In this document: positions 1 through 39,221 of the stretch, piece by piece
Layout of the letters: every line of letters starts with the position of its first letter
How positions within the stretch are numbered: the stretch's first letter is position 1
Assembly (NCBI RefSeq): GCF_001076885.1
Contig: NZ_JVDT01000195.1
Span: forward strand, 1-39,221
Source of the DNA: Bacillus sp. 522_BSPC
Lineage (GTDB): Bacteria; Bacillota; Bacilli; Bacillales; Cytobacillaceae
Direction: 5' to 3'
Length of the DNA stretch: 39,221 nucleotides
Made by a program: the position numbers and the translations under genes
The notes under the pieces: model-generated
Databases searched by the model: none
Told to the model about the DNA's origin: nothing
What the model saw: the letters and a program-made list of their open reading frames with translations, nothing else

Positions 1-167
1 CGGGGTCTCAGCCTTTCCTCTATTTCCCGCAGGAGTCGAGTGTCTTCCGCTCCATTCCACTTCATTTTTTAAACTTTATTCCAAACCAACAAACACGAAC
101 TTTTATGTATATTAACTACATGAAAGTTCGTGTTTTTTATTAGTTGAAATGCTTATGTCACAGCTTC
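1..167 (-). repeat. Dispersed Bacillaceae-type repeat, copy A (cut by window edge)
   Basis: Read on the minus strand this matches the left part of the element at 28431-28788: the same terminal segment (cf. GACATAAGCATTTCAAC), then a hairpin, then the GC-rich core with CGACTCCTGCGGGAAATAGAG. The hairpin arms are 91-103 and 123-135, 13 bp and perfect. Two arm positions differ from the full copy, and both are compensated on the opposite arm. The window edge truncates the copy inside the GC-rich core. GC-rich repeats of this kind are common in Bacillaceae genomes and are not coding. Confidence 0.75.
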
Positions 168-204
168 GTCTTTTTACTTGGAATAAGCTTTTTATCCCAA
201 TCTT

Positions 205-340
205 AAACTTCAGTAAGACTAGCCCCTCTCGACTTAGAAGAACTCGAGATAGTGTTAGTCTTACGTCCGTAAAGTAAGGATGGTTCAACTAACCAACAGC
301 AGGGAAATGTAGACAACTCACTGATGGAAGTTTGAGTTTA
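205..340. repeat. Nested hairpins resembling an IS200/IS605-type end (solo remnant?)
   Basis: Arms GTAAGACTA (213-221) and TAGTCTTAC (256-264) enclose a second stem, TCTCGA (227-232) with TCGAGA (244-249). A further stem, AACTCA (315-320) with TGAGTT (333-338), follows 50 bases on. Subterminal hairpins of this style flank tnpB-carrying IS200/IS605 elements. No transposase or tnpB reading frame is present here. The assignment is a resemblance only. Confidence 0.3.
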
Positions 341-347
341 TCCTTAC

Positions 348-1622
348 CTATTGAAATGTTTGTATAAGAATAAAGATATTTAATGAAACAATTAAAATAG
401 CCATTATCCACGATATTACCGTAATCCATTTTGTGTTTACTAGACTTCCCATAATGCGTTTTGTACTAGTAAACATTATTAACGGAATAAGAGCAAAGCC
501 GATTCCGAAAGATAAGATTACTTGGCTTGCAACAAGTGCAGTAGTTGGATTAATGCCAAGTGCAATGATGGCAATAGGTGGGACCATCGTAATGACCCTT
601 CTTACATAAAGCGGAATACGAAAATGGATGAATCCCTGCATAATGACATCTCCGGACATTGTACCAACAGATGAGCTAGATAGTCCTGCGATTAATAATC
701 CTAAACCAAATAAAGTGGCTGAAATAGGACTAACTAATTCTCCAAAATAATGAAAGGCTATATCTAAATCTTCCACAAATAATCCATTTTTATGGAACAA
801 TGCACTGGAGACGATGAGCATTGCCCCATTAATAAACCCTGCAATCAACATGGCAATAAGAATATCGATGAATTCAAAACGAAAAATTTGTTTTTTCTCT
901 CTATCTGTTTCACCAACAATCCTTTTCTGTGTTAATGCAGAATGTAAATAAATAGCATGTGGCATCACGGTTGCACCTAGTATCCCTGCTGCTAAAATAA
1001 CGCTATCTATCCCATCGAATTGAGGGGTAAATAACCCGTGGAATAAAGATGAAACATCTGGCTTTGCGAAGAACATTTGAACGATAAAAGAAAGGACCAC
1101 AATGAATAGCATGGCGGTAATGCCTGCTTCTAAGGAACGATACCCCCGTCGTTGTAATTCAAGAATAGCAAAAGAGCCGACTGCAGCAATAAGACTTGCT
1201 TCTAATAAAGGGATACCAAAAAGAAGATATATACCGAGTGCTGCACCGATAAACTCTGCTAAATCAGTTGCCATAATGACAAGTTCGCCCTGTATCCATA
1301 ATCCGATAGAAACTGGTTTTGGAAACTCTTCTCTTGCGACTTCAGCTAAGTTTTTTCCTGTAGCAATCCCCAATTTTGCTGACAATGATTGAATAATTAA
1401 TGCCATGATGTTGGAGAAAAGAATAACCCATAATAATAGATACCCATATTTCGAGCCTGCAGCAATATTTGTTGCAAAATTTCCAGGATCAATATAGGCA
1501 ATCGCAGCAATAAAAGCTGGACCTAAAAACGGGAGTATTCTTTTTAAGCCTTTAACATCTTCGCCTAATATACTTTTGGCAGATTTAGAATGAATATTTT
1601 CTATTGATTGATATTTTCGCAT
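348..1622 (-). CDS. mntH: Nramp-family divalent metal (Mn2+/H+) transporter MntH
   Basis: 424 aa, about 11 hydrophobic segments, the usual MntH length. The Nramp metal-binding motif DPGN is at residues 46-49 in the first transmembrane helix. The second metal-site motif, MPHAIYLHS, lies in the middle helix. The protein imports manganese with protons across the cytoplasmic membrane. The ATG is preceded by AGGTGA at normal spacing. Upstream lies a TTGACA-N17-TATCTT promoter with a MntR-like palindrome just downstream of the -10, which fits repression by manganese-loaded MntR. The gene appears monocistronic. The identification is firm from the motifs; substrate preference is inferred from the family. 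Confidence 0.95.
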   Translation of the reverse strand: MRKYQSIENIHSKSAKSILGEDVKGLKRILPFLGPAFIAAIAYIDPGNFATNIAAGSKYGYLLLWVILFSNIMALIIQSLSAKLGIATGKNLAEVAREEFPKPVSIGLWIQGELVIMATDLAEFIGAALGIYLLFGIPLLEASLIAAVGSFAILELQRRGYRSLEAGITAMLFIVVLSFIVQMFFAKPDVSSLFHGLFTPQFDGIDSVILAAGILGATVMPHAIYLHSALTQKRIVGETDREKKQIFRFEFIDILIAMLIAGFINGAMLIVSSALFHKNGLFVEDLDIAFHYFGELVSPISATLFGLGLLIAGLSSSSVGTMSGDVIMQGFIHFRIPLYVRRVITMVPPIAIIALGINPTTALVASQVILSFGIGFALIPLIMFTSTKRIMGSLVNTKWITVISWIMAILIVSLNIFILIQTFQ

Positions 1623-1649
1623 TTTTTCACCTGATTTTACTTTGGTTTA

Positions 1650-1673
1650 AAAAGTTTCATCAACGCAACTTTT
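1650..1673 (-). promoter_or_regulatory. MntR-like operator upstream of mntH
   Basis: A 24-bp imperfect palindrome, on the coding strand AAAAGTTGC-GTTGAT-GAAACTTTT, with perfect 7-bp outer arms AAAAGTT/AACTTTT. Its layout resembles B. subtilis MntR sites, which end in GAAACTTT. It lies just downstream of the -10 element, where binding would block transcription. Assignment rests on similarity and gene context. Confidence 0.6.
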
Positions 1674-1679
1674 ATATAA

Positions 1680-1708
1680 AAGATATTCTTAAATTAGAAA
1701 ATTGTCAA
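1680..1708 (-). promoter_or_regulatory. SigA-type promoter of mntH
   Basis: On the minus strand TTGACA (1703-1708), a 17-bp spacer, then TATCTT (1680-1685). The -35 is a perfect consensus match. The MntR-like palindrome begins directly downstream. Confidence 0.6.
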
Positions 1709-1814
1709 TCTATTTATATAATTTATTATAGGTAATTTTTTGGAAATAATGAGAGGGGATTATTGGAAGCCTTTGTAAAGCGCTTTTTCTTTCATAGCGG
1801 TTAGATAGGAAGGA

Positions 1815-1846
1815 TAAAAAAATCCTAGCTGAATAGTCAGCTAGGA
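1815..1846 (-). terminator. Rho-independent terminator of the lipoprotein gene
   Basis: Perfect 10-bp stem TCCTAGCTGA/TCAGCTAGGA (1823-1832 and 1837-1846) followed on the minus strand by a T run (A run 1816-1822 on the plus strand). It sits just past the stop codon of the gene at 1862-2401. Confidence 0.85.
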
Positions 1847-1861
1847 TACCTAAAAAGCATA

Positions 1862-2401
1862 TTATTGTACTTCTTGAGCACCGGTTACTTCTCCATCAAT
1901 TACAGCAGATGCTTTGAATTCATCACTCTTGTAATAAACATTACCATCTACTTTTGCAGTAGCATCAACAGTGAAACCATTAGCTTCTACATAAACATCT
2001 CCTGCAAATGTACCACCTTGAATTTTGAAGTTTTCACTTTGCACTGTCATTTTAGGAGCAGTTAATGTGAAAGAATCAATGATGTTATGATCGTCATCTT
2101 GTGTATAAAGGGCAAGTTTACGGTAAATGTCTTTAGCAGCATCCCCTTTATCGTGGAATTCTCCTGCTACAACAATGTCACTGTCTACTGTTAAATCTTG
2201 AAGTGTTGCAACAATCCAAGTTCCATTTTCACTTAATGCACTTGTTAATGCATCGGCTTCATTTACGATAGATGCAGTTGTAACTACATCAGCTGACTCT
2301 TCAGCCTTTTCTTCTTTTGGTTCTGACTCTGTATTCCCACAAGCTGTTAAAAGTGCTCCTGCTAAAATAGAAGCAAGTAAAACTTTTGGTGTAATTTTCA
2401 T
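1862..2401 (-). CDS. Lipoprotein with polymer-forming (beta-helix-like) C-terminus
   Basis: 179 aa. The N-terminus is a lipoprotein signal with lipobox LTAC (Cys at residue 21), followed by an acidic, Glu/Lys-rich linker to about residue 38. The rest is rich in short alternating hydrophobic/Gly segments such as FKIQGGTFAGDVYVEANGF and AKVDGNVYY, in the style of the polymer-forming right-handed beta-helix proteins of bacilli. It should be anchored on the outer face of the membrane. The ATG follows an AGGGGG ribosome site. The gene stands alone, with its own terminator and an upstream palindrome. No enzymatic function can be assigned. Confidence 0.8.
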   Translation of the reverse strand: MKITPKVLLASILAGALLTACGNTESEPKEEKAEESADVVTTASIVNEADALTSALSENGTWIVATLQDLTVDSDIVVAGEFHDKGDAAKDIYRKLALYTQDDDHNIIDSFTLTAPKMTVQSENFKIQGGTFAGDVYVEANGFTVDATAKVDGNVYYKSDEFKASAVIDGEVTGAQEVQ

Positions 2402-2431
2402 GATTGGTTCCCCCTATATTGTCTTGGTTTA

Positions 2432-2447
2432 TGTGAATGGATTCACA
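2432..2447 (-). promoter_or_regulatory. Perfect CRP/FNR-type palindrome downstream of the lipoprotein promoter
   Basis: TGTGAATGGATTCACA is a perfect 16-bp palindrome fitting TGTGA-N6-TCACA, the CRP/FNR-family pattern. A TATAAT on the coding strand lies at 2455-2460, so the palindrome would start at about +1. That geometry suggests repression rather than the -41.5 activation typical of Fnr. The binding protein is unknown. Confidence 0.45.
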
Positions 2448-2682
2448 ATACAACATTATATTAACACATACACTGTAGTTATAGAGAGGGGAGGTGTGTC
2501 CAATTTGTGAAAGAAATAAGGTGAAAATGTGACTTTATTTTAATAGTCTGAAAATTACATCACCACTTAAACGGCAACAAAACGCAGCCACAAACTTAGG
2601 AGAATATGAGTAATATTTGTGTGTGTTCAACTGTCTGTATAGATATGCATGGTTCGTTTCTTAAAATCTGTTTGGAAAGAAC

Positions 2683-2738
2683 AAAAAAATCAAGCGAGCT
2701 ACGATATAATGGAAAATATCCAGTGTAGCCCGCTTGAT
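2683..2738 (-). terminator. Terminator of the metNIQ operon
   Basis: On the minus strand GATCAAGCGGGCTAC pairs with GTAGCTCGCTTGAT (one G-U) and is followed by a run of seven T. It lies directly downstream of metQ. Confidence 0.85.
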
Positions 2739-2739
2739 C

Positions 2740-2766
2740 TTTATTTATTTATTTATTTATTTATTT
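2740..2766. repeat. TTTA tetranucleotide microsatellite across the metQ stop codon
   Basis: Six TTTA units plus TTT, uninterrupted. The repeat contains the TAA stop codon of metQ and runs up to the terminator stem. Confidence 0.9.
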
Positions 2767-3582
2767 CATCCATTCAGGCTTTCCGAAGCCTTCAAATTCT
2801 TCATCAATAACTTTTTCGAATTCAGGTGATTCAACAGCTGCTTTAATATCTTTAGCAAATGTAGCATCTAAATCTTTTGTATTAACAACTACACGGTTAC
2901 GATATTGATCCAGCATATTTTCTAGTTGTAGTGCATTCAATAAATCCATTTTAGCTGCTAGTGCGAAGTTACCAGGAACAGCTGATAAGTCTACACTGTC
3001 AACAGCGCGAGGTAGCTGTGCTGCTTCAATCGTTTCGAATTTCAGATTTTTAACATTATTTGTCACATCTTTATCAGACACAGTTAATGGGTCTGCATCT
3101 TCATCAATTTCAATTAGACCAGCATCTTTTAAAATTAAGAAAGCACGAGCTGCGTTGGTAGGATCATTTGGAATAGCAATTGTTGCACCATCTGTAATGT
3201 CTTCCAAACTGTCAAATTTATTCGAATAAATGCCCATTGGAGCAGTTGGCACAGAAATTAACTCAGATATCTCTATGTTATTTTGTTCGGCAAAAGATTC
3301 CATGTAAATTTTATGTTGAAACAGATTTGCATCAATGCTTCCTTCTGCTAACGCATTATTAGGCTGTACATAGTCTGTGAATTCTGTAACTTCTACTTTA
3401 TACCCTTTATCTTCTAGAATTGGTTTTATTGCTTTTTCCACCATATCTGCATAAGGACCAGATGTTGCACCTATATTAATCTCTTTTTTATCACCACTGT
3501 CGGCATTGTCTTTCTCTTCTCCACATGCACTTAGTACACTAAATGATAATAGTAATAGAATTCCTAAAAGTAATTTTTTCAT
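2761..3582 (-). CDS. metQ: Methionine ABC transporter substrate-binding lipoprotein MetQ
   Basis: 273 aa, NlpA/MetQ family. Signal peptide with lipobox LSAC (Cys20), then the characteristic start of the mature domain (KEINIGATSGPYADMVEKAI) and the conserved DYVQPNNALAEGSIDANLFQH segment. It captures D- or L-methionine outside the membrane and hands it to MetI. It is the last gene of metN-metI-metQ, 27 bp after metI, with AGGAGG before its ATG. Expression should follow the upstream SAM riboswitch. The C-terminal codons and stop run into a TTTA repeat. Confidence 0.95.
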   Translation of the reverse strand: MKKLLLGILLLLSFSVLSACGEEKDNADSGDKKEINIGATSGPYADMVEKAIKPILEDKGYKVEVTEFTDYVQPNNALAEGSIDANLFQHKIYMESFAEQNNIEISELISVPTAPMGIYSNKFDSLEDITDGATIAIPNDPTNAARAFLILKDAGLIEIDEDADPLTVSDKDVTNNVKNLKFETIEAAQLPRAVDSVDLSAVPGNFALAAKMDLLNALQLENMLDQYRNRVVVNTKDLDATFAKDIKAAVESPEFEKVIDEEFEGFGKPEWMK

Positions 3583-3609
3583 TGTCTTTTCCTCCTAAGG
3601 TATATATGT

Positions 3610-4287
3610 TTAACGCTTATCCAGTGCTTTTGACAGTTTATCTCCGAAAAATTGGATGATTTGGACTAAGCAGATGAGAACAACAACAGTTGTAATCATT
3701 ACAGTATTATCATAACGATAATAGCCATACTGAATGGCAAGGTCACCAACTCCGCCGCCGCCGACAATTCCTGCCATGGCTGAATAAGCAATTAAATTTA
3801 TAATCGTAATGGTAATACCTTGAATGATTCCTGGTCTTGCTTCAGGTATCAATACTTGCCAAATAATCATCCAGGGCGATGCCCCAATAGCTACAGAAGC
3901 TTCAATTACCCCTTTATCAATCTCTCGAAAAGCTTGTTCCACTATTCTTGCAAAAAAAGGAATGGCAGCAACGGATAAAGAAACCGAAGCAGCAGTAGGT
4001 CCAATGGTTGTGTTTGTAATCCATTTTGCTAAAGGTAATAGTGCAATTAATAGGATGATAAATGGAATGGAGCGGACCATATTTACAACAAACCCTACAA
4101 TATTTTTAATAATGGGATTTTCTAGAAATAATCCTTTATCTGTAACAAATAGAAGAATTCCTATCGGTAAACCCACAATAATAGCCACAACAATAGAAAT
4201 ACCAACCATATATAATGTTTCAAAAAAAGCAGAATTTAAATCAGGAAGTAATTCTATAATATAATGCCAATCAATACTAAGAGGCAT
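3610..4287 (-). CDS. metI: Methionine ABC transporter permease MetI
   Basis: 225 aa with about five or six membrane helices, the usual MetI size. The binding-protein-dependent permease EAA loop that docks on the ATPase is visible as EASVAIGASPWMIIWQVLIP in the second half. The gene overlaps the end of metN by 11 bp. Its ribosome site (GGAGGTGA) lies inside the metN coding end, so the two are probably translationally coupled. It forms the membrane pore of the MetNIQ methionine importer. Confidence 0.95.
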   Translation of the reverse strand: MPLSIDWHYIIELLPDLNSAFFETLYMVGISIVVAIIVGLPIGILLFVTDKGLFLENPIIKNIVGFVVNMVRSIPFIILLIALLPLAKWITNTTIGPTAASVSLSVAAIPFFARIVEQAFREIDKGVIEASVAIGASPWMIIWQVLIPEARPGIIQGITITIINLIAYSAMAGIVGGGGVGDLAIQYGYYRYDNTVMITTVVVLICLVQIIQFFGDKLSKALDKR

Positions 4288-5290
4288 GGTGGATCACCTC
4301 CACGTTTTTAGTACGACCTTTAATATACGCAATCGCTTTTGTAATTTCATCATCAGCACCTGTTAATTCCATAATAAAAATTCCAAGTGGGTTGTTTTGA
4401 ATGTATTCAATCTTTCCATGAAGAATATTTCCTTTAACTGAATATTGTTGGAAAGCATCCGATATAATTCCTTCTTCTGCAATAACTCCTTGGAAGGTAA
4501 CCTTAATAATTTTTCCTGTTCGTTCTTCTAATAGATGGCTTGGTAATTCAAATTGAAGAATGCTATTTACAAAACTTTTTGTAAGTTCTTGTCTTGGGTT
4601 AGCGAACATATCGTATACAGGCCCTTCTTCAATTACCTTTCCAGCTTCCATAACAGCCATGCGATCACAAATATCTTTTACAACTTCCATTTCATGGGTG
4701 ATTAAAACGATGGTTAAGCCAAGTTCCTTATTAATTTTTTTTAACAATGCTAGAATTGATTTCGTTGTACTTGGATCCAGAGCAGAAGTTGCCTCATCAC
4801 AAAGGAGAACGGTTGGGTTATTGGCAAGTGCCCTTGCAATCCCTACCCTTTGTTTTTGCCCACCACTTAATTGGGCAGGAAAGACGTCTTTTTTATCGGT
4901 TAATCCTACCATATCGAGTAGCTCTAAAACCCGGGTATGGATTTTTTTTGATGGTAAATTTGCCGCTTTAAGAGCGAAAGCGATATTTTCATATACGGTT
5001 TTACTACTAACAAGATAGAAGTGTTGGAAGATCATTCCTATTTTTAATCGAGCAGCTCTTAATTGTCTTTGATTCAATTTTGTTAAAGATATATTATCGA
5101 TAATGATTTCGCCACTAGTAGGCTTTTCCAATAGATTAAGACAACGAAGAAGCGAGCTTTTTCCAGCACCGCTATAGCCTACGATTCCAAAGATTTCTCC
5201 TTTTTGTATGGATAAGGAAACATGGTCTACACCTATAACTTGTTCTTTCTTTGTGTTATATACCTTCACCAAATCGTTAATTTGTATCAT
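4277..5290 (-). CDS. metN: Methionine ABC transporter ATP-binding protein MetN
   Basis: 337 aa from the ATG at 5290, which gives the family-typical start MIQINDLVKVY. A TTG four codons upstream (5302) is possible but sits almost on the AAGGGGG site. Walker A is GYSGAGKSS, the ABC signature is LSGGQKQR, and Walker B is VLLCDEATSALD. The last ~90 residues form the NIL regulatory domain that senses intracellular methionine in this family. It is the first gene of the operon and powers methionine import. It is controlled by the S-box leader at 5410-5513. Confidence 0.95.
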   Translation of the reverse strand: MIQINDLVKVYNTKKEQVIGVDHVSLSIQKGEIFGIVGYSGAGKSSLLRCLNLLEKPTSGEIIIDNISLTKLNQRQLRAARLKIGMIFQHFYLVSSKTVYENIAFALKAANLPSKKIHTRVLELLDMVGLTDKKDVFPAQLSGGQKQRVGIARALANNPTVLLCDEATSALDPSTTKSILALLKKINKELGLTIVLITHEMEVVKDICDRMAVMEAGKVIEEGPVYDMFANPRQELTKSFVNSILQFELPSHLLEERTGKIIKVTFQGVIAEEGIISDAFQQYSVKGNILHGKIEYIQNNPLGIFIMELTGADDEITKAIAYIKGRTKNVEVIHHAS

Positions 5291-5361
5291 TAGAAACTTC
5301 AAATCCCCCTTTACATGAACATTTTTCGACTATACTAGAATGTTAAAACCTCCTATAACAT

Positions 5362-5389
5362 AAAAAAACTTCTTTCATTTGAAAGAAGT
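5362..5389 (-). terminator. S-box expression-platform terminator
   Basis: Stem ACTTCTTTCA/TGAAAGAAGT (5368-5377 and 5380-5389) followed by seven T on the minus strand, between the SAM aptamer and metN. Formation of this stem in the SAM-bound state would stop transcription before the operon. Confidence 0.85.
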
Positions 5390-5409
5390 ATCGTATGCAT
5401 ATAGCCGAT

Positions 5410-5513
5410 CTTATCTTTCAGAATAAGTAATTCTGCAGGAGTTAGCACCTTCCTTTAGGAAAGGAGGTTGCTGGATGTCATCGGGCCTGTTCCCTCAATC
5501 TCTCTTGATAAGT
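5410..5513 (-). ncRNA. SAM-I (S-box) riboswitch controlling metNIQ
   Basis: Read on the minus strand it shows the S-box core in order: CTTATCAAGAGAG opening P1, GAGGGAACAGGCCCGATGA, CATCCAGCAACC, GGTGCTAACTCCTGCAG, and closing CTGAAAGATAAG pairing back to the start. This is an essentially complete consensus match. A terminator hairpin follows at once. Binding of S-adenosylmethionine is expected to shut off the methionine importer. Confidence 0.97.
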
Positions 5514-5538
5514 AAATATGAAATTTTCACTAAATGAA

Positions 5539-5567
5539 TAATAAAACTAAAATACTGAATTGTCAAT
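5539..5567 (-). promoter_or_regulatory. SigA promoter of the S-box/metNIQ transcript
   Basis: TTGACA (5562-5567), a 17-bp spacer, and TATTAT (5539-5544) on the minus strand, about 25 bp before the riboswitch. Confidence 0.8.
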
Positions 5568-5685
5568 ATAAATTTACAATTTGCAACACACTAAAAGCTT
5601 GATTGGATCCCACTTTTTGAACTATGTTCTTTAAGTAGATATATGATAGAATGGTTTTTAGCAAAATGGAACAAAGGGTGACAGA

Positions 5686-5946
5686 ATGAATAGTCAAGAA
5701 ATGAATTTAGAATTTGTGCGTCTGTTAAATGAATGGGATCCCTTTTCAATAGGGGAAGGGAATTATGATACCGAAATTGCTGATATTCTACAAGCAATCC
5801 ACGATTTAGATAAGGAAGAAGAGTTAGCAAATGCTATCCAAGCAATTTATGAATTTTCTTTTGAAGAAACGATTCCTTTGGAGAAGTGCTTCACAATCTC
5901 GAAAAAACTTATGACCATAAAACGTAGCGGCATCTGTTCACTATAA
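5686..5946 (+). CDS. DUF1871 (YugE-type) family protein
   Basis: 86 aa, soluble and acidic. It contains the DUF1871 pattern LLNEWDPFSIGEGNYDTEIADILQAI and a C-terminal FSFEETIPLEKC..ISKKL segment. B. subtilis yugE, of this family, also lies upstream of the alaR-alaT region, which supports the assignment. The ATG follows AAAGGGTGA at good spacing. A possible promoter is TTGAAC-N17-TATATG upstream. No biochemical role is known to me. Confidence 0.85.
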   Translation: MNSQEMNLEFVRLLNEWDPFSIGEGNYDTEIADILQAIHDLDKEEELANAIQAIYEFSFEETIPLEKCFTISKKLMTIKRSGICSL

Positions 5947-6147
5947 GGACAGGAAGATGTGTTTAAACAATCTTTATCTGGTCTGAATTCATTCTGTTGG
6001 CAAAGTTTAAACTTCGCCTTCGGGTGGATTCCTATCATTAATCCAATGGAAAATGTTCTTTACGCTACCTCTTTTAGAAGCAATGGAGATTAACTAAAAA
6101 CGAAAGCCCAAAATTAAAAATGTACGAAAAGTTTAGGGATAATTTGA

Positions 6148-6153
6148 TATAAT
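6148..6153 (+). promoter_or_regulatory. -10 element of alaRT (extended type)
   Basis: TATAAT preceded by TGA (extended -10), 33 bp before the alaR start codon. No good -35 is visible. AlaR is an Lrp-family protein and may act here. Confidence 0.5.
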
Positions 6154-6185
6154 GAGAATATTTCAAGGCGAGCAGGAGGATGAAC

Positions 6186-6686
6186 ATGAAATTAACAGAA
6201 AAAGAAATTGAGATTGCTGAAATTCTGGAAAAAGATGCAAGGGTATCGGACGAAGATATAGCAAAAATGATAGGTGTAGAGTTAGAAAAAACAAAAGAAA
6301 TGATTACTAAATTAGAGACAGAAAGTATAGTTGTGCGCTATACGTCCATTGTTGATTGGTCAAAAGTGGAAGGTCATGAAGGGGTTACCGCCATGATTGA
6401 CGTCAAGGTTACTCCTAAAAGAGGTGTTGGCTTTGATGATGTTGCACAAAGAATTTATCGATTCAAGGAAGTTAAGTCTCTCTATTTAATGTCTGGGGCA
6501 TATGATTTATCGGTAATTATTGAAGGGAAATCCATGAATGAAGTGGCAAGATTTGTTTCCGAAAAGCTATCAACTCTTGATTCTGTAATTTCGACCACTA
6601 CTCACTTTATTTTGAAACAATATAAGCATGATGGAACAATATTTGAACCTTCAGATGATGATAAAAGAATTGTGGTGTCACCATAA
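6186..6686 (+). CDS. alaR: Lrp/AsnC-family transcriptional activator AlaR
   Basis: 166 aa. N-terminal winged helix (KLTEKEIEIAEILEKDARVSDEDIAKMIG) and a C-terminal RAM effector domain. It is colinear with B. subtilis AlaR (YugG). The ATG at 6186 is chosen because AGGAGG lies 6 nt upstream; the in-frame ATG at 6180 directly abuts that AGGAGG. The stop codon overlaps the alaT start (TAATG), so the two are translationally coupled. It is expected to control alaT, the alanine transaminase. Confidence 0.9.
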   Translation: MKLTEKEIEIAEILEKDARVSDEDIAKMIGVELEKTKEMITKLETESIVVRYTSIVDWSKVEGHEGVTAMIDVKVTPKRGVGFDDVAQRIYRFKEVKSLYLMSGAYDLSVIIEGKSMNEVARFVSEKLSTLDSVISTTTHFILKQYKHDGTIFEPSDDDKRIVVSP

Positions 6687-7858
6687 TGAAGCAAACAAAA
6701 AGCTATATTGCACAGAAAGTAGAGGAAATGAAGCCATCTGGAATACGCAGATTTTTTGATCTAGCATCCAGTATGGAAGGAGTTGTTTCTCTCGGTGTAG
6801 GAGAACCAGACTTTGTTACTTCTTGGTCAACAAGAGAGGCAGCAATTTTATCACTGGAACAAGGATATACCTCTTATACTGCCAATCCAGGGCTATTAGA
6901 GCTTCGCGAGGAAATTAGTCATTATATGAAAAAAAGATTTTTGGTTTCCTATGAACCGACTTCTGAAATAATCGTTACTGTTGGTGCTAGTCAGGCAATA
7001 GACATCGCTTTACGGGCTATACTTAACCAGGGAGAAGAAGTTATTGTTGTAGAACCGTGCTTTGTTTCTTATGCACCATTAGTAACCCTAGCTGGGGGAG
7101 TGCCAATTCCTGTTCAAAGCTTAAAAGAGAATGATTTCAAAATCAAGCCACATCAGTTAGAAGAGGTAATAACCGACCGTACAAAAGCAATAATGATTTG
7201 TTCGCCGAATAATCCTACAGGAACAACCCTTTCAAAAGCTGAGTTAGTAAACATCGTGGAAGTTGCAGAAAAACATGATTTGCTTATTCTTTCTGATGAA
7301 ATATATGCAGAGCTTTGCTATGATGAAGAATATACAAGTACAGCAGCAATAAATAGCGCGTGGGAGCGTACCATTCTTCTATCTGGTTTTTCGAAGGGGT
7401 TTGCAATGACTGGTTGGAGATTAGGGTTTGTGTGTGGACCAGAGGAATTAATCCAAGCGATGCTGAAAATCCATCAGTACAGTTTAATGTGCGCGCCGAC
7501 AATGGCACAATATGCTGGACTTGAAGCATTAAGAAGTGGTCAAAATGATGTCGAAGAAATGAAGAAAAGTTATCGACGCAGAAGGAATTTTATTGTGCAA
7601 TCTTTAAATGACATGGGGCTAAATTGCCATTTGCCTGGAGGAGCTTTTTATGCGTTTCCTGATATAACCGCAACAAAGATGACATCTGAAACATTTGCTG
7701 AAAAGCTATTGATAGAAGAGAAGGTAGCGGTTGTACCAGGTAGTGTTTTCGGAGAAAGTGGAGAAGGGCATGTTCGGTGTTCATATGCTTCCTCGTTACA
7801 ACAATTGCAGGAAGCAATGAAAAGAATGAATCGTTTTGTAGAGAAACATACGCATTAA
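6686..7858 (+). CDS. alaT: Class I/II PLP aminotransferase, AlaT-type alanine transaminase
   Basis: 390 aa, fold-type I aminotransferase. It has the SPNNPTGT loop, the LSDEIYAEL cofactor-contact strand and the PLP-lysine motif SGFSKGFAMTGWRLGF, with an Arg near the C-terminus for the substrate carboxylate (HVRCSYA). Pairing with alaR matches B. subtilis alaR-alaT (yugG-yugH), where the enzyme makes alanine from pyruvate. The start overlaps the alaR stop. A strong terminator follows at 7868-7935. Exact substrate is inferred from synteny. Confidence 0.9.
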   Translation: MKQTKSYIAQKVEEMKPSGIRRFFDLASSMEGVVSLGVGEPDFVTSWSTREAAILSLEQGYTSYTANPGLLELREEISHYMKKRFLVSYEPTSEIIVTVGASQAIDIALRAILNQGEEVIVVEPCFVSYAPLVTLAGGVPIPVQSLKENDFKIKPHQLEEVITDRTKAIMICSPNNPTGTTLSKAELVNIVEVAEKHDLLILSDEIYAELCYDEEYTSTAAINSAWERTILLSGFSKGFAMTGWRLGFVCGPEELIQAMLKIHQYSLMCAPTMAQYAGLEALRSGQNDVEEMKKSYRRRRNFIVQSLNDMGLNCHLPGGAFYAFPDITATKMTSETFAEKLLIEEKVAVVPGSVFGESGEGHVRCSYASSLQQLQEAMKRMNRFVEKHTH

Positions 7859-7867
7859 GCTAAAAAG

Positions 7868-7935
7868 AGGTGTTTTAAAAGAAAATCTTCACCATACATT
7901 ATGTTGTGGATTTTCTTTTATGACACCTTTTTTTA
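7868..7935 (+). terminator. Terminator of alaRT
   Basis: Long interrupted stem: AGGTGT...AAGAAAATC pairs with GATTTTCTT...ACACCT, followed by a T run at 7928-7935. Confidence 0.85.
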
Positions 7936-8056
7936 TATGAAACGTGTAGTTCAGTCATCATTGATAGTATGACCTAATGGGGTTTACTCGTACATTCAAG
8001 ACAATAGATTACACAAATTATATAAGGGAATTATATTAGTGAAAATAAATCCTTTT

Positions 8057-8084
8057 GTATAAATGTCAGATATGTGATATAATC
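8057..8084 (+). promoter_or_regulatory. SigA-type promoter of yugI
   Basis: TTGTAT followed after 17 bp by TATAAT, about 50 bp before the gene. The ribosome site AGGAG precedes its ATG. The position is approximate by a base or two. Confidence 0.55.
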
Positions 8085-8135
8085 TTATAATGCGTATAAA
8101 AGGAAATATTAATATAAACAATTAGGAGTGTTCTC

Positions 8136-8543
8136 ATGTCAGATAAAATCGAAGTTGGAAGTGTTATTAAAGGAAAGGTTACAGGTATTCAGCCTTACGG
8201 AGCGTTTGTTTCTTTGGATGAAAATACACAAGGTTTAGTTCATATCTCTGAAGTAACACATGGTTACGTAAAAGATATCAATGAGTTTTTAAAAGTTGGA
8301 GATGAAGTGAACGTTAAAGTTCTTTCCATTGATGAAAATGCTGGTAAAATTGGTCTTTCTATCCGCGCTACAGAAGAAGCACCTGCACAACCAGAAGCTG
8401 CTAAAGCAAAAAAACCTCGTCCTAAACGTCAAACAGCTGCTTCTGTAGCTGAAACAGAAAACGTACAAGGCTTCAATACATTAAAAGATAAATTACAAGA
8501 ATGGATTGAACAATCTAATCGTAATGATTTAATTAAAAAATAA
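8136..8543 (+). CDS. yugI: S1-domain RNA-binding protein YugI (general stress protein 13 type)
   Basis: 135 aa. One S1 domain spans about residues 5-75, with GSVIKGKVTGIQPYGAFVSLDENTQGLVHISE being classic S1. A basic Ala/Pro/Lys-rich linker (about 85-110) and a short C-terminal helix follow. Same size, architecture and position as B. subtilis YugI (GSP13), a ribosome-associated cold/stress protein. The ATG follows AGGAG. Own promoter and terminator make it monocistronic. Confidence 0.9.
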   Translation: MSDKIEVGSVIKGKVTGIQPYGAFVSLDENTQGLVHISEVTHGYVKDINEFLKVGDEVNVKVLSIDENAGKIGLSIRATEEAPAQPEAAKAKKPRPKRQTAASVAETENVQGFNTLKDKLQEWIEQSNRNDLIKK

Positions 8544-8553
8544 TTAGTTTTAT

Positions 8554-8630
8554 AAAAAAAGACTGTTGAAAAGGCTAATGCTTCATTTGATTTCATTTGA
8601 GGGCTGCTGCTTTGGGGCAGTCTTTTTTTT
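8554..8630 (+). terminator. Terminator of yugI
   Basis: AAAAAAAGACTG (8554-8565) pairs with CAGTCTTTTTTT (8618-8629), closing a long loop with internal pairing and giving a T8 run. Confidence 0.8.
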
Positions 8631-8744
8631 GTCGTTTTTGCTATTATTAAGCAGGTTATTGACACATAATAAAAGCATAAAATGAATTTTTAGAAAATAG
8701 CGCTAATAAAATCTATCCTTCTTTAATAAAATCAGCTAAAGTTA

Positions 8745-8762
8745 ATGTAAAGGTCTTTACAT
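8745..8762 (+). promoter_or_regulatory. 18-bp perfect-arm palindrome just upstream of rocD
   Basis: ATGTAAAG-GT-CTTTACAT, 8-bp arms with a 2-bp centre, ending 8 bp before the rocD ribosome site. Its length and symmetry suggest a repressor operator. The protein is not identifiable from sequence. No SigL -24/-12 promoter, as used by B. subtilis rocDEF, is seen. Confidence 0.45.
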
Positions 8763-8786
8763 ATATAAATGGGGAAGGATGATTGG

Positions 8787-9998
8787 ATGGTTCAAGAATT
8801 TAAATCTACTTCATTAATAGAACAGTCAGAGAAATATGGAGCGAAAAATTATAATCCATTGCCAATAGTGATTTCCGAAGCAGAAGGTGTTTGGATAACT
8901 GATCCAGAAGGAAATAAATATATGGATATGTTAAGTGCTTATTCTGCTTTAAATCAAGGTCATCGTCATCCGAAAATAATTGAAGCCTTGAAGAGACAGG
9001 CAGATCGTGTTACTTTAACATCACGGGCTTTTCACCATGATCAATTAGGTCCTTGGTATGAAAAAATAAGTACACTAACGAACAAAGAAATGGTTCTACC
9101 GATGAATACTGGAGCAGAAGCGGTAGAAACGGCTATTAAAGCTGCAAGAAGATGGGCTTATGATTGTAAAGGTGTAGAAAAAGATAAAGCAGAATTAATT
9201 GTGTGTGAGGGGAATTTTCACGGAAGAACAATGGGAGCTGTATCCCTTTCCTCTGATGAGGAGTATAAGCGGGGATTTGGACCGATGCTACCAGGTATAA
9301 AGATAATCCCCTATGGTGATATAAATCGATTGAAAGAAGCTATTACAGAGCATACGGCGGCATTCATTGTTGAACCAATTCAAGGAGAAGCTGGAATCAT
9401 CATTCCTCCCGAAGGTTTCATGGAAGCGGCATATCAATTATGTAAGGAAAACAATGTCCTCTTTATTGCCGATGAAATTCAAACAGGTCTATCGAGAACA
9501 GGTAAATTATTTGCAAGTGAATGGTATGGGATTGAACCAGATATGTATATATTAGGTAAAGCACTGGGAGCTGGTGTATTTCCTATCTCATGTGTGGTTG
9601 CAGATAAGAACATATTAGGAGTATTTAATCCAGGTTCCCACGGATCAACATTTGGAGGCAATCCAATGGCATGCGCTGTATCCATTGCTGCATTAGATGT
9701 AATCGTAGAAGAGAATTTAACAGACCGTTCTGCAAACTTAGGAAATTATTTCCTGGAAAAATTAGCTGAAATTAACAATCCGATTATTAAAGATATTAGA
9801 GGAAGAGGATTATTTATAGGGGTAGAATTAACGGTTGAAGCTAGACCCTATTGTGAAAAGCTAAAAGAAGTAGGTTTATTATGTAAAGAAACACATGAAA
9901 CGGTCATCCGTTTTGCACCTCCATTAACGATTACCATTGAAGAGTTAGATTGGGCTTTAGAGCGAATTAAGCAAGTATTAAATGTAAACAATCAATAA
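8787..9998 (+). CDS. rocD: Ornithine aminotransferase RocD
   Basis: 403 aa from the ATG at 8787, preceded by AAGGATGA. An ATG at 8769 lacks a ribosome site. The protein closely follows B. subtilis RocD along its length ([49 protein letters not shown]). The PLP-Lys motif [14 protein letters not shown] is preceded by the cofactor Asp in FIADEIQTG. It converts ornithine plus 2-oxoglutarate to glutamate semialdehyde and glutamate. No other roc gene is adjacent. It sits alone inside the yug-like block, unlike the B. subtilis rocDEF operon. Confidence 0.95.
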
Positions 9999-10016
9999 AA
10001 TAAAAATATATAGTTA

Positions 10017-10040
10017 AAAGCTGGCTGGAAGGTCAGCTTT
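10017..10040 (+). terminator. Weak terminator-like hairpin after rocD
   Basis: AAAGCTG (10017-10023) with CAGCTTT (10034-10040). Only a short T-rich tail (TTTATT) follows. Confidence 0.4.
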
Positions 10041-10251
10041 ATTAAGTTAGATGGATAAAGTGATAGATACCTAATAAAGAAACTTCTCCTTACTTGGGGC
10101 TTACTATAGGATAAGTGATCAAGAGGATACATATACTATTTGTCGGCTGCATAAGCTTAATCTTTTGATTTTCATAGAAGTTTGTTTAATAATAAGTCAT
10201 ACACTAGGTTTTACATTATTAATTCTTAAAAAATGGAATGGAGGCATTTAT

Positions 10252-11415
10252 TTGGAAAACTTTATTTTTTATAATCCGACAAAACTTATTTTTGGTAAAG
10301 GTCAATTAGAACAATTAAAAGATCAATTAGCCTCATATGGGAAGAAGATTCTCTTCGTTTACGGTGGGGGAAGTATTAAGAAAAATGGTCTATACGATAA
10401 AGTAATGACTATTTTAAATGAAAATGGCAAAGAAGTATTTGAATTATCTGGTGTAGAGCCAAATCCCCGATTAACTACTGTACAGCGTGGAGTTGATATT
10501 TGTAAAACAGAAGGAATCGATTTTATATTAGCCGTCGGTGGAGGAAGTGTTATTGACTGTACAAAGGCCATTGCTGCAGGTGCAAAATTTGATGGCAACC
10601 CATGGGAGTTTATTACAAAAAAAGCAGCTCCAAAAGCAGCTTTACCGTTTGGAACAGTTCTAACACTAGCTGCAACTGGGTCAGAAATGAATGCAGGCTC
10701 TGTTATTACAAATTGGGAAACGCAAGAAAAAGTTGGCTGGGGAAGTCCATTTACATTCCCTGTGTTTTCTATTCTAGATCCGGAAAATACTTATACAGTT
10801 CCTAAAGATCAAACGATTTATGGAATCGTGGATATGATGTCACATGTTTTTGAACATTATTTCCACCTAGAAGAGCATACAGAACTTCAAGATTATATGT
10901 GCGAATCTGTATTGAAAACGGTCATAGAGTTTGGTCCGAAGCTTGTTAATGACTTAGACAATTATGAATATCGAGCTGCAATTTTATATTGTGGAACGAT
11001 GGCTCTTAATGGAATGCTTAATATGGGGTACCGTGGAGACTGGGCTTCACATAACATTGAGCATGCTGTTTCTGCCGTATATGATATACCTCATGGTGGT
11101 GGCCTTGCAATCCTATTTCCTAATTGGATGAAACATAACTTATCTGTAAAACCGGAACGCTTTAAACAATTAGCTGTTAGAGTGTTTGGGGTGGATCCTG
11201 AAGGGAAAACAGCGGAAGAAGCTGGACTTGAGGGAATTGAGAAGCTTCGTGCTTTTTGGAATGACTTAGGGGCACCTTCTCGTTTGGCTGATTACGATAT
11301 TGATGATAGTAAGCTTGATTTAATGGTCCAAAAAGCAATGGTAAATGGTGGATTTGGTAATTTTAAAGTGTTGAACGACAAAGATGTTTTAGCGATTTAT
11401 AAAGCATCTTTATAA
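10252..11415 (+). CDS. yugJ: Iron-containing alcohol dehydrogenase (YugJ/butanol dehydrogenase type)
   Basis: 387 aa from the TTG at 10252. GGAGG lies 7 nt upstream and the start [22 protein letters not shown] is typical of the family. An upstream in-frame extension has no ribosome site. Nucleotide-binding [13 protein letters not shown] and the metal site (Asp and His of [13 protein letters not shown]; His residues in [18 protein letters not shown]) are intact. It is an NAD(P)H-dependent group III dehydrogenase reducing aldehydes or oxidising alcohols. B. subtilis has tandem yugJ-yugK before pgi; here there is one copy. Physiological substrate is unknown. Confidence 0.9.
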
Positions 11416-11426
11416 AAGAATAAATG

Positions 11427-11470
11427 AAAAAACATACAAACAATTTATGCTAATTGTTTGTATGTTTTTT
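11427..11470 (+). terminator. Strong terminator of the yugJ-type gene
   Basis: Perfect 19-bp stem: AAAAAACATACAAACAATT pairs with AATTGTTTGTATGTTTTTT across a 6-nt loop. Confidence 0.9.
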
Positions 11471-11474
11471 CGCT

Positions 11475-11490
11475 GGAATAATCGTATTCC
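11475..11490 (+). promoter_or_regulatory. Perfect-arm palindrome in the pgi upstream region
   Basis: GGAATA-ATCG-TATTCC, 6-bp arms, immediately after the preceding terminator and ahead of a possible -10 (GATAAT near 11503). It could be an operator for the following transcript. The evidence is symmetry and position only. Confidence 0.3.
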
Positions 11491-11538
11491 CTTTCTTATG
11501 GGGATAATAGAGAATTAAAAATGAAAAATTGGTGAAAA

Positions 11539-11631
11539 ATGAAAAAAAAAGAAGTTGTATCCGTTTTCATAATGAGTTCTATCTTGATTCCTTTTTCTAC
11601 TTCCGATAAAGTGGAAGAGGAGTATAAATAA
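11539..11631 (+). CDS. 30-aa hydrophobic small ORF ahead of pgi
   Basis: ATG at 11539 to TAA at 11629-11631. The product begins MKKKEVV, has a hydrophobic middle (about residues 6-19, [14 protein letters not shown]) and ends with a charged tail (DKVEEEYK). It looks like a one-helix membrane peptide or a leader peptide. A GGTGA lies close upstream of the ATG. It ends 23 bp before pgi, so both are probably on one transcript. No homologue is recognised; it could be a chance ORF. Confidence 0.4.
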
Positions 11632-11654
11632 ATATTATAATTGGAGGATCATTT

Positions 11655-13001
11655 ATGACACACGTTCGTTTTGATTACTCAAAGGCATTAAGTTTCTTTG
11701 GAGAGCACGAAATTACATATTTAGAAGATGCAGTGAAAGTTGCCCATCATTCCTTACATGAAAAAACTGGACAAGGAAGCGATTTTCTTGGATGGATAGA
11801 TCTTCCTGTTGATTATGATAAAGAAGAATTTGCTCGCATTCAAAAAGCGGCAGAAAAAATTAAAAGTGACTCAGAAGTTTTGCTTGTAATTGGTATCGGC
11901 GGTTCTTACCTTGGAGCTCGCGCTGCGATTGAAATGCTAAATCACAGTTTCTATAATTCTTTATCAAAAGAAAAAAGAAACACACCACAAATTATCTTTA
12001 TTGGAAAAGATATTAGCTCTACATATATGAGTGATGTCATTGATTTCCTTGGGGATAAAGATTTCTCTATTAATGTTATTTCTAAATCTGGAACAACTAC
12101 AGAACCAGCTATTGCATTCCGTATTTTCCGTAAATTATTAGAACAAAAATATGGAGTAGAAGAAGCAAGAACAAGAATTTATGCTACTACTGATAAAGCA
12201 AGAGGTGCATTAAAAACGCTTGCTACAGAAGAAGGATATGAATCATTTATTATTCCTGATGATGTTGGTGGACGTTATTCTGTTTTAACACCAGTTGGTT
12301 TATTACCAATCGCTGTTAGTGGCGCTGATATTACAGCAATGATGGAAGGTGCAGCAGCAGCTAGAACTGATTTCGGTACATCAGAATTGAAAAACAACAT
12401 TGCCTATCAATACGCAGCAGTTCGTAATGTTCTTTATAACAAAGGAAAAACAATTGAAATGTTGATTAACTACGAACCAGGATTACAATATTTCTCCGAA
12501 TGGTGGAAGCAATTGTTTGGCGAAAGTGAAGGAAAAGACCAAAAAGGTATTTATCCTTCTTCTGCAAACTTCTCAACTGACCTACATTCATTAGGACAAT
12601 ATGTTCAAGAAGGTCGTCGTGATATTTTTGAAACAATTGTAAAAGTGGACAAGCCTCGTCATGAGCTTGTTATTGAAGCAGAAGAAAATGATTTAGATGG
12701 ATTAAATTATCTTGCTGGTCAAACTATTGACTTTGTTAACAATAAAGCGTTTGAAGGAACACTTCTAGCACATACAGATGGAGGAGTACCAAACCTAATT
12801 GTTAGCATTCCGGAAATGAATGAGTATACGTTTGGATATCTAGTATACTTCTTTGAAAAAGCTTGTGCGATTAGTGGTTATTTATTAGGTGTGAACCCAT
12901 TTGATCAACCAGGAGTTGAAGCATACAAAGTTAATATGTTTGCTTTACTTGGTAAACCAGGATTTGAAGAGAAAAAGGCTGAACTAGAAAGTCGTTTATA
13001 A
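11655..13001 (+). CDS. pgi: Glucose-6-phosphate isomerase Pgi
   Basis: 448 aa, the length of the Bacillus enzyme. Sugar-isomerase signatures are intact: [28 protein letters not shown], the phosphate-binding [14 protein letters not shown] and the C-terminal [12 protein letters not shown]. It interconverts glucose-6-phosphate and fructose-6-phosphate in glycolysis. TTGGAGGATC precedes the ATG. A strong terminator follows. The position after yugJ matches the B. subtilis order (yugJ-yugK-pgi). Confidence 0.97.
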
Positions 13002-13013
13002 GTCATATTAAAA

Positions 13014-13059
13014 GAGCTATCGATAACTCAGAAATTCTAAGTTATCGATAGCTTTTTTT
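13014..13059 (+). terminator. Terminator of pgi
   Basis: GAGCTATCGATAACT pairs with AGTTATCGATAGCTT around a short loop, followed by T7. Confidence 0.9.
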
Positions 13060-13151
13060 ATTCCATTACCTTCTATTTGTGGTCCCATATGTTTAAAGAA
13101 TTCTTATAAGGTTAAATAAATAGAAATGGTTAATAGAAGGAGGAATTAGAA

Positions 13152-13484
13152 ATGCTAGTTGAAAAAGAACAGGTAGTTATTAAATCATTACAGGAATGTA
13201 TGATTGTATGTAATCATTGCTTAAATGAATGTTTAGCTGAAGATAATGTGTCGGCAATGGTTGATTGTATTCATTTAAATAGAGAATGTATCCAGTTCTG
13301 CAGTTATCTTGAACAAGCTATTATTAGAAAGTCACCGTATGCCAAAGAGTTCGCAGAAATTTGTCTATCTGTTTGTGAGGATTGTGCTACTGAATGCAAA
13401 AAACATGATCATCGTCATTGCCAATATTGTGCGCAAATTTGTATGGAGTGTGTAGATGCTTGTAAATCATTTCTAGAATCTTAA
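13152..13484 (+). CDS. Cys-rich four-helix-bundle copper-storage-type protein (DUF326/Csp3-like)
   Basis: 110 aa with 16 cysteines, at residues 16, 20, 23, 27, 39, 46, 50, 71, 75, 78, 82, 90, 93, 97, 100 and 104. Most are in CxxxC or CxxC steps along predicted helices. No signal peptide, so it should be cytosolic, like B. subtilis YhjQ and bacterial Csp3, which store many Cu(I) ions in the core of a four-helix bundle. AGGAGG precedes the ATG. It has no copper-regulator neighbour and appears inserted between the pgi and yugO equivalents. Metal identity is inferred from the family. Confidence 0.85.
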   Translation: MLVEKEQVVIKSLQECMIVCNHCLNECLAEDNVSAMVDCIHLNRECIQFCSYLEQAIIRKSPYAKEFAEICLSVCEDCATECKKHDHRHCQYCAQICMECVDACKSFLES

Positions 13485-13582
13485 AATATTGTATGGAAGG
13501 AATGCTACGAGCTAATGAAAGCAAAGCCCTAGTTTCTTCATGCAGTGAGTTATAGAATACATTCAATTTTTTCATATTCTGA

Positions 13583-13618
13583 TGCATACTGCTTTTTGTT
13601 GGCAAAGCAGTATGCATT
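13583..13618. terminator. Bidirectional hairpin between convergent genes
   Basis: Perfect 14-bp stem ATGCATACTGCTTT/AAAGCAGTATGCAT with an 8-nt loop, between the Csp-like gene (plus) and the K+ channel gene (minus). The adjacent T tracts are poor on both sides. Confidence 0.6.
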
Positions 13619-13639
13619 GGAAAACTGACATCTCTGGCA

Positions 13640-14629
13640 CTAAGTAATAATAATTAATTCATCCTTTTCTTCCAATACAAAGGAAGAGTTGGGATTTAGA
13701 TAACTAGTTCCCCCTCTTTTCACTCCTAACAATAACTTCCCATTTGCTAATAAATAATGATTTAATGTCAAATAATCCACTAATTCTTCATTAATATTTT
13801 TTAGAGGAATAAATTGAAGTTTTTTATCTTTTAGTTGATTTAAAAGCTCTAGAAATGCAATCATCGTGTCTTGTGAATTTAAGCTATTATGCATAACGAA
13901 ACTTGTTAGACTATTTGTTTCAATAATTTCATCTGCTCCAGCTCTTTTAGCATTCTGTACTTGTTCTGTAGTAAGTATTTCAACAATACATGGTAAATTT
14001 GCATTCAGCCCTTTTATCGCGAGTAAGGTTAAAATCGAATGCATATCTGCTTGCAGTTCTTCTTTGTTTTGGTCTGCAGTTATTATAACCTTATGAGCAG
14101 TCAGTATATTAGCCTTTAGTAAAACATAATCTAAATTAGAATTTCCTTTTACAAAATGTATTTTTTCAGGTACTGGATTAGTAGCTAAGGACTCGTCGAT
14201 TAATGTAACAGGAATATTTTCTCGATCTTTAATAATGGAATGAATCATTAGCTTTGACCGCTCATTCCAACCAATGATAATCAAATGATTTTGTCCTCTA
14301 TAGGTTGATTTTCCTTCTAAATAGGCATTTTGTTTAGCTACAGCTGCAGTAGCCAATGTCACTAAATAGGTAGAAAGGAACCCTACGCCTGTTAATATTA
14401 ATGCAATGCCCGTTAATCTTCCAAGAATCGTTATAGGAGCATAGTCACCATAGCCAACTGTGGAGGTTGTTATAATTGCCCACCAAATTCCTTCAAATAA
14501 AGTGGGAAATGTTTCTGGCTCAATCCAGGTGATAAAGAACCCAAATAGGATAATAATAGTTAAAGAAATCGTTAATACACGTATACTCAACGGCAATCTT
14601 AAAAATCTTGAGAGCATGGAATTAGGCAA
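13640..14629 (-). CDS. yugO: Two-TM potassium channel with RCK/TrkA-N domain (YugO type)
   Basis: About 329 aa. Two membrane helices flank a pore helix with the K+ selectivity filter TVGYGD, followed by a cytoplasmic RCK (TrkA-N) domain starting at HLIIIGWNERSK and a C-terminal region. Start choice: the open frame begins at a GTG (14638) with no proper ribosome site, whereas a TTG at 14629 has AAGAGGTG 6 nt upstream and gives almost the B. subtilis YugO length. In B. subtilis, yugO follows mstX and acts in biofilm K+ signalling. No mstX-like ORF was found between this gene and the preceding terminator. Confidence 0.9.
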   Translation of the reverse strand: MPNSMLSRFLRLPLSIRVLTISLTIIILFGFFITWIEPETFPTLFEGIWWAIITTSTVGYGDYAPITILGRLTGIALILTGVGFLSTYLVTLATAAVAKQNAYLEGKSTYRGQNHLIIIGWNERSKLMIHSIIKDRENIPVTLIDESLATNPVPEKIHFVKGNSNLDYVLLKANILTAHKVIITADQNKEELQADMHSILTLLAIKGLNANLPCIVEILTTEQVQNAKRAGADEIIETNSLTSFVMHNSLNSQDTMIAFLELLNQLKDKKLQFIPLKNINEELVDYLTLNHYLLANGKLLLGVKRGGTSYLNPNSSFVLEEKDELIIIT

Positions 14630-14674
14630 AGTAGACACCTCTTAAAGTTGTTATCCTTTGCATTATTGACCAAT

Positions 14675-14708
14675 AAAAAAGCTTTCATAATCATATGAAA
14701 GCTTTTTT
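14675..14708. terminator. Terminator of the TetR gene (symmetrical)
   Basis: AAAAAAGCTTTCAT pairs with ATGAAAGCTTTTTT. The T run on the minus strand follows the TetR stop, separating it from the K+ channel gene. Confidence 0.85.
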
Positions 14709-14719
14709 ATCCAGTATTC

Positions 14720-15595
14720 TTAAAGTGCTATATGATAAAAATTAGCAATTGTTTGTTGTTCTTCTCTCAGAATTTCATAATTATTCAAGTTAGACAGCAT
14801 TCCTTTGATAATAGGAATCCTTGGCTTATCGGCATCAATTTCTGTCATTAACACTTCCATTGTTACTTCGATCTCTTGTTTAGTTGAAAGGTGCTCGACT
14901 TTACTTAGAATCGAGTTAACAGCATTGATAATTTGCTGGTGGCTATCTTCTAGAAAGTTTATCTTAGGTTTCTTTATAATATATTTTATAAAATCATTAG
15001 ATATTAGTGGTGGCTCGTTATTTGCATCCATATCCGATATAATAGAATCTAATCTTTTCAAAAGATAATTGGAAATATCTTTTGTTGAAACATTGCTTGA
15101 TTCTAGAATTACAATTTTTAAAAAAGAATGGACAAGGCCTTCCTGAATTATTAGAAGGTCTAGAAGGTATTTTTTCTTCTCTTCACCATAAATAGCATGG
15201 AGACCTTTGAGATGATAATTTTGCATTTCTGATTGCATGCGTAATAATAAATCTTTAATAGAGCTATTTAATGGGATTGCCTGTTCTTTTGACTGCATGA
15301 TGATAAATTCTTTATGCTTTAAGGCGTGGCTAAACATAAAAGTAAGCTGATCCATGTATTTTTCTCTAGCAGGGATTGATTTTAGGCTGATTTCTTCAAA
15401 AATATTAATTAGTTCATCATAATAATATTGCAAAATTTTATAAAGAAGAGATTCCTTTGATTTAAAATATAAATAAAAGGCGCCTTTTGATATCCCACAA
15501 TCACTTGCAATTTCTTGTACAGATGTTGAAGAAAATCCCTTTTGTGCAAAAAATTTTATTGCTGAATCAATAATTATTTTTTCTTTTTCTTTCAC
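14720..15595 (-). CDS. TetR/AcrR-family transcriptional regulator
   Basis: 291 aa, longer than the usual ~200. The N-terminal HTH is clear (residues 8-50: DSAIKFFAQKGFSSTSVQEI, then GISKGAFYLYFKSKESL). The long ligand/dimer domain is unassigned. The start is GTG with AGGAGG upstream. Two near-identical palindromes in its own promoter region suggest autorepression. Such regulators often control an efflux pump, but no transporter is adjacent; the neighbours are a K+ channel and rib genes. Ligand unknown. Confidence 0.9.
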   Translation of the reverse strand: MKEKEKIIIDSAIKFFAQKGFSSTSVQEIASDCGISKGAFYLYFKSKESLLYKILQYYYDELINIFEEISLKSIPAREKYMDQLTFMFSHALKHKEFIIMQSKEQAIPLNSSIKDLLLRMQSEMQNYHLKGLHAIYGEEKKKYLLDLLIIQEGLVHSFLKIVILESSNVSTKDISNYLLKRLDSIISDMDANNEPPLISNDFIKYIIKKPKINFLEDSHQQIINAVNSILSKVEHLSTKQEIEVTMEVLMTEIDADKPRIPIIKGMLSNLNNYEILREEQQTIANFYHIAL

Positions 15596-15630
15596 GTATT
15601 TTCCTCCTACGCTTATAGGAAATAATTAAA

Positions 15631-15674
15631 TGACTAGTTGGTCAAATTGTCCCGAATTCATGACTAAGTAGTCA
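15631..15674. promoter_or_regulatory. Tandem operators of the TetR regulator
   Basis: TGACTAGTTGGTCA (15631-15644) and TGACTAAGTAGTCA (15661-15674), each followed by AAATT. The copies are exactly 30 bp apart (about three helical turns), so two dimers could bind the same face. The second copy is a better palindrome (TGACTA/TAGTCA). TetR-family sites of the TTGACTNNNNAGTCAA kind are common. Confidence 0.7.
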
Positions 15675-16032
15675 AATTATATAGTATATAACAAAAGAAA
15701 GCAAATGAATAGGATTTTCTAAGTCATGCTTGTATGAATATAAAGGAGCTTTTTACATTGTACGAATGAAGGATTTGCTATATGATAATAGTTATCACTA
15801 GGCTGACGAGTGGAAACGTCGAGTAATCCAATTGGTTAAATTAATTATTTATATGCTATTTACTTGACGCTCTATCCTTATGATTATAAACTTACTTACA
15901 TATAGTAAGTATCATGAGGCTTACTGATTTTCACGTCCAATACGGATGATTAGTGGAAGAAAATTCTACATGATATATTTATATTGCTAATACAAAATAA
16001 AGAATACAACAGACAATAAAGGAGATTTTCGG
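15675..16032. promoter_or_regulatory. Leader region of ribA-ribD: promoter-like element and inverted repeat
   Basis: A TTGACG near 15864 with TATAAA 15 bp on, or TAAACT 17 bp on, could be the promoter. Just after it is the inverted repeat ACTTAC-ATATA-GTAAGT (15893-15909). The FMN-riboswitch motifs normally found before Bacillus rib operons are absent. No confident ORF. About 120 bp lie between this promoter and ribA. Confidence 0.35.
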
Positions 16033-16770
16033 ATGGATCAAAATATTATCGATCTTCTTCAAAATAAAATGGAAATAATCGCATTTAATGAAGAGCAGAA
16101 TTTAAGTTTAGTTGGACCAGTAAAACTGCCAGTACAACTGGGCGACCAAGTAGAAGTTTTTCAATGGTATACATGGTTACCAATCAATAAAAACCAAACG
16201 AAAGAAGAAGTCTTACGTTCATTACCGAATTTAAGCTTAGCTGAATATCAGCAATCATCTGTTTTAGTATATGGTGACTTCGCTAATGATGAAAATGCTT
16301 TAATACGTATGCATAGTATTTGTCATACTGGTGATATTTTTGGAAGTAAGAGATGTGATTGTGGATATCAATTAAAAGAATCAATGCGCATGATAGTGGA
16401 GAATGGGAATGGTGCCCTTTTCTATTTGGCAAATCATGAAGGCAGGGGGATTGGTTTATTTACAAAATCTCTCGCTTATATTTTACAAGAAAATGGGTTA
16501 GATACCGTTGAGGCAAATCTTGCACTTGATTTTCCAGATGATATGAGAAGTTATGAAGCACCGATAAAAGTACTTCAAGCTCTTCGACAAAAACCAGTGA
16601 AGTTAATTACAAATAACCCCAAAAAATTAGAGGCTCTAAAGAAACTTGGGCTTACAGCAGAGGAAAATGTTCCGTTATGGGGGGATGTTTCACCCTTTAA
16701 TGAGAATTATTTAAAGACGAAAGTAAATAAATCTGGTCATATTCCTTTGAAAAATACAGTTACCATTTAA
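16033..16770 (+). CDS. ribA: GTP cyclohydrolase II (RibA-type, stand-alone)
   Basis: 245 aa, about 50 longer than E. coli RibA at the N-terminus. Zinc ligands Cys97, Cys108 and Cys110 lie in HSICHTGDIFGSKRCDCG. The substrate motif NHEGRGIGL and downstream DTVEANLALDF and NNPKKLEAL are intact. It opens GTP to 2,5-diamino-6-ribosylamino-pyrimidinone phosphate. Odd points: it is not fused to RibB (DHBP synthase) as in B. subtilis RibA, and the usual HSEC-LTGD reads HSIC-HTGD. First gene of ribA-ribD-HAD, with an AAAGGAGA ribosome site. It could be a paralogue serving another pathway. Confidence 0.85.
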   Translation: MDQNIIDLLQNKMEIIAFNEEQNLSLVGPVKLPVQLGDQVEVFQWYTWLPINKNQTKEEVLRSLPNLSLAEYQQSSVLVYGDFANDENALIRMHSICHTGDIFGSKRCDCGYQLKESMRMIVENGNGALFYLANHEGRGIGLFTKSLAYILQENGLDTVEANLALDFPDDMRSYEAPIKVLQALRQKPVKLITNNPKKLEALKKLGLTAEENVPLWGDVSPFNENYLKTKVNKSGHIPLKNTVTI

Positions 16771-16781
16771 GGAGCATAGGT

Positions 16782-17882
16782 ATGAAGCATGATCAAGAGT
16801 ATATGAAGTTAGCATTGGAGCTTGCAGAATCTGCATTAGGTAAGACAAATCCCAATCCAGTAGTAGGTGCTGTGATTGTAAAGGATGGGGTAATTGTCGG
16901 CACAGGTCTTCATCGTAAAGCTGGGGAACCACATGCTGAGGTTCACGCTTTTAATATGGCAGGAGACCATGCAATGGATGCAACACTATATGTAACCTTG
17001 GAGCCTTGCTCGCATTATGGAAAAACACCTCCATGTGCATTGCTGGTTAAAAATTCAGGGGTAAAGAGAGTGGTTGTTGCAACAGAAGATCCTAATCCTC
17101 AAGTTGCTGGTCGAGGTATTAGCATCATAAGAGAAGCAGGAATTGAAGTGGAAGTTGGGATTTTAAAAAAAGAGGCACAGCAATTAAATGAGCGTTTTAT
17201 TCATAATATGATACACGAAATGCCCTTTGTTATTTCAAAAGTTGCCATGACCTTGGATGGTAAAATTGCCACACATACTGGACATAGTCAATGGATTACT
17301 GGAGAAACAGCAAGAAAAGAAGTGCATCTTTTAAGAAACAAAGTAGATGGTATATTAATTGGTGTTGGGACAGTATTAGCAGATAATCCAAAATTGACAA
17401 CCCGATTAGATGGACCTTCAAAGAACCCGATTCGAATTATCTTGGACACGAATTTACGAACACCCTTAAATGCTAATATAACAGATTGTAAAGAGGCACA
17501 AACGATCATTGTTACGGCTGCAAATATTGATTCAGAGAAAGCAATGGCATTGAAAGGAAAGGGAGTTGATTTGCTAGCTGTCTCTTCTATTAATGGAAAA
17601 TTAGATTTAAAAAATGCATTACAACAATTATACAAAATCGGAATAACGGATATCCTTCTTGAAGGTGGAAGTGAAGTAAATGCAAGCTTTATGCGCGAGG
17701 GACTAATTCAAAAGTATTTAGTATATATTGCTCCTAAAATAGCAGGGGGGGCTAATTCCTATACGCCATTTAGAGGGGAAGATATCGAAAAAGTCGATGA
17801 GGCGGTTCCATTACGTTTTGAAAAGACGGAATGGATAGGAGAAGATATTAAAATAACTGCTTATCCGATAAGGAATGCATAG
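16782..17882 (+). CDS. ribD: Bifunctional diaminohydroxyphosphoribosylaminopyrimidine deaminase / reductase RibD
   Basis: 366 aa, two domains. The deaminase (about 1-145) has H51-A-E53 and the zinc cysteines C76 and C85 (LEPCSHYGKTPPC). The reductase (about 146-366) begins PFVISKVAMTLDGKIAT and has GVGTVLADNPKLTTR. It performs the second and third steps after GTP cyclohydrolase II. The ribosome site overlaps the ribA stop (TAAGGAG), 11 bp apart. No ribE, ribB or ribH follows, unlike the canonical ribDEAH operon. Confidence 0.95.
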   Translation: MKHDQEYMKLALELAESALGKTNPNPVVGAVIVKDGVIVGTGLHRKAGEPHAEVHAFNMAGDHAMDATLYVTLEPCSHYGKTPPCALLVKNSGVKRVVVATEDPNPQVAGRGISIIREAGIEVEVGILKKEAQQLNERFIHNMIHEMPFVISKVAMTLDGKIATHTGHSQWITGETARKEVHLLRNKVDGILIGVGTVLADNPKLTTRLDGPSKNPIRIILDTNLRTPLNANITDCKEAQTIIVTAANIDSEKAMALKGKGVDLLAVSSINGKLDLKNALQQLYKIGITDILLEGGSEVNASFMREGLIQKYLVYIAPKIAGGANSYTPFRGEDIEKVDEAVPLRFEKTEWIGEDIKITAYPIRNA

Positions 17883-17902
17883 AATCTATGTGGAGGAAAT
17901 AA

Positions 17903-18460
17903 ATGAAGTTCGGATTTGATATAGATGATACGCTGATCAATTTAAGACAGCATGCCTTTAATATTTATAATAAAAAGCTTAAAAAGAATATTCCATTAGC
18001 AAGCTTTCATGCATTGAAAACGGTAGAAATTCACGAACCATTTGGATTGAATGCTATCGAAGGAAAGCAACTATGGGATTCACTTCGAGAAGAAATATAT
18101 TTTACAGATTGTTCGCCTTTTCCTGGAGCTGTTGAAGCTTTAAATGAACTTGTTCATAATGGCCATCAAGTTTATTATATTACAGCGCGAAATAAACAAT
18201 TTGCAACAAAAACAAAGGAGTGGATGAAGGAGATAGGTTTTCCTGTTGTGGATCATCACTTTTATTGCGGAATGGAAGATCATGAGAAAATAACGATTAT
18301 TCAAAATCTCAAATTAGATTATTATTTTGACGATAAGCCAGCTGTTCTGGAAACGCTCATAGATCATTCTACACAGCTTTATGTGAAAGACCATCTTTAT
18401 AATGAGCATCTTGAATGGAATCGAATAAAGGATTGGAAAGAGCTAAAGCAATTATATTAG
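17903..18460 (+). CDS. HAD-superfamily phosphatase / putative nucleotidase (YqfW type)
   Basis: 185 aa. HAD motif I is DIDDT (residues 6-10), motif II is the Thr of YYITARN, and motif III/IV lies around YYFDDKP. It resembles the 5'(3')-nucleotidase-like NT5C/YqfW group. It lies 20 bp after ribD with GGAGG before the ATG, so it is the third gene of the operon. The step after RibD in riboflavin synthesis is dephosphorylation by HAD phosphatases (YcsE, YitU, YwtE in B. subtilis). By position it may do that job here; substrate remains inferred. Confidence 0.8.
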   Translation: MKFGFDIDDTLINLRQHAFNIYNKKLKKNIPLASFHALKTVEIHEPFGLNAIEGKQLWDSLREEIYFTDCSPFPGAVEALNELVHNGHQVYYITARNKQFATKTKEWMKEIGFPVVDHHFYCGMEDHEKITIIQNLKLDYYFDDKPAVLETLIDHSTQLYVKDHLYNEHLEWNRIKDWKELKQLY

Positions 18461-18477
18461 TTTCTTACTCCAAAAAT

Positions 18478-18568
18478 AAATGAGGCTGGGGTATAAGCAT
18501 CTCAACTAATAATAAACACGAACTATAATGTGATTAATGTTATTTAGTTTTGTCCCAGCCCCATTTAT
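18478..18568 (+). repeat. Dispersed repeat, copy B (internally deleted, MITE-like)
   Basis: Terminal inverted repeats AATAAATGAGGCTGGG and its near-complement ending CCCAGCCCCATTTATT. Inside are the left-end segment (ATAAGCATCTCAACTAAT) and only the left hairpin arm (AAACACGAACT), joined straight to the right end (TTATTTAGTTTTGTCCCAGCC). The GC-rich core of the full copy is missing. It sits between two convergent genes, where its ends can also act as a terminator. Confidence 0.8.
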
Positions 18569-18586
18569 TCTTATTTTATCGGAGTC

Positions 18587-19063
18587 TTATAGCTTCATTC
18601 CGATTCTGCTTTTATATCGTTTGATAAGGATTTGGCAGTCTACACTTGCAACGCCTTTTGTTGCATAAAGCTTATTTGTTAAAAATGTCTCCATCTCTTG
18701 GTTATCGTAAAATATGCCGTGCATATGTAATTTACTTGGACCAGTCATATGATATAGGCTGGTGACAGCAGGATCCTCTGCCAGTGTTCTTGCAACTTCC
18801 TCTAAATAGGATGGTTCCACATCTACATTAAAAAAAGCTGACACTGTTTTCCCAACTTTAGCAGGATTAATGACCGTTGTGAATTGCTCAATAATTCCTT
18901 TTTCAAAAAGCGTATTCACTCTTGTTTGAACAGCTACTCGTGAAATACCGATTTCTTTGCCGATATCAGTATAAGAAATGCGGCTGTTCTCGTGTAGTAG
19001 CGACAATATCTGTCTATCTATTTTATCTAGCTTGATATTAGGCACATAAAAATTTTTATCCAT
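18587..19063 (-). CDS. Lrp/AsnC-family regulator of the chromate-transporter operon (YwrC/ChrS type)
   Basis: 158 aa from the ATG at 19063, which has TGGAGGA 7 nt upstream. A longer in-frame start lacks a ribosome site. N-terminal HTH ([29 protein letters not shown]) and a RAM-type C-terminal domain. It directly follows the two chr genes on the same strand. In B. subtilis the Lrp-like ChrS (YwrC) represses the linked chromate genes; this is the likely role. Here the regulator is the last gene. Confidence 0.85.
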
Positions 19064-19109
19064 AAAAAAATCCTCCAACAAAAGATTCATCTACTTTCCA
19101 AATCTAAGT

Positions 19110-19649
19110 TTAGCTCAAGTGAGGAACAACAAGCCCTCCATAAAGAAAGGCAAGAACAATAACTATTGCTGGGTGTACTTTCCATTTTTGTAACAATAAA
19201 AAAGCGATTAATGCAATCGCTGCAGATTGAATGATCCCGATGGAATGGTAGGAATCTTGAAACATCTCAAACGTCAATACAAGCATTAAAGCAGTAATAA
19301 CTGGTTGTACAAGCAGGGTCATCCCTTTTACAATCATTGAGTCCTTATGTTTCCTCATTAGTTTTAATAAAAAGATAAGCCCTATAGCAGAAGGTAGAAT
19401 CGTTGCTATTAACGCAACAGCAAATCCTCCCCATCCACCTACTCCATAGCCTACATAGGCAGCGATCTTTGTAGCAACTGGTCCTGGTAACGCATTAGCA
19501 AAAGCCAACATATTGGAGAATTCGGTGTTAGATAGCCAATTGTATCGATTAACTATTTCTTCATACATTAAGGGGATAGAAGCTGGGCCACCACCATATC
19601 CTAATAAATTAGCTACTAGGAAACTGAGAAAAATACTCACAAAAATCAT
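19110..19649 (-). CDS. Chromate transporter, short-chain CHR protein (second half)
   Basis: 179 aa, one CHR domain with about six hydrophobic segments. The signature GYGGGPASIPLMYEE and FANALPGPVATKIAAYVGYG are present. Short CHR proteins work as pairs of homologous halves, as in B. subtilis Chr3N/Chr3C (YwrB/YwrA). It starts 2 bp after the stop of the gene at 19652-20218, with AGAGGA overlapping that gene's end. Predicted to export chromate or a similar oxyanion. Confidence 0.9.
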   Translation of the reverse strand: MIFVSIFLSFLVANLLGYGGGPASIPLMYEEIVNRYNWLSNTEFSNMLAFANALPGPVATKIAAYVGYGVGGWGGFAVALIATILPSAIGLIFLLKLMRKHKDSMIVKGMTLLVQPVITALMLVLTFEMFQDSYHSIGIIQSAAIALIAFLLLQKWKVHPAIVIVLAFLYGGLVVPHLS

Positions 19650-19651
19650 AT

Positions 19652-20218
19652 TTACATTCCTCTTTCTTTTTTATGTAAGAATTTCTGTTTTAATTTAAAA
19701 TGGAAGGCTCCATAGGTTAGAAAAATGAGTACGACAATACCAGGGTGTATCGAAAATGTTTGTAATAAGAGGAGACAGACAATTGTTAAGCCGATACCAA
19801 CATAGATTCCTAGTCCTTTCACTGCTTTTTCTCCAAATTCATATGCCATTAAGCCAAGCATTACCGAAATTACAGGTACAACTGCCGAGACCATACTTGT
19901 TATTATTGGCGAATGACTAAGAATAGATATAAATGAAAATAAGAATACCATAGCTAAACAAGTCGGCAAGATGTGAGCGAAGACGCTAACAATTGCTCCA
20001 ACGGTCCCTTTTTGACGATAGCCTAAATAGGCGGCAATTTTCGTTGCAATTGGTCCAGGAAGAGTGTTCGCAATGGCTAACACATCCCCAAACTCCTCAT
20101 TATCCATCCACTTATACTTAGTCACCGCTTCGTGACGAAATAATGGGATTACGGAAGGGCCTCCACCAAATCCAAAAATACCTGAACGTAGCATCGCTAG
20201 AATTAAATCTTTATACAT
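19652..20218 (-). CDS. Chromate transporter, short-chain CHR protein (first half)
   Basis: 188 aa from the ATG at 20218, chosen because AAAGGAG lies about 9 nt upstream. The longer open frame to 20269 would cover the promoter. CHR signatures GFGGGPSVIPLFRHE and IANTLPGPIATKIAAYLGYR. It is the first gene of the two-component transporter, followed at 2 bp by its partner. A palindrome overlapping a TATAAT lies about 50 bp upstream. Function as chromate export is inferred from the family. Confidence 0.9.
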   Translation of the reverse strand: MYKDLILAMLRSGIFGFGGGPSVIPLFRHEAVTKYKWMDNEEFGDVLAIANTLPGPIATKIAAYLGYRQKGTVGAIVSVFAHILPTCLAMVFLFSFISILSHSPIITSMVSAVVPVISVMLGLMAYEFGEKAVKGLGIYVGIGLTIVCLLLLQTFSIHPGIVVLIFLTYGAFHFKLKQKFLHKKERGM

Positions 20219-20267
20219 ATAATTATTTCTCCTTTCTTTACAATTGAAACGACAGAGGGGAATCATC

Positions 20268-20286
20268 ATTACGATACGTAATTATA
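20268..20286 (-). promoter_or_regulatory. Operator-like palindrome over the -10 of the chr operon
   Basis: ATTACG-ATA-CGTAAT (20268-20282), perfect 6-bp arms, touching a minus-strand TATAAT (20281-20286). A bound protein, plausibly the operon's own Lrp-type regulator, would block the promoter. No good -35 is seen. Confidence 0.45.
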
Positions 20287-20627
20287 ATATCACTTATTTC
20301 GATAATATGTTTAAATAATATGTAAAAACAATACTAATGGGAAGTAAAGTTGCAGTAGTATGTGCGTTGAAAAATAAATCAACATATAATAAAATGATAA
20401 AAATATATTTAAAATTAGAGTTATCTTTCTCTAGCTTTCGTAAATAACCATTCATTATACCATTCCTATGCACGATGAATTAAATATTAGTATAGTTGGT
20501 GTTGATTTTATTGCAGAATGATCTGTTTACAAGAAACAATTTATACGAAAGTAGCCTTCCTTAAGTAGGTTTGTTGTAGCACTTTGTAAAATGTGAATAT
20601 TCGGAATTAACGAGGAGGGATTTGTTC

Positions 20628-22361
20628 TTGAGAGATAAATTGGAAAAAAGAATTAGAGTTTCTGCGAAAAAAGAACTTGCTGATTTAGTAATTACCAATG
20701 CAAAAATTGTCAATGTTTTTACTGGTGAAATAATGACAGGAGACGTTGCGATCGCGGATGATACAATCGCTGGAATTGGTAGTTATAAAGGCAAAAGTAT
20801 GGTTGATGCGAAAGGAAAGTATTTAATTCCTGGTCTTATTGATGGTCATGTACATATTGAAAGTAGTATGCTCACACCTCAGGAATTTGCGAAAATACTA
20901 TTGTTGCATGGTGTAACCACAGTAATAACGGATCCACATGAAATTGCAAATGTTGCAGGTGCAGATGGCATTCAGTATATGTTAGATAAATCCGAAAATC
21001 TTCCATTGGATATTCGTGTGATGCTGCCATCTTGTGTACCTGCTGTTCCAGAAGATTCCAATGGTGCAACCTTATATGCAAAAGATTTAGAGGCTTTTTA
21101 TTCCCACGAAAGAGTATTGGGATTGGCAGAAGTAATGGATTTTCCATCTGTATATGAGACGAACTTGAATATGATTGATAAGTTGGTGCTGACCAAAAAA
21201 AATAATCGCTTAATCGATGGTCACGCGGCAGGTATTGAAAGAGAAAAATTAAATGTTTATAGTGCTGCAGAAATCAGGAATGATCATGAAGCGACAACGT
21301 TACAAGAAGCAAAAGATCGTTTAGATTTAGGAATGTATCTAATGATAAGAGAGGGTACTGTTGCCAAAGATTTGAAAGCTTTATTGCCTGCTGTAACAAC
21401 GAGAAATTCACGAAGATGTTTATTGGTAACAGACGATAAATTAGTAGATGATTTAATAGAAGAAGGTAGTGTAGATCATAGTGTGCGCATAGCGATAGAG
21501 CAAGGGCTAGACCCTATTATTGCCATTCAAATGGTGACAATTAATGCGGCTGAATGTTTTCGTTTAGAATCAATTGGAGCAGTATCTCCAGGCTATCAAG
21601 CTGATTTTCTGCTTGTCGATAATCTTGAAGAATTAACCATTCACAGTGTATTTAAAAAGGGTGAATGTGTGGTAGAAGATGGGAAACTACTAGAAGAGAA
21701 GCTAATTGAACATTCCTATTTGGCTACTAATTTACCGCCGATAAATTGTGCAAAAGTAACCTTAGATGATTTAAAACTTCCCTTAGCATCTGATTTATGT
21801 CATATTATCGAAATTATTCCGAATAGTATTGTTACAAATGAAGTAATTGAAAAAGTAGAAGTGGAGAATGGGAATTTTAAATCTTCTTTGAAGAAAGATC
21901 AACTGAAACTAGTTGTTGCTGAGCGACATCGCGAAACTGGAAATGTGGGAAAAGCAATAGTAAAAGGATTTGGATTTAAAAATGGTGCAATCGCCACAAC
22001 TATTTCTCATGATTCCCATAATATCGTAGCAGTTGGAACAAGTGATGAAGACATATTGTTGGCAATTAATGAGTTGCAAAATATAAATGGGGGAATAGTG
22101 GTAGTATCTGAAGGATTAGTAGTTGCCACGCTCCCGTTACCGATTGCTGGGTTGATTTCAGATCAAGATTATTTAACCCTGTATGAACAGCTAAAGTCAT
22201 TAAATCAAAAAGTAAAAATTCTGCAAGGAAATGATACGTTTAATCCTTTTCTAACCTTATCTTTTCTATCATTAACTGTAATTCCTACCTTAAAGCTTAC
22301 AGACAAAGGATTATTTGACTTTCATTCTTTTACTTATAAAGATGTAGCAGTTACTAAATAA
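20628..22361 (+). CDS. ade: Adenine deaminase
   Basis: 577 aa from the TTG at 20628, the length of B. subtilis AdeC. GAGGAGGG lies 8 nt upstream, whereas a TTG at 20622 is only 2 nt from it. Amidohydrolase metal motif IDGHVHIESSM, with DPHEIANVAG and IDGHAAGI downstream, is typical of Ade. It deaminates adenine to hypoxanthine in purine salvage. The 340-bp upstream region shows no purine riboswitch. A terminator follows. Monocistronic. Confidence 0.95.
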   Translation: MRDKLEKRIRVSAKKELADLVITNAKIVNVFTGEIMTGDVAIADDTIAGIGSYKGKSMVDAKGKYLIPGLIDGHVHIESSMLTPQEFAKILLLHGVTTVITDPHEIANVAGADGIQYMLDKSENLPLDIRVMLPSCVPAVPEDSNGATLYAKDLEAFYSHERVLGLAEVMDFPSVYETNLNMIDKLVLTKKNNRLIDGHAAGIEREKLNVYSAAEIRNDHEATTLQEAKDRLDLGMYLMIREGTVAKDLKALLPAVTTRNSRRCLLVTDDKLVDDLIEEGSVDHSVRIAIEQGLDPIIAIQMVTINAAECFRLESIGAVSPGYQADFLLVDNLEELTIHSVFKKGECVVEDGKLLEEKLIEHSYLATNLPPINCAKVTLDDLKLPLASDLCHIIEIIPNSIVTNEVIEKVEVENGNFKSSLKKDQLKLVVAERHRETGNVGKAIVKGFGFKNGAIATTISHDSHNIVAVGTSDEDILLAINELQNINGGIVVVSEGLVVATLPLPIAGLISDQDYLTLYEQLKSLNQKVKILQGNDTFNPFLTLSFLSLTVIPTLKLTDKGLFDFHSFTYKDVAVTK

Positions 22362-22460
22362 TAGATTTTTTTCTTTTTTAATCTTTTGTTCATTATTTGT
22401 TCATAATTATTCGATATTCTATAAATAGGTTAAGAGTTTCCCCTCTTAAAATATATTTGA

Positions 22461-22484
22461 CCCGAAAGAGATTTCGGGTTTTTT
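22461..22484 (+). terminator. Terminator of adenine deaminase
   Basis: CCCGAAA-GAGA-TTTCGGG followed by T6. A second inverted repeat, TTAAGAG/CTCTTAA, lies just upstream (22429-22448). Confidence 0.9.
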
Positions 22485-22636
22485 CTTTTTTAGCCCATGA
22501 TTATCTTGATAATGTAGAGTTCTATATTGAATAATGGAAATTGAATGTTTAAAGTCGCCAAAAAAAGTGAATACTTTTATAAGAGTATACAAATTAATCC
22601 ATATAGACATATAATTTATCATTAATTTAGTAATAA

Positions 22637-22658
22637 TGAAAGCGTTTTCTGATATAAT
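22637..22658 (+). promoter_or_regulatory. CcpA cre site and -10 of the 37-aa microprotein
   Basis: TGAAAGCGTTTTCT (22637-22650) is a near-perfect cre, followed after 2 bp by TATAAT (22653-22658). A cre between -35 and -10 is a repressing position. Carbon catabolite repression of the small gene is therefore expected. Confidence 0.65.
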
Positions 22659-22697
22659 GAATGTATAGATCATCTACTTACTAATGAGGAGTGGATA

Positions 22698-22811
22698 ATG
22701 ATGGAAGAACAAGCAAATTTTTTTAATGGGCTAAAATGGGGAGTAATTATTAGTATACCTTTGTGGATTTCGTTTTTTGGCTGGATAAAGCTAATTATTA
22801 ATATGGCATAG
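22698..22811 (+). CDS. 37-aa single-helix membrane microprotein
   Basis: ATG at 22698 (or 22701) after GAGGAG; stop TAG at 22809-22811. The short N-terminus is acidic (MMEEQANFF), then one hydrophobic helix spans about residues 15-36 (WGVIISIPLWISFFGWIKLI). It has its own promoter, a cre-like site and a strong terminator, all at normal positions, which makes it very probably a real gene despite its size. Family not recognised. It could be a membrane-complex subunit or regulator. Confidence 0.7.
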   Translation: MMEEQANFFNGLKWGVIISIPLWISFFGWIKLIINMA

Positions 22812-22842
22812 AGAATTCTTTAAAAGATTAAAATAATGACAT

Positions 22843-22889
22843 AAAAAAAGTGCATGCCCAAGAATATTACTTAGTCATGCACTTTTTTT
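22843..22889. terminator. Bidirectional terminator
   Basis: AAAAAAAGTGCATG pairs with CATGCACTTTTTTT. It serves the microprotein (plus) and the secreted-protein gene (minus). Confidence 0.9.
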
Positions 22890-22905
22890 AGTTACTCTGA
22901 CGTAC

Positions 22906-23226
22906 TTACATTTGTGGAAGTGGGGGATCAATTCCAAGCACTTTTTCACCGTCAACTGTTAACCAAATATAGTAATGATCAATTTCTTTACCTATAATCT
23001 TTTCAATTTTTGCAATTAATTTTTCTTGAACATCAAAAGACAGATTTGCAGTTTGTTCACCTAATGGCACATTTTTAAGACCAAGACTATCTGCAATTTG
23101 TCTTGCTTGATCATAAGATACCTCAATGTATTTGTCATACTCTGGTAAGTAAGCAGCTTCTGCTGGCTTTACTTGAAATGACACTATTAATACTACTGCT
23201 AATAAACTCCATACTAATTTTTTCAT
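22906..23226 (-). CDS. Small secreted protein of unknown function
   Basis: 106 aa with a clear Sec signal peptide (KK start, LLAVVLIVSF core, probable cleavage after AEA near residue 24). The mature part is about 80 residues, without cysteines, with a predicted helix-rich centre (SYDQARQIADSLGL; KLIAKIEKIIGKEID) and a proline-rich end. Its ATG overlaps the TGA of the upstream HD-GYP gene (ATGA), so translation is coupled. It may be a periplasmic/extracellular partner of that signalling protein. No family recognised. Confidence 0.8.
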   Translation of the reverse strand: MKKLVWSLLAVVLIVSFQVKPAEAAYLPEYDKYIEVSYDQARQIADSLGLKNVPLGEQTANLSFDVQEKLIAKIEKIIGKEIDHYYIWLTVDGEKVLGIDPPLPQM

Positions 23227-24146
23227 AAGTTCTCTCCCTTTTCATAATTTAATATTTCTTCTTTTAGTGCTATAAAAGTATCGACCACTAAGGGGTGATA
23301 CATAGTACCCCGGTTATTTAGAATATCTTCAAATGCTTCTTCTTTTGATTTTCCTTTTTTATAGACTCTATCTGTTGTCATAGCATCGAATGAATCAACT
23401 ACTGAGATAATTGCAGCTTCTATAGATATTTCATCTTCTTTAAGGGCTTTTGGATATCCTTTCCCATCGTATCTCTCGTGATGTTGTTCAACTATTAATC
23501 CAACTTCACATAAAACAGGTATTTTTGTTTCTTCCAATAAGTCCCTACCGAATGTAGTATGTTTTTTCATAACTTCAAACTCTGATTCTGTTAATTTACT
23601 TGGTTTTAATAGAATTTCAAGCGGAACTTTAACTTTTCCTAGATCATGAAAAAATGAAGCGAGGTTTAATCGAGTTATTTGCTTTCTATTTAAATTTAAA
23701 GCTTCTCCTACTAACAGAGAATATTTTTTAATTCTTTCACAATGATCAACTGTATAGCCATCTTTTTCTTCAATAGCAATTGCAAGATCCATTAAATCTT
23801 TTGAACATTTACTATAATAATGGAATACTGGTTGACTTGTTACGTAAATAAATTCAGTAATTTCATCTGAATGGAATATACTATATTTTTTTATAGGATT
23901 TTCAAAAAAAGATTGTCCAGCATTTAATTCGATAACTTCATCATCGGTGTGGTAATGCATTTTTCCTTTAAGGATATAAAAGTATTCAAAGCCATCCCAC
24001 CCCTCTTCAGGAGTCATTGCCCAACTAGATCCAGGCATCATCTTATGATATATAATTTCTGTTCCATCGCCAGCAGCTATTAGTGAAAGTTGTAAGCCTC
24101 TAATATTTACTGTTTCTATAAATTCTCCCGTATTAATAATGGCCAC
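23223..24146 (-). CDS. Cupin-HD-GYP fusion (putative c-di-GMP phosphodiesterase)
   Basis: 307 aa. A cupin-like sensor spans about residues 25-105 (YHKMMPGSSW, FEYFYILKGKMHYHTDDEVIELNAGQSFF). An HD-GYP catalytic domain spans about 120-300, with HD at 167-168 (FFHDLGKVKVP) and HHERYDGKGYP at 222-232, plus DSFDAMTTDRVY. HD-GYP proteins hydrolyse cyclic dinucleotides. There is no membrane segment, so it is cytosolic. The start is GTG after GAGGGAG. It is coupled to a small secreted protein. The N-terminal cupin in place of a REC or membrane sensor is unusual; ligand unknown. Confidence 0.85.
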   Translation of the reverse strand: MAIINTGEFIETVNIRGLQLSLIAAGDGTEIIYHKMMPGSSWAMTPEEGWDGFEYFYILKGKMHYHTDDEVIELNAGQSFFENPIKKYSIFHSDEITEFIYVTSQPVFHYYSKCSKDLMDLAIAIEEKDGYTVDHCERIKKYSLLVGEALNLNRKQITRLNLASFFHDLGKVKVPLEILLKPSKLTESEFEVMKKHTTFGRDLLEETKIPVLCEVGLIVEQHHERYDGKGYPKALKEDEISIEAAIISVVDSFDAMTTDRVYKKGKSKEEAFEDILNNRGTMYHPLVVDTFIALKEEILNYEKGENL

Positions 24147-24500
24147 AATTTACTCCCTCTCTTTATACAATAAAAATAGATTAGTATAATCTATATAATT
24201 TCAATTATAGTTATTTTAAATCATTAATAATTTAATTTTAATAGGTATTATTGATTATATTATACTATATTCTTAAAAGGGAGGATATTATCGAAATATG
24301 TAAAACTTAACAAAAATATTGTATCAAAAGTTGGATGGAAATAATAGCTCTAATTGTAAATACTGTTAATTAAGAAAAAATTACTAGATAATAGAATGAT
24401 AGACAAGTAACTCCCAATCATTATAAATATTGGTAATCAAAATCAAACCTTTGAATAACGTCTGCTGATATTGTATGATAGAAAGTAACTATTAATAGGT
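24147..24500. other. AT-rich intergenic stretch, no gene seen
   Basis: Between the HD-GYP gene and the KGG-protein terminator. Very AT-rich. It must contain the HD-GYP promoter; several TATAAT/TATACT-like elements are present but none is paired with a convincing -35. No ORF, RNA or repeat recognised. Confidence 0.5.
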
Positions 24501-24552
24501 AAAAAGGGACTAACCGTTGCAAAGTGTCACTTTTTGCAACGGTTAGTCCCTT
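24501..24552 (-). terminator. Long terminator hairpin downstream of the KGG protein
   Basis: AAGGGACTAACCGTTGCAAA (24504-24523) pairs perfectly with 24533-24552, and the stem nearly continues through the loop (AGTG/CACT). On the minus strand a T5 run follows. It lies about 100 bp past the stop of the gene at 24652-24906. Confidence 0.7.
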
Positions 24553-24651
24553 AATCGCTATAGTTTTTAATTTTTTTTGTTCCTTTTTGGTGGAATATCT
24601 ACCGGGATATTTAACATAAGTTAAATTAGATAATGGATATGTCGGTATCCA

Positions 24652-24906
24652 TTAATCATTGTCGTTACGAGAATTTCCGCCTTTTCGGCCAATTTCTTGG
24701 TAGAATTCTTTATCGTGGTTATCAGAAGTTGCCTGTCCACCTTTTTTACCGATTTCTTGGTAAAATTCCTTGTCGTGGTTGTCAGAGGTAGCTTCTCCAC
24801 CTTTTTGTCCAATTTCTTGGTAAAAATCCTTATCGTGATTTTTAGAAGTAGCTTCTCCGCCTTTTCTTCCTGCTTCTTCTCTGCTCATTTTGTTGTTGTC
24901 TGCCAT
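24652..24906 (-). CDS. KGG-repeat general stress protein (GsiB-like)
   Basis: 84 aa from the ATG at 24906, which has GGGAGTGA upstream; an ATG 15 bp earlier lies in that site. The protein is an array of 20-residue units (R/QKGGEATSxNHDKxFYQEIG), three full and one partial, highly hydrophilic. The coding DNA shows an exact 60-bp period. B. subtilis GsiB, built of the same units, is a LEA-like desiccation/stress protein under SigB. A SigB-like promoter is present here too. Confidence 0.9.
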   Translation of the reverse strand: MADNNKMSREEAGRKGGEATSKNHDKDFYQEIGQKGGEATSDNHDKEFYQEIGKKGGQATSDNHDKEFYQEIGRKGGNSRNDND

Positions 24907-24953
24907 TTCTATCACTCCCATAAAAGATTTTTAATTAACGTTACATAGGTTAT

Positions 24954-24978
24954 ATAGCCGATTCTGAAGAGTATAAAC
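24954..24978 (-). promoter_or_regulatory. SigB-type promoter of the KGG protein
   Basis: On the minus strand GTTTAT (24973-24978), a 13-bp spacer, GGCTAT (24954-24959); consensus GTTTAA-N12-14-GGGTAT. Two mismatches, correct spacing, and a gene family known to be SigB-dependent. Confidence 0.6.
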
Positions 24979-25031
24979 GTAAACATATTGTTTTTAAGTA
25001 TAGTAAATATTGGTAAAGGGGGAATTAAGGT

Positions 25032-25400
25032 ATGATGATTTCAAGAGAAAGATTTATGAAAGTAGTTAGTTTTGCTGAGGAATTAGGATGTAAAGTTGTA
25101 TATGATTCAACGAAAAAAATAAGTTTTAATACGAAAATGTATATTACCATTCCTTATCATTTTTCTTTAGAAAACACTTATGCACTAGCACATGAAATTG
25201 GTCATGTTATTGATTTTGTGAATGGAGAATTAAATCATGATAAATGGTTACATGACTGGTCATATCATGTAAATGCGGAGATGAGTGCATGGGTCCACGC
25301 ATATAAATTATTGGAGAACCTCGACATTCCATTACATAATTGGCAAACACATGTTAATGCGAAGCTAGCTAATTATTTTATTCTTCCAGAAGTAATATAA
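25032..25400 (+). CDS. Small ImmA/IrrE-type zinc metallopeptidase-like protein
   Basis: 122 aa. Zincin motif HEIGH at residues 54-58 (YALAHEIGHVIDF), with a possible third ligand Glu83 in NAEMSAWVHAYKLL. The arrangement is that of ImmA/IrrE (DUF955) peptidases but shorter. Family members cleave repressor proteins or act in stress switches. There is no ImmR-like HTH partner, phage or ICE gene nearby. GGGGGA lies 8 nt before the ATG. Terminator at 25434-25478. Target unknown. Confidence 0.75.
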   Translation: MMISRERFMKVVSFAEELGCKVVYDSTKKISFNTKMYITIPYHFSLENTYALAHEIGHVIDFVNGELNHDKWLHDWSYHVNAEMSAWVHAYKLLENLDIPLHNWQTHVNAKLANYFILPEVI

Positions 25401-25433
25401 GGGATGCAAGCTAGCTCCTAAAGCGTTTATAAT

Positions 25434-25478
25434 AATAGGCAGTGATTCATTTGTTAAAAATGGATTACTGCCTATTTT
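25434..25478 (+). terminator. Terminator of the ImmA/IrrE-like gene
   Basis: AATAGGCAGTGATTCAT pairs with ATGGATTACTGCCTATT (two mismatches), followed by TTT. Confidence 0.8.
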
Positions 25479-25503
25479 GATAAGTAAATAAAAAATATAG
25501 ATA

Positions 25504-25535
25504 TTAAGGATAAGTTAAGACGTTGCTATTAAAAT
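25504..25535 (+). promoter_or_regulatory. Direct-repeat response-regulator site and -10 of the two-component operon
   Basis: TTAAG (25504-25508) and TTAAG (25515-25519), 11 bp apart, upstream of a TAAAAT (25530-25535). The NTTAAG-N5-NTTAAG layout is like the streptococcal CiaR site and typical of OmpR-type direct repeats. It overlaps the expected -35, suggesting autoregulation by the adjacent response regulator. Confidence 0.5.
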
Positions 25536-25590
25536 AGAAAGAAGGTAAGTTTTAGATACAGACTGGGATAAAAGGTAAGGAGAACATTAA

Positions 25591-26262
25591 ATGAAAATAT
25601 TAATCGTAGAAGATAACAAACTGTTACTCGATTCTTTAAAAACAATTCTGGAAACAGAATACACCGTAGATATTGCAGATAACGGCGAAGATGGTATGTT
25701 CTTTGCAGGGCAGAATATATATGACCTGATTATCTTGGATGTGATGCTTCCACATGTGAATGGTTTTGATATTGTTAAACATATTAGAAAAGAGAAAATT
25801 AAAACACCAGTATTATTTTTAACTGCGAAGGATTCACTTGAAGATAGAGTAAAAGGCTTGGAATTTGGAGGAGATGATTATCTCGTTAAGCCATTTCAAA
25901 CACCGGAACTTCAAGCAAGAATTAAAGCATTGTTAAGAAGAAGTGGAGCTCTTGATTTAGATGAGGGCATCAAGTATAAGGGAATCATACTAACAGGGAA
26001 AGAAAATGATATTTTAGTAAACGATAATCCAATCAAGTTAACCATAAAGCAGTATGAATTATTGGAATATCTTATTCAAAATAATGGAAAAATAGTAACG
26101 AAGGAACAAATTTTTGATCGGATTTGGGGGTTTGATTCAGATACAACGATTGCCATTGTGGAAGTCTTTATTCATCAGATTCGAAAGAAATTAGAACCAT
26201 TTGATTATCATAAAGATATTCAAACTGTCCGAGGTGTCGGTTATATTTTGAAGGATTACTAA
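25591..26262 (+). CDS. OmpR-family response regulator
   Basis: 223 aa. Receiver domain (1-118) with acidic pair E7/D8, phospho-acceptor D50 (LIILDVMLP), T78 and K100 (YLVKPF). The C-terminal winged helix (about 125-223) ends in TVRGVGYILKDY. GGAG lies about 9 nt before the ATG. Partner kinase starts 16 bp downstream. Sequence style is close to CiaR/YkoG-type regulators. Target genes cannot be read from context, as no transporter or cell-wall gene is adjacent. Confidence 0.93.
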   Translation: MKILIVEDNKLLLDSLKTILETEYTVDIADNGEDGMFFAGQNIYDLIILDVMLPHVNGFDIVKHIRKEKIKTPVLFLTAKDSLEDRVKGLEFGGDDYLVKPFQTPELQARIKALLRRSGALDLDEGIKYKGIILTGKENDILVNDNPIKLTIKQYELLEYLIQNNGKIVTKEQIFDRIWGFDSDTTIAIVEVFIHQIRKKLEPFDYHKDIQTVRGVGYILKDY

Positions 26263-26278
26263 GGGGTAAAGTATATAC

Positions 26279-27502
26279 ATGTTTCGTAAAACAAGAATTA
26301 ATCTAACCATTTTAAATTCGATTGTCTTTATTCTGCTAATGGCTATTATAGGTTATACCATATATCTATTTACGGAAAAGCAAACCTATCGTGAGGTCAA
26401 TATGTCTCTTTATAATGGTATTGAAGATCTGAAGCGAATGGGTGAAAGAGATGGACGTGGTCCTATTCCAATGGTAGGTCCTAAATTAATGCTTATCCAG
26501 TGGAATAGTACCGGAGAAATTGAAGGAATCTCGGAAAACTCAATTATAGATTATACGGAGGAAGAGAAATATTTAAAACCGAATTCCATCAATATTTTAG
26601 AAAAGAAAACGTCGTCAGAAGGATTACAGTTTCAAACTATTTCTACTAATATAGAGATTAATGGAGAAACAAAGACAATTCAAATAATCAGGAATATTGA
26701 TTCTGAGGAGAGTATGTTAGAACAGCTAATAATCATCATGACTGTTGGCATAAGTATTGGTAGCATATTTGCTGTAATTGCTGGTTATTTTTTGGCAGGG
26801 AGAGCTTTAATCCCTATCCAGCGATCATGGGAGGCCCAGCAACAATTTGTGTCTGATGCTTCACATGAATTAAGGACACCTTTAGCTGTTATCCAGTCAC
26901 GTGCAGATGTGCTTTTTCAAAAACCGGAAGCAACTATTCAGGAAAGAGCATTGGATATCTCTGTTATTTCAAAAGAAACAAGAAGATTGAGTAAACTTGT
27001 AACAAATTTACTCACTTTGGCTCGATCGGATTCAAATCAAGTAGAAATAGTGAAAACGCAATTTGCTTTAGAGGAAGTAATCCATGATGTTGTTAATCAA
27101 TATGCAGATATCGCTGATTTTCAAGGAAAAAAAATTTATGCCACTGTAAAAAACAAGATTTCGTTTATTGGTGATAAGGAACGAATACATCAATTGCTTG
27201 TTATTCTTGTGGATAATAGTATGAAGTATACGATGGAAGGTGGAGAGATTCAACTACTTGCGATGGAAAAGGCTAATTCGGTTATAATTCAAGTAAAGGA
27301 TACGGGGATTGGTATTCCTAAAGAAGAAACTTCGAAAATCTTTAACCGTTTTTATCAAGTAGAACAATCAAGAACGAATCGAGAAGGGACAGGTTTAGGT
27401 CTTTCCATTGCAAAATGGATTGTTGAAAAACATGATGGTACGATAAAGGTAGATAGTACATTAGAAGTTGGGACGACGTTTGAAATTAATTTTCCTAAAT
27501 AA
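26279..27502 (+). CDS. Sensor histidine kinase (two-TM)
   Basis: 407 aa. TM1 is about 9-32 and TM2 about 149-173, enclosing an extracytoplasmic loop of ~115 residues with no recognised sensor fold. HisKA has H196 in SDASHELRTPLAVIQ. The HATPase has N-box VILVDNSMKYT, G1 DTGIGIP and G2 GTGLGLSIAKW. The kinase follows its regulator by 16 bp, with AAGGGG upstream. Overall layout resembles CiaH/YkoH kinases. The stimulus is unknown. Confidence 0.93.
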   Translation: MFRKTRINLTILNSIVFILLMAIIGYTIYLFTEKQTYREVNMSLYNGIEDLKRMGERDGRGPIPMVGPKLMLIQWNSTGEIEGISENSIIDYTEEEKYLKPNSINILEKKTSSEGLQFQTISTNIEINGETKTIQIIRNIDSEESMLEQLIIIMTVGISIGSIFAVIAGYFLAGRALIPIQRSWEAQQQFVSDASHELRTPLAVIQSRADVLFQKPEATIQERALDISVISKETRRLSKLVTNLLTLARSDSNQVEIVKTQFALEEVIHDVVNQYADIADFQGKKIYATVKNKISFIGDKERIHQLLVILVDNSMKYTMEGGEIQLLAMEKANSVIIQVKDTGIGIPKEETSKIFNRFYQVEQSRTNREGTGLGLSIAKWIVEKHDGTIKVDSTLEVGTTFEINFPK

Positions 27503-27545
27503 AACTGGCTTGTTTCAAAGCATCTTTGGAACAAGCCAGTTTTTA
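27502..27545. terminator. Terminator between convergent HK and nitroreductase genes
   Basis: AAACTGGCTTGTT-T-CAAAG pairs with CTTTG-G-AACAAGCCAGTTT, followed by TT on the plus strand. Confidence 0.85.
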
Positions 27546-27561
27546 TGTTGCGTTATTATTT

Positions 27562-28305
27562 TCATTCTTTCATATCTTTAGAAAGAAAGCCCTGTTGTTT
27601 GATCATTTTTGCGTTACTAGGGTAATAGGGTTTGTCGTAGAAATTAGCAATTCGATTTGTCCATCCTACTGGTGCTTCTCCTCTATCTTTTAAATATTCT
27701 TTATAAGTAGCATTATATTCTTCAATAATAGCTTGTTGCTTTTTATTGTATTTTTCTTCATGAAGAACACTTTGTAATGGTAATCTAGGTTTTAGGCCTG
27801 GATCACCATCTGGATAACCGACGCAAAGTCCTGCGATGGGAATGACATAGGTAGGAAGCTCTAAAAATTCAATTACCTCTAAAGCGTTTCGACGAATACC
27901 GCCTATTGGAACAGTGCCTAAGCCAAGTGATTCAGCAGCCGTAATGGCATTTTGCATGGCAAGCCCCACATCAGTAGCACCAATTAAAATGGTGTCCACA
28001 TCTTCAATTGCTTTAAATTCCTTTCCCTCCATTTCACTTGCTAATTTAGCTCGGTAGAAATCGGCACAAAAAACAAGGAAGGCAGGAGCATTTTCTACAT
28101 GTTTTTGATTCCCGCATAACGCTGCTAATTTTTTCTTTCTCTCTACATCACGAACAAGGATAGCTGTAACATGCTGTCCATTTGTCCAAGAAGGAGCACT
28201 TTGAGCTGTTTCCATGATCAATTGTAGTGTTTCTAAAGTCACTTCCTTATCTTGATACGTACGATAAGAACGATGATTTTTTAAAAGTTGTATAGTTTCA
28301 TTCAT
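27562..28305 (-). CDS. NADPH-dependent FMN nitroreductase (NfrA type)
   Basis: 247 aa from the ATG at 28305, with AAAGGAG 9 nt upstream. A TTG at 28326 lies before that site. Nitroreductase fold: NHRSYRTYQDKEVTLETL for FMN phosphate binding, SAPSWTNGQ, a central LAMQNAITAAESLGLGTVPIGGIR, and a C-terminal Arg/Pro-rich extension typical of NfrA/Frp. It reduces nitro compounds, quinones or flavins with NADPH. Own terminator. Regulator not evident. Confidence 0.92.
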   Translation of the reverse strand: MNETIQLLKNHRSYRTYQDKEVTLETLQLIMETAQSAPSWTNGQHVTAILVRDVERKKKLAALCGNQKHVENAPAFLVFCADFYRAKLASEMEGKEFKAIEDVDTILIGATDVGLAMQNAITAAESLGLGTVPIGGIRRNALEVIEFLELPTYVIPIAGLCVGYPDGDPGLKPRLPLQSVLHEEKYNKKQQAIIEEYNATYKEYLKDRGEAPVGWTNRIANFYDKPYYPSNAKMIKQQGFLSKDMKE

Positions 28306-28430
28306 TTCTTGATACTCCTTTTGCAATATTTTCTTCCTATTTTAGCATAGGATAAAGAAGGAATCTCTTCTAGACAACTCTATGATAATAAAAGAGAAAA
28401 GGGTGAAGCCAAATTACCTATTATACGAAG

Positions 28431-28788
28431 AGACTGGGAAATAAGCATTTCAACCAACAACAAACACAAATTTTTATGCAAATAATTCGCATAAAAATTT
28501 GTGTTTGTTGTTTTAAAAAAAGGTTTAAGAAACGAAGTGTATGGAGCGAAGGACGCTCGACTCCGGCGGGAAATAGAGGCGCTTTAGACCCCGCAGCGTA
28601 TGCGAGTAGACTCAGCTTCCTCCCCGGCGCATCAGCGTCTGTAGCGCAATGGAACGACTTAGTTTTTACACTTGACTATATATAAAAACATGGATACCAT
28701 CATGAGAAAGTAGCTATTATTTAATAGCTGAATTAGAGATTGTTCATCTTTAAAGATTAGTTATTTAGTTTTGTCCCAGCCTCATTTC
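28431..28788 (+). repeat. Dispersed repeat, copy C (apparently complete)
   Basis: Left end GACTGGGAAATAAGCATTTCAAC; a hairpin with a perfect 24-bp stem (28456-28479 and 28489-28512, 9-nt loop); a GC-rich core (28530-28660, CGACTCCGGCGGGAAATAGAGG); an AT-rich part; and right end TTATTTAGTTTTGTCCCAGCCTCATTT, complementary to the left end of copy B. The core is of the GC-rich type widespread in Bacillaceae. The short ORF through it is not a gene. Confidence 0.8.
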
Positions 28789-29571
28789 CTATAAAAGAGA
28801 CTCTGCACCATCAATATAAATTTCTGTGCCTGTAATATGGTTAGATAAATCAGAGCTTAAAAAATATACTAAATCGGCCACTTGCTGTGCACTGCCTGAT
28901 TCATTGGATAGTGGTTGATTCCCTTCAGGATATTCAACAGGTATCGTTATTTCTGTTAAGTGTTTCTCATCTTTAAATGTATTTTTTTCAATATTTGTAT
29001 CTATTGCGCCAGGGCAAATCATATTTACTCGAATTTTAAATTGTGCTAATTCAAGTGCAGCCATTTTTCCGAATGCGACTTGGCCAGCTTTTGAGGTACT
29101 GTAAGCAGACATTCCAAAGTTCTTAAAAATACGATTTCCATTTATACTACTTGTAATAATAATACTTCCGCCATTTGTTTTCATATAAGGAATACTATAT
29201 TTAACCGTTAAAAAGGTGCTTTTCAGATTTGTGTCTATCGTGTTATCCCATTCGGATGGTGTAAGATCTTCGATGGATGAAACGGCGCCATTAATACCAG
29301 CATTAATAAAAACGGTATCTAATTTATCCCATTTCTTAACCGTTTCATCAATAGCTCGTTGAATAGAAGTAGGATCAGCCACATTTGCTTCGATGGATAT
29401 AGCTTCTTGCCCTTTATCATTAATGGAATTTTTCACTTCTTCTAAATCGTCAGCATTTAAGTCAACTAAAGCTACTTTCATCCCTTTATTTGCAAGTGAG
29501 AGTGCTGCTGCTTTTCCAATGCCTGAAGCTGCTCCCGTAATAAGTGCTACTTTATTTTTGAGGTCTGTCAT
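28789..29571 (-). CDS. Short-chain dehydrogenase/reductase (SDR, classical)
   Basis: 260 aa from the ATG at 29571, which has AAGGAGG 8 nt upstream. Rossmann motif TGAASGIGK, NAG (INAGINGAV), catalytic Ser of ITSSINGN and YSTSK of the YxxxK motif are intact. Closest in style to 3-oxoacyl-ACP reductase/glucose-dehydrogenase-like SDRs. Its stop codon lies at the very edge of repeat copy C. It is divergent from an MDR oxidoreductase with palindromes between, so the two may be co-regulated. Substrate unknown. Confidence 0.92.
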   Translation of the reverse strand: MTDLKNKVALITGAASGIGKAAALSLANKGMKVALVDLNADDLEEVKNSINDKGQEAISIEANVADPTSIQRAIDETVKKWDKLDTVFINAGINGAVSSIEDLTPSEWDNTIDTNLKSTFLTVKYSIPYMKTNGGSIIITSSINGNRIFKNFGMSAYSTSKAGQVAFGKMAALELAQFKIRVNMICPGAIDTNIEKNTFKDEKHLTEITIPVEYPEGNQPLSNESGSAQQVADLVYFLSSDLSNHITGTEIYIDGAESLL

Positions 29572-29584
29572 TTTTGTATCCTCC

Positions 29585-29636
29585 TTGATAAATATCAATT
29601 ACGATATTGTTTAGTATGATAGCGATAAGATACTAA
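29585..29636. promoter_or_regulatory. Palindromes in the SDR/MDR divergent promoter region
   Basis: TTGATA-AA-TATCAA (29585-29598), a perfect 14-bp palindrome at the SDR ribosome site, and TTAGTAT (29611-29617) with ATACTAA (29630-29636). A third imperfect inverted repeat lies at 29660-29689. They suggest an operator shared by the divergent genes. Confidence 0.4.
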
Positions 29637-29759
29637 TATCCATTTTTTCCAAAGTAGAAACTTTTTTACTGCCAGTAGTAGAAAAAAGTGGATGGCAATC
29701 CTATATTTTCGAATTAATGCAACAAATTAGGTAATATGGATATAAAGGAGATGATTTTG

Positions 29760-30755
29760 ATGAAGGCAATGGTAATAGAAAAATTTGGGGAGTCATCAGT
29801 ATTTAAATTAAAGGAAATAGATACAAAAAGACTATTTCCTGGCCAAGTACGAATAAAAGTAAAGGCAACAAGTGTGAATCCCATTGATATTAAAGTTCGA
29901 ATTGGTGCTGTACCAGGCGTTTCTCCATCCTTTCCAGCAGTATTGCATGGGGATGTTGCTGGGGTCATTGAGGAAGTAGGAGAGGGAGTAGAGTCCTTTC
30001 AAGTAGGGGACGAAGTATATGGATGTGCAGGTGGCTTCAAGGGGCTAGATGGAGCATTGGTAGAGTATATGATTGCTGATTCATCCGTTTTAGCACATAA
30101 ACCACAAAATATTACTATGGAAGAAGCTGCAGCACTCCCTCTTGTTGGAATTACGGCATGGGAGTCATTATTTACAAAAGGTGATTTAAAAAAAGGAGAT
30201 ACTATCCTTATCCATGGTGGTGCAGGAGGCGTTGGCCATATTGCAATCCAGTTAGCTAAGTGGATGGGAGCAACTGTTTTTACAACTGCTTCATCCATTG
30301 AAAAACAAACAGTCGCAAAAGAATTAGGAGCTGATTATATCATTCCTTATCGAGAAGTGTCTGTAAAAGAGTATGTTGAAAAGTACACAGATGGGAAAGG
30401 ATTTTCATTAGTTTTTGATACAGTAGGTGGTGATAATCTCGATCGTTCTTTTGAGGCAGCTTCCTTAAATGGTACAGTATTAACTATCGCTGCCAGGTCT
30501 ACACATGATTTGACTCCTTTACATTCGAAATCACTTTCCCTACATGTTATCTTTATGCTTCTGAAACTCCTTGATGAGGAGAAGCGTTTTGAACATGGAG
30601 ATATCTTGCGAAATATCACTAAAGTGATAGAAGAAAATCGTTTAAAGCCACTACTTGATAAAAAGACCTTTTCTTTCGAGGAAGTAGGAGAAGCACATGA
30701 ATATTTAGAGTCGGGGAAGGCAGTAGGAAAAGTAGTTCTTGTAAATAAATGGTAG
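29760..30755 (+). CDS. Zinc-independent MDR oxidoreductase (quinone oxidoreductase-like)
   Basis: 331 aa from the ATG at 29760, with AAAGGAG 9 nt upstream. N-terminal GroES-like domain (FPAVLHGDVAGVIEEVGEGV) and a Rossmann domain with GGAGGVGHIAIQLAKWMGA. The catalytic-zinc Cys/His ligands of true alcohol dehydrogenases are missing, so it is a QOR/YhdH-like NADPH reductase. Divergent from the SDR gene. Likely acts on quinones or reactive carbonyls; exact substrate unknown. Confidence 0.92.
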   Translation: MKAMVIEKFGESSVFKLKEIDTKRLFPGQVRIKVKATSVNPIDIKVRIGAVPGVSPSFPAVLHGDVAGVIEEVGEGVESFQVGDEVYGCAGGFKGLDGALVEYMIADSSVLAHKPQNITMEEAAALPLVGITAWESLFTKGDLKKGDTILIHGGAGGVGHIAIQLAKWMGATVFTTASSIEKQTVAKELGADYIIPYREVSVKEYVEKYTDGKGFSLVFDTVGGDNLDRSFEAASLNGTVLTIAARSTHDLTPLHSKSLSLHVIFMLLKLLDEEKRFEHGDILRNITKVIEENRLKPLLDKKTFSFEEVGEAHEYLESGKAVGKVVLVNKW

Positions 30756-30837
30756 TGTGTATTGAGGTGTAGCTTCGTATAAAAAACCAGATAGACATCC
30801 AAAATACAAACGAAGCATATAGGAAGGAGGAATAAAG

Positions 30838-31071
30838 GTGAGCTTTCAAAAGCCAAACCCCGATAATCGTTCTGATAATGTAGAAAAATTGCAGGACATG
30901 GTACAAAACACAATGGATAATATTAATAAAGCGGAAGAAACAATGGTTAATGCAAGTCCAGACGAGAAAGAAATGATTCAACAGAAAAATAAACGAAGAG
31001 AAGCTGCTGTAGAATCCTTCAAAGAAGAGATACAAGATGAAGCATCAAATAGAGAAAATGGCTATCAGTAA
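30838..31071 (+). CDS. tlp: Small acid-soluble spore protein Tlp
   Basis: 77 aa, hydrophilic and helical. It matches B. subtilis Tlp along its length: PNPDNRSDNVEKLQDMVQNT, KNKRREAAVESF and EIQDEASNRENGY. The start is GTG with AAGGAGG upstream. Tlp is made in the forespore under SigG and carried in the dormant spore, so the host sporulates. A CATATAG before the ribosome site could be a SigG -10, but no clear -35 is seen. Inverted GCTTCGT/ACGAAGC flanks this upstream region. Confidence 0.95.
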   Translation: MSFQKPNPDNRSDNVEKLQDMVQNTMDNINKAEETMVNASPDEKEMIQQKNKRREAAVESFKEEIQDEASNRENGYQ

Positions 31072-31317
31072 GTAAAACAATATGTTTTGTTAAAAGCAGG
31101 CTACACAAGGTTCTGACGATAAAAGCAAAGTGTTAGAAAAATTCTTGTTAATAAATGGGGATTGCTAATCATTAGCTTTGTTAGTTAGAAATACTTTGAT
31201 GTAGCCATTTTTATTTGTATTTGTGGCAATTTGTACATTTTCGTTTATTTTACTGATGTAAATCGATTTTCATAGTAAAATACAAATGTAAGGAATATTA
31301 TTTAGGAGAACATGAAG

Positions 31318-32490
31318 ATGAAATCGGTTATTACTGGGATGGGGATAATAGGAGCGGGTTTTTCCAATATAAAAGAGTATACCACTGTACTTAAAAATAA
31401 TAAAAGTATGTTAAAGCAGGAAGAATATGAAGGGAAATACATATATACTGGTAGGGTGCATGAAGAACAATTAATTAAGTTAAGTAGAAAGCAAGAAAAA
31501 ATGTCTAAACCTGTACGTATGCTTCTACAAGCATGTAACGAAGCAATAGAGCAATCAAAAATTAATGTTAGGGATTATCGAACAGCAGTAATCGTTGGTT
31601 CTTCAGCAGGGGGCTTAGCAGATATTAGTAAAGCTGCTATTTCTTCAGAAAAAGGAAAAAGGCTTTCTCCTTATACAATTGGAAACATGAATGCTAATTC
31701 TTTATCCTCAAGCATTAGTGCTTATTTGGAAATAAACGGTTTATCATTATCGTTGGCAAATAGTTGTACATCGGGTATAGATGCTTTAAATTTAGCGAGA
31801 ATATTAATTGAATCCAATCAAATAGATGTTTGTATAGTTGGTGCTAGTGATGAGTCTGTTTGTGACACTGTTATAAAAGGGTTTCTACCCCAGCGTGTTT
31901 TACAATCTGAAGAACATCCTCAACCCCTATTTGGACCATTTTCAGGAGGAAAAGGATTTTCAATCTCAGAAGGTGCTGGCGTGTTAATTGTGGAAAATGA
32001 ACAAATTGCCATACAAAGAAATGCCTCTATATTAGGGAAAGTAGATGCTACTTGTGTAACACAGGATGCCGTTTCGCCCTATCAATCAGATTCAACAGGT
32101 TTGCTCATGCAAAAGGCAGTTGCTGAATGTCTTCAAGAGAATATGCCAACGTATATAAATAGTCAAGCTTTAGGTATATTGGAAAATGACCATATTGAAA
32201 TAGGAGTTTATCAACGTTTTTTTGAAACGAATCAGATTCCGATTACATCTATTAAAGGAACAGTTGGCCATGCAATGGGAGCTTCTCCACTCTTTCAAAT
32301 AATTGCATCATTAATAAGCATAAGTAATCGGTTTATACCAGCAACTATTAGCGCAGAAATAGATGCATATTATTGGAATTACCCAATAAATACAATGTTA
32401 TTAGAACAAGAGATTGATCGGGTTTTAATAACAGCACACGGTTACGGAGGTAATAATGGGTGCGCTATGATAGCGAAAGGAGGAGCATAG
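31318..32490 (+). CDS. Atypical beta-ketoacyl synthase (FabF-like, HGT-motif His replaced)
   Basis: 390 aa from the ATG at 31318, with AGGAG 9 nt upstream; an ATG at 31312 is too close. Thiolase-fold KAS of FabF type. Nucleophile Cys150 is in ANSCTSGIDAL; K313 and H318 are in SIKGTVGHAMGAS. The position of the other catalytic His (HGT motif, after YIN) reads YINSQALG with Gln283, while the following ND..E is kept. The usual SFGFGGTN near the C-terminus is AHGYGGNN. Condensation chemistry is therefore doubtful; acyl transfer or a related reaction is possible. It is directly coupled to a 7-TM histidine kinase. No other fatty-acid or polyketide genes are nearby. Confidence 0.88.
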   Translation: MKSVITGMGIIGAGFSNIKEYTTVLKNNKSMLKQEEYEGKYIYTGRVHEEQLIKLSRKQEKMSKPVRMLLQACNEAIEQSKINVRDYRTAVIVGSSAGGLADISKAAISSEKGKRLSPYTIGNMNANSLSSSISAYLEINGLSLSLANSCTSGIDALNLARILIESNQIDVCIVGASDESVCDTVIKGFLPQRVLQSEEHPQPLFGPFSGGKGFSISEGAGVLIVENEQIAIQRNASILGKVDATCVTQDAVSPYQSDSTGLLMQKAVAECLQENMPTYINSQALGILENDHIEIGVYQRFFETNQIPITSIKGTVGHAMGASPLFQIIASLISISNRFIPATISAEIDAYYWNYPINTMLLEQEIDRVLITAHGYGGNNGCAMIAKGGA

Positions 32491-32491
32491 T

Positions 32492-34213
32492 GTGGAAGCT
32501 ATATTATTATTGATGGTTTCGTTAGTTCCACTCATTATTTCTGTGACGATAATTTTTTATTCACAGTCTCAGTTAACAAAGGCCTTATCGCTATTTTTAT
32601 GTATGTTAGCTTTCTGGCAAATGGATATTGCTGTATTATATGCAGTAGATTTTTTGAAGCAGGAAACAATTGAACTTTTATTTAAAATATTTAGACTTGG
32701 AACTATCTGCATAATGCCAGTCATGTATTATTTTTCTTATTATTTAGTAAGCGAAAATAAAGAATTTAAACGATTTAGATTTGTGTTTAATAAGCCGTTT
32801 TTATACGTAATAATCATCTACAGTTTATTTGCATATTTTATTAATTTTACCAGCCTTGGCATTAAAGATTTTGTAGTAATAGAGGGTAATTGGCTTTCCT
32901 CCGAATATGTTCTTCCGATTTATGGGGAATGGAATATACTATTTATAATTAATATTGTCTTATTATATTTAAATACGATTATTTTATTGATCATTTCTTT
33001 TAAAATTAGAGATCCAATCTATAAAAGTTTTTATATAAAGTTTGTGATTGCTGTATTAATTATCTATATAAATGGTGTTTTTAGTGGTTATATTTTTATA
33101 CCGCTGTTTTTTTCTAGTTTTAACTCATTAATTGCAGCAGTTATTTTATTCTTAAGTTTTTTCCAGATGCAATCAACACATATGAATATTATGAATATGG
33201 AGCTGTCGAGGCAAAGTGAATTATTAGAAGCGATTATGGATATAAACCCTAATTATCTATTAGTTAAGAATGGGAAAGATCAGATAGTCAAAATGAATCC
33301 TTCTTTCTTACATCTACTTTCATTAGAAAACAAGGTTTGGTTAGGTCAACCATTTTCTTATATTACAGATCGCATTAACATGGAAACAGAGAAACCTTAT
33401 CGCTTTGTAGACAGTAGAGGGAAAAACTACTTTCTGATTTGGGGAAAAAAAGAACTTATACATAGTACTGGGGAAGAATATCATATTTATTTTGGTAATG
33501 ACATTACGGATCAAAAGCATAATGAACAACTGATGATCTCTTCTGAGAAATTAAAAGTGGTAGGCGAGATGGCAGCAAGTGTCGCGCATGAAATCCGAAA
33601 TCCTTTGACGACCATCAGAGGTTTTATTCAGCTACTCAAGGAGAAGAATGATGCTTCTGGTTATGAAACGATTTTAATTGAAGAAATTGATCGAATTAAT
33701 GAAGTCTTAAAGGAATTGCTTATACTAAGTAAGCCAGAGGCGAAAGAAAATGAAAATAATATTCTGCCATTAACGAAAGTCTTTATGGAATTGAAAAATA
33801 TTAAAGTTTTATTTCAAGCCCTGGCTAATGAACAAAATAAAGAGATTATTGTAGAAACTAGGAAGGATCAAGAATTAATAGCATCAATTGATAATTCCCA
33901 GTTTAAACAAGTAATGCTGAATATATTGAAAAATAGTATGGAGGCGATTTCGCCACAAACAGGTAAAGTAAAAGTTATTCTTGATCAGAAAAAGGATAAT
34001 TGTCGAATTAGAATAATTGATAATGGTGATGGAATAAGTAAAGAAAGGCTAGCAAGAATAGGAGAACCTTACTATACAAGTAAAGAAAAAGGAACTGGTA
34101 TAGGTTTAACAATTTGTTTAAAACTTCTTAAACAAAATAATGGAGATATGGTAGTGAAGAGTAAAGAGGGATGGGGTACAGTCGTAACCATTATGTTACC
34201 GTGTTATCATTAA
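32492..34213 (+). CDS. 7-TM PAS sensor histidine kinase (sporulation-kinase-like)
   Basis: 573 aa. Seven hydrophobic segments (about 2-24, 30-52, 63-87, 102-120, 147-170, 180-202, 205-226), a PAS domain (about 240-340), HisKA with H366 in SVAHEIRNPLTTIRG, and a HATPase (LNILKNSMEAI; DNGDGIS; GTGIGLTI). The H-box type is that of KinA-like phosphorelay kinases, and no response regulator is adjacent, so Spo0F input is possible. The GTG start lies 1 bp after the ketosynthase stop; its AAAGGAGG ribosome site is inside the ketosynthase gene, implying coupling. The multi-TM N-terminus suggests a hydrophobic or membrane signal. Confidence 0.92.
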   Translation: MEAILLLMVSLVPLIISVTIIFYSQSQLTKALSLFLCMLAFWQMDIAVLYAVDFLKQETIELLFKIFRLGTICIMPVMYYFSYYLVSENKEFKRFRFVFNKPFLYVIIIYSLFAYFINFTSLGIKDFVVIEGNWLSSEYVLPIYGEWNILFIINIVLLYLNTIILLIISFKIRDPIYKSFYIKFVIAVLIIYINGVFSGYIFIPLFFSSFNSLIAAVILFLSFFQMQSTHMNIMNMELSRQSELLEAIMDINPNYLLVKNGKDQIVKMNPSFLHLLSLENKVWLGQPFSYITDRINMETEKPYRFVDSRGKNYFLIWGKKELIHSTGEEYHIYFGNDITDQKHNEQLMISSEKLKVVGEMAASVAHEIRNPLTTIRGFIQLLKEKNDASGYETILIEEIDRINEVLKELLILSKPEAKENENNILPLTKVFMELKNIKVLFQALANEQNKEIIVETRKDQELIASIDNSQFKQVMLNILKNSMEAISPQTGKVKVILDQKKDNCRIRIIDNGDGISKERLARIGEPYYTSKEKGTGIGLTICLKLLKQNNGDMVVKSKEGWGTVVTIMLPCYH

Positions 34214-34356
34214 ACGATTATCCAGGGAAGGCAAGAAGTGAAAATGGGTTTTTTCTTTAATATTGTTTCTTTTCAAATTATTGATTACAAGATGGAATGA
34301 TGCTTCAGACTGCAGTATTTCAAAACTCGTTAGCTTTACTAGAAGAATAAATAGCA

Positions 34357-34398
34357 TAAAAAAAGGATATTTGAAGGGGAAAGCCCCTTTAAATATCC
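34357..34398. terminator. Terminator of the polyamine operon (also usable by the kinase gene)
   Basis: On the minus strand GGATATTT-A-AAGGGG pairs with CCCCTT-C-AAATATCC, followed by T7. It lies between convergent genes. Confidence 0.9.
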
Positions 34399-34412
34399 GC
34401 TTTTACAATTAT

Positions 34413-35552
34413 TTAAGATAATCGATTACTATAATCTTCAAACACAAATTGGCGAACAACTTTTATTCCTTCTTCTTCATTATAGGAAGCTATAGAAGGT
34501 AAATTAACACCGTTAAACATATGGTTTTTTACCATAGTGTAGTGAGCCATGTCGCAGAAGACAATTTTATCGCCAGGCTTTAATGGCTTTTTGAAAGAAT
34601 AATCGCCAATGACATCTCCAGCTAAACACGTCATTCCGCCGAGTCTATAGGTATATTCATTTTCACCAGGCGTTCCAGCATCAATAATATTCGGTCGATA
34701 TGGCATTTCAAGCACATCTGGCATATGACATGTTGCTGATGTATCAAGAATAGCAATATCCATTCCATTATGAACAATATCAAGGACAGTGGATACTAAG
34801 TAACCTGTATTCAAAGCAATAGCTTCACCTGGTTCTAAATAAACATCTACATTATATTTTTCTTTTATAAATAATATAGATTCTACTAAGGTTTCAATAT
34901 CATAATCTGGTCGTGTAATATGATGTCCTCCTCCAAAGTTGATCCATTTCATTTTCTTTATATGTTCACCGAACTTCTCATCAACTACTTTTATCGTACG
35001 CTTTAAAGTATCAGAATTTTGTTCACACATTGTATGAAAATGAAGCCCGTCTATTCCATCTAATTCTTCTGGATTAAAGTTATCCATAGTTATACCAAAG
35101 CGAGAGTAAGGAGCACAAGGATTATAAAGCTGTGTTTCTATCTCTGAGTATTCAGGATTAATTCGAAGACCTACATCAATTTTCTTTCCAGCGTTTTGAA
35201 CCTTATCTTTAAATCGATTCCATTGGCTGTGTGAATTAAAAACGATATGGTCTGTATATTGAAGTAATTCATCGAACTCACTCTCAGCATATGCAGGTGC
35301 ATACGCATGCACTTCTTTGCCCATTTTTTCATACCCAAGTCTAGCTTCAAATAATGAACTTGATGTTACCCCTGCTAAGTATTTTCCTACTAGAGGAAAT
35401 ACAGAGTGCATGGAAAAACCTTTTAATGCAAGCAGAATTTTTGCACCTGTTCGCTCTTGTACAGACTGTAAAATTTCTAAATTTCTCGTTAAAAGACGCT
35501 CGTCCACTACATAACTTGGGGATGGAGCTTGTGTAAAGTCAATCTTTTTCAT
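34413..35552 (-). CDS. nspC: Carboxynorspermidine/carboxyspermidine decarboxylase (NspC/CASDC)
   Basis: 379 aa, PLP-dependent fold-III decarboxylase. The PLP Lys is in KILLALKGFSMHSVFP near the N-terminus. HFHTMCEQN, NFGGGHHITRPDYD and the EPGEAIALNTGYLV segment are characteristic. C-terminal CDMAHYTMVKNHMFNGV supplies active-site residues across the dimer. It decarboxylates carboxyspermidine to spermidine (or the nor-form). 10 bp after the dehydrogenase gene, same strand; GAGGA before the ATG. Confidence 0.92.
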   Translation of the reverse strand: MKKIDFTQAPSPSYVVDERLLTRNLEILQSVQERTGAKILLALKGFSMHSVFPLVGKYLAGVTSSSLFEARLGYEKMGKEVHAYAPAYAESEFDELLQYTDHIVFNSHSQWNRFKDKVQNAGKKIDVGLRINPEYSEIETQLYNPCAPYSRFGITMDNFNPEELDGIDGLHFHTMCEQNSDTLKRTIKVVDEKFGEHIKKMKWINFGGGHHITRPDYDIETLVESILFIKEKYNVDVYLEPGEAIALNTGYLVSTVLDIVHNGMDIAILDTSATCHMPDVLEMPYRPNIIDAGTPGENEYTYRLGGMTCLAGDVIGDYSFKKPLKPGDKIVFCDMAHYTMVKNHMFNGVNLPSIASYNEEEGIKVVRQFVFEDYSNRLS

Positions 35553-35562
35553 TTCATTCCTC

Positions 35563-36765
35563 TCAATCTATAAGAGTTGGAGAGAAGTTCTCCTGCCATG
35601 GTAATCCATATTTATTTAATGCATCCATGAATGGATCTGGATCAAATTCCTCAACATTGTATACTCCTGGGCGCTTCCATTGGCCTTTCATAATCAGCAT
35701 TGCCCCAATCATTGCTGGAACACCAGTAGTATAAGAAATTGCTTGAGATCCTACTTCACGATAACACTCTTGGTGATCGCAAATATTATATACATAATAA
35801 GTTTTTGGCTTTCCATCTTTTGTACCTTGAATGATACAGCCGATATTTGTTTTCCCTTTTGTTCTAGGTCCAAGAGAAGCTGGATCTGGAAGGATTTCTT
35901 TTAAGAACTGAAGCGGGATAATTTCTTTACCTTCATAATTAATTGGTTCAATAGATGTCATTCCAACATTTTCAAGAACCTTTAAGTGGTTTAGATAATT
36001 ATCAGAGAAAGTCATCCAGAAACGGATTCTCTTAAGTCCCTTAATGTTTACAGCTAATGATTCTAATTCTTCATGATATAAAAGATAAATGTTTTTTGGA
36101 CCAATTTGATCTAAATCATATTCTCTTTTTTCAGAAAGAGGTGGTGTCTCAACCCACTTGCCTTTTTCCCAATATCTTCCGTTCGCTGTGATTTCGCGAA
36201 TGTTGATTTCTGGATTAAAGTTGGTAGCGAATGGATAGCCGTGATCTCCACCATTCGCATCGACAATATCAATATAATTAATCTCATCGAAATGATGCTT
36301 TTGTGCATAAGCAGTGAAAACACCTGTTACCCCTGGATCAAATCCACTTCCAAGTAAGGCAGTTAGACCAGCTTCTTCAAACTTTTGTTTATATTCCCAT
36401 TGCCATTTATATTCAAATTTAGCTGTTTCAGGTGGTTCATAGTTTGCAGTATCTAAGTAATGTACACCAGTAGCAAGACAAGCATCCATTATAGTCAAGT
36501 CTTGATATGGTAATGCAACATTGATTACTATTTCTGGATTAAAGCTATTGATTAACTCAATCACTTCTTGTGTATTATCAGCATCGACTTGAGCAACTGA
36601 AACCTTTGTTTTGCCACCGTCAATTTTATCTTTAATTGCTTCACACTTAGAAAGTGTTCTGCTTGCAATACAAATTTCTTCGAATACATCCGGTACTTGA
36701 CAGCATTTATGTGCAACAACACTAGCTACTCCACCAGCACCAATAATTAATGCTTTTCCCAACAT
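35563..36765 (-). CDS. Carboxy(nor)spermidine synthase, saccharopine-dehydrogenase family (CASDH)
   Basis: 400 aa. N-terminal Rossmann motif ALIIGAGGVASVVAHKC; the central GSGFDPGVTGVFTAYAQKH and ANGGDHGYPFATNFNPEINIREI are typical of the LYS1-like CASDH group. It reductively condenses aspartate semialdehyde with putrescine (or diaminopropane) using NADPH. Followed at 10 bp by the decarboxylase, forming the two-gene alternative spermidine route in place of SpeD/SpeE. AAAGGAGG precedes the ATG; a TATAAT (minus strand) lies about 50 bp upstream. Confidence 0.92.
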   Translation of the reverse strand: MLGKALIIGAGGVASVVAHKCCQVPDVFEEICIASRTLSKCEAIKDKIDGGKTKVSVAQVDADNTQEVIELINSFNPEIVINVALPYQDLTIMDACLATGVHYLDTANYEPPETAKFEYKWQWEYKQKFEEAGLTALLGSGFDPGVTGVFTAYAQKHHFDEINYIDIVDANGGDHGYPFATNFNPEINIREITANGRYWEKGKWVETPPLSEKREYDLDQIGPKNIYLLYHEELESLAVNIKGLKRIRFWMTFSDNYLNHLKVLENVGMTSIEPINYEGKEIIPLQFLKEILPDPASLGPRTKGKTNIGCIIQGTKDGKPKTYYVYNICDHQECYREVGSQAISYTTGVPAMIGAMLIMKGQWKRPGVYNVEEFDPDPFMDALNKYGLPWQENFSPTLID

Positions 36766-37006
36766 GAATTACCTCCTTTAATACTACCTAAAAAAATTCA
36801 ATAAGGCTGATTATACATAATGTGCGTAAAATAATCTATATAATCCAGTAAAATATAAAAAAATTTTAATGAAATTTAATTGATAGGAAATACAATTGTA
36901 AAAATAGGGAAGATTAGGAGGTTGAAATCTTAAATCAATTGATCAATTTGGAGGAAGAAGAGAAAGTGAAATTCAATTAATTAAGCTAACTATTGATAAT
37001 AGACAC

Positions 37007-37030
37007 AAAAAAACGACTATGATAGTCGTG
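37007..37030 (-). terminator. Terminator of the tRNA-Ala gene
   Basis: Perfect stem ACGACTAT/ATAGTCGT followed by seven T on the minus strand. Confidence 0.85.
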
Positions 37031-37044
37031 TGTTTAAAACAGAA

Positions 37045-37120
<76 letters not shown>

Positions 37121-37143
37121 AATTATAATGTTAATCTACATAT

Positions 37144-37171
37144 ATTATACAAAAATAGGCAGAAACTTCAA
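37144..37171 (-). promoter_or_regulatory. Promoter of tRNA-Ala
   Basis: Minus strand TTGAAG (37166-37171), 16-bp spacer, TATAAT (37144-37149), about 24 bp before the tRNA. Confidence 0.65.
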
Positions 37172-37648
37172 GTCTAAAAATTGAACTTAATCTATCTTTT
37201 TGATAAAGCTACACACTTCGGTAGATGGAATAAACAAAAACGGTAGGAATTACTTAAATAAGTGAATTCTTGTAAATTTAATTAAAAAGGGCAAATGCTG
37301 CAAATCTAAAAGGAACATATTATAGATAATACATGGGTTAAAACTATAAATGAAAATATAGATATTTGTTTTAATAGCTCACTTGGCATCCCCTTTTTCT
37401 GACTTTAGAGTAGGATAATATAGCATTTAGTTAATTCCTTTAAATAAATAGCATTCATTTAAAGAAAAAAATTCCGAGAAAACAACAAATTTTTTTCACT
37501 CGAAGAATAAATAAGTCTTATAGCTTAGTACTAGATGCCGAGTATCTTGTTTTATCTTCACATTATAGCCTCCTATTAGATTTATTACCGTAAGGCTCTT
37601 CTGTGAATTTCACCGTACATTTCCTAATAAAAGGTTTTGAACATCTTT
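37172..37648. other. Intergenic stretch without recognisable features
   Basis: AT-rich. Both strands were read for ORFs with a ribosome site, RNA motifs and repeats; nothing convincing. An AGGAGG-preceded ATG on the minus strand near 37565 meets a stop at once. Confidence 0.5.
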
Positions 37649-37713
37649 AAAAAATCCCAAACAATTATACGAACCTCCTATTCATTGGCATCTTCGTATA
37701 ATTATTTGGGATT
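37649..37713 (-). terminator. Terminator of the MgtC-family gene
   Basis: AATCCCAAA-N2-ATTATACGA pairs with TCGTATAAT-N2-TTTGGGATT around a ~20-nt loop, followed by T6 on the minus strand. Confidence 0.85.
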
Positions 37714-37775
37714 ATTGTATGCTGGAATATTTTTGTCCAAGCAACTTTCTTTTTTTAGTATTAAGGAATATGAAA

Positions 37776-38468
37776 TTAATTTAAACTTTCAATTTCAATT
37801 TCTTTTACACCATTAATTTCGGAAATCTCTTTATATACTTCGGTCACTTCTCTTTTTTGATTAACAATTAATATAAGGTAGATAGAATGCTCACCAGTTT
37901 CTAAATCTTTTATCCTTAAATGCTTTATTCCTGTTTTTAAACTTTGAATTGCTTTTATAATAGTAGTTACATTTTCTTTTTGATGGGCTTTTAATTTCAC
38001 TTTAATTTCTTTTTCTCTTAGTTGGCGAGGACCAATCGTGCTCATAAAGATGGGTACGAATTTTACGCTGATTAATAGAAGTGTCACTCCAATAAGAGCT
38101 TCTATATAATATCCTGCTCCAACCGCGATTCCAATTCCACCTGCTCCCCAAATCAAAGCAGCGGTCGTTAAACCGGAAATACTATCATTTCCTCTTCTTA
38201 GAATAACCCCTGCACCTAAAAATCCAATACCGGAAACTATTTGAGCTGGCAAGCGCAAAGGATCCATTTGGATATTAACCTGATCGCTCCCTGGGAATTT
38301 ATAAGCTGCTTCGATTGAGATAATAGTTAATAAGCAGCTCACAATACTTATTACAAGACTTGTCTTTAGACCAACTGGTTTCCGTTTGATTTCTCTTTCT
38401 AAGCCAATGATTAATCCAAGACCGGCAGAAATGCCTATTTTTAATAAAAAATCAATATTGATATCCAT
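37776..38468 (-). CDS. MgtC/SapB-family membrane protein
   Basis: 230 aa. The N-terminal MgtC domain (about 1-140) has four or five helices with the signatures GLIIGLEREIKRKPVGLKTSLV, RLPAQIVSGIGFLGAGVI and TTAALIWGAGGIGIAVG. The C-terminal cytosolic part (about 150-230) is ACT-like. Family roles include growth in low Mg2+ and ATP-synthase modulation. AGGAGA lies 9 nt before the ATG. No M-box Mg2+ riboswitch was found upstream. Confidence 0.93.
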   Translation of the reverse strand: MDINIDFLLKIGISAGLGLIIGLEREIKRKPVGLKTSLVISIVSCLLTIISIEAAYKFPGSDQVNIQMDPLRLPAQIVSGIGFLGAGVILRRGNDSISGLTTAALIWGAGGIGIAVGAGYYIEALIGVTLLLISVKFVPIFMSTIGPRQLREKEIKVKLKAHQKENVTTIIKAIQSLKTGIKHLRIKDLETGEHSIYLILIVNQKREVTEVYKEISEINGVKEIEIESLN

Positions 38469-38640
38469 AACGTTCCATCTCCTGCTATTAGTTAGTATGG
38501 TAAGCTCTCCTTATTACCGAATAAGTAAATGGATGAAATTTTTTAAAGGAAACAGGAAATAAAACAAAGTGTATTCTTTTAATGAATTATAGTGGTGAAA
38601 TCTATTAGAAAAAATCCTAACGTATAATATCCTTAAAACG

Positions 38641-38670
38641 TAATTAGTAAACACCCAATAATACTAATTA
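38641..38670. repeat. Inverted repeat between the MgtC gene and the rrn operon
   Basis: TAATTAGTA and TACTAATTA, perfect 9-bp arms with a 12-nt spacer. About 170 bp upstream of the MgtC start. No T run. An operator or a non-terminator hairpin; role unknown. Confidence 0.35.
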
Positions 38671-38758
38671 AGTGTATGTTAGAAAGGGAAAAAAATTCTT
38701 TGTAATGGAGGATAATCCGTCTTTTTTTAGTAACTTATAAAAAAAGTTTAAAAAAGTA

Positions 38759-38787
38759 TTGACCTCAATATTAGAATGGTGTTATAT
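38759..38787 (+). promoter_or_regulatory. rrn P1 promoter
   Basis: TTGACC (38759-38764), 17-bp spacer, TTATAT (38782-38787). First of two tandem promoters, as usual for Bacillus rrn operons. Confidence 0.75.
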
Positions 38788-38857
38788 TTATATCCGTCGC
38801 TGAAACAACAAGAAATGTTGAAGTTAACGGCGGGAAAAGTTTTTTGAAAAAAAACTA

Positions 38858-38887
38858 TTGACATTGAATGTTGATAGGTGGTATATT
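38858..38887 (+). promoter_or_regulatory. rrn P2 promoter
   Basis: TTGACA (38858-38863), 18-bp spacer, TATATT (38882-38887), about 100 bp after P1. Confidence 0.8.
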
Positions 38888-38919
38888 AGGAAAGTCGCCT
38901 CTTGAGTGGCTAACTAAAT

Positions 38920-38946
38920 TGCTCTTTGAAAACTGAACGAACAAAC
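38920..38946 (+). promoter_or_regulatory. rrn leader boxA antitermination region
   Basis: TGCTCTTTGAAAACTGAACG matches the conserved boxA-containing leader of Bacillus 16S genes (TGNTCTTTGAAAACTGAAC), downstream of P2. Confidence 0.75.
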
Positions 38947-39032
38947 GTCAATAATAATCATTTTATAATGAACATTATAGAATGACAACAAGTAATAAAA
39001 AGCTAGAGTTTAGCATTTGAGCTAATCAACTC

Positions 39033-39221
39033 TTTATTGGAGAGTTTGATCCTGGCTCAGGACGAACGCTGGCGGCGTGCCTAATACATGCAAGTCGAGC
39101 GGACTTTAAAAGCTTGCTTTTAAAGTTAGCGGCGGACGGGTGAGTAACACGTGGGCAACCTGCCTGTAAGACTGGGATAACTTCGGGAAACCGGAGCTAA
39201 TACCGGATAATCCTTTTCTAC
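39033..39221 (+). rRNA. 16S ribosomal RNA, 5' end (cut by window edge)
   Basis: Begins TTTATTGGAGAGTTTGATCC, the Bacillus mature 5' end, then the universal CTGGCTCAGGACGAACGCTGG and GGCGTGCCTAATACATGCAAG. The V1 stem GGACTTTAAAAGCTTGCTTT resembles Niallia/B. circulans-group 16S. Only the first ~190 nt are in the window. Confidence 0.98.

Follow-up and report, generated by a model that had tools for sequence, protein, structure and literature searches.

A ketosynthase-like protein is the conserved partner of a seven-helix membrane receptor with interchangeable outputs in Bacillales

Background

Why should a relative of the fatty-acid ketosynthases be encoded directly in front of a membrane-bound histidine kinase? 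The question is raised by a gene pair in a stretch of 39,221 nucleotides from Bacillus sp. 522_BSPC (contig NZ_JVDT01000195.1), the whole of which is called the window below, and in which a first-pass annotation had proposed a dedicated two-gene module of an acyl-using enzyme and its receptor, with a possible link to sporulation. Acyl-using enzymes are linked to multi-transmembrane kinases in the CqsA/CqsS, LqsA/LqsS and RpfF/RpfC systems. The enzymes and receptors of these systems are presumably unrelated to the ketosynthase-like protein (KS) and the seven-transmembrane (7TM) receptor considered here and, unlike this pair, they have an established signal molecule.

The gene pair and its surroundings

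The KS gene lies on the forward strand, in an open reading frame of 392 aa (31312..32490), and encodes a relative of the ketosynthases whose active site has been rearranged. The proteins of the two nearest relatives begin at the Met encoded at 31318, the start given in the first-pass annotation, which is therefore a better fit than 31312 and probably the true start. The KS stop codon (32488-32490) is followed by a single base and then by the GTG start of the receptor kinase gene (32492..34213, forward strand, 573 aa), which has a 7TM-PAS-HisKA-HATPase layout; the Shine-Dalgarno sequence of the kinase, AAGGAGGA, recognised from the sequence at 32477..32484 on the same strand, lies inside the KS gene. 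The two genes are tightly coupled by this 1-base gap and internal ribosome site, both of which had been described correctly before. Both are also under purifying selection: comparison with two congeners in each case gives a dN/dS of about 0.12 for the KS gene and of 0.06-0.07 for the kinase gene. A promoter scan did not rise above chance (14 found, 18.4 expected).

The earlier statement that no lipid gene lies nearby has to be amended for reductases, since an SDR gene on the opposite strand (28789-29598) scores 400.5 bits with a 3-oxoacyl-ACP reductase FabG subfamily model whose cut-off is 313. Its nearest counterpart in the wider set of loci described below, an SDR-like family, occurs in just 5 of 80 loci, so the window SDR is not a conserved neighbour.

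Rearranged active site of the ketosynthase relative

Pfam recognises both halves of a ketosynthase in the KS protein (ketoacyl-synt N, E 2.5e-29; ketoacyl-synt C, E 2.3e-13). The best NCBIfam match is fabF (TIGR03150), which at 175.2 of 493.75 bits stays under its cut-off, as does every other match among the 19 models listed; all 20 of the relatives profiled likewise match the fabF model at E <= 1e-3.

Using E. coli FabF as a ruler, we read the active site in 81 sequences (codons are given for the forward strand of the window). The nucleophile Cys152 (FabF Cys163; 31765..31767) is Cys in 81/81. The place of the first catalytic His303 of FabF is taken by Gln285 (32164..32166), with Gln in 76 and Leu in 5 of the 81, and Lys315 (FabF Lys335; 32254..32256) is invariant (81/81), counts that are biased over the 80 loci for Gln285 and Lys315 because the peptide patterns of the wider scan include NSQ or TSIK; the positions of Cys152, His320 and His376 are not covered by these patterns. 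All 23 own-family members found without any sequence pattern also have Gln285. The second catalytic His, His320 (FabF His340; 32269..32271), is His in 58 sequences and Asn in 23, and a new His, His376 (32437..32439), stands at the place of FabF Phe398, with His in 73 and Gln in 8; at least one of the two positions holds His in 81/81. Two further KS-domain genes were found in a search of the genome, both with FabF active sites, and these two true FabFs have Leu and Phe at the Phe398 position.

A canonical FabF was accordingly rejected, as the Cys-His-His set is absent and the equivalog score is missed; the label 'FabF-like' holds for the ketoacyl-synt domains, and a canonical FabF activity is not supported. 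Compared with FabF/KAS II and other Cys-His-His ketosynthases, the family shares the domain, the Cys, the Lys and, in 58 of 81 sequences, the second His, and differs by Gln or Leu for the first His, by the His at Phe398 and by linkage to a receptor instead of fatty-acid genes. Among 397 genomes of the order, KS family and FabF-like matches are separated by a wide gap in E (5.1e-118 against 6.4e-73), and 6 of the 33 KS places carry one TAG inside the matched stretch. A basic residue is retained at 64-98% in five columns that hold, as we take it, the ACP-docking residues of FabF.

Two known departures from ketosynthase chemistry offer comparisons. In passages of PMC8302727, replacement of the first His marks domains of trans-AT PKS that are proposed to be non-elongating, transthiolating KS0. 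The KS family shares with these the retained Cys and the replaced first His; the domains described there are parts of assembly lines, and here we have a stand-alone protein of about 390 aa beside a receptor. The other comparison is with thiolases. We take Phe400 of the KAS enzymes to be the counterpart of Gly415 in the thiolase oxyanion hole. Passages of PMC6790690 assign thiolase oxyanion hole 2 to N(Cys126) and N(Gly415), with the base Cys413 two residues earlier. From these two points His376, at FabF Phe398, would occupy the position of the thiolase base, and the set Cys-Gln-His-His looks nearer to that of thiolases (Cys-Asn-His-Cys) than to that of KAS enzymes (Cys-His-His-Phe). The window protein does not have the thiolase loop set itself (CxS, NEAF, GHP, CxG), showing Cys-Gln-His-His for Cys-Asn-His-Cys, and no thiolase C-domain was found in its own genome. 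When the KS family was compared by hhalign with AtoB and FabH of E. coli, no usable alignment resulted, so that the equivalence of the thiolase loop is putative and drawn from published enzymology.

A seven-helix receptor without a Pfam sensor match above cut-off

The kinase carries HisKA (33563..33742), with the phospho-acceptor His366 in the motif AHEIRNPLT (33587-33589), and HATPase_c (33890..34204), both recognised by Pfam and, like the other features of this gene, on the forward strand. Between these and the membrane part, a PAS domain (33218..33526) is marginal, with a PAS_8 match over aa 243-300 at E 0.03 and an end set by alignment with relatives. Pfam on 21 receptors finds HATPase_c in 15, HisKA in 14, PAS_4 in 12 (best 3e-12) and GGDEF and EAL in 6 each; the layout first proposed is borne out for the seven helices, HisKA and HATPase, with PAS weak in the window protein and clear in its relatives.

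The sensor domain (about aa 1-228; 32492..33175) gives overlapping hydropathy peaks that we read as seven helices, and its topology is taken from loop charges. With segment borders set by hand, the mean net charges over 124 relatives are +1.5, +3.1 and +2.1 for the inner loops and -1.4 and -1.1 for the two longer outer loops, which fits seven transmembrane helices with the N-terminus out and the C-terminus in. The 7TM region of the window protein has neither a Pfam nor a PDB sequence match at E up to 1. A known 7TM sensor family is absent from the Pfam tally of the other 20 receptors, where weak single matches such as TgpA_N (E 0.15) are given without a position, and DUF5931 touches the 7TM part of one receptor (L212) at E 0.061, below cut-off. 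The domain is present as one copy in its own genome (45/45 candidates scored).

Conservation of the pairing

Within the family of the window genome, 24 of 193 genomes (window included) hold the KS at E <= 1e-40, and a homologous 7TM N-terminus lies directly behind it in all 24. A wider scan with the KS profile over the genomes of 84,980 species yielded 113 pattern stretches and 93 relatives, the best 80 of which, with titles naming Bacillales and Paenibacillus, were analysed; many genomes are common to this set and to the own-family set. A 7TM gene follows the KS gene directly in 79 of these 80 loci, always with the KS first and with a gap of 49 bp or less in 75 of the 79; the exception is Domibacillus sp. 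PGB-M46 (L068), whose 7TM kinase is on another contig. Adjacency therefore extends beyond close relatives, and the idea of a dedicated acyl-enzyme/receptor module withstands the refuting condition named in the first-pass annotation. Both plasmid records matching the KS have a histidine kinase behind it (2/2).

Around the pair, by contrast with the pair itself, little is constant: no family among 752 other neighbour ORFs recurs in more than 10 of the 80 loci, and the 75 loci with both flanks show 68 different contexts, counted as families of the immediate flanks (a looser grouping, by any neighbour in common, joins 57 loci into one cluster through generic families). KS and 7TM distances are correlated over 83 pairs (r 0.874, 0 of 2000 permutations), a value to which shared descent by itself contributes, and identities fall as low as 28% for the KS and 18% for the 7TM domain.

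In the 397 genomes of the order the KS was found in 31 (33 places) and the 7TM domain in 65, and all 31 KS genomes also hold the 7TM domain (hypergeometric 2.5e-28, uncorrected for relatedness). In the phylum, the 7TM profile matched 2 of 348 genomes, both of the window's own order. The candidates scored per genome were mostly 4 (order, KS), 7 (order, 7TM), 6 (class, KS) and 8 (phylum, 7TM), so absences in the order, class and phylum searches carry lower confidence. One particular 7TM receptor, with interchangeable outputs, has the KS-like protein as its conserved partner, and the two are inherited together.

One ketosynthase family, several outputs

The 79 receptors, with output types assigned by home-made profiles and domain spacing, comprise 32 of type 7TM-HK, 14 7TM-PAS-HK, 30 7TM-PAS-GGDEF-EAL, 2 7TM-GGDEF-EAL and one cut by a contig end; histidine kinase outputs (46/79) and GGDEF(-EAL) outputs (32/79) thus stand beside the same KS. 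The GGDEF pattern is present in 30 of the 32 GGDEF-type receptors. The EAL pattern is missing in 13 of the 32: 11 of these are of the Lysinibacillus/Ureibacillus/Psychrobacillus group, in L078 the EAL lies in the following ORF, and L070 has a variant of it. Two changes between HK and GGDEF types are required on the KS tree.

At the level of the class, where 18 of 299 genomes searched hold the KS at 1e-80, 16 further places were obtained, one of which, L209, is the record already counted as L069. Six of the 16 have 7TM receptors, including a 7TM-PAS-PAS-HK, and six others, all in genomes of one taxonomic family (genera g166 and g219), have a kinase of about 395 aa, without membrane helices by hydropathy in the two of the 6 that were tested. 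At these six loci the lack of membrane helices suggests that the signal is read in the cytosol. The helix-less kinases share no sensor with the 7TM type, which is awkward for a single docking surface.

Receptors without a ketosynthase

The order genomes contain 76 places of the 7TM domain (counted as search rows), of which 31 adjoin a KS and 45 do not; such receptor 'solos' are a usual, though not defining, trait of autoinducer cassettes. An acyl enzyme that stays linked to its membrane receptor, as at the 79 loci, is another trait of these cassettes. We analysed 38 of the 45. No intact KS lies within about 5 kb at these 38 loci, two of which (L178, L182) end at a contig edge; one (L159) has only a KS remnant, and in some cases the genome holds a KS elsewhere. 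All but two (36/38) are 7TM-HK in one ORF, the kinase part of L167 and L195 being in separate ORFs, and GGDEF is absent from all 38, while all 13 receptors of GGDEF-type length in the order search adjoin a KS.

On a 7TM tree of 86 paired and 38 unpaired rows, which has long branches and some doubtful joins, 22 changes of the label are required, and well-supported branches by themselves force no fewer than 18. These changes, together with the L159 remnant and a KS frame broken into two ORFs in G168 (L030), lead us to infer repeated KS loss from HK modules, the direction of change being part of that inference. KS genes without a linked receptor or kinase also exist (L068/L192, L193, and 4 of the 16 class-level places, L217 and L221-L223, with no kinase next door and one near a contig end), an observation that goes against an acyl-loading partner; in the 397 order genomes, the KS places of G503, apparently the genome of L068, and of G246:C5 are without an adjacent 7TM.

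The membrane core of unpaired receptors is largely kept, with W42, Q43, R68, P142, G145 and G195 retained at 97-100%. Conservation drops from paired to unpaired receptors at D45 (91 to 68%), G123 (100 to 86%) and S208 (95 to 78%). When each receptor was compared with its nearest paired relative, unpaired receptors changed more in cytosolic loops 1-3 (p 0.0009, 0.017 and 0.001; one-sided, over 12 segments, uncorrected), with no extra change in the outer loops (p 0.98, 0.99) and a less clear excess in the helices, where the lowest p is 0.06. When the maximum across segments was permuted, the observed value was reached in 1 of 500 trials, and for loop 1 alone in 0 of 400; this comparison was prompted by earlier entropies, is not fully independent of phylogeny, and includes among the unpaired two contig-end receptors whose pairing cannot be judged. 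The faster change of the cytosolic loops is a hint that the KS may dock there.

Possible roles of the ketosynthase

We tentatively prefer, with somewhat less than even confidence, a self-contained sensory module in which the KS would be an acyl-loading partner on the cytosolic face of the receptor. Cys152 of the KS would accept an acyl chain from either acyl-ACP or acyl-CoA, and the enzyme, because the first His of FabF is gone, would be incapable of ordinary malonyl-decarboxylating elongation. Sitting on the cytosolic loops of the receptor, it would hand over an acyl product or its acyl-loaded state, and the 7TM bundle would combine this information on the acyl-thioester pool with its own ligand and switch whichever output is attached; in the window, the kinase would autophosphorylate at His366 and pass the phosphoryl group to a response regulator encoded elsewhere. 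The proposal draws on the constant pairing, the correlated distances and the joint occurrence in the order genomes, on the varied flanks and exchanged outputs around the pair, on the invariant Cys152 and the basic residues in the five presumed docking columns, and on the lost first His as in KS0. Contact in the cytosol is favoured by the helix-less kinase partners and by the loop comparison. The repeated loss of the KS with the 7TM domain staying would mean that at least some signalling by HK-type receptors proceeds without it. A bolder form of the proposal, which we regard as conceivable but doubtful, is a new receptor class across Bacillales, in which a protein of the KS fold with a thiolase-like active site (Cys152, Gln285, His320, His376), charged from acyl-ACP or acyl-CoA, would dock on the cytosolic loops of a novel 7TM domain and pass an acyl product or its loaded state into the helices, so that a single input from lipid metabolism could be coupled freely to kinase or c-di-GMP output.

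Alternatively, the KS may make a small acyl-derived signal that leaves the enzyme, for example by joining two acyl thioesters in a thiolase-like reaction without decarboxylation, and the 7TM receptor would sense it from outside or within the membrane, as in an autoinducer synthase/receptor cassette. Such a diffusible product, to which we give a minor though substantial share of our belief, is favoured by the catalytic Cys kept with a relocated His and by the many unpaired receptors that retain their core. In all 81 sequences Cys152 is kept and position 320, position 376 or both are His, and His376 presumably stands where thiolases carry the acid/base Cys. The unpaired receptors arise repeatedly, like eavesdropping 'solos', keep the six core residues and have outer loops that are not relaxed. 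Ketosynthases make signals elsewhere, as passages of PMC4578411 describe for PpyS and the photopyrones. Set against this, no export, tailoring or carrier gene recurs near the 80 loci, the cytosolic loops change faster in unpaired receptors, which points to contact, the helix-less kinases would read the signal inside the cell, and the conserved D45, G123 and S208 weaken in unpaired receptors.

It is unlikely that the relation runs the other way, with the receptor controlling or anchoring an acyl-metabolic job of the KS, which would then be an effector and not an input: adjacency and co-inheritance would follow from this too, but no lipid pathway gene recurs nearby, and the receptors already carry complete outputs, of different kinds, beside the same KS. 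A decayed FabF paralogue travelling with the receptor gene merely by operon history would account for the lost first His, the broken frame in G168 and the remnant in L159, and is very improbable given the dN/dS of 0.12, the Cys152 kept in 81/81 and the pairing maintained in 68 contexts of 75.

Relation to known signalling systems

A search of open-access literature found no description of the KS/7TM pair. Passages of PMC13220807 cover CqsS, RpfC and RpfR, the last a PAS-GGDEF-EAL receptor of an acyl signal that resembles the PAS-GGDEF-EAL outputs found here. In the PpyS/PluR and DarABC/PauR systems of Photorhabdus, as treated in parts of PMC4578411 and PMC13220807, a ketosynthase participates in making the signal, as would be the case here for a diffusible product; PpyS has a Cys-His-Asn set, and PluR and PauR are LuxR-type receptors, unlike the 7TM receptor.

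The pair may point to a little-known way for cells to read or send fat-derived information. If the proposals above are right, there would be a direct molecular link from acyl metabolism to kinase or c-di-GMP decisions in Bacillales, and a receptor domain so far missing from Pfam would be defined. The pair would represent either a new class of Gram-positive lipid autoinducer or a ketosynthase acting as a sensor subunit; the latter would, to our knowledge, be the first of its kind. Because receptors with and without a KS occur in nature, as does a single KS family joined to various outputs, these proposals can be tested directly.

Sporulation and response regulators

The first-pass annotation had proposed that the kinase feeds Spo0F or a similar relay, citing its H-box and the nearby spore gene tlp. 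The tlp neighbourhood was rejected as evidence, tlp being near only 1 of the 80 loci, the Niallia one, and the specific role in sporulation is unsupported, its sole ground being similarity of the H-box. The observation that no response regulator is adjacent was confirmed and extended: a one-sequence phmmer search with a REC domain of the window found none within 300 bp on the receptor strand in 79 loci. Outside this set, the plasmid locus L231 has a single-domain response regulator after the kinase, which cannot be identified as Spo0F: it approaches the cut-off of no NCBIfam model and has no PDB match at 1e-10.

The window kinase misses the cut-off of the curated KinD model (178.1 of 775 bits, over aa 345-571 only), and its best PDB sequence match, in the HisKA-HATPase part, is sporulation kinase B (3d36, E 1.4e-35). 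KinB and KinD share HisKA-HATPase with the window kinase, and their similarity does not extend into the 7TM part. In the 'bare HK' receptors the H-box mostly reads HEVKN, against HEIRNPLT in the window.

Variant arrangements around the ketosynthase

Among the class-level search loci, six (L214, L215, L216, L218, L219 and L220) carry a histidine kinase of about 395 aa directly behind an NSQALG-type FabF-like ketosynthase (KS). The N-terminal domain of these kinases comprises about 160 aa; no membrane helix was found in the two tested, and in neither of the two scanned did this domain give a Pfam match over the cut-off. Three further loci of this search (L221, L222 and L223), from three genomes of one genus, encode a KS of the window family with no adjoining kinase, and the gene in front of it is one that we take, from its sequence, to resemble Old Yellow Enzyme.

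In L030, a locus of genome G168 from the own-family set, the KS frame (4941-6112, minus strand) is split into two ORFs and the seven-helix (7TM) kinase behind the broken gene is intact. The KS and 7TM histidine kinase pair of Aquibacillus rhizosphaerae (L117) is followed by a second 7TM histidine kinase gene at 9489-10925. A Rossellomorea plasmid (L231) encodes a single-domain response regulator of 119 aa (7145-7504), the gene of which overlaps the 3' end of the kinase gene that stands behind KS.

Genes flanking the pair in the window

On the 3' side of the pair, nspC, encoding carboxynorspermidine decarboxylase (535 bits, over the cut-off), and a carboxynorspermidine synthase-like gene (427/800 bits) adjoin each other on the minus strand (34413-36765). 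Between the kinase gene and nspC lies a long, near-perfect hairpin (34358-34398), absent from the output of the computational promoter scan, with a T run after it as read on the minus strand; it is likely the terminator of nspC and perhaps acts as a two-way terminator.

Also present in the window are an SDR gene (28789-29598, minus strand), the product of which exceeds the cut-off of a 3-oxoacyl-ACP reductase FabG subfamily model, and, close to it, an MDR-type reductase gene (29736-30755).
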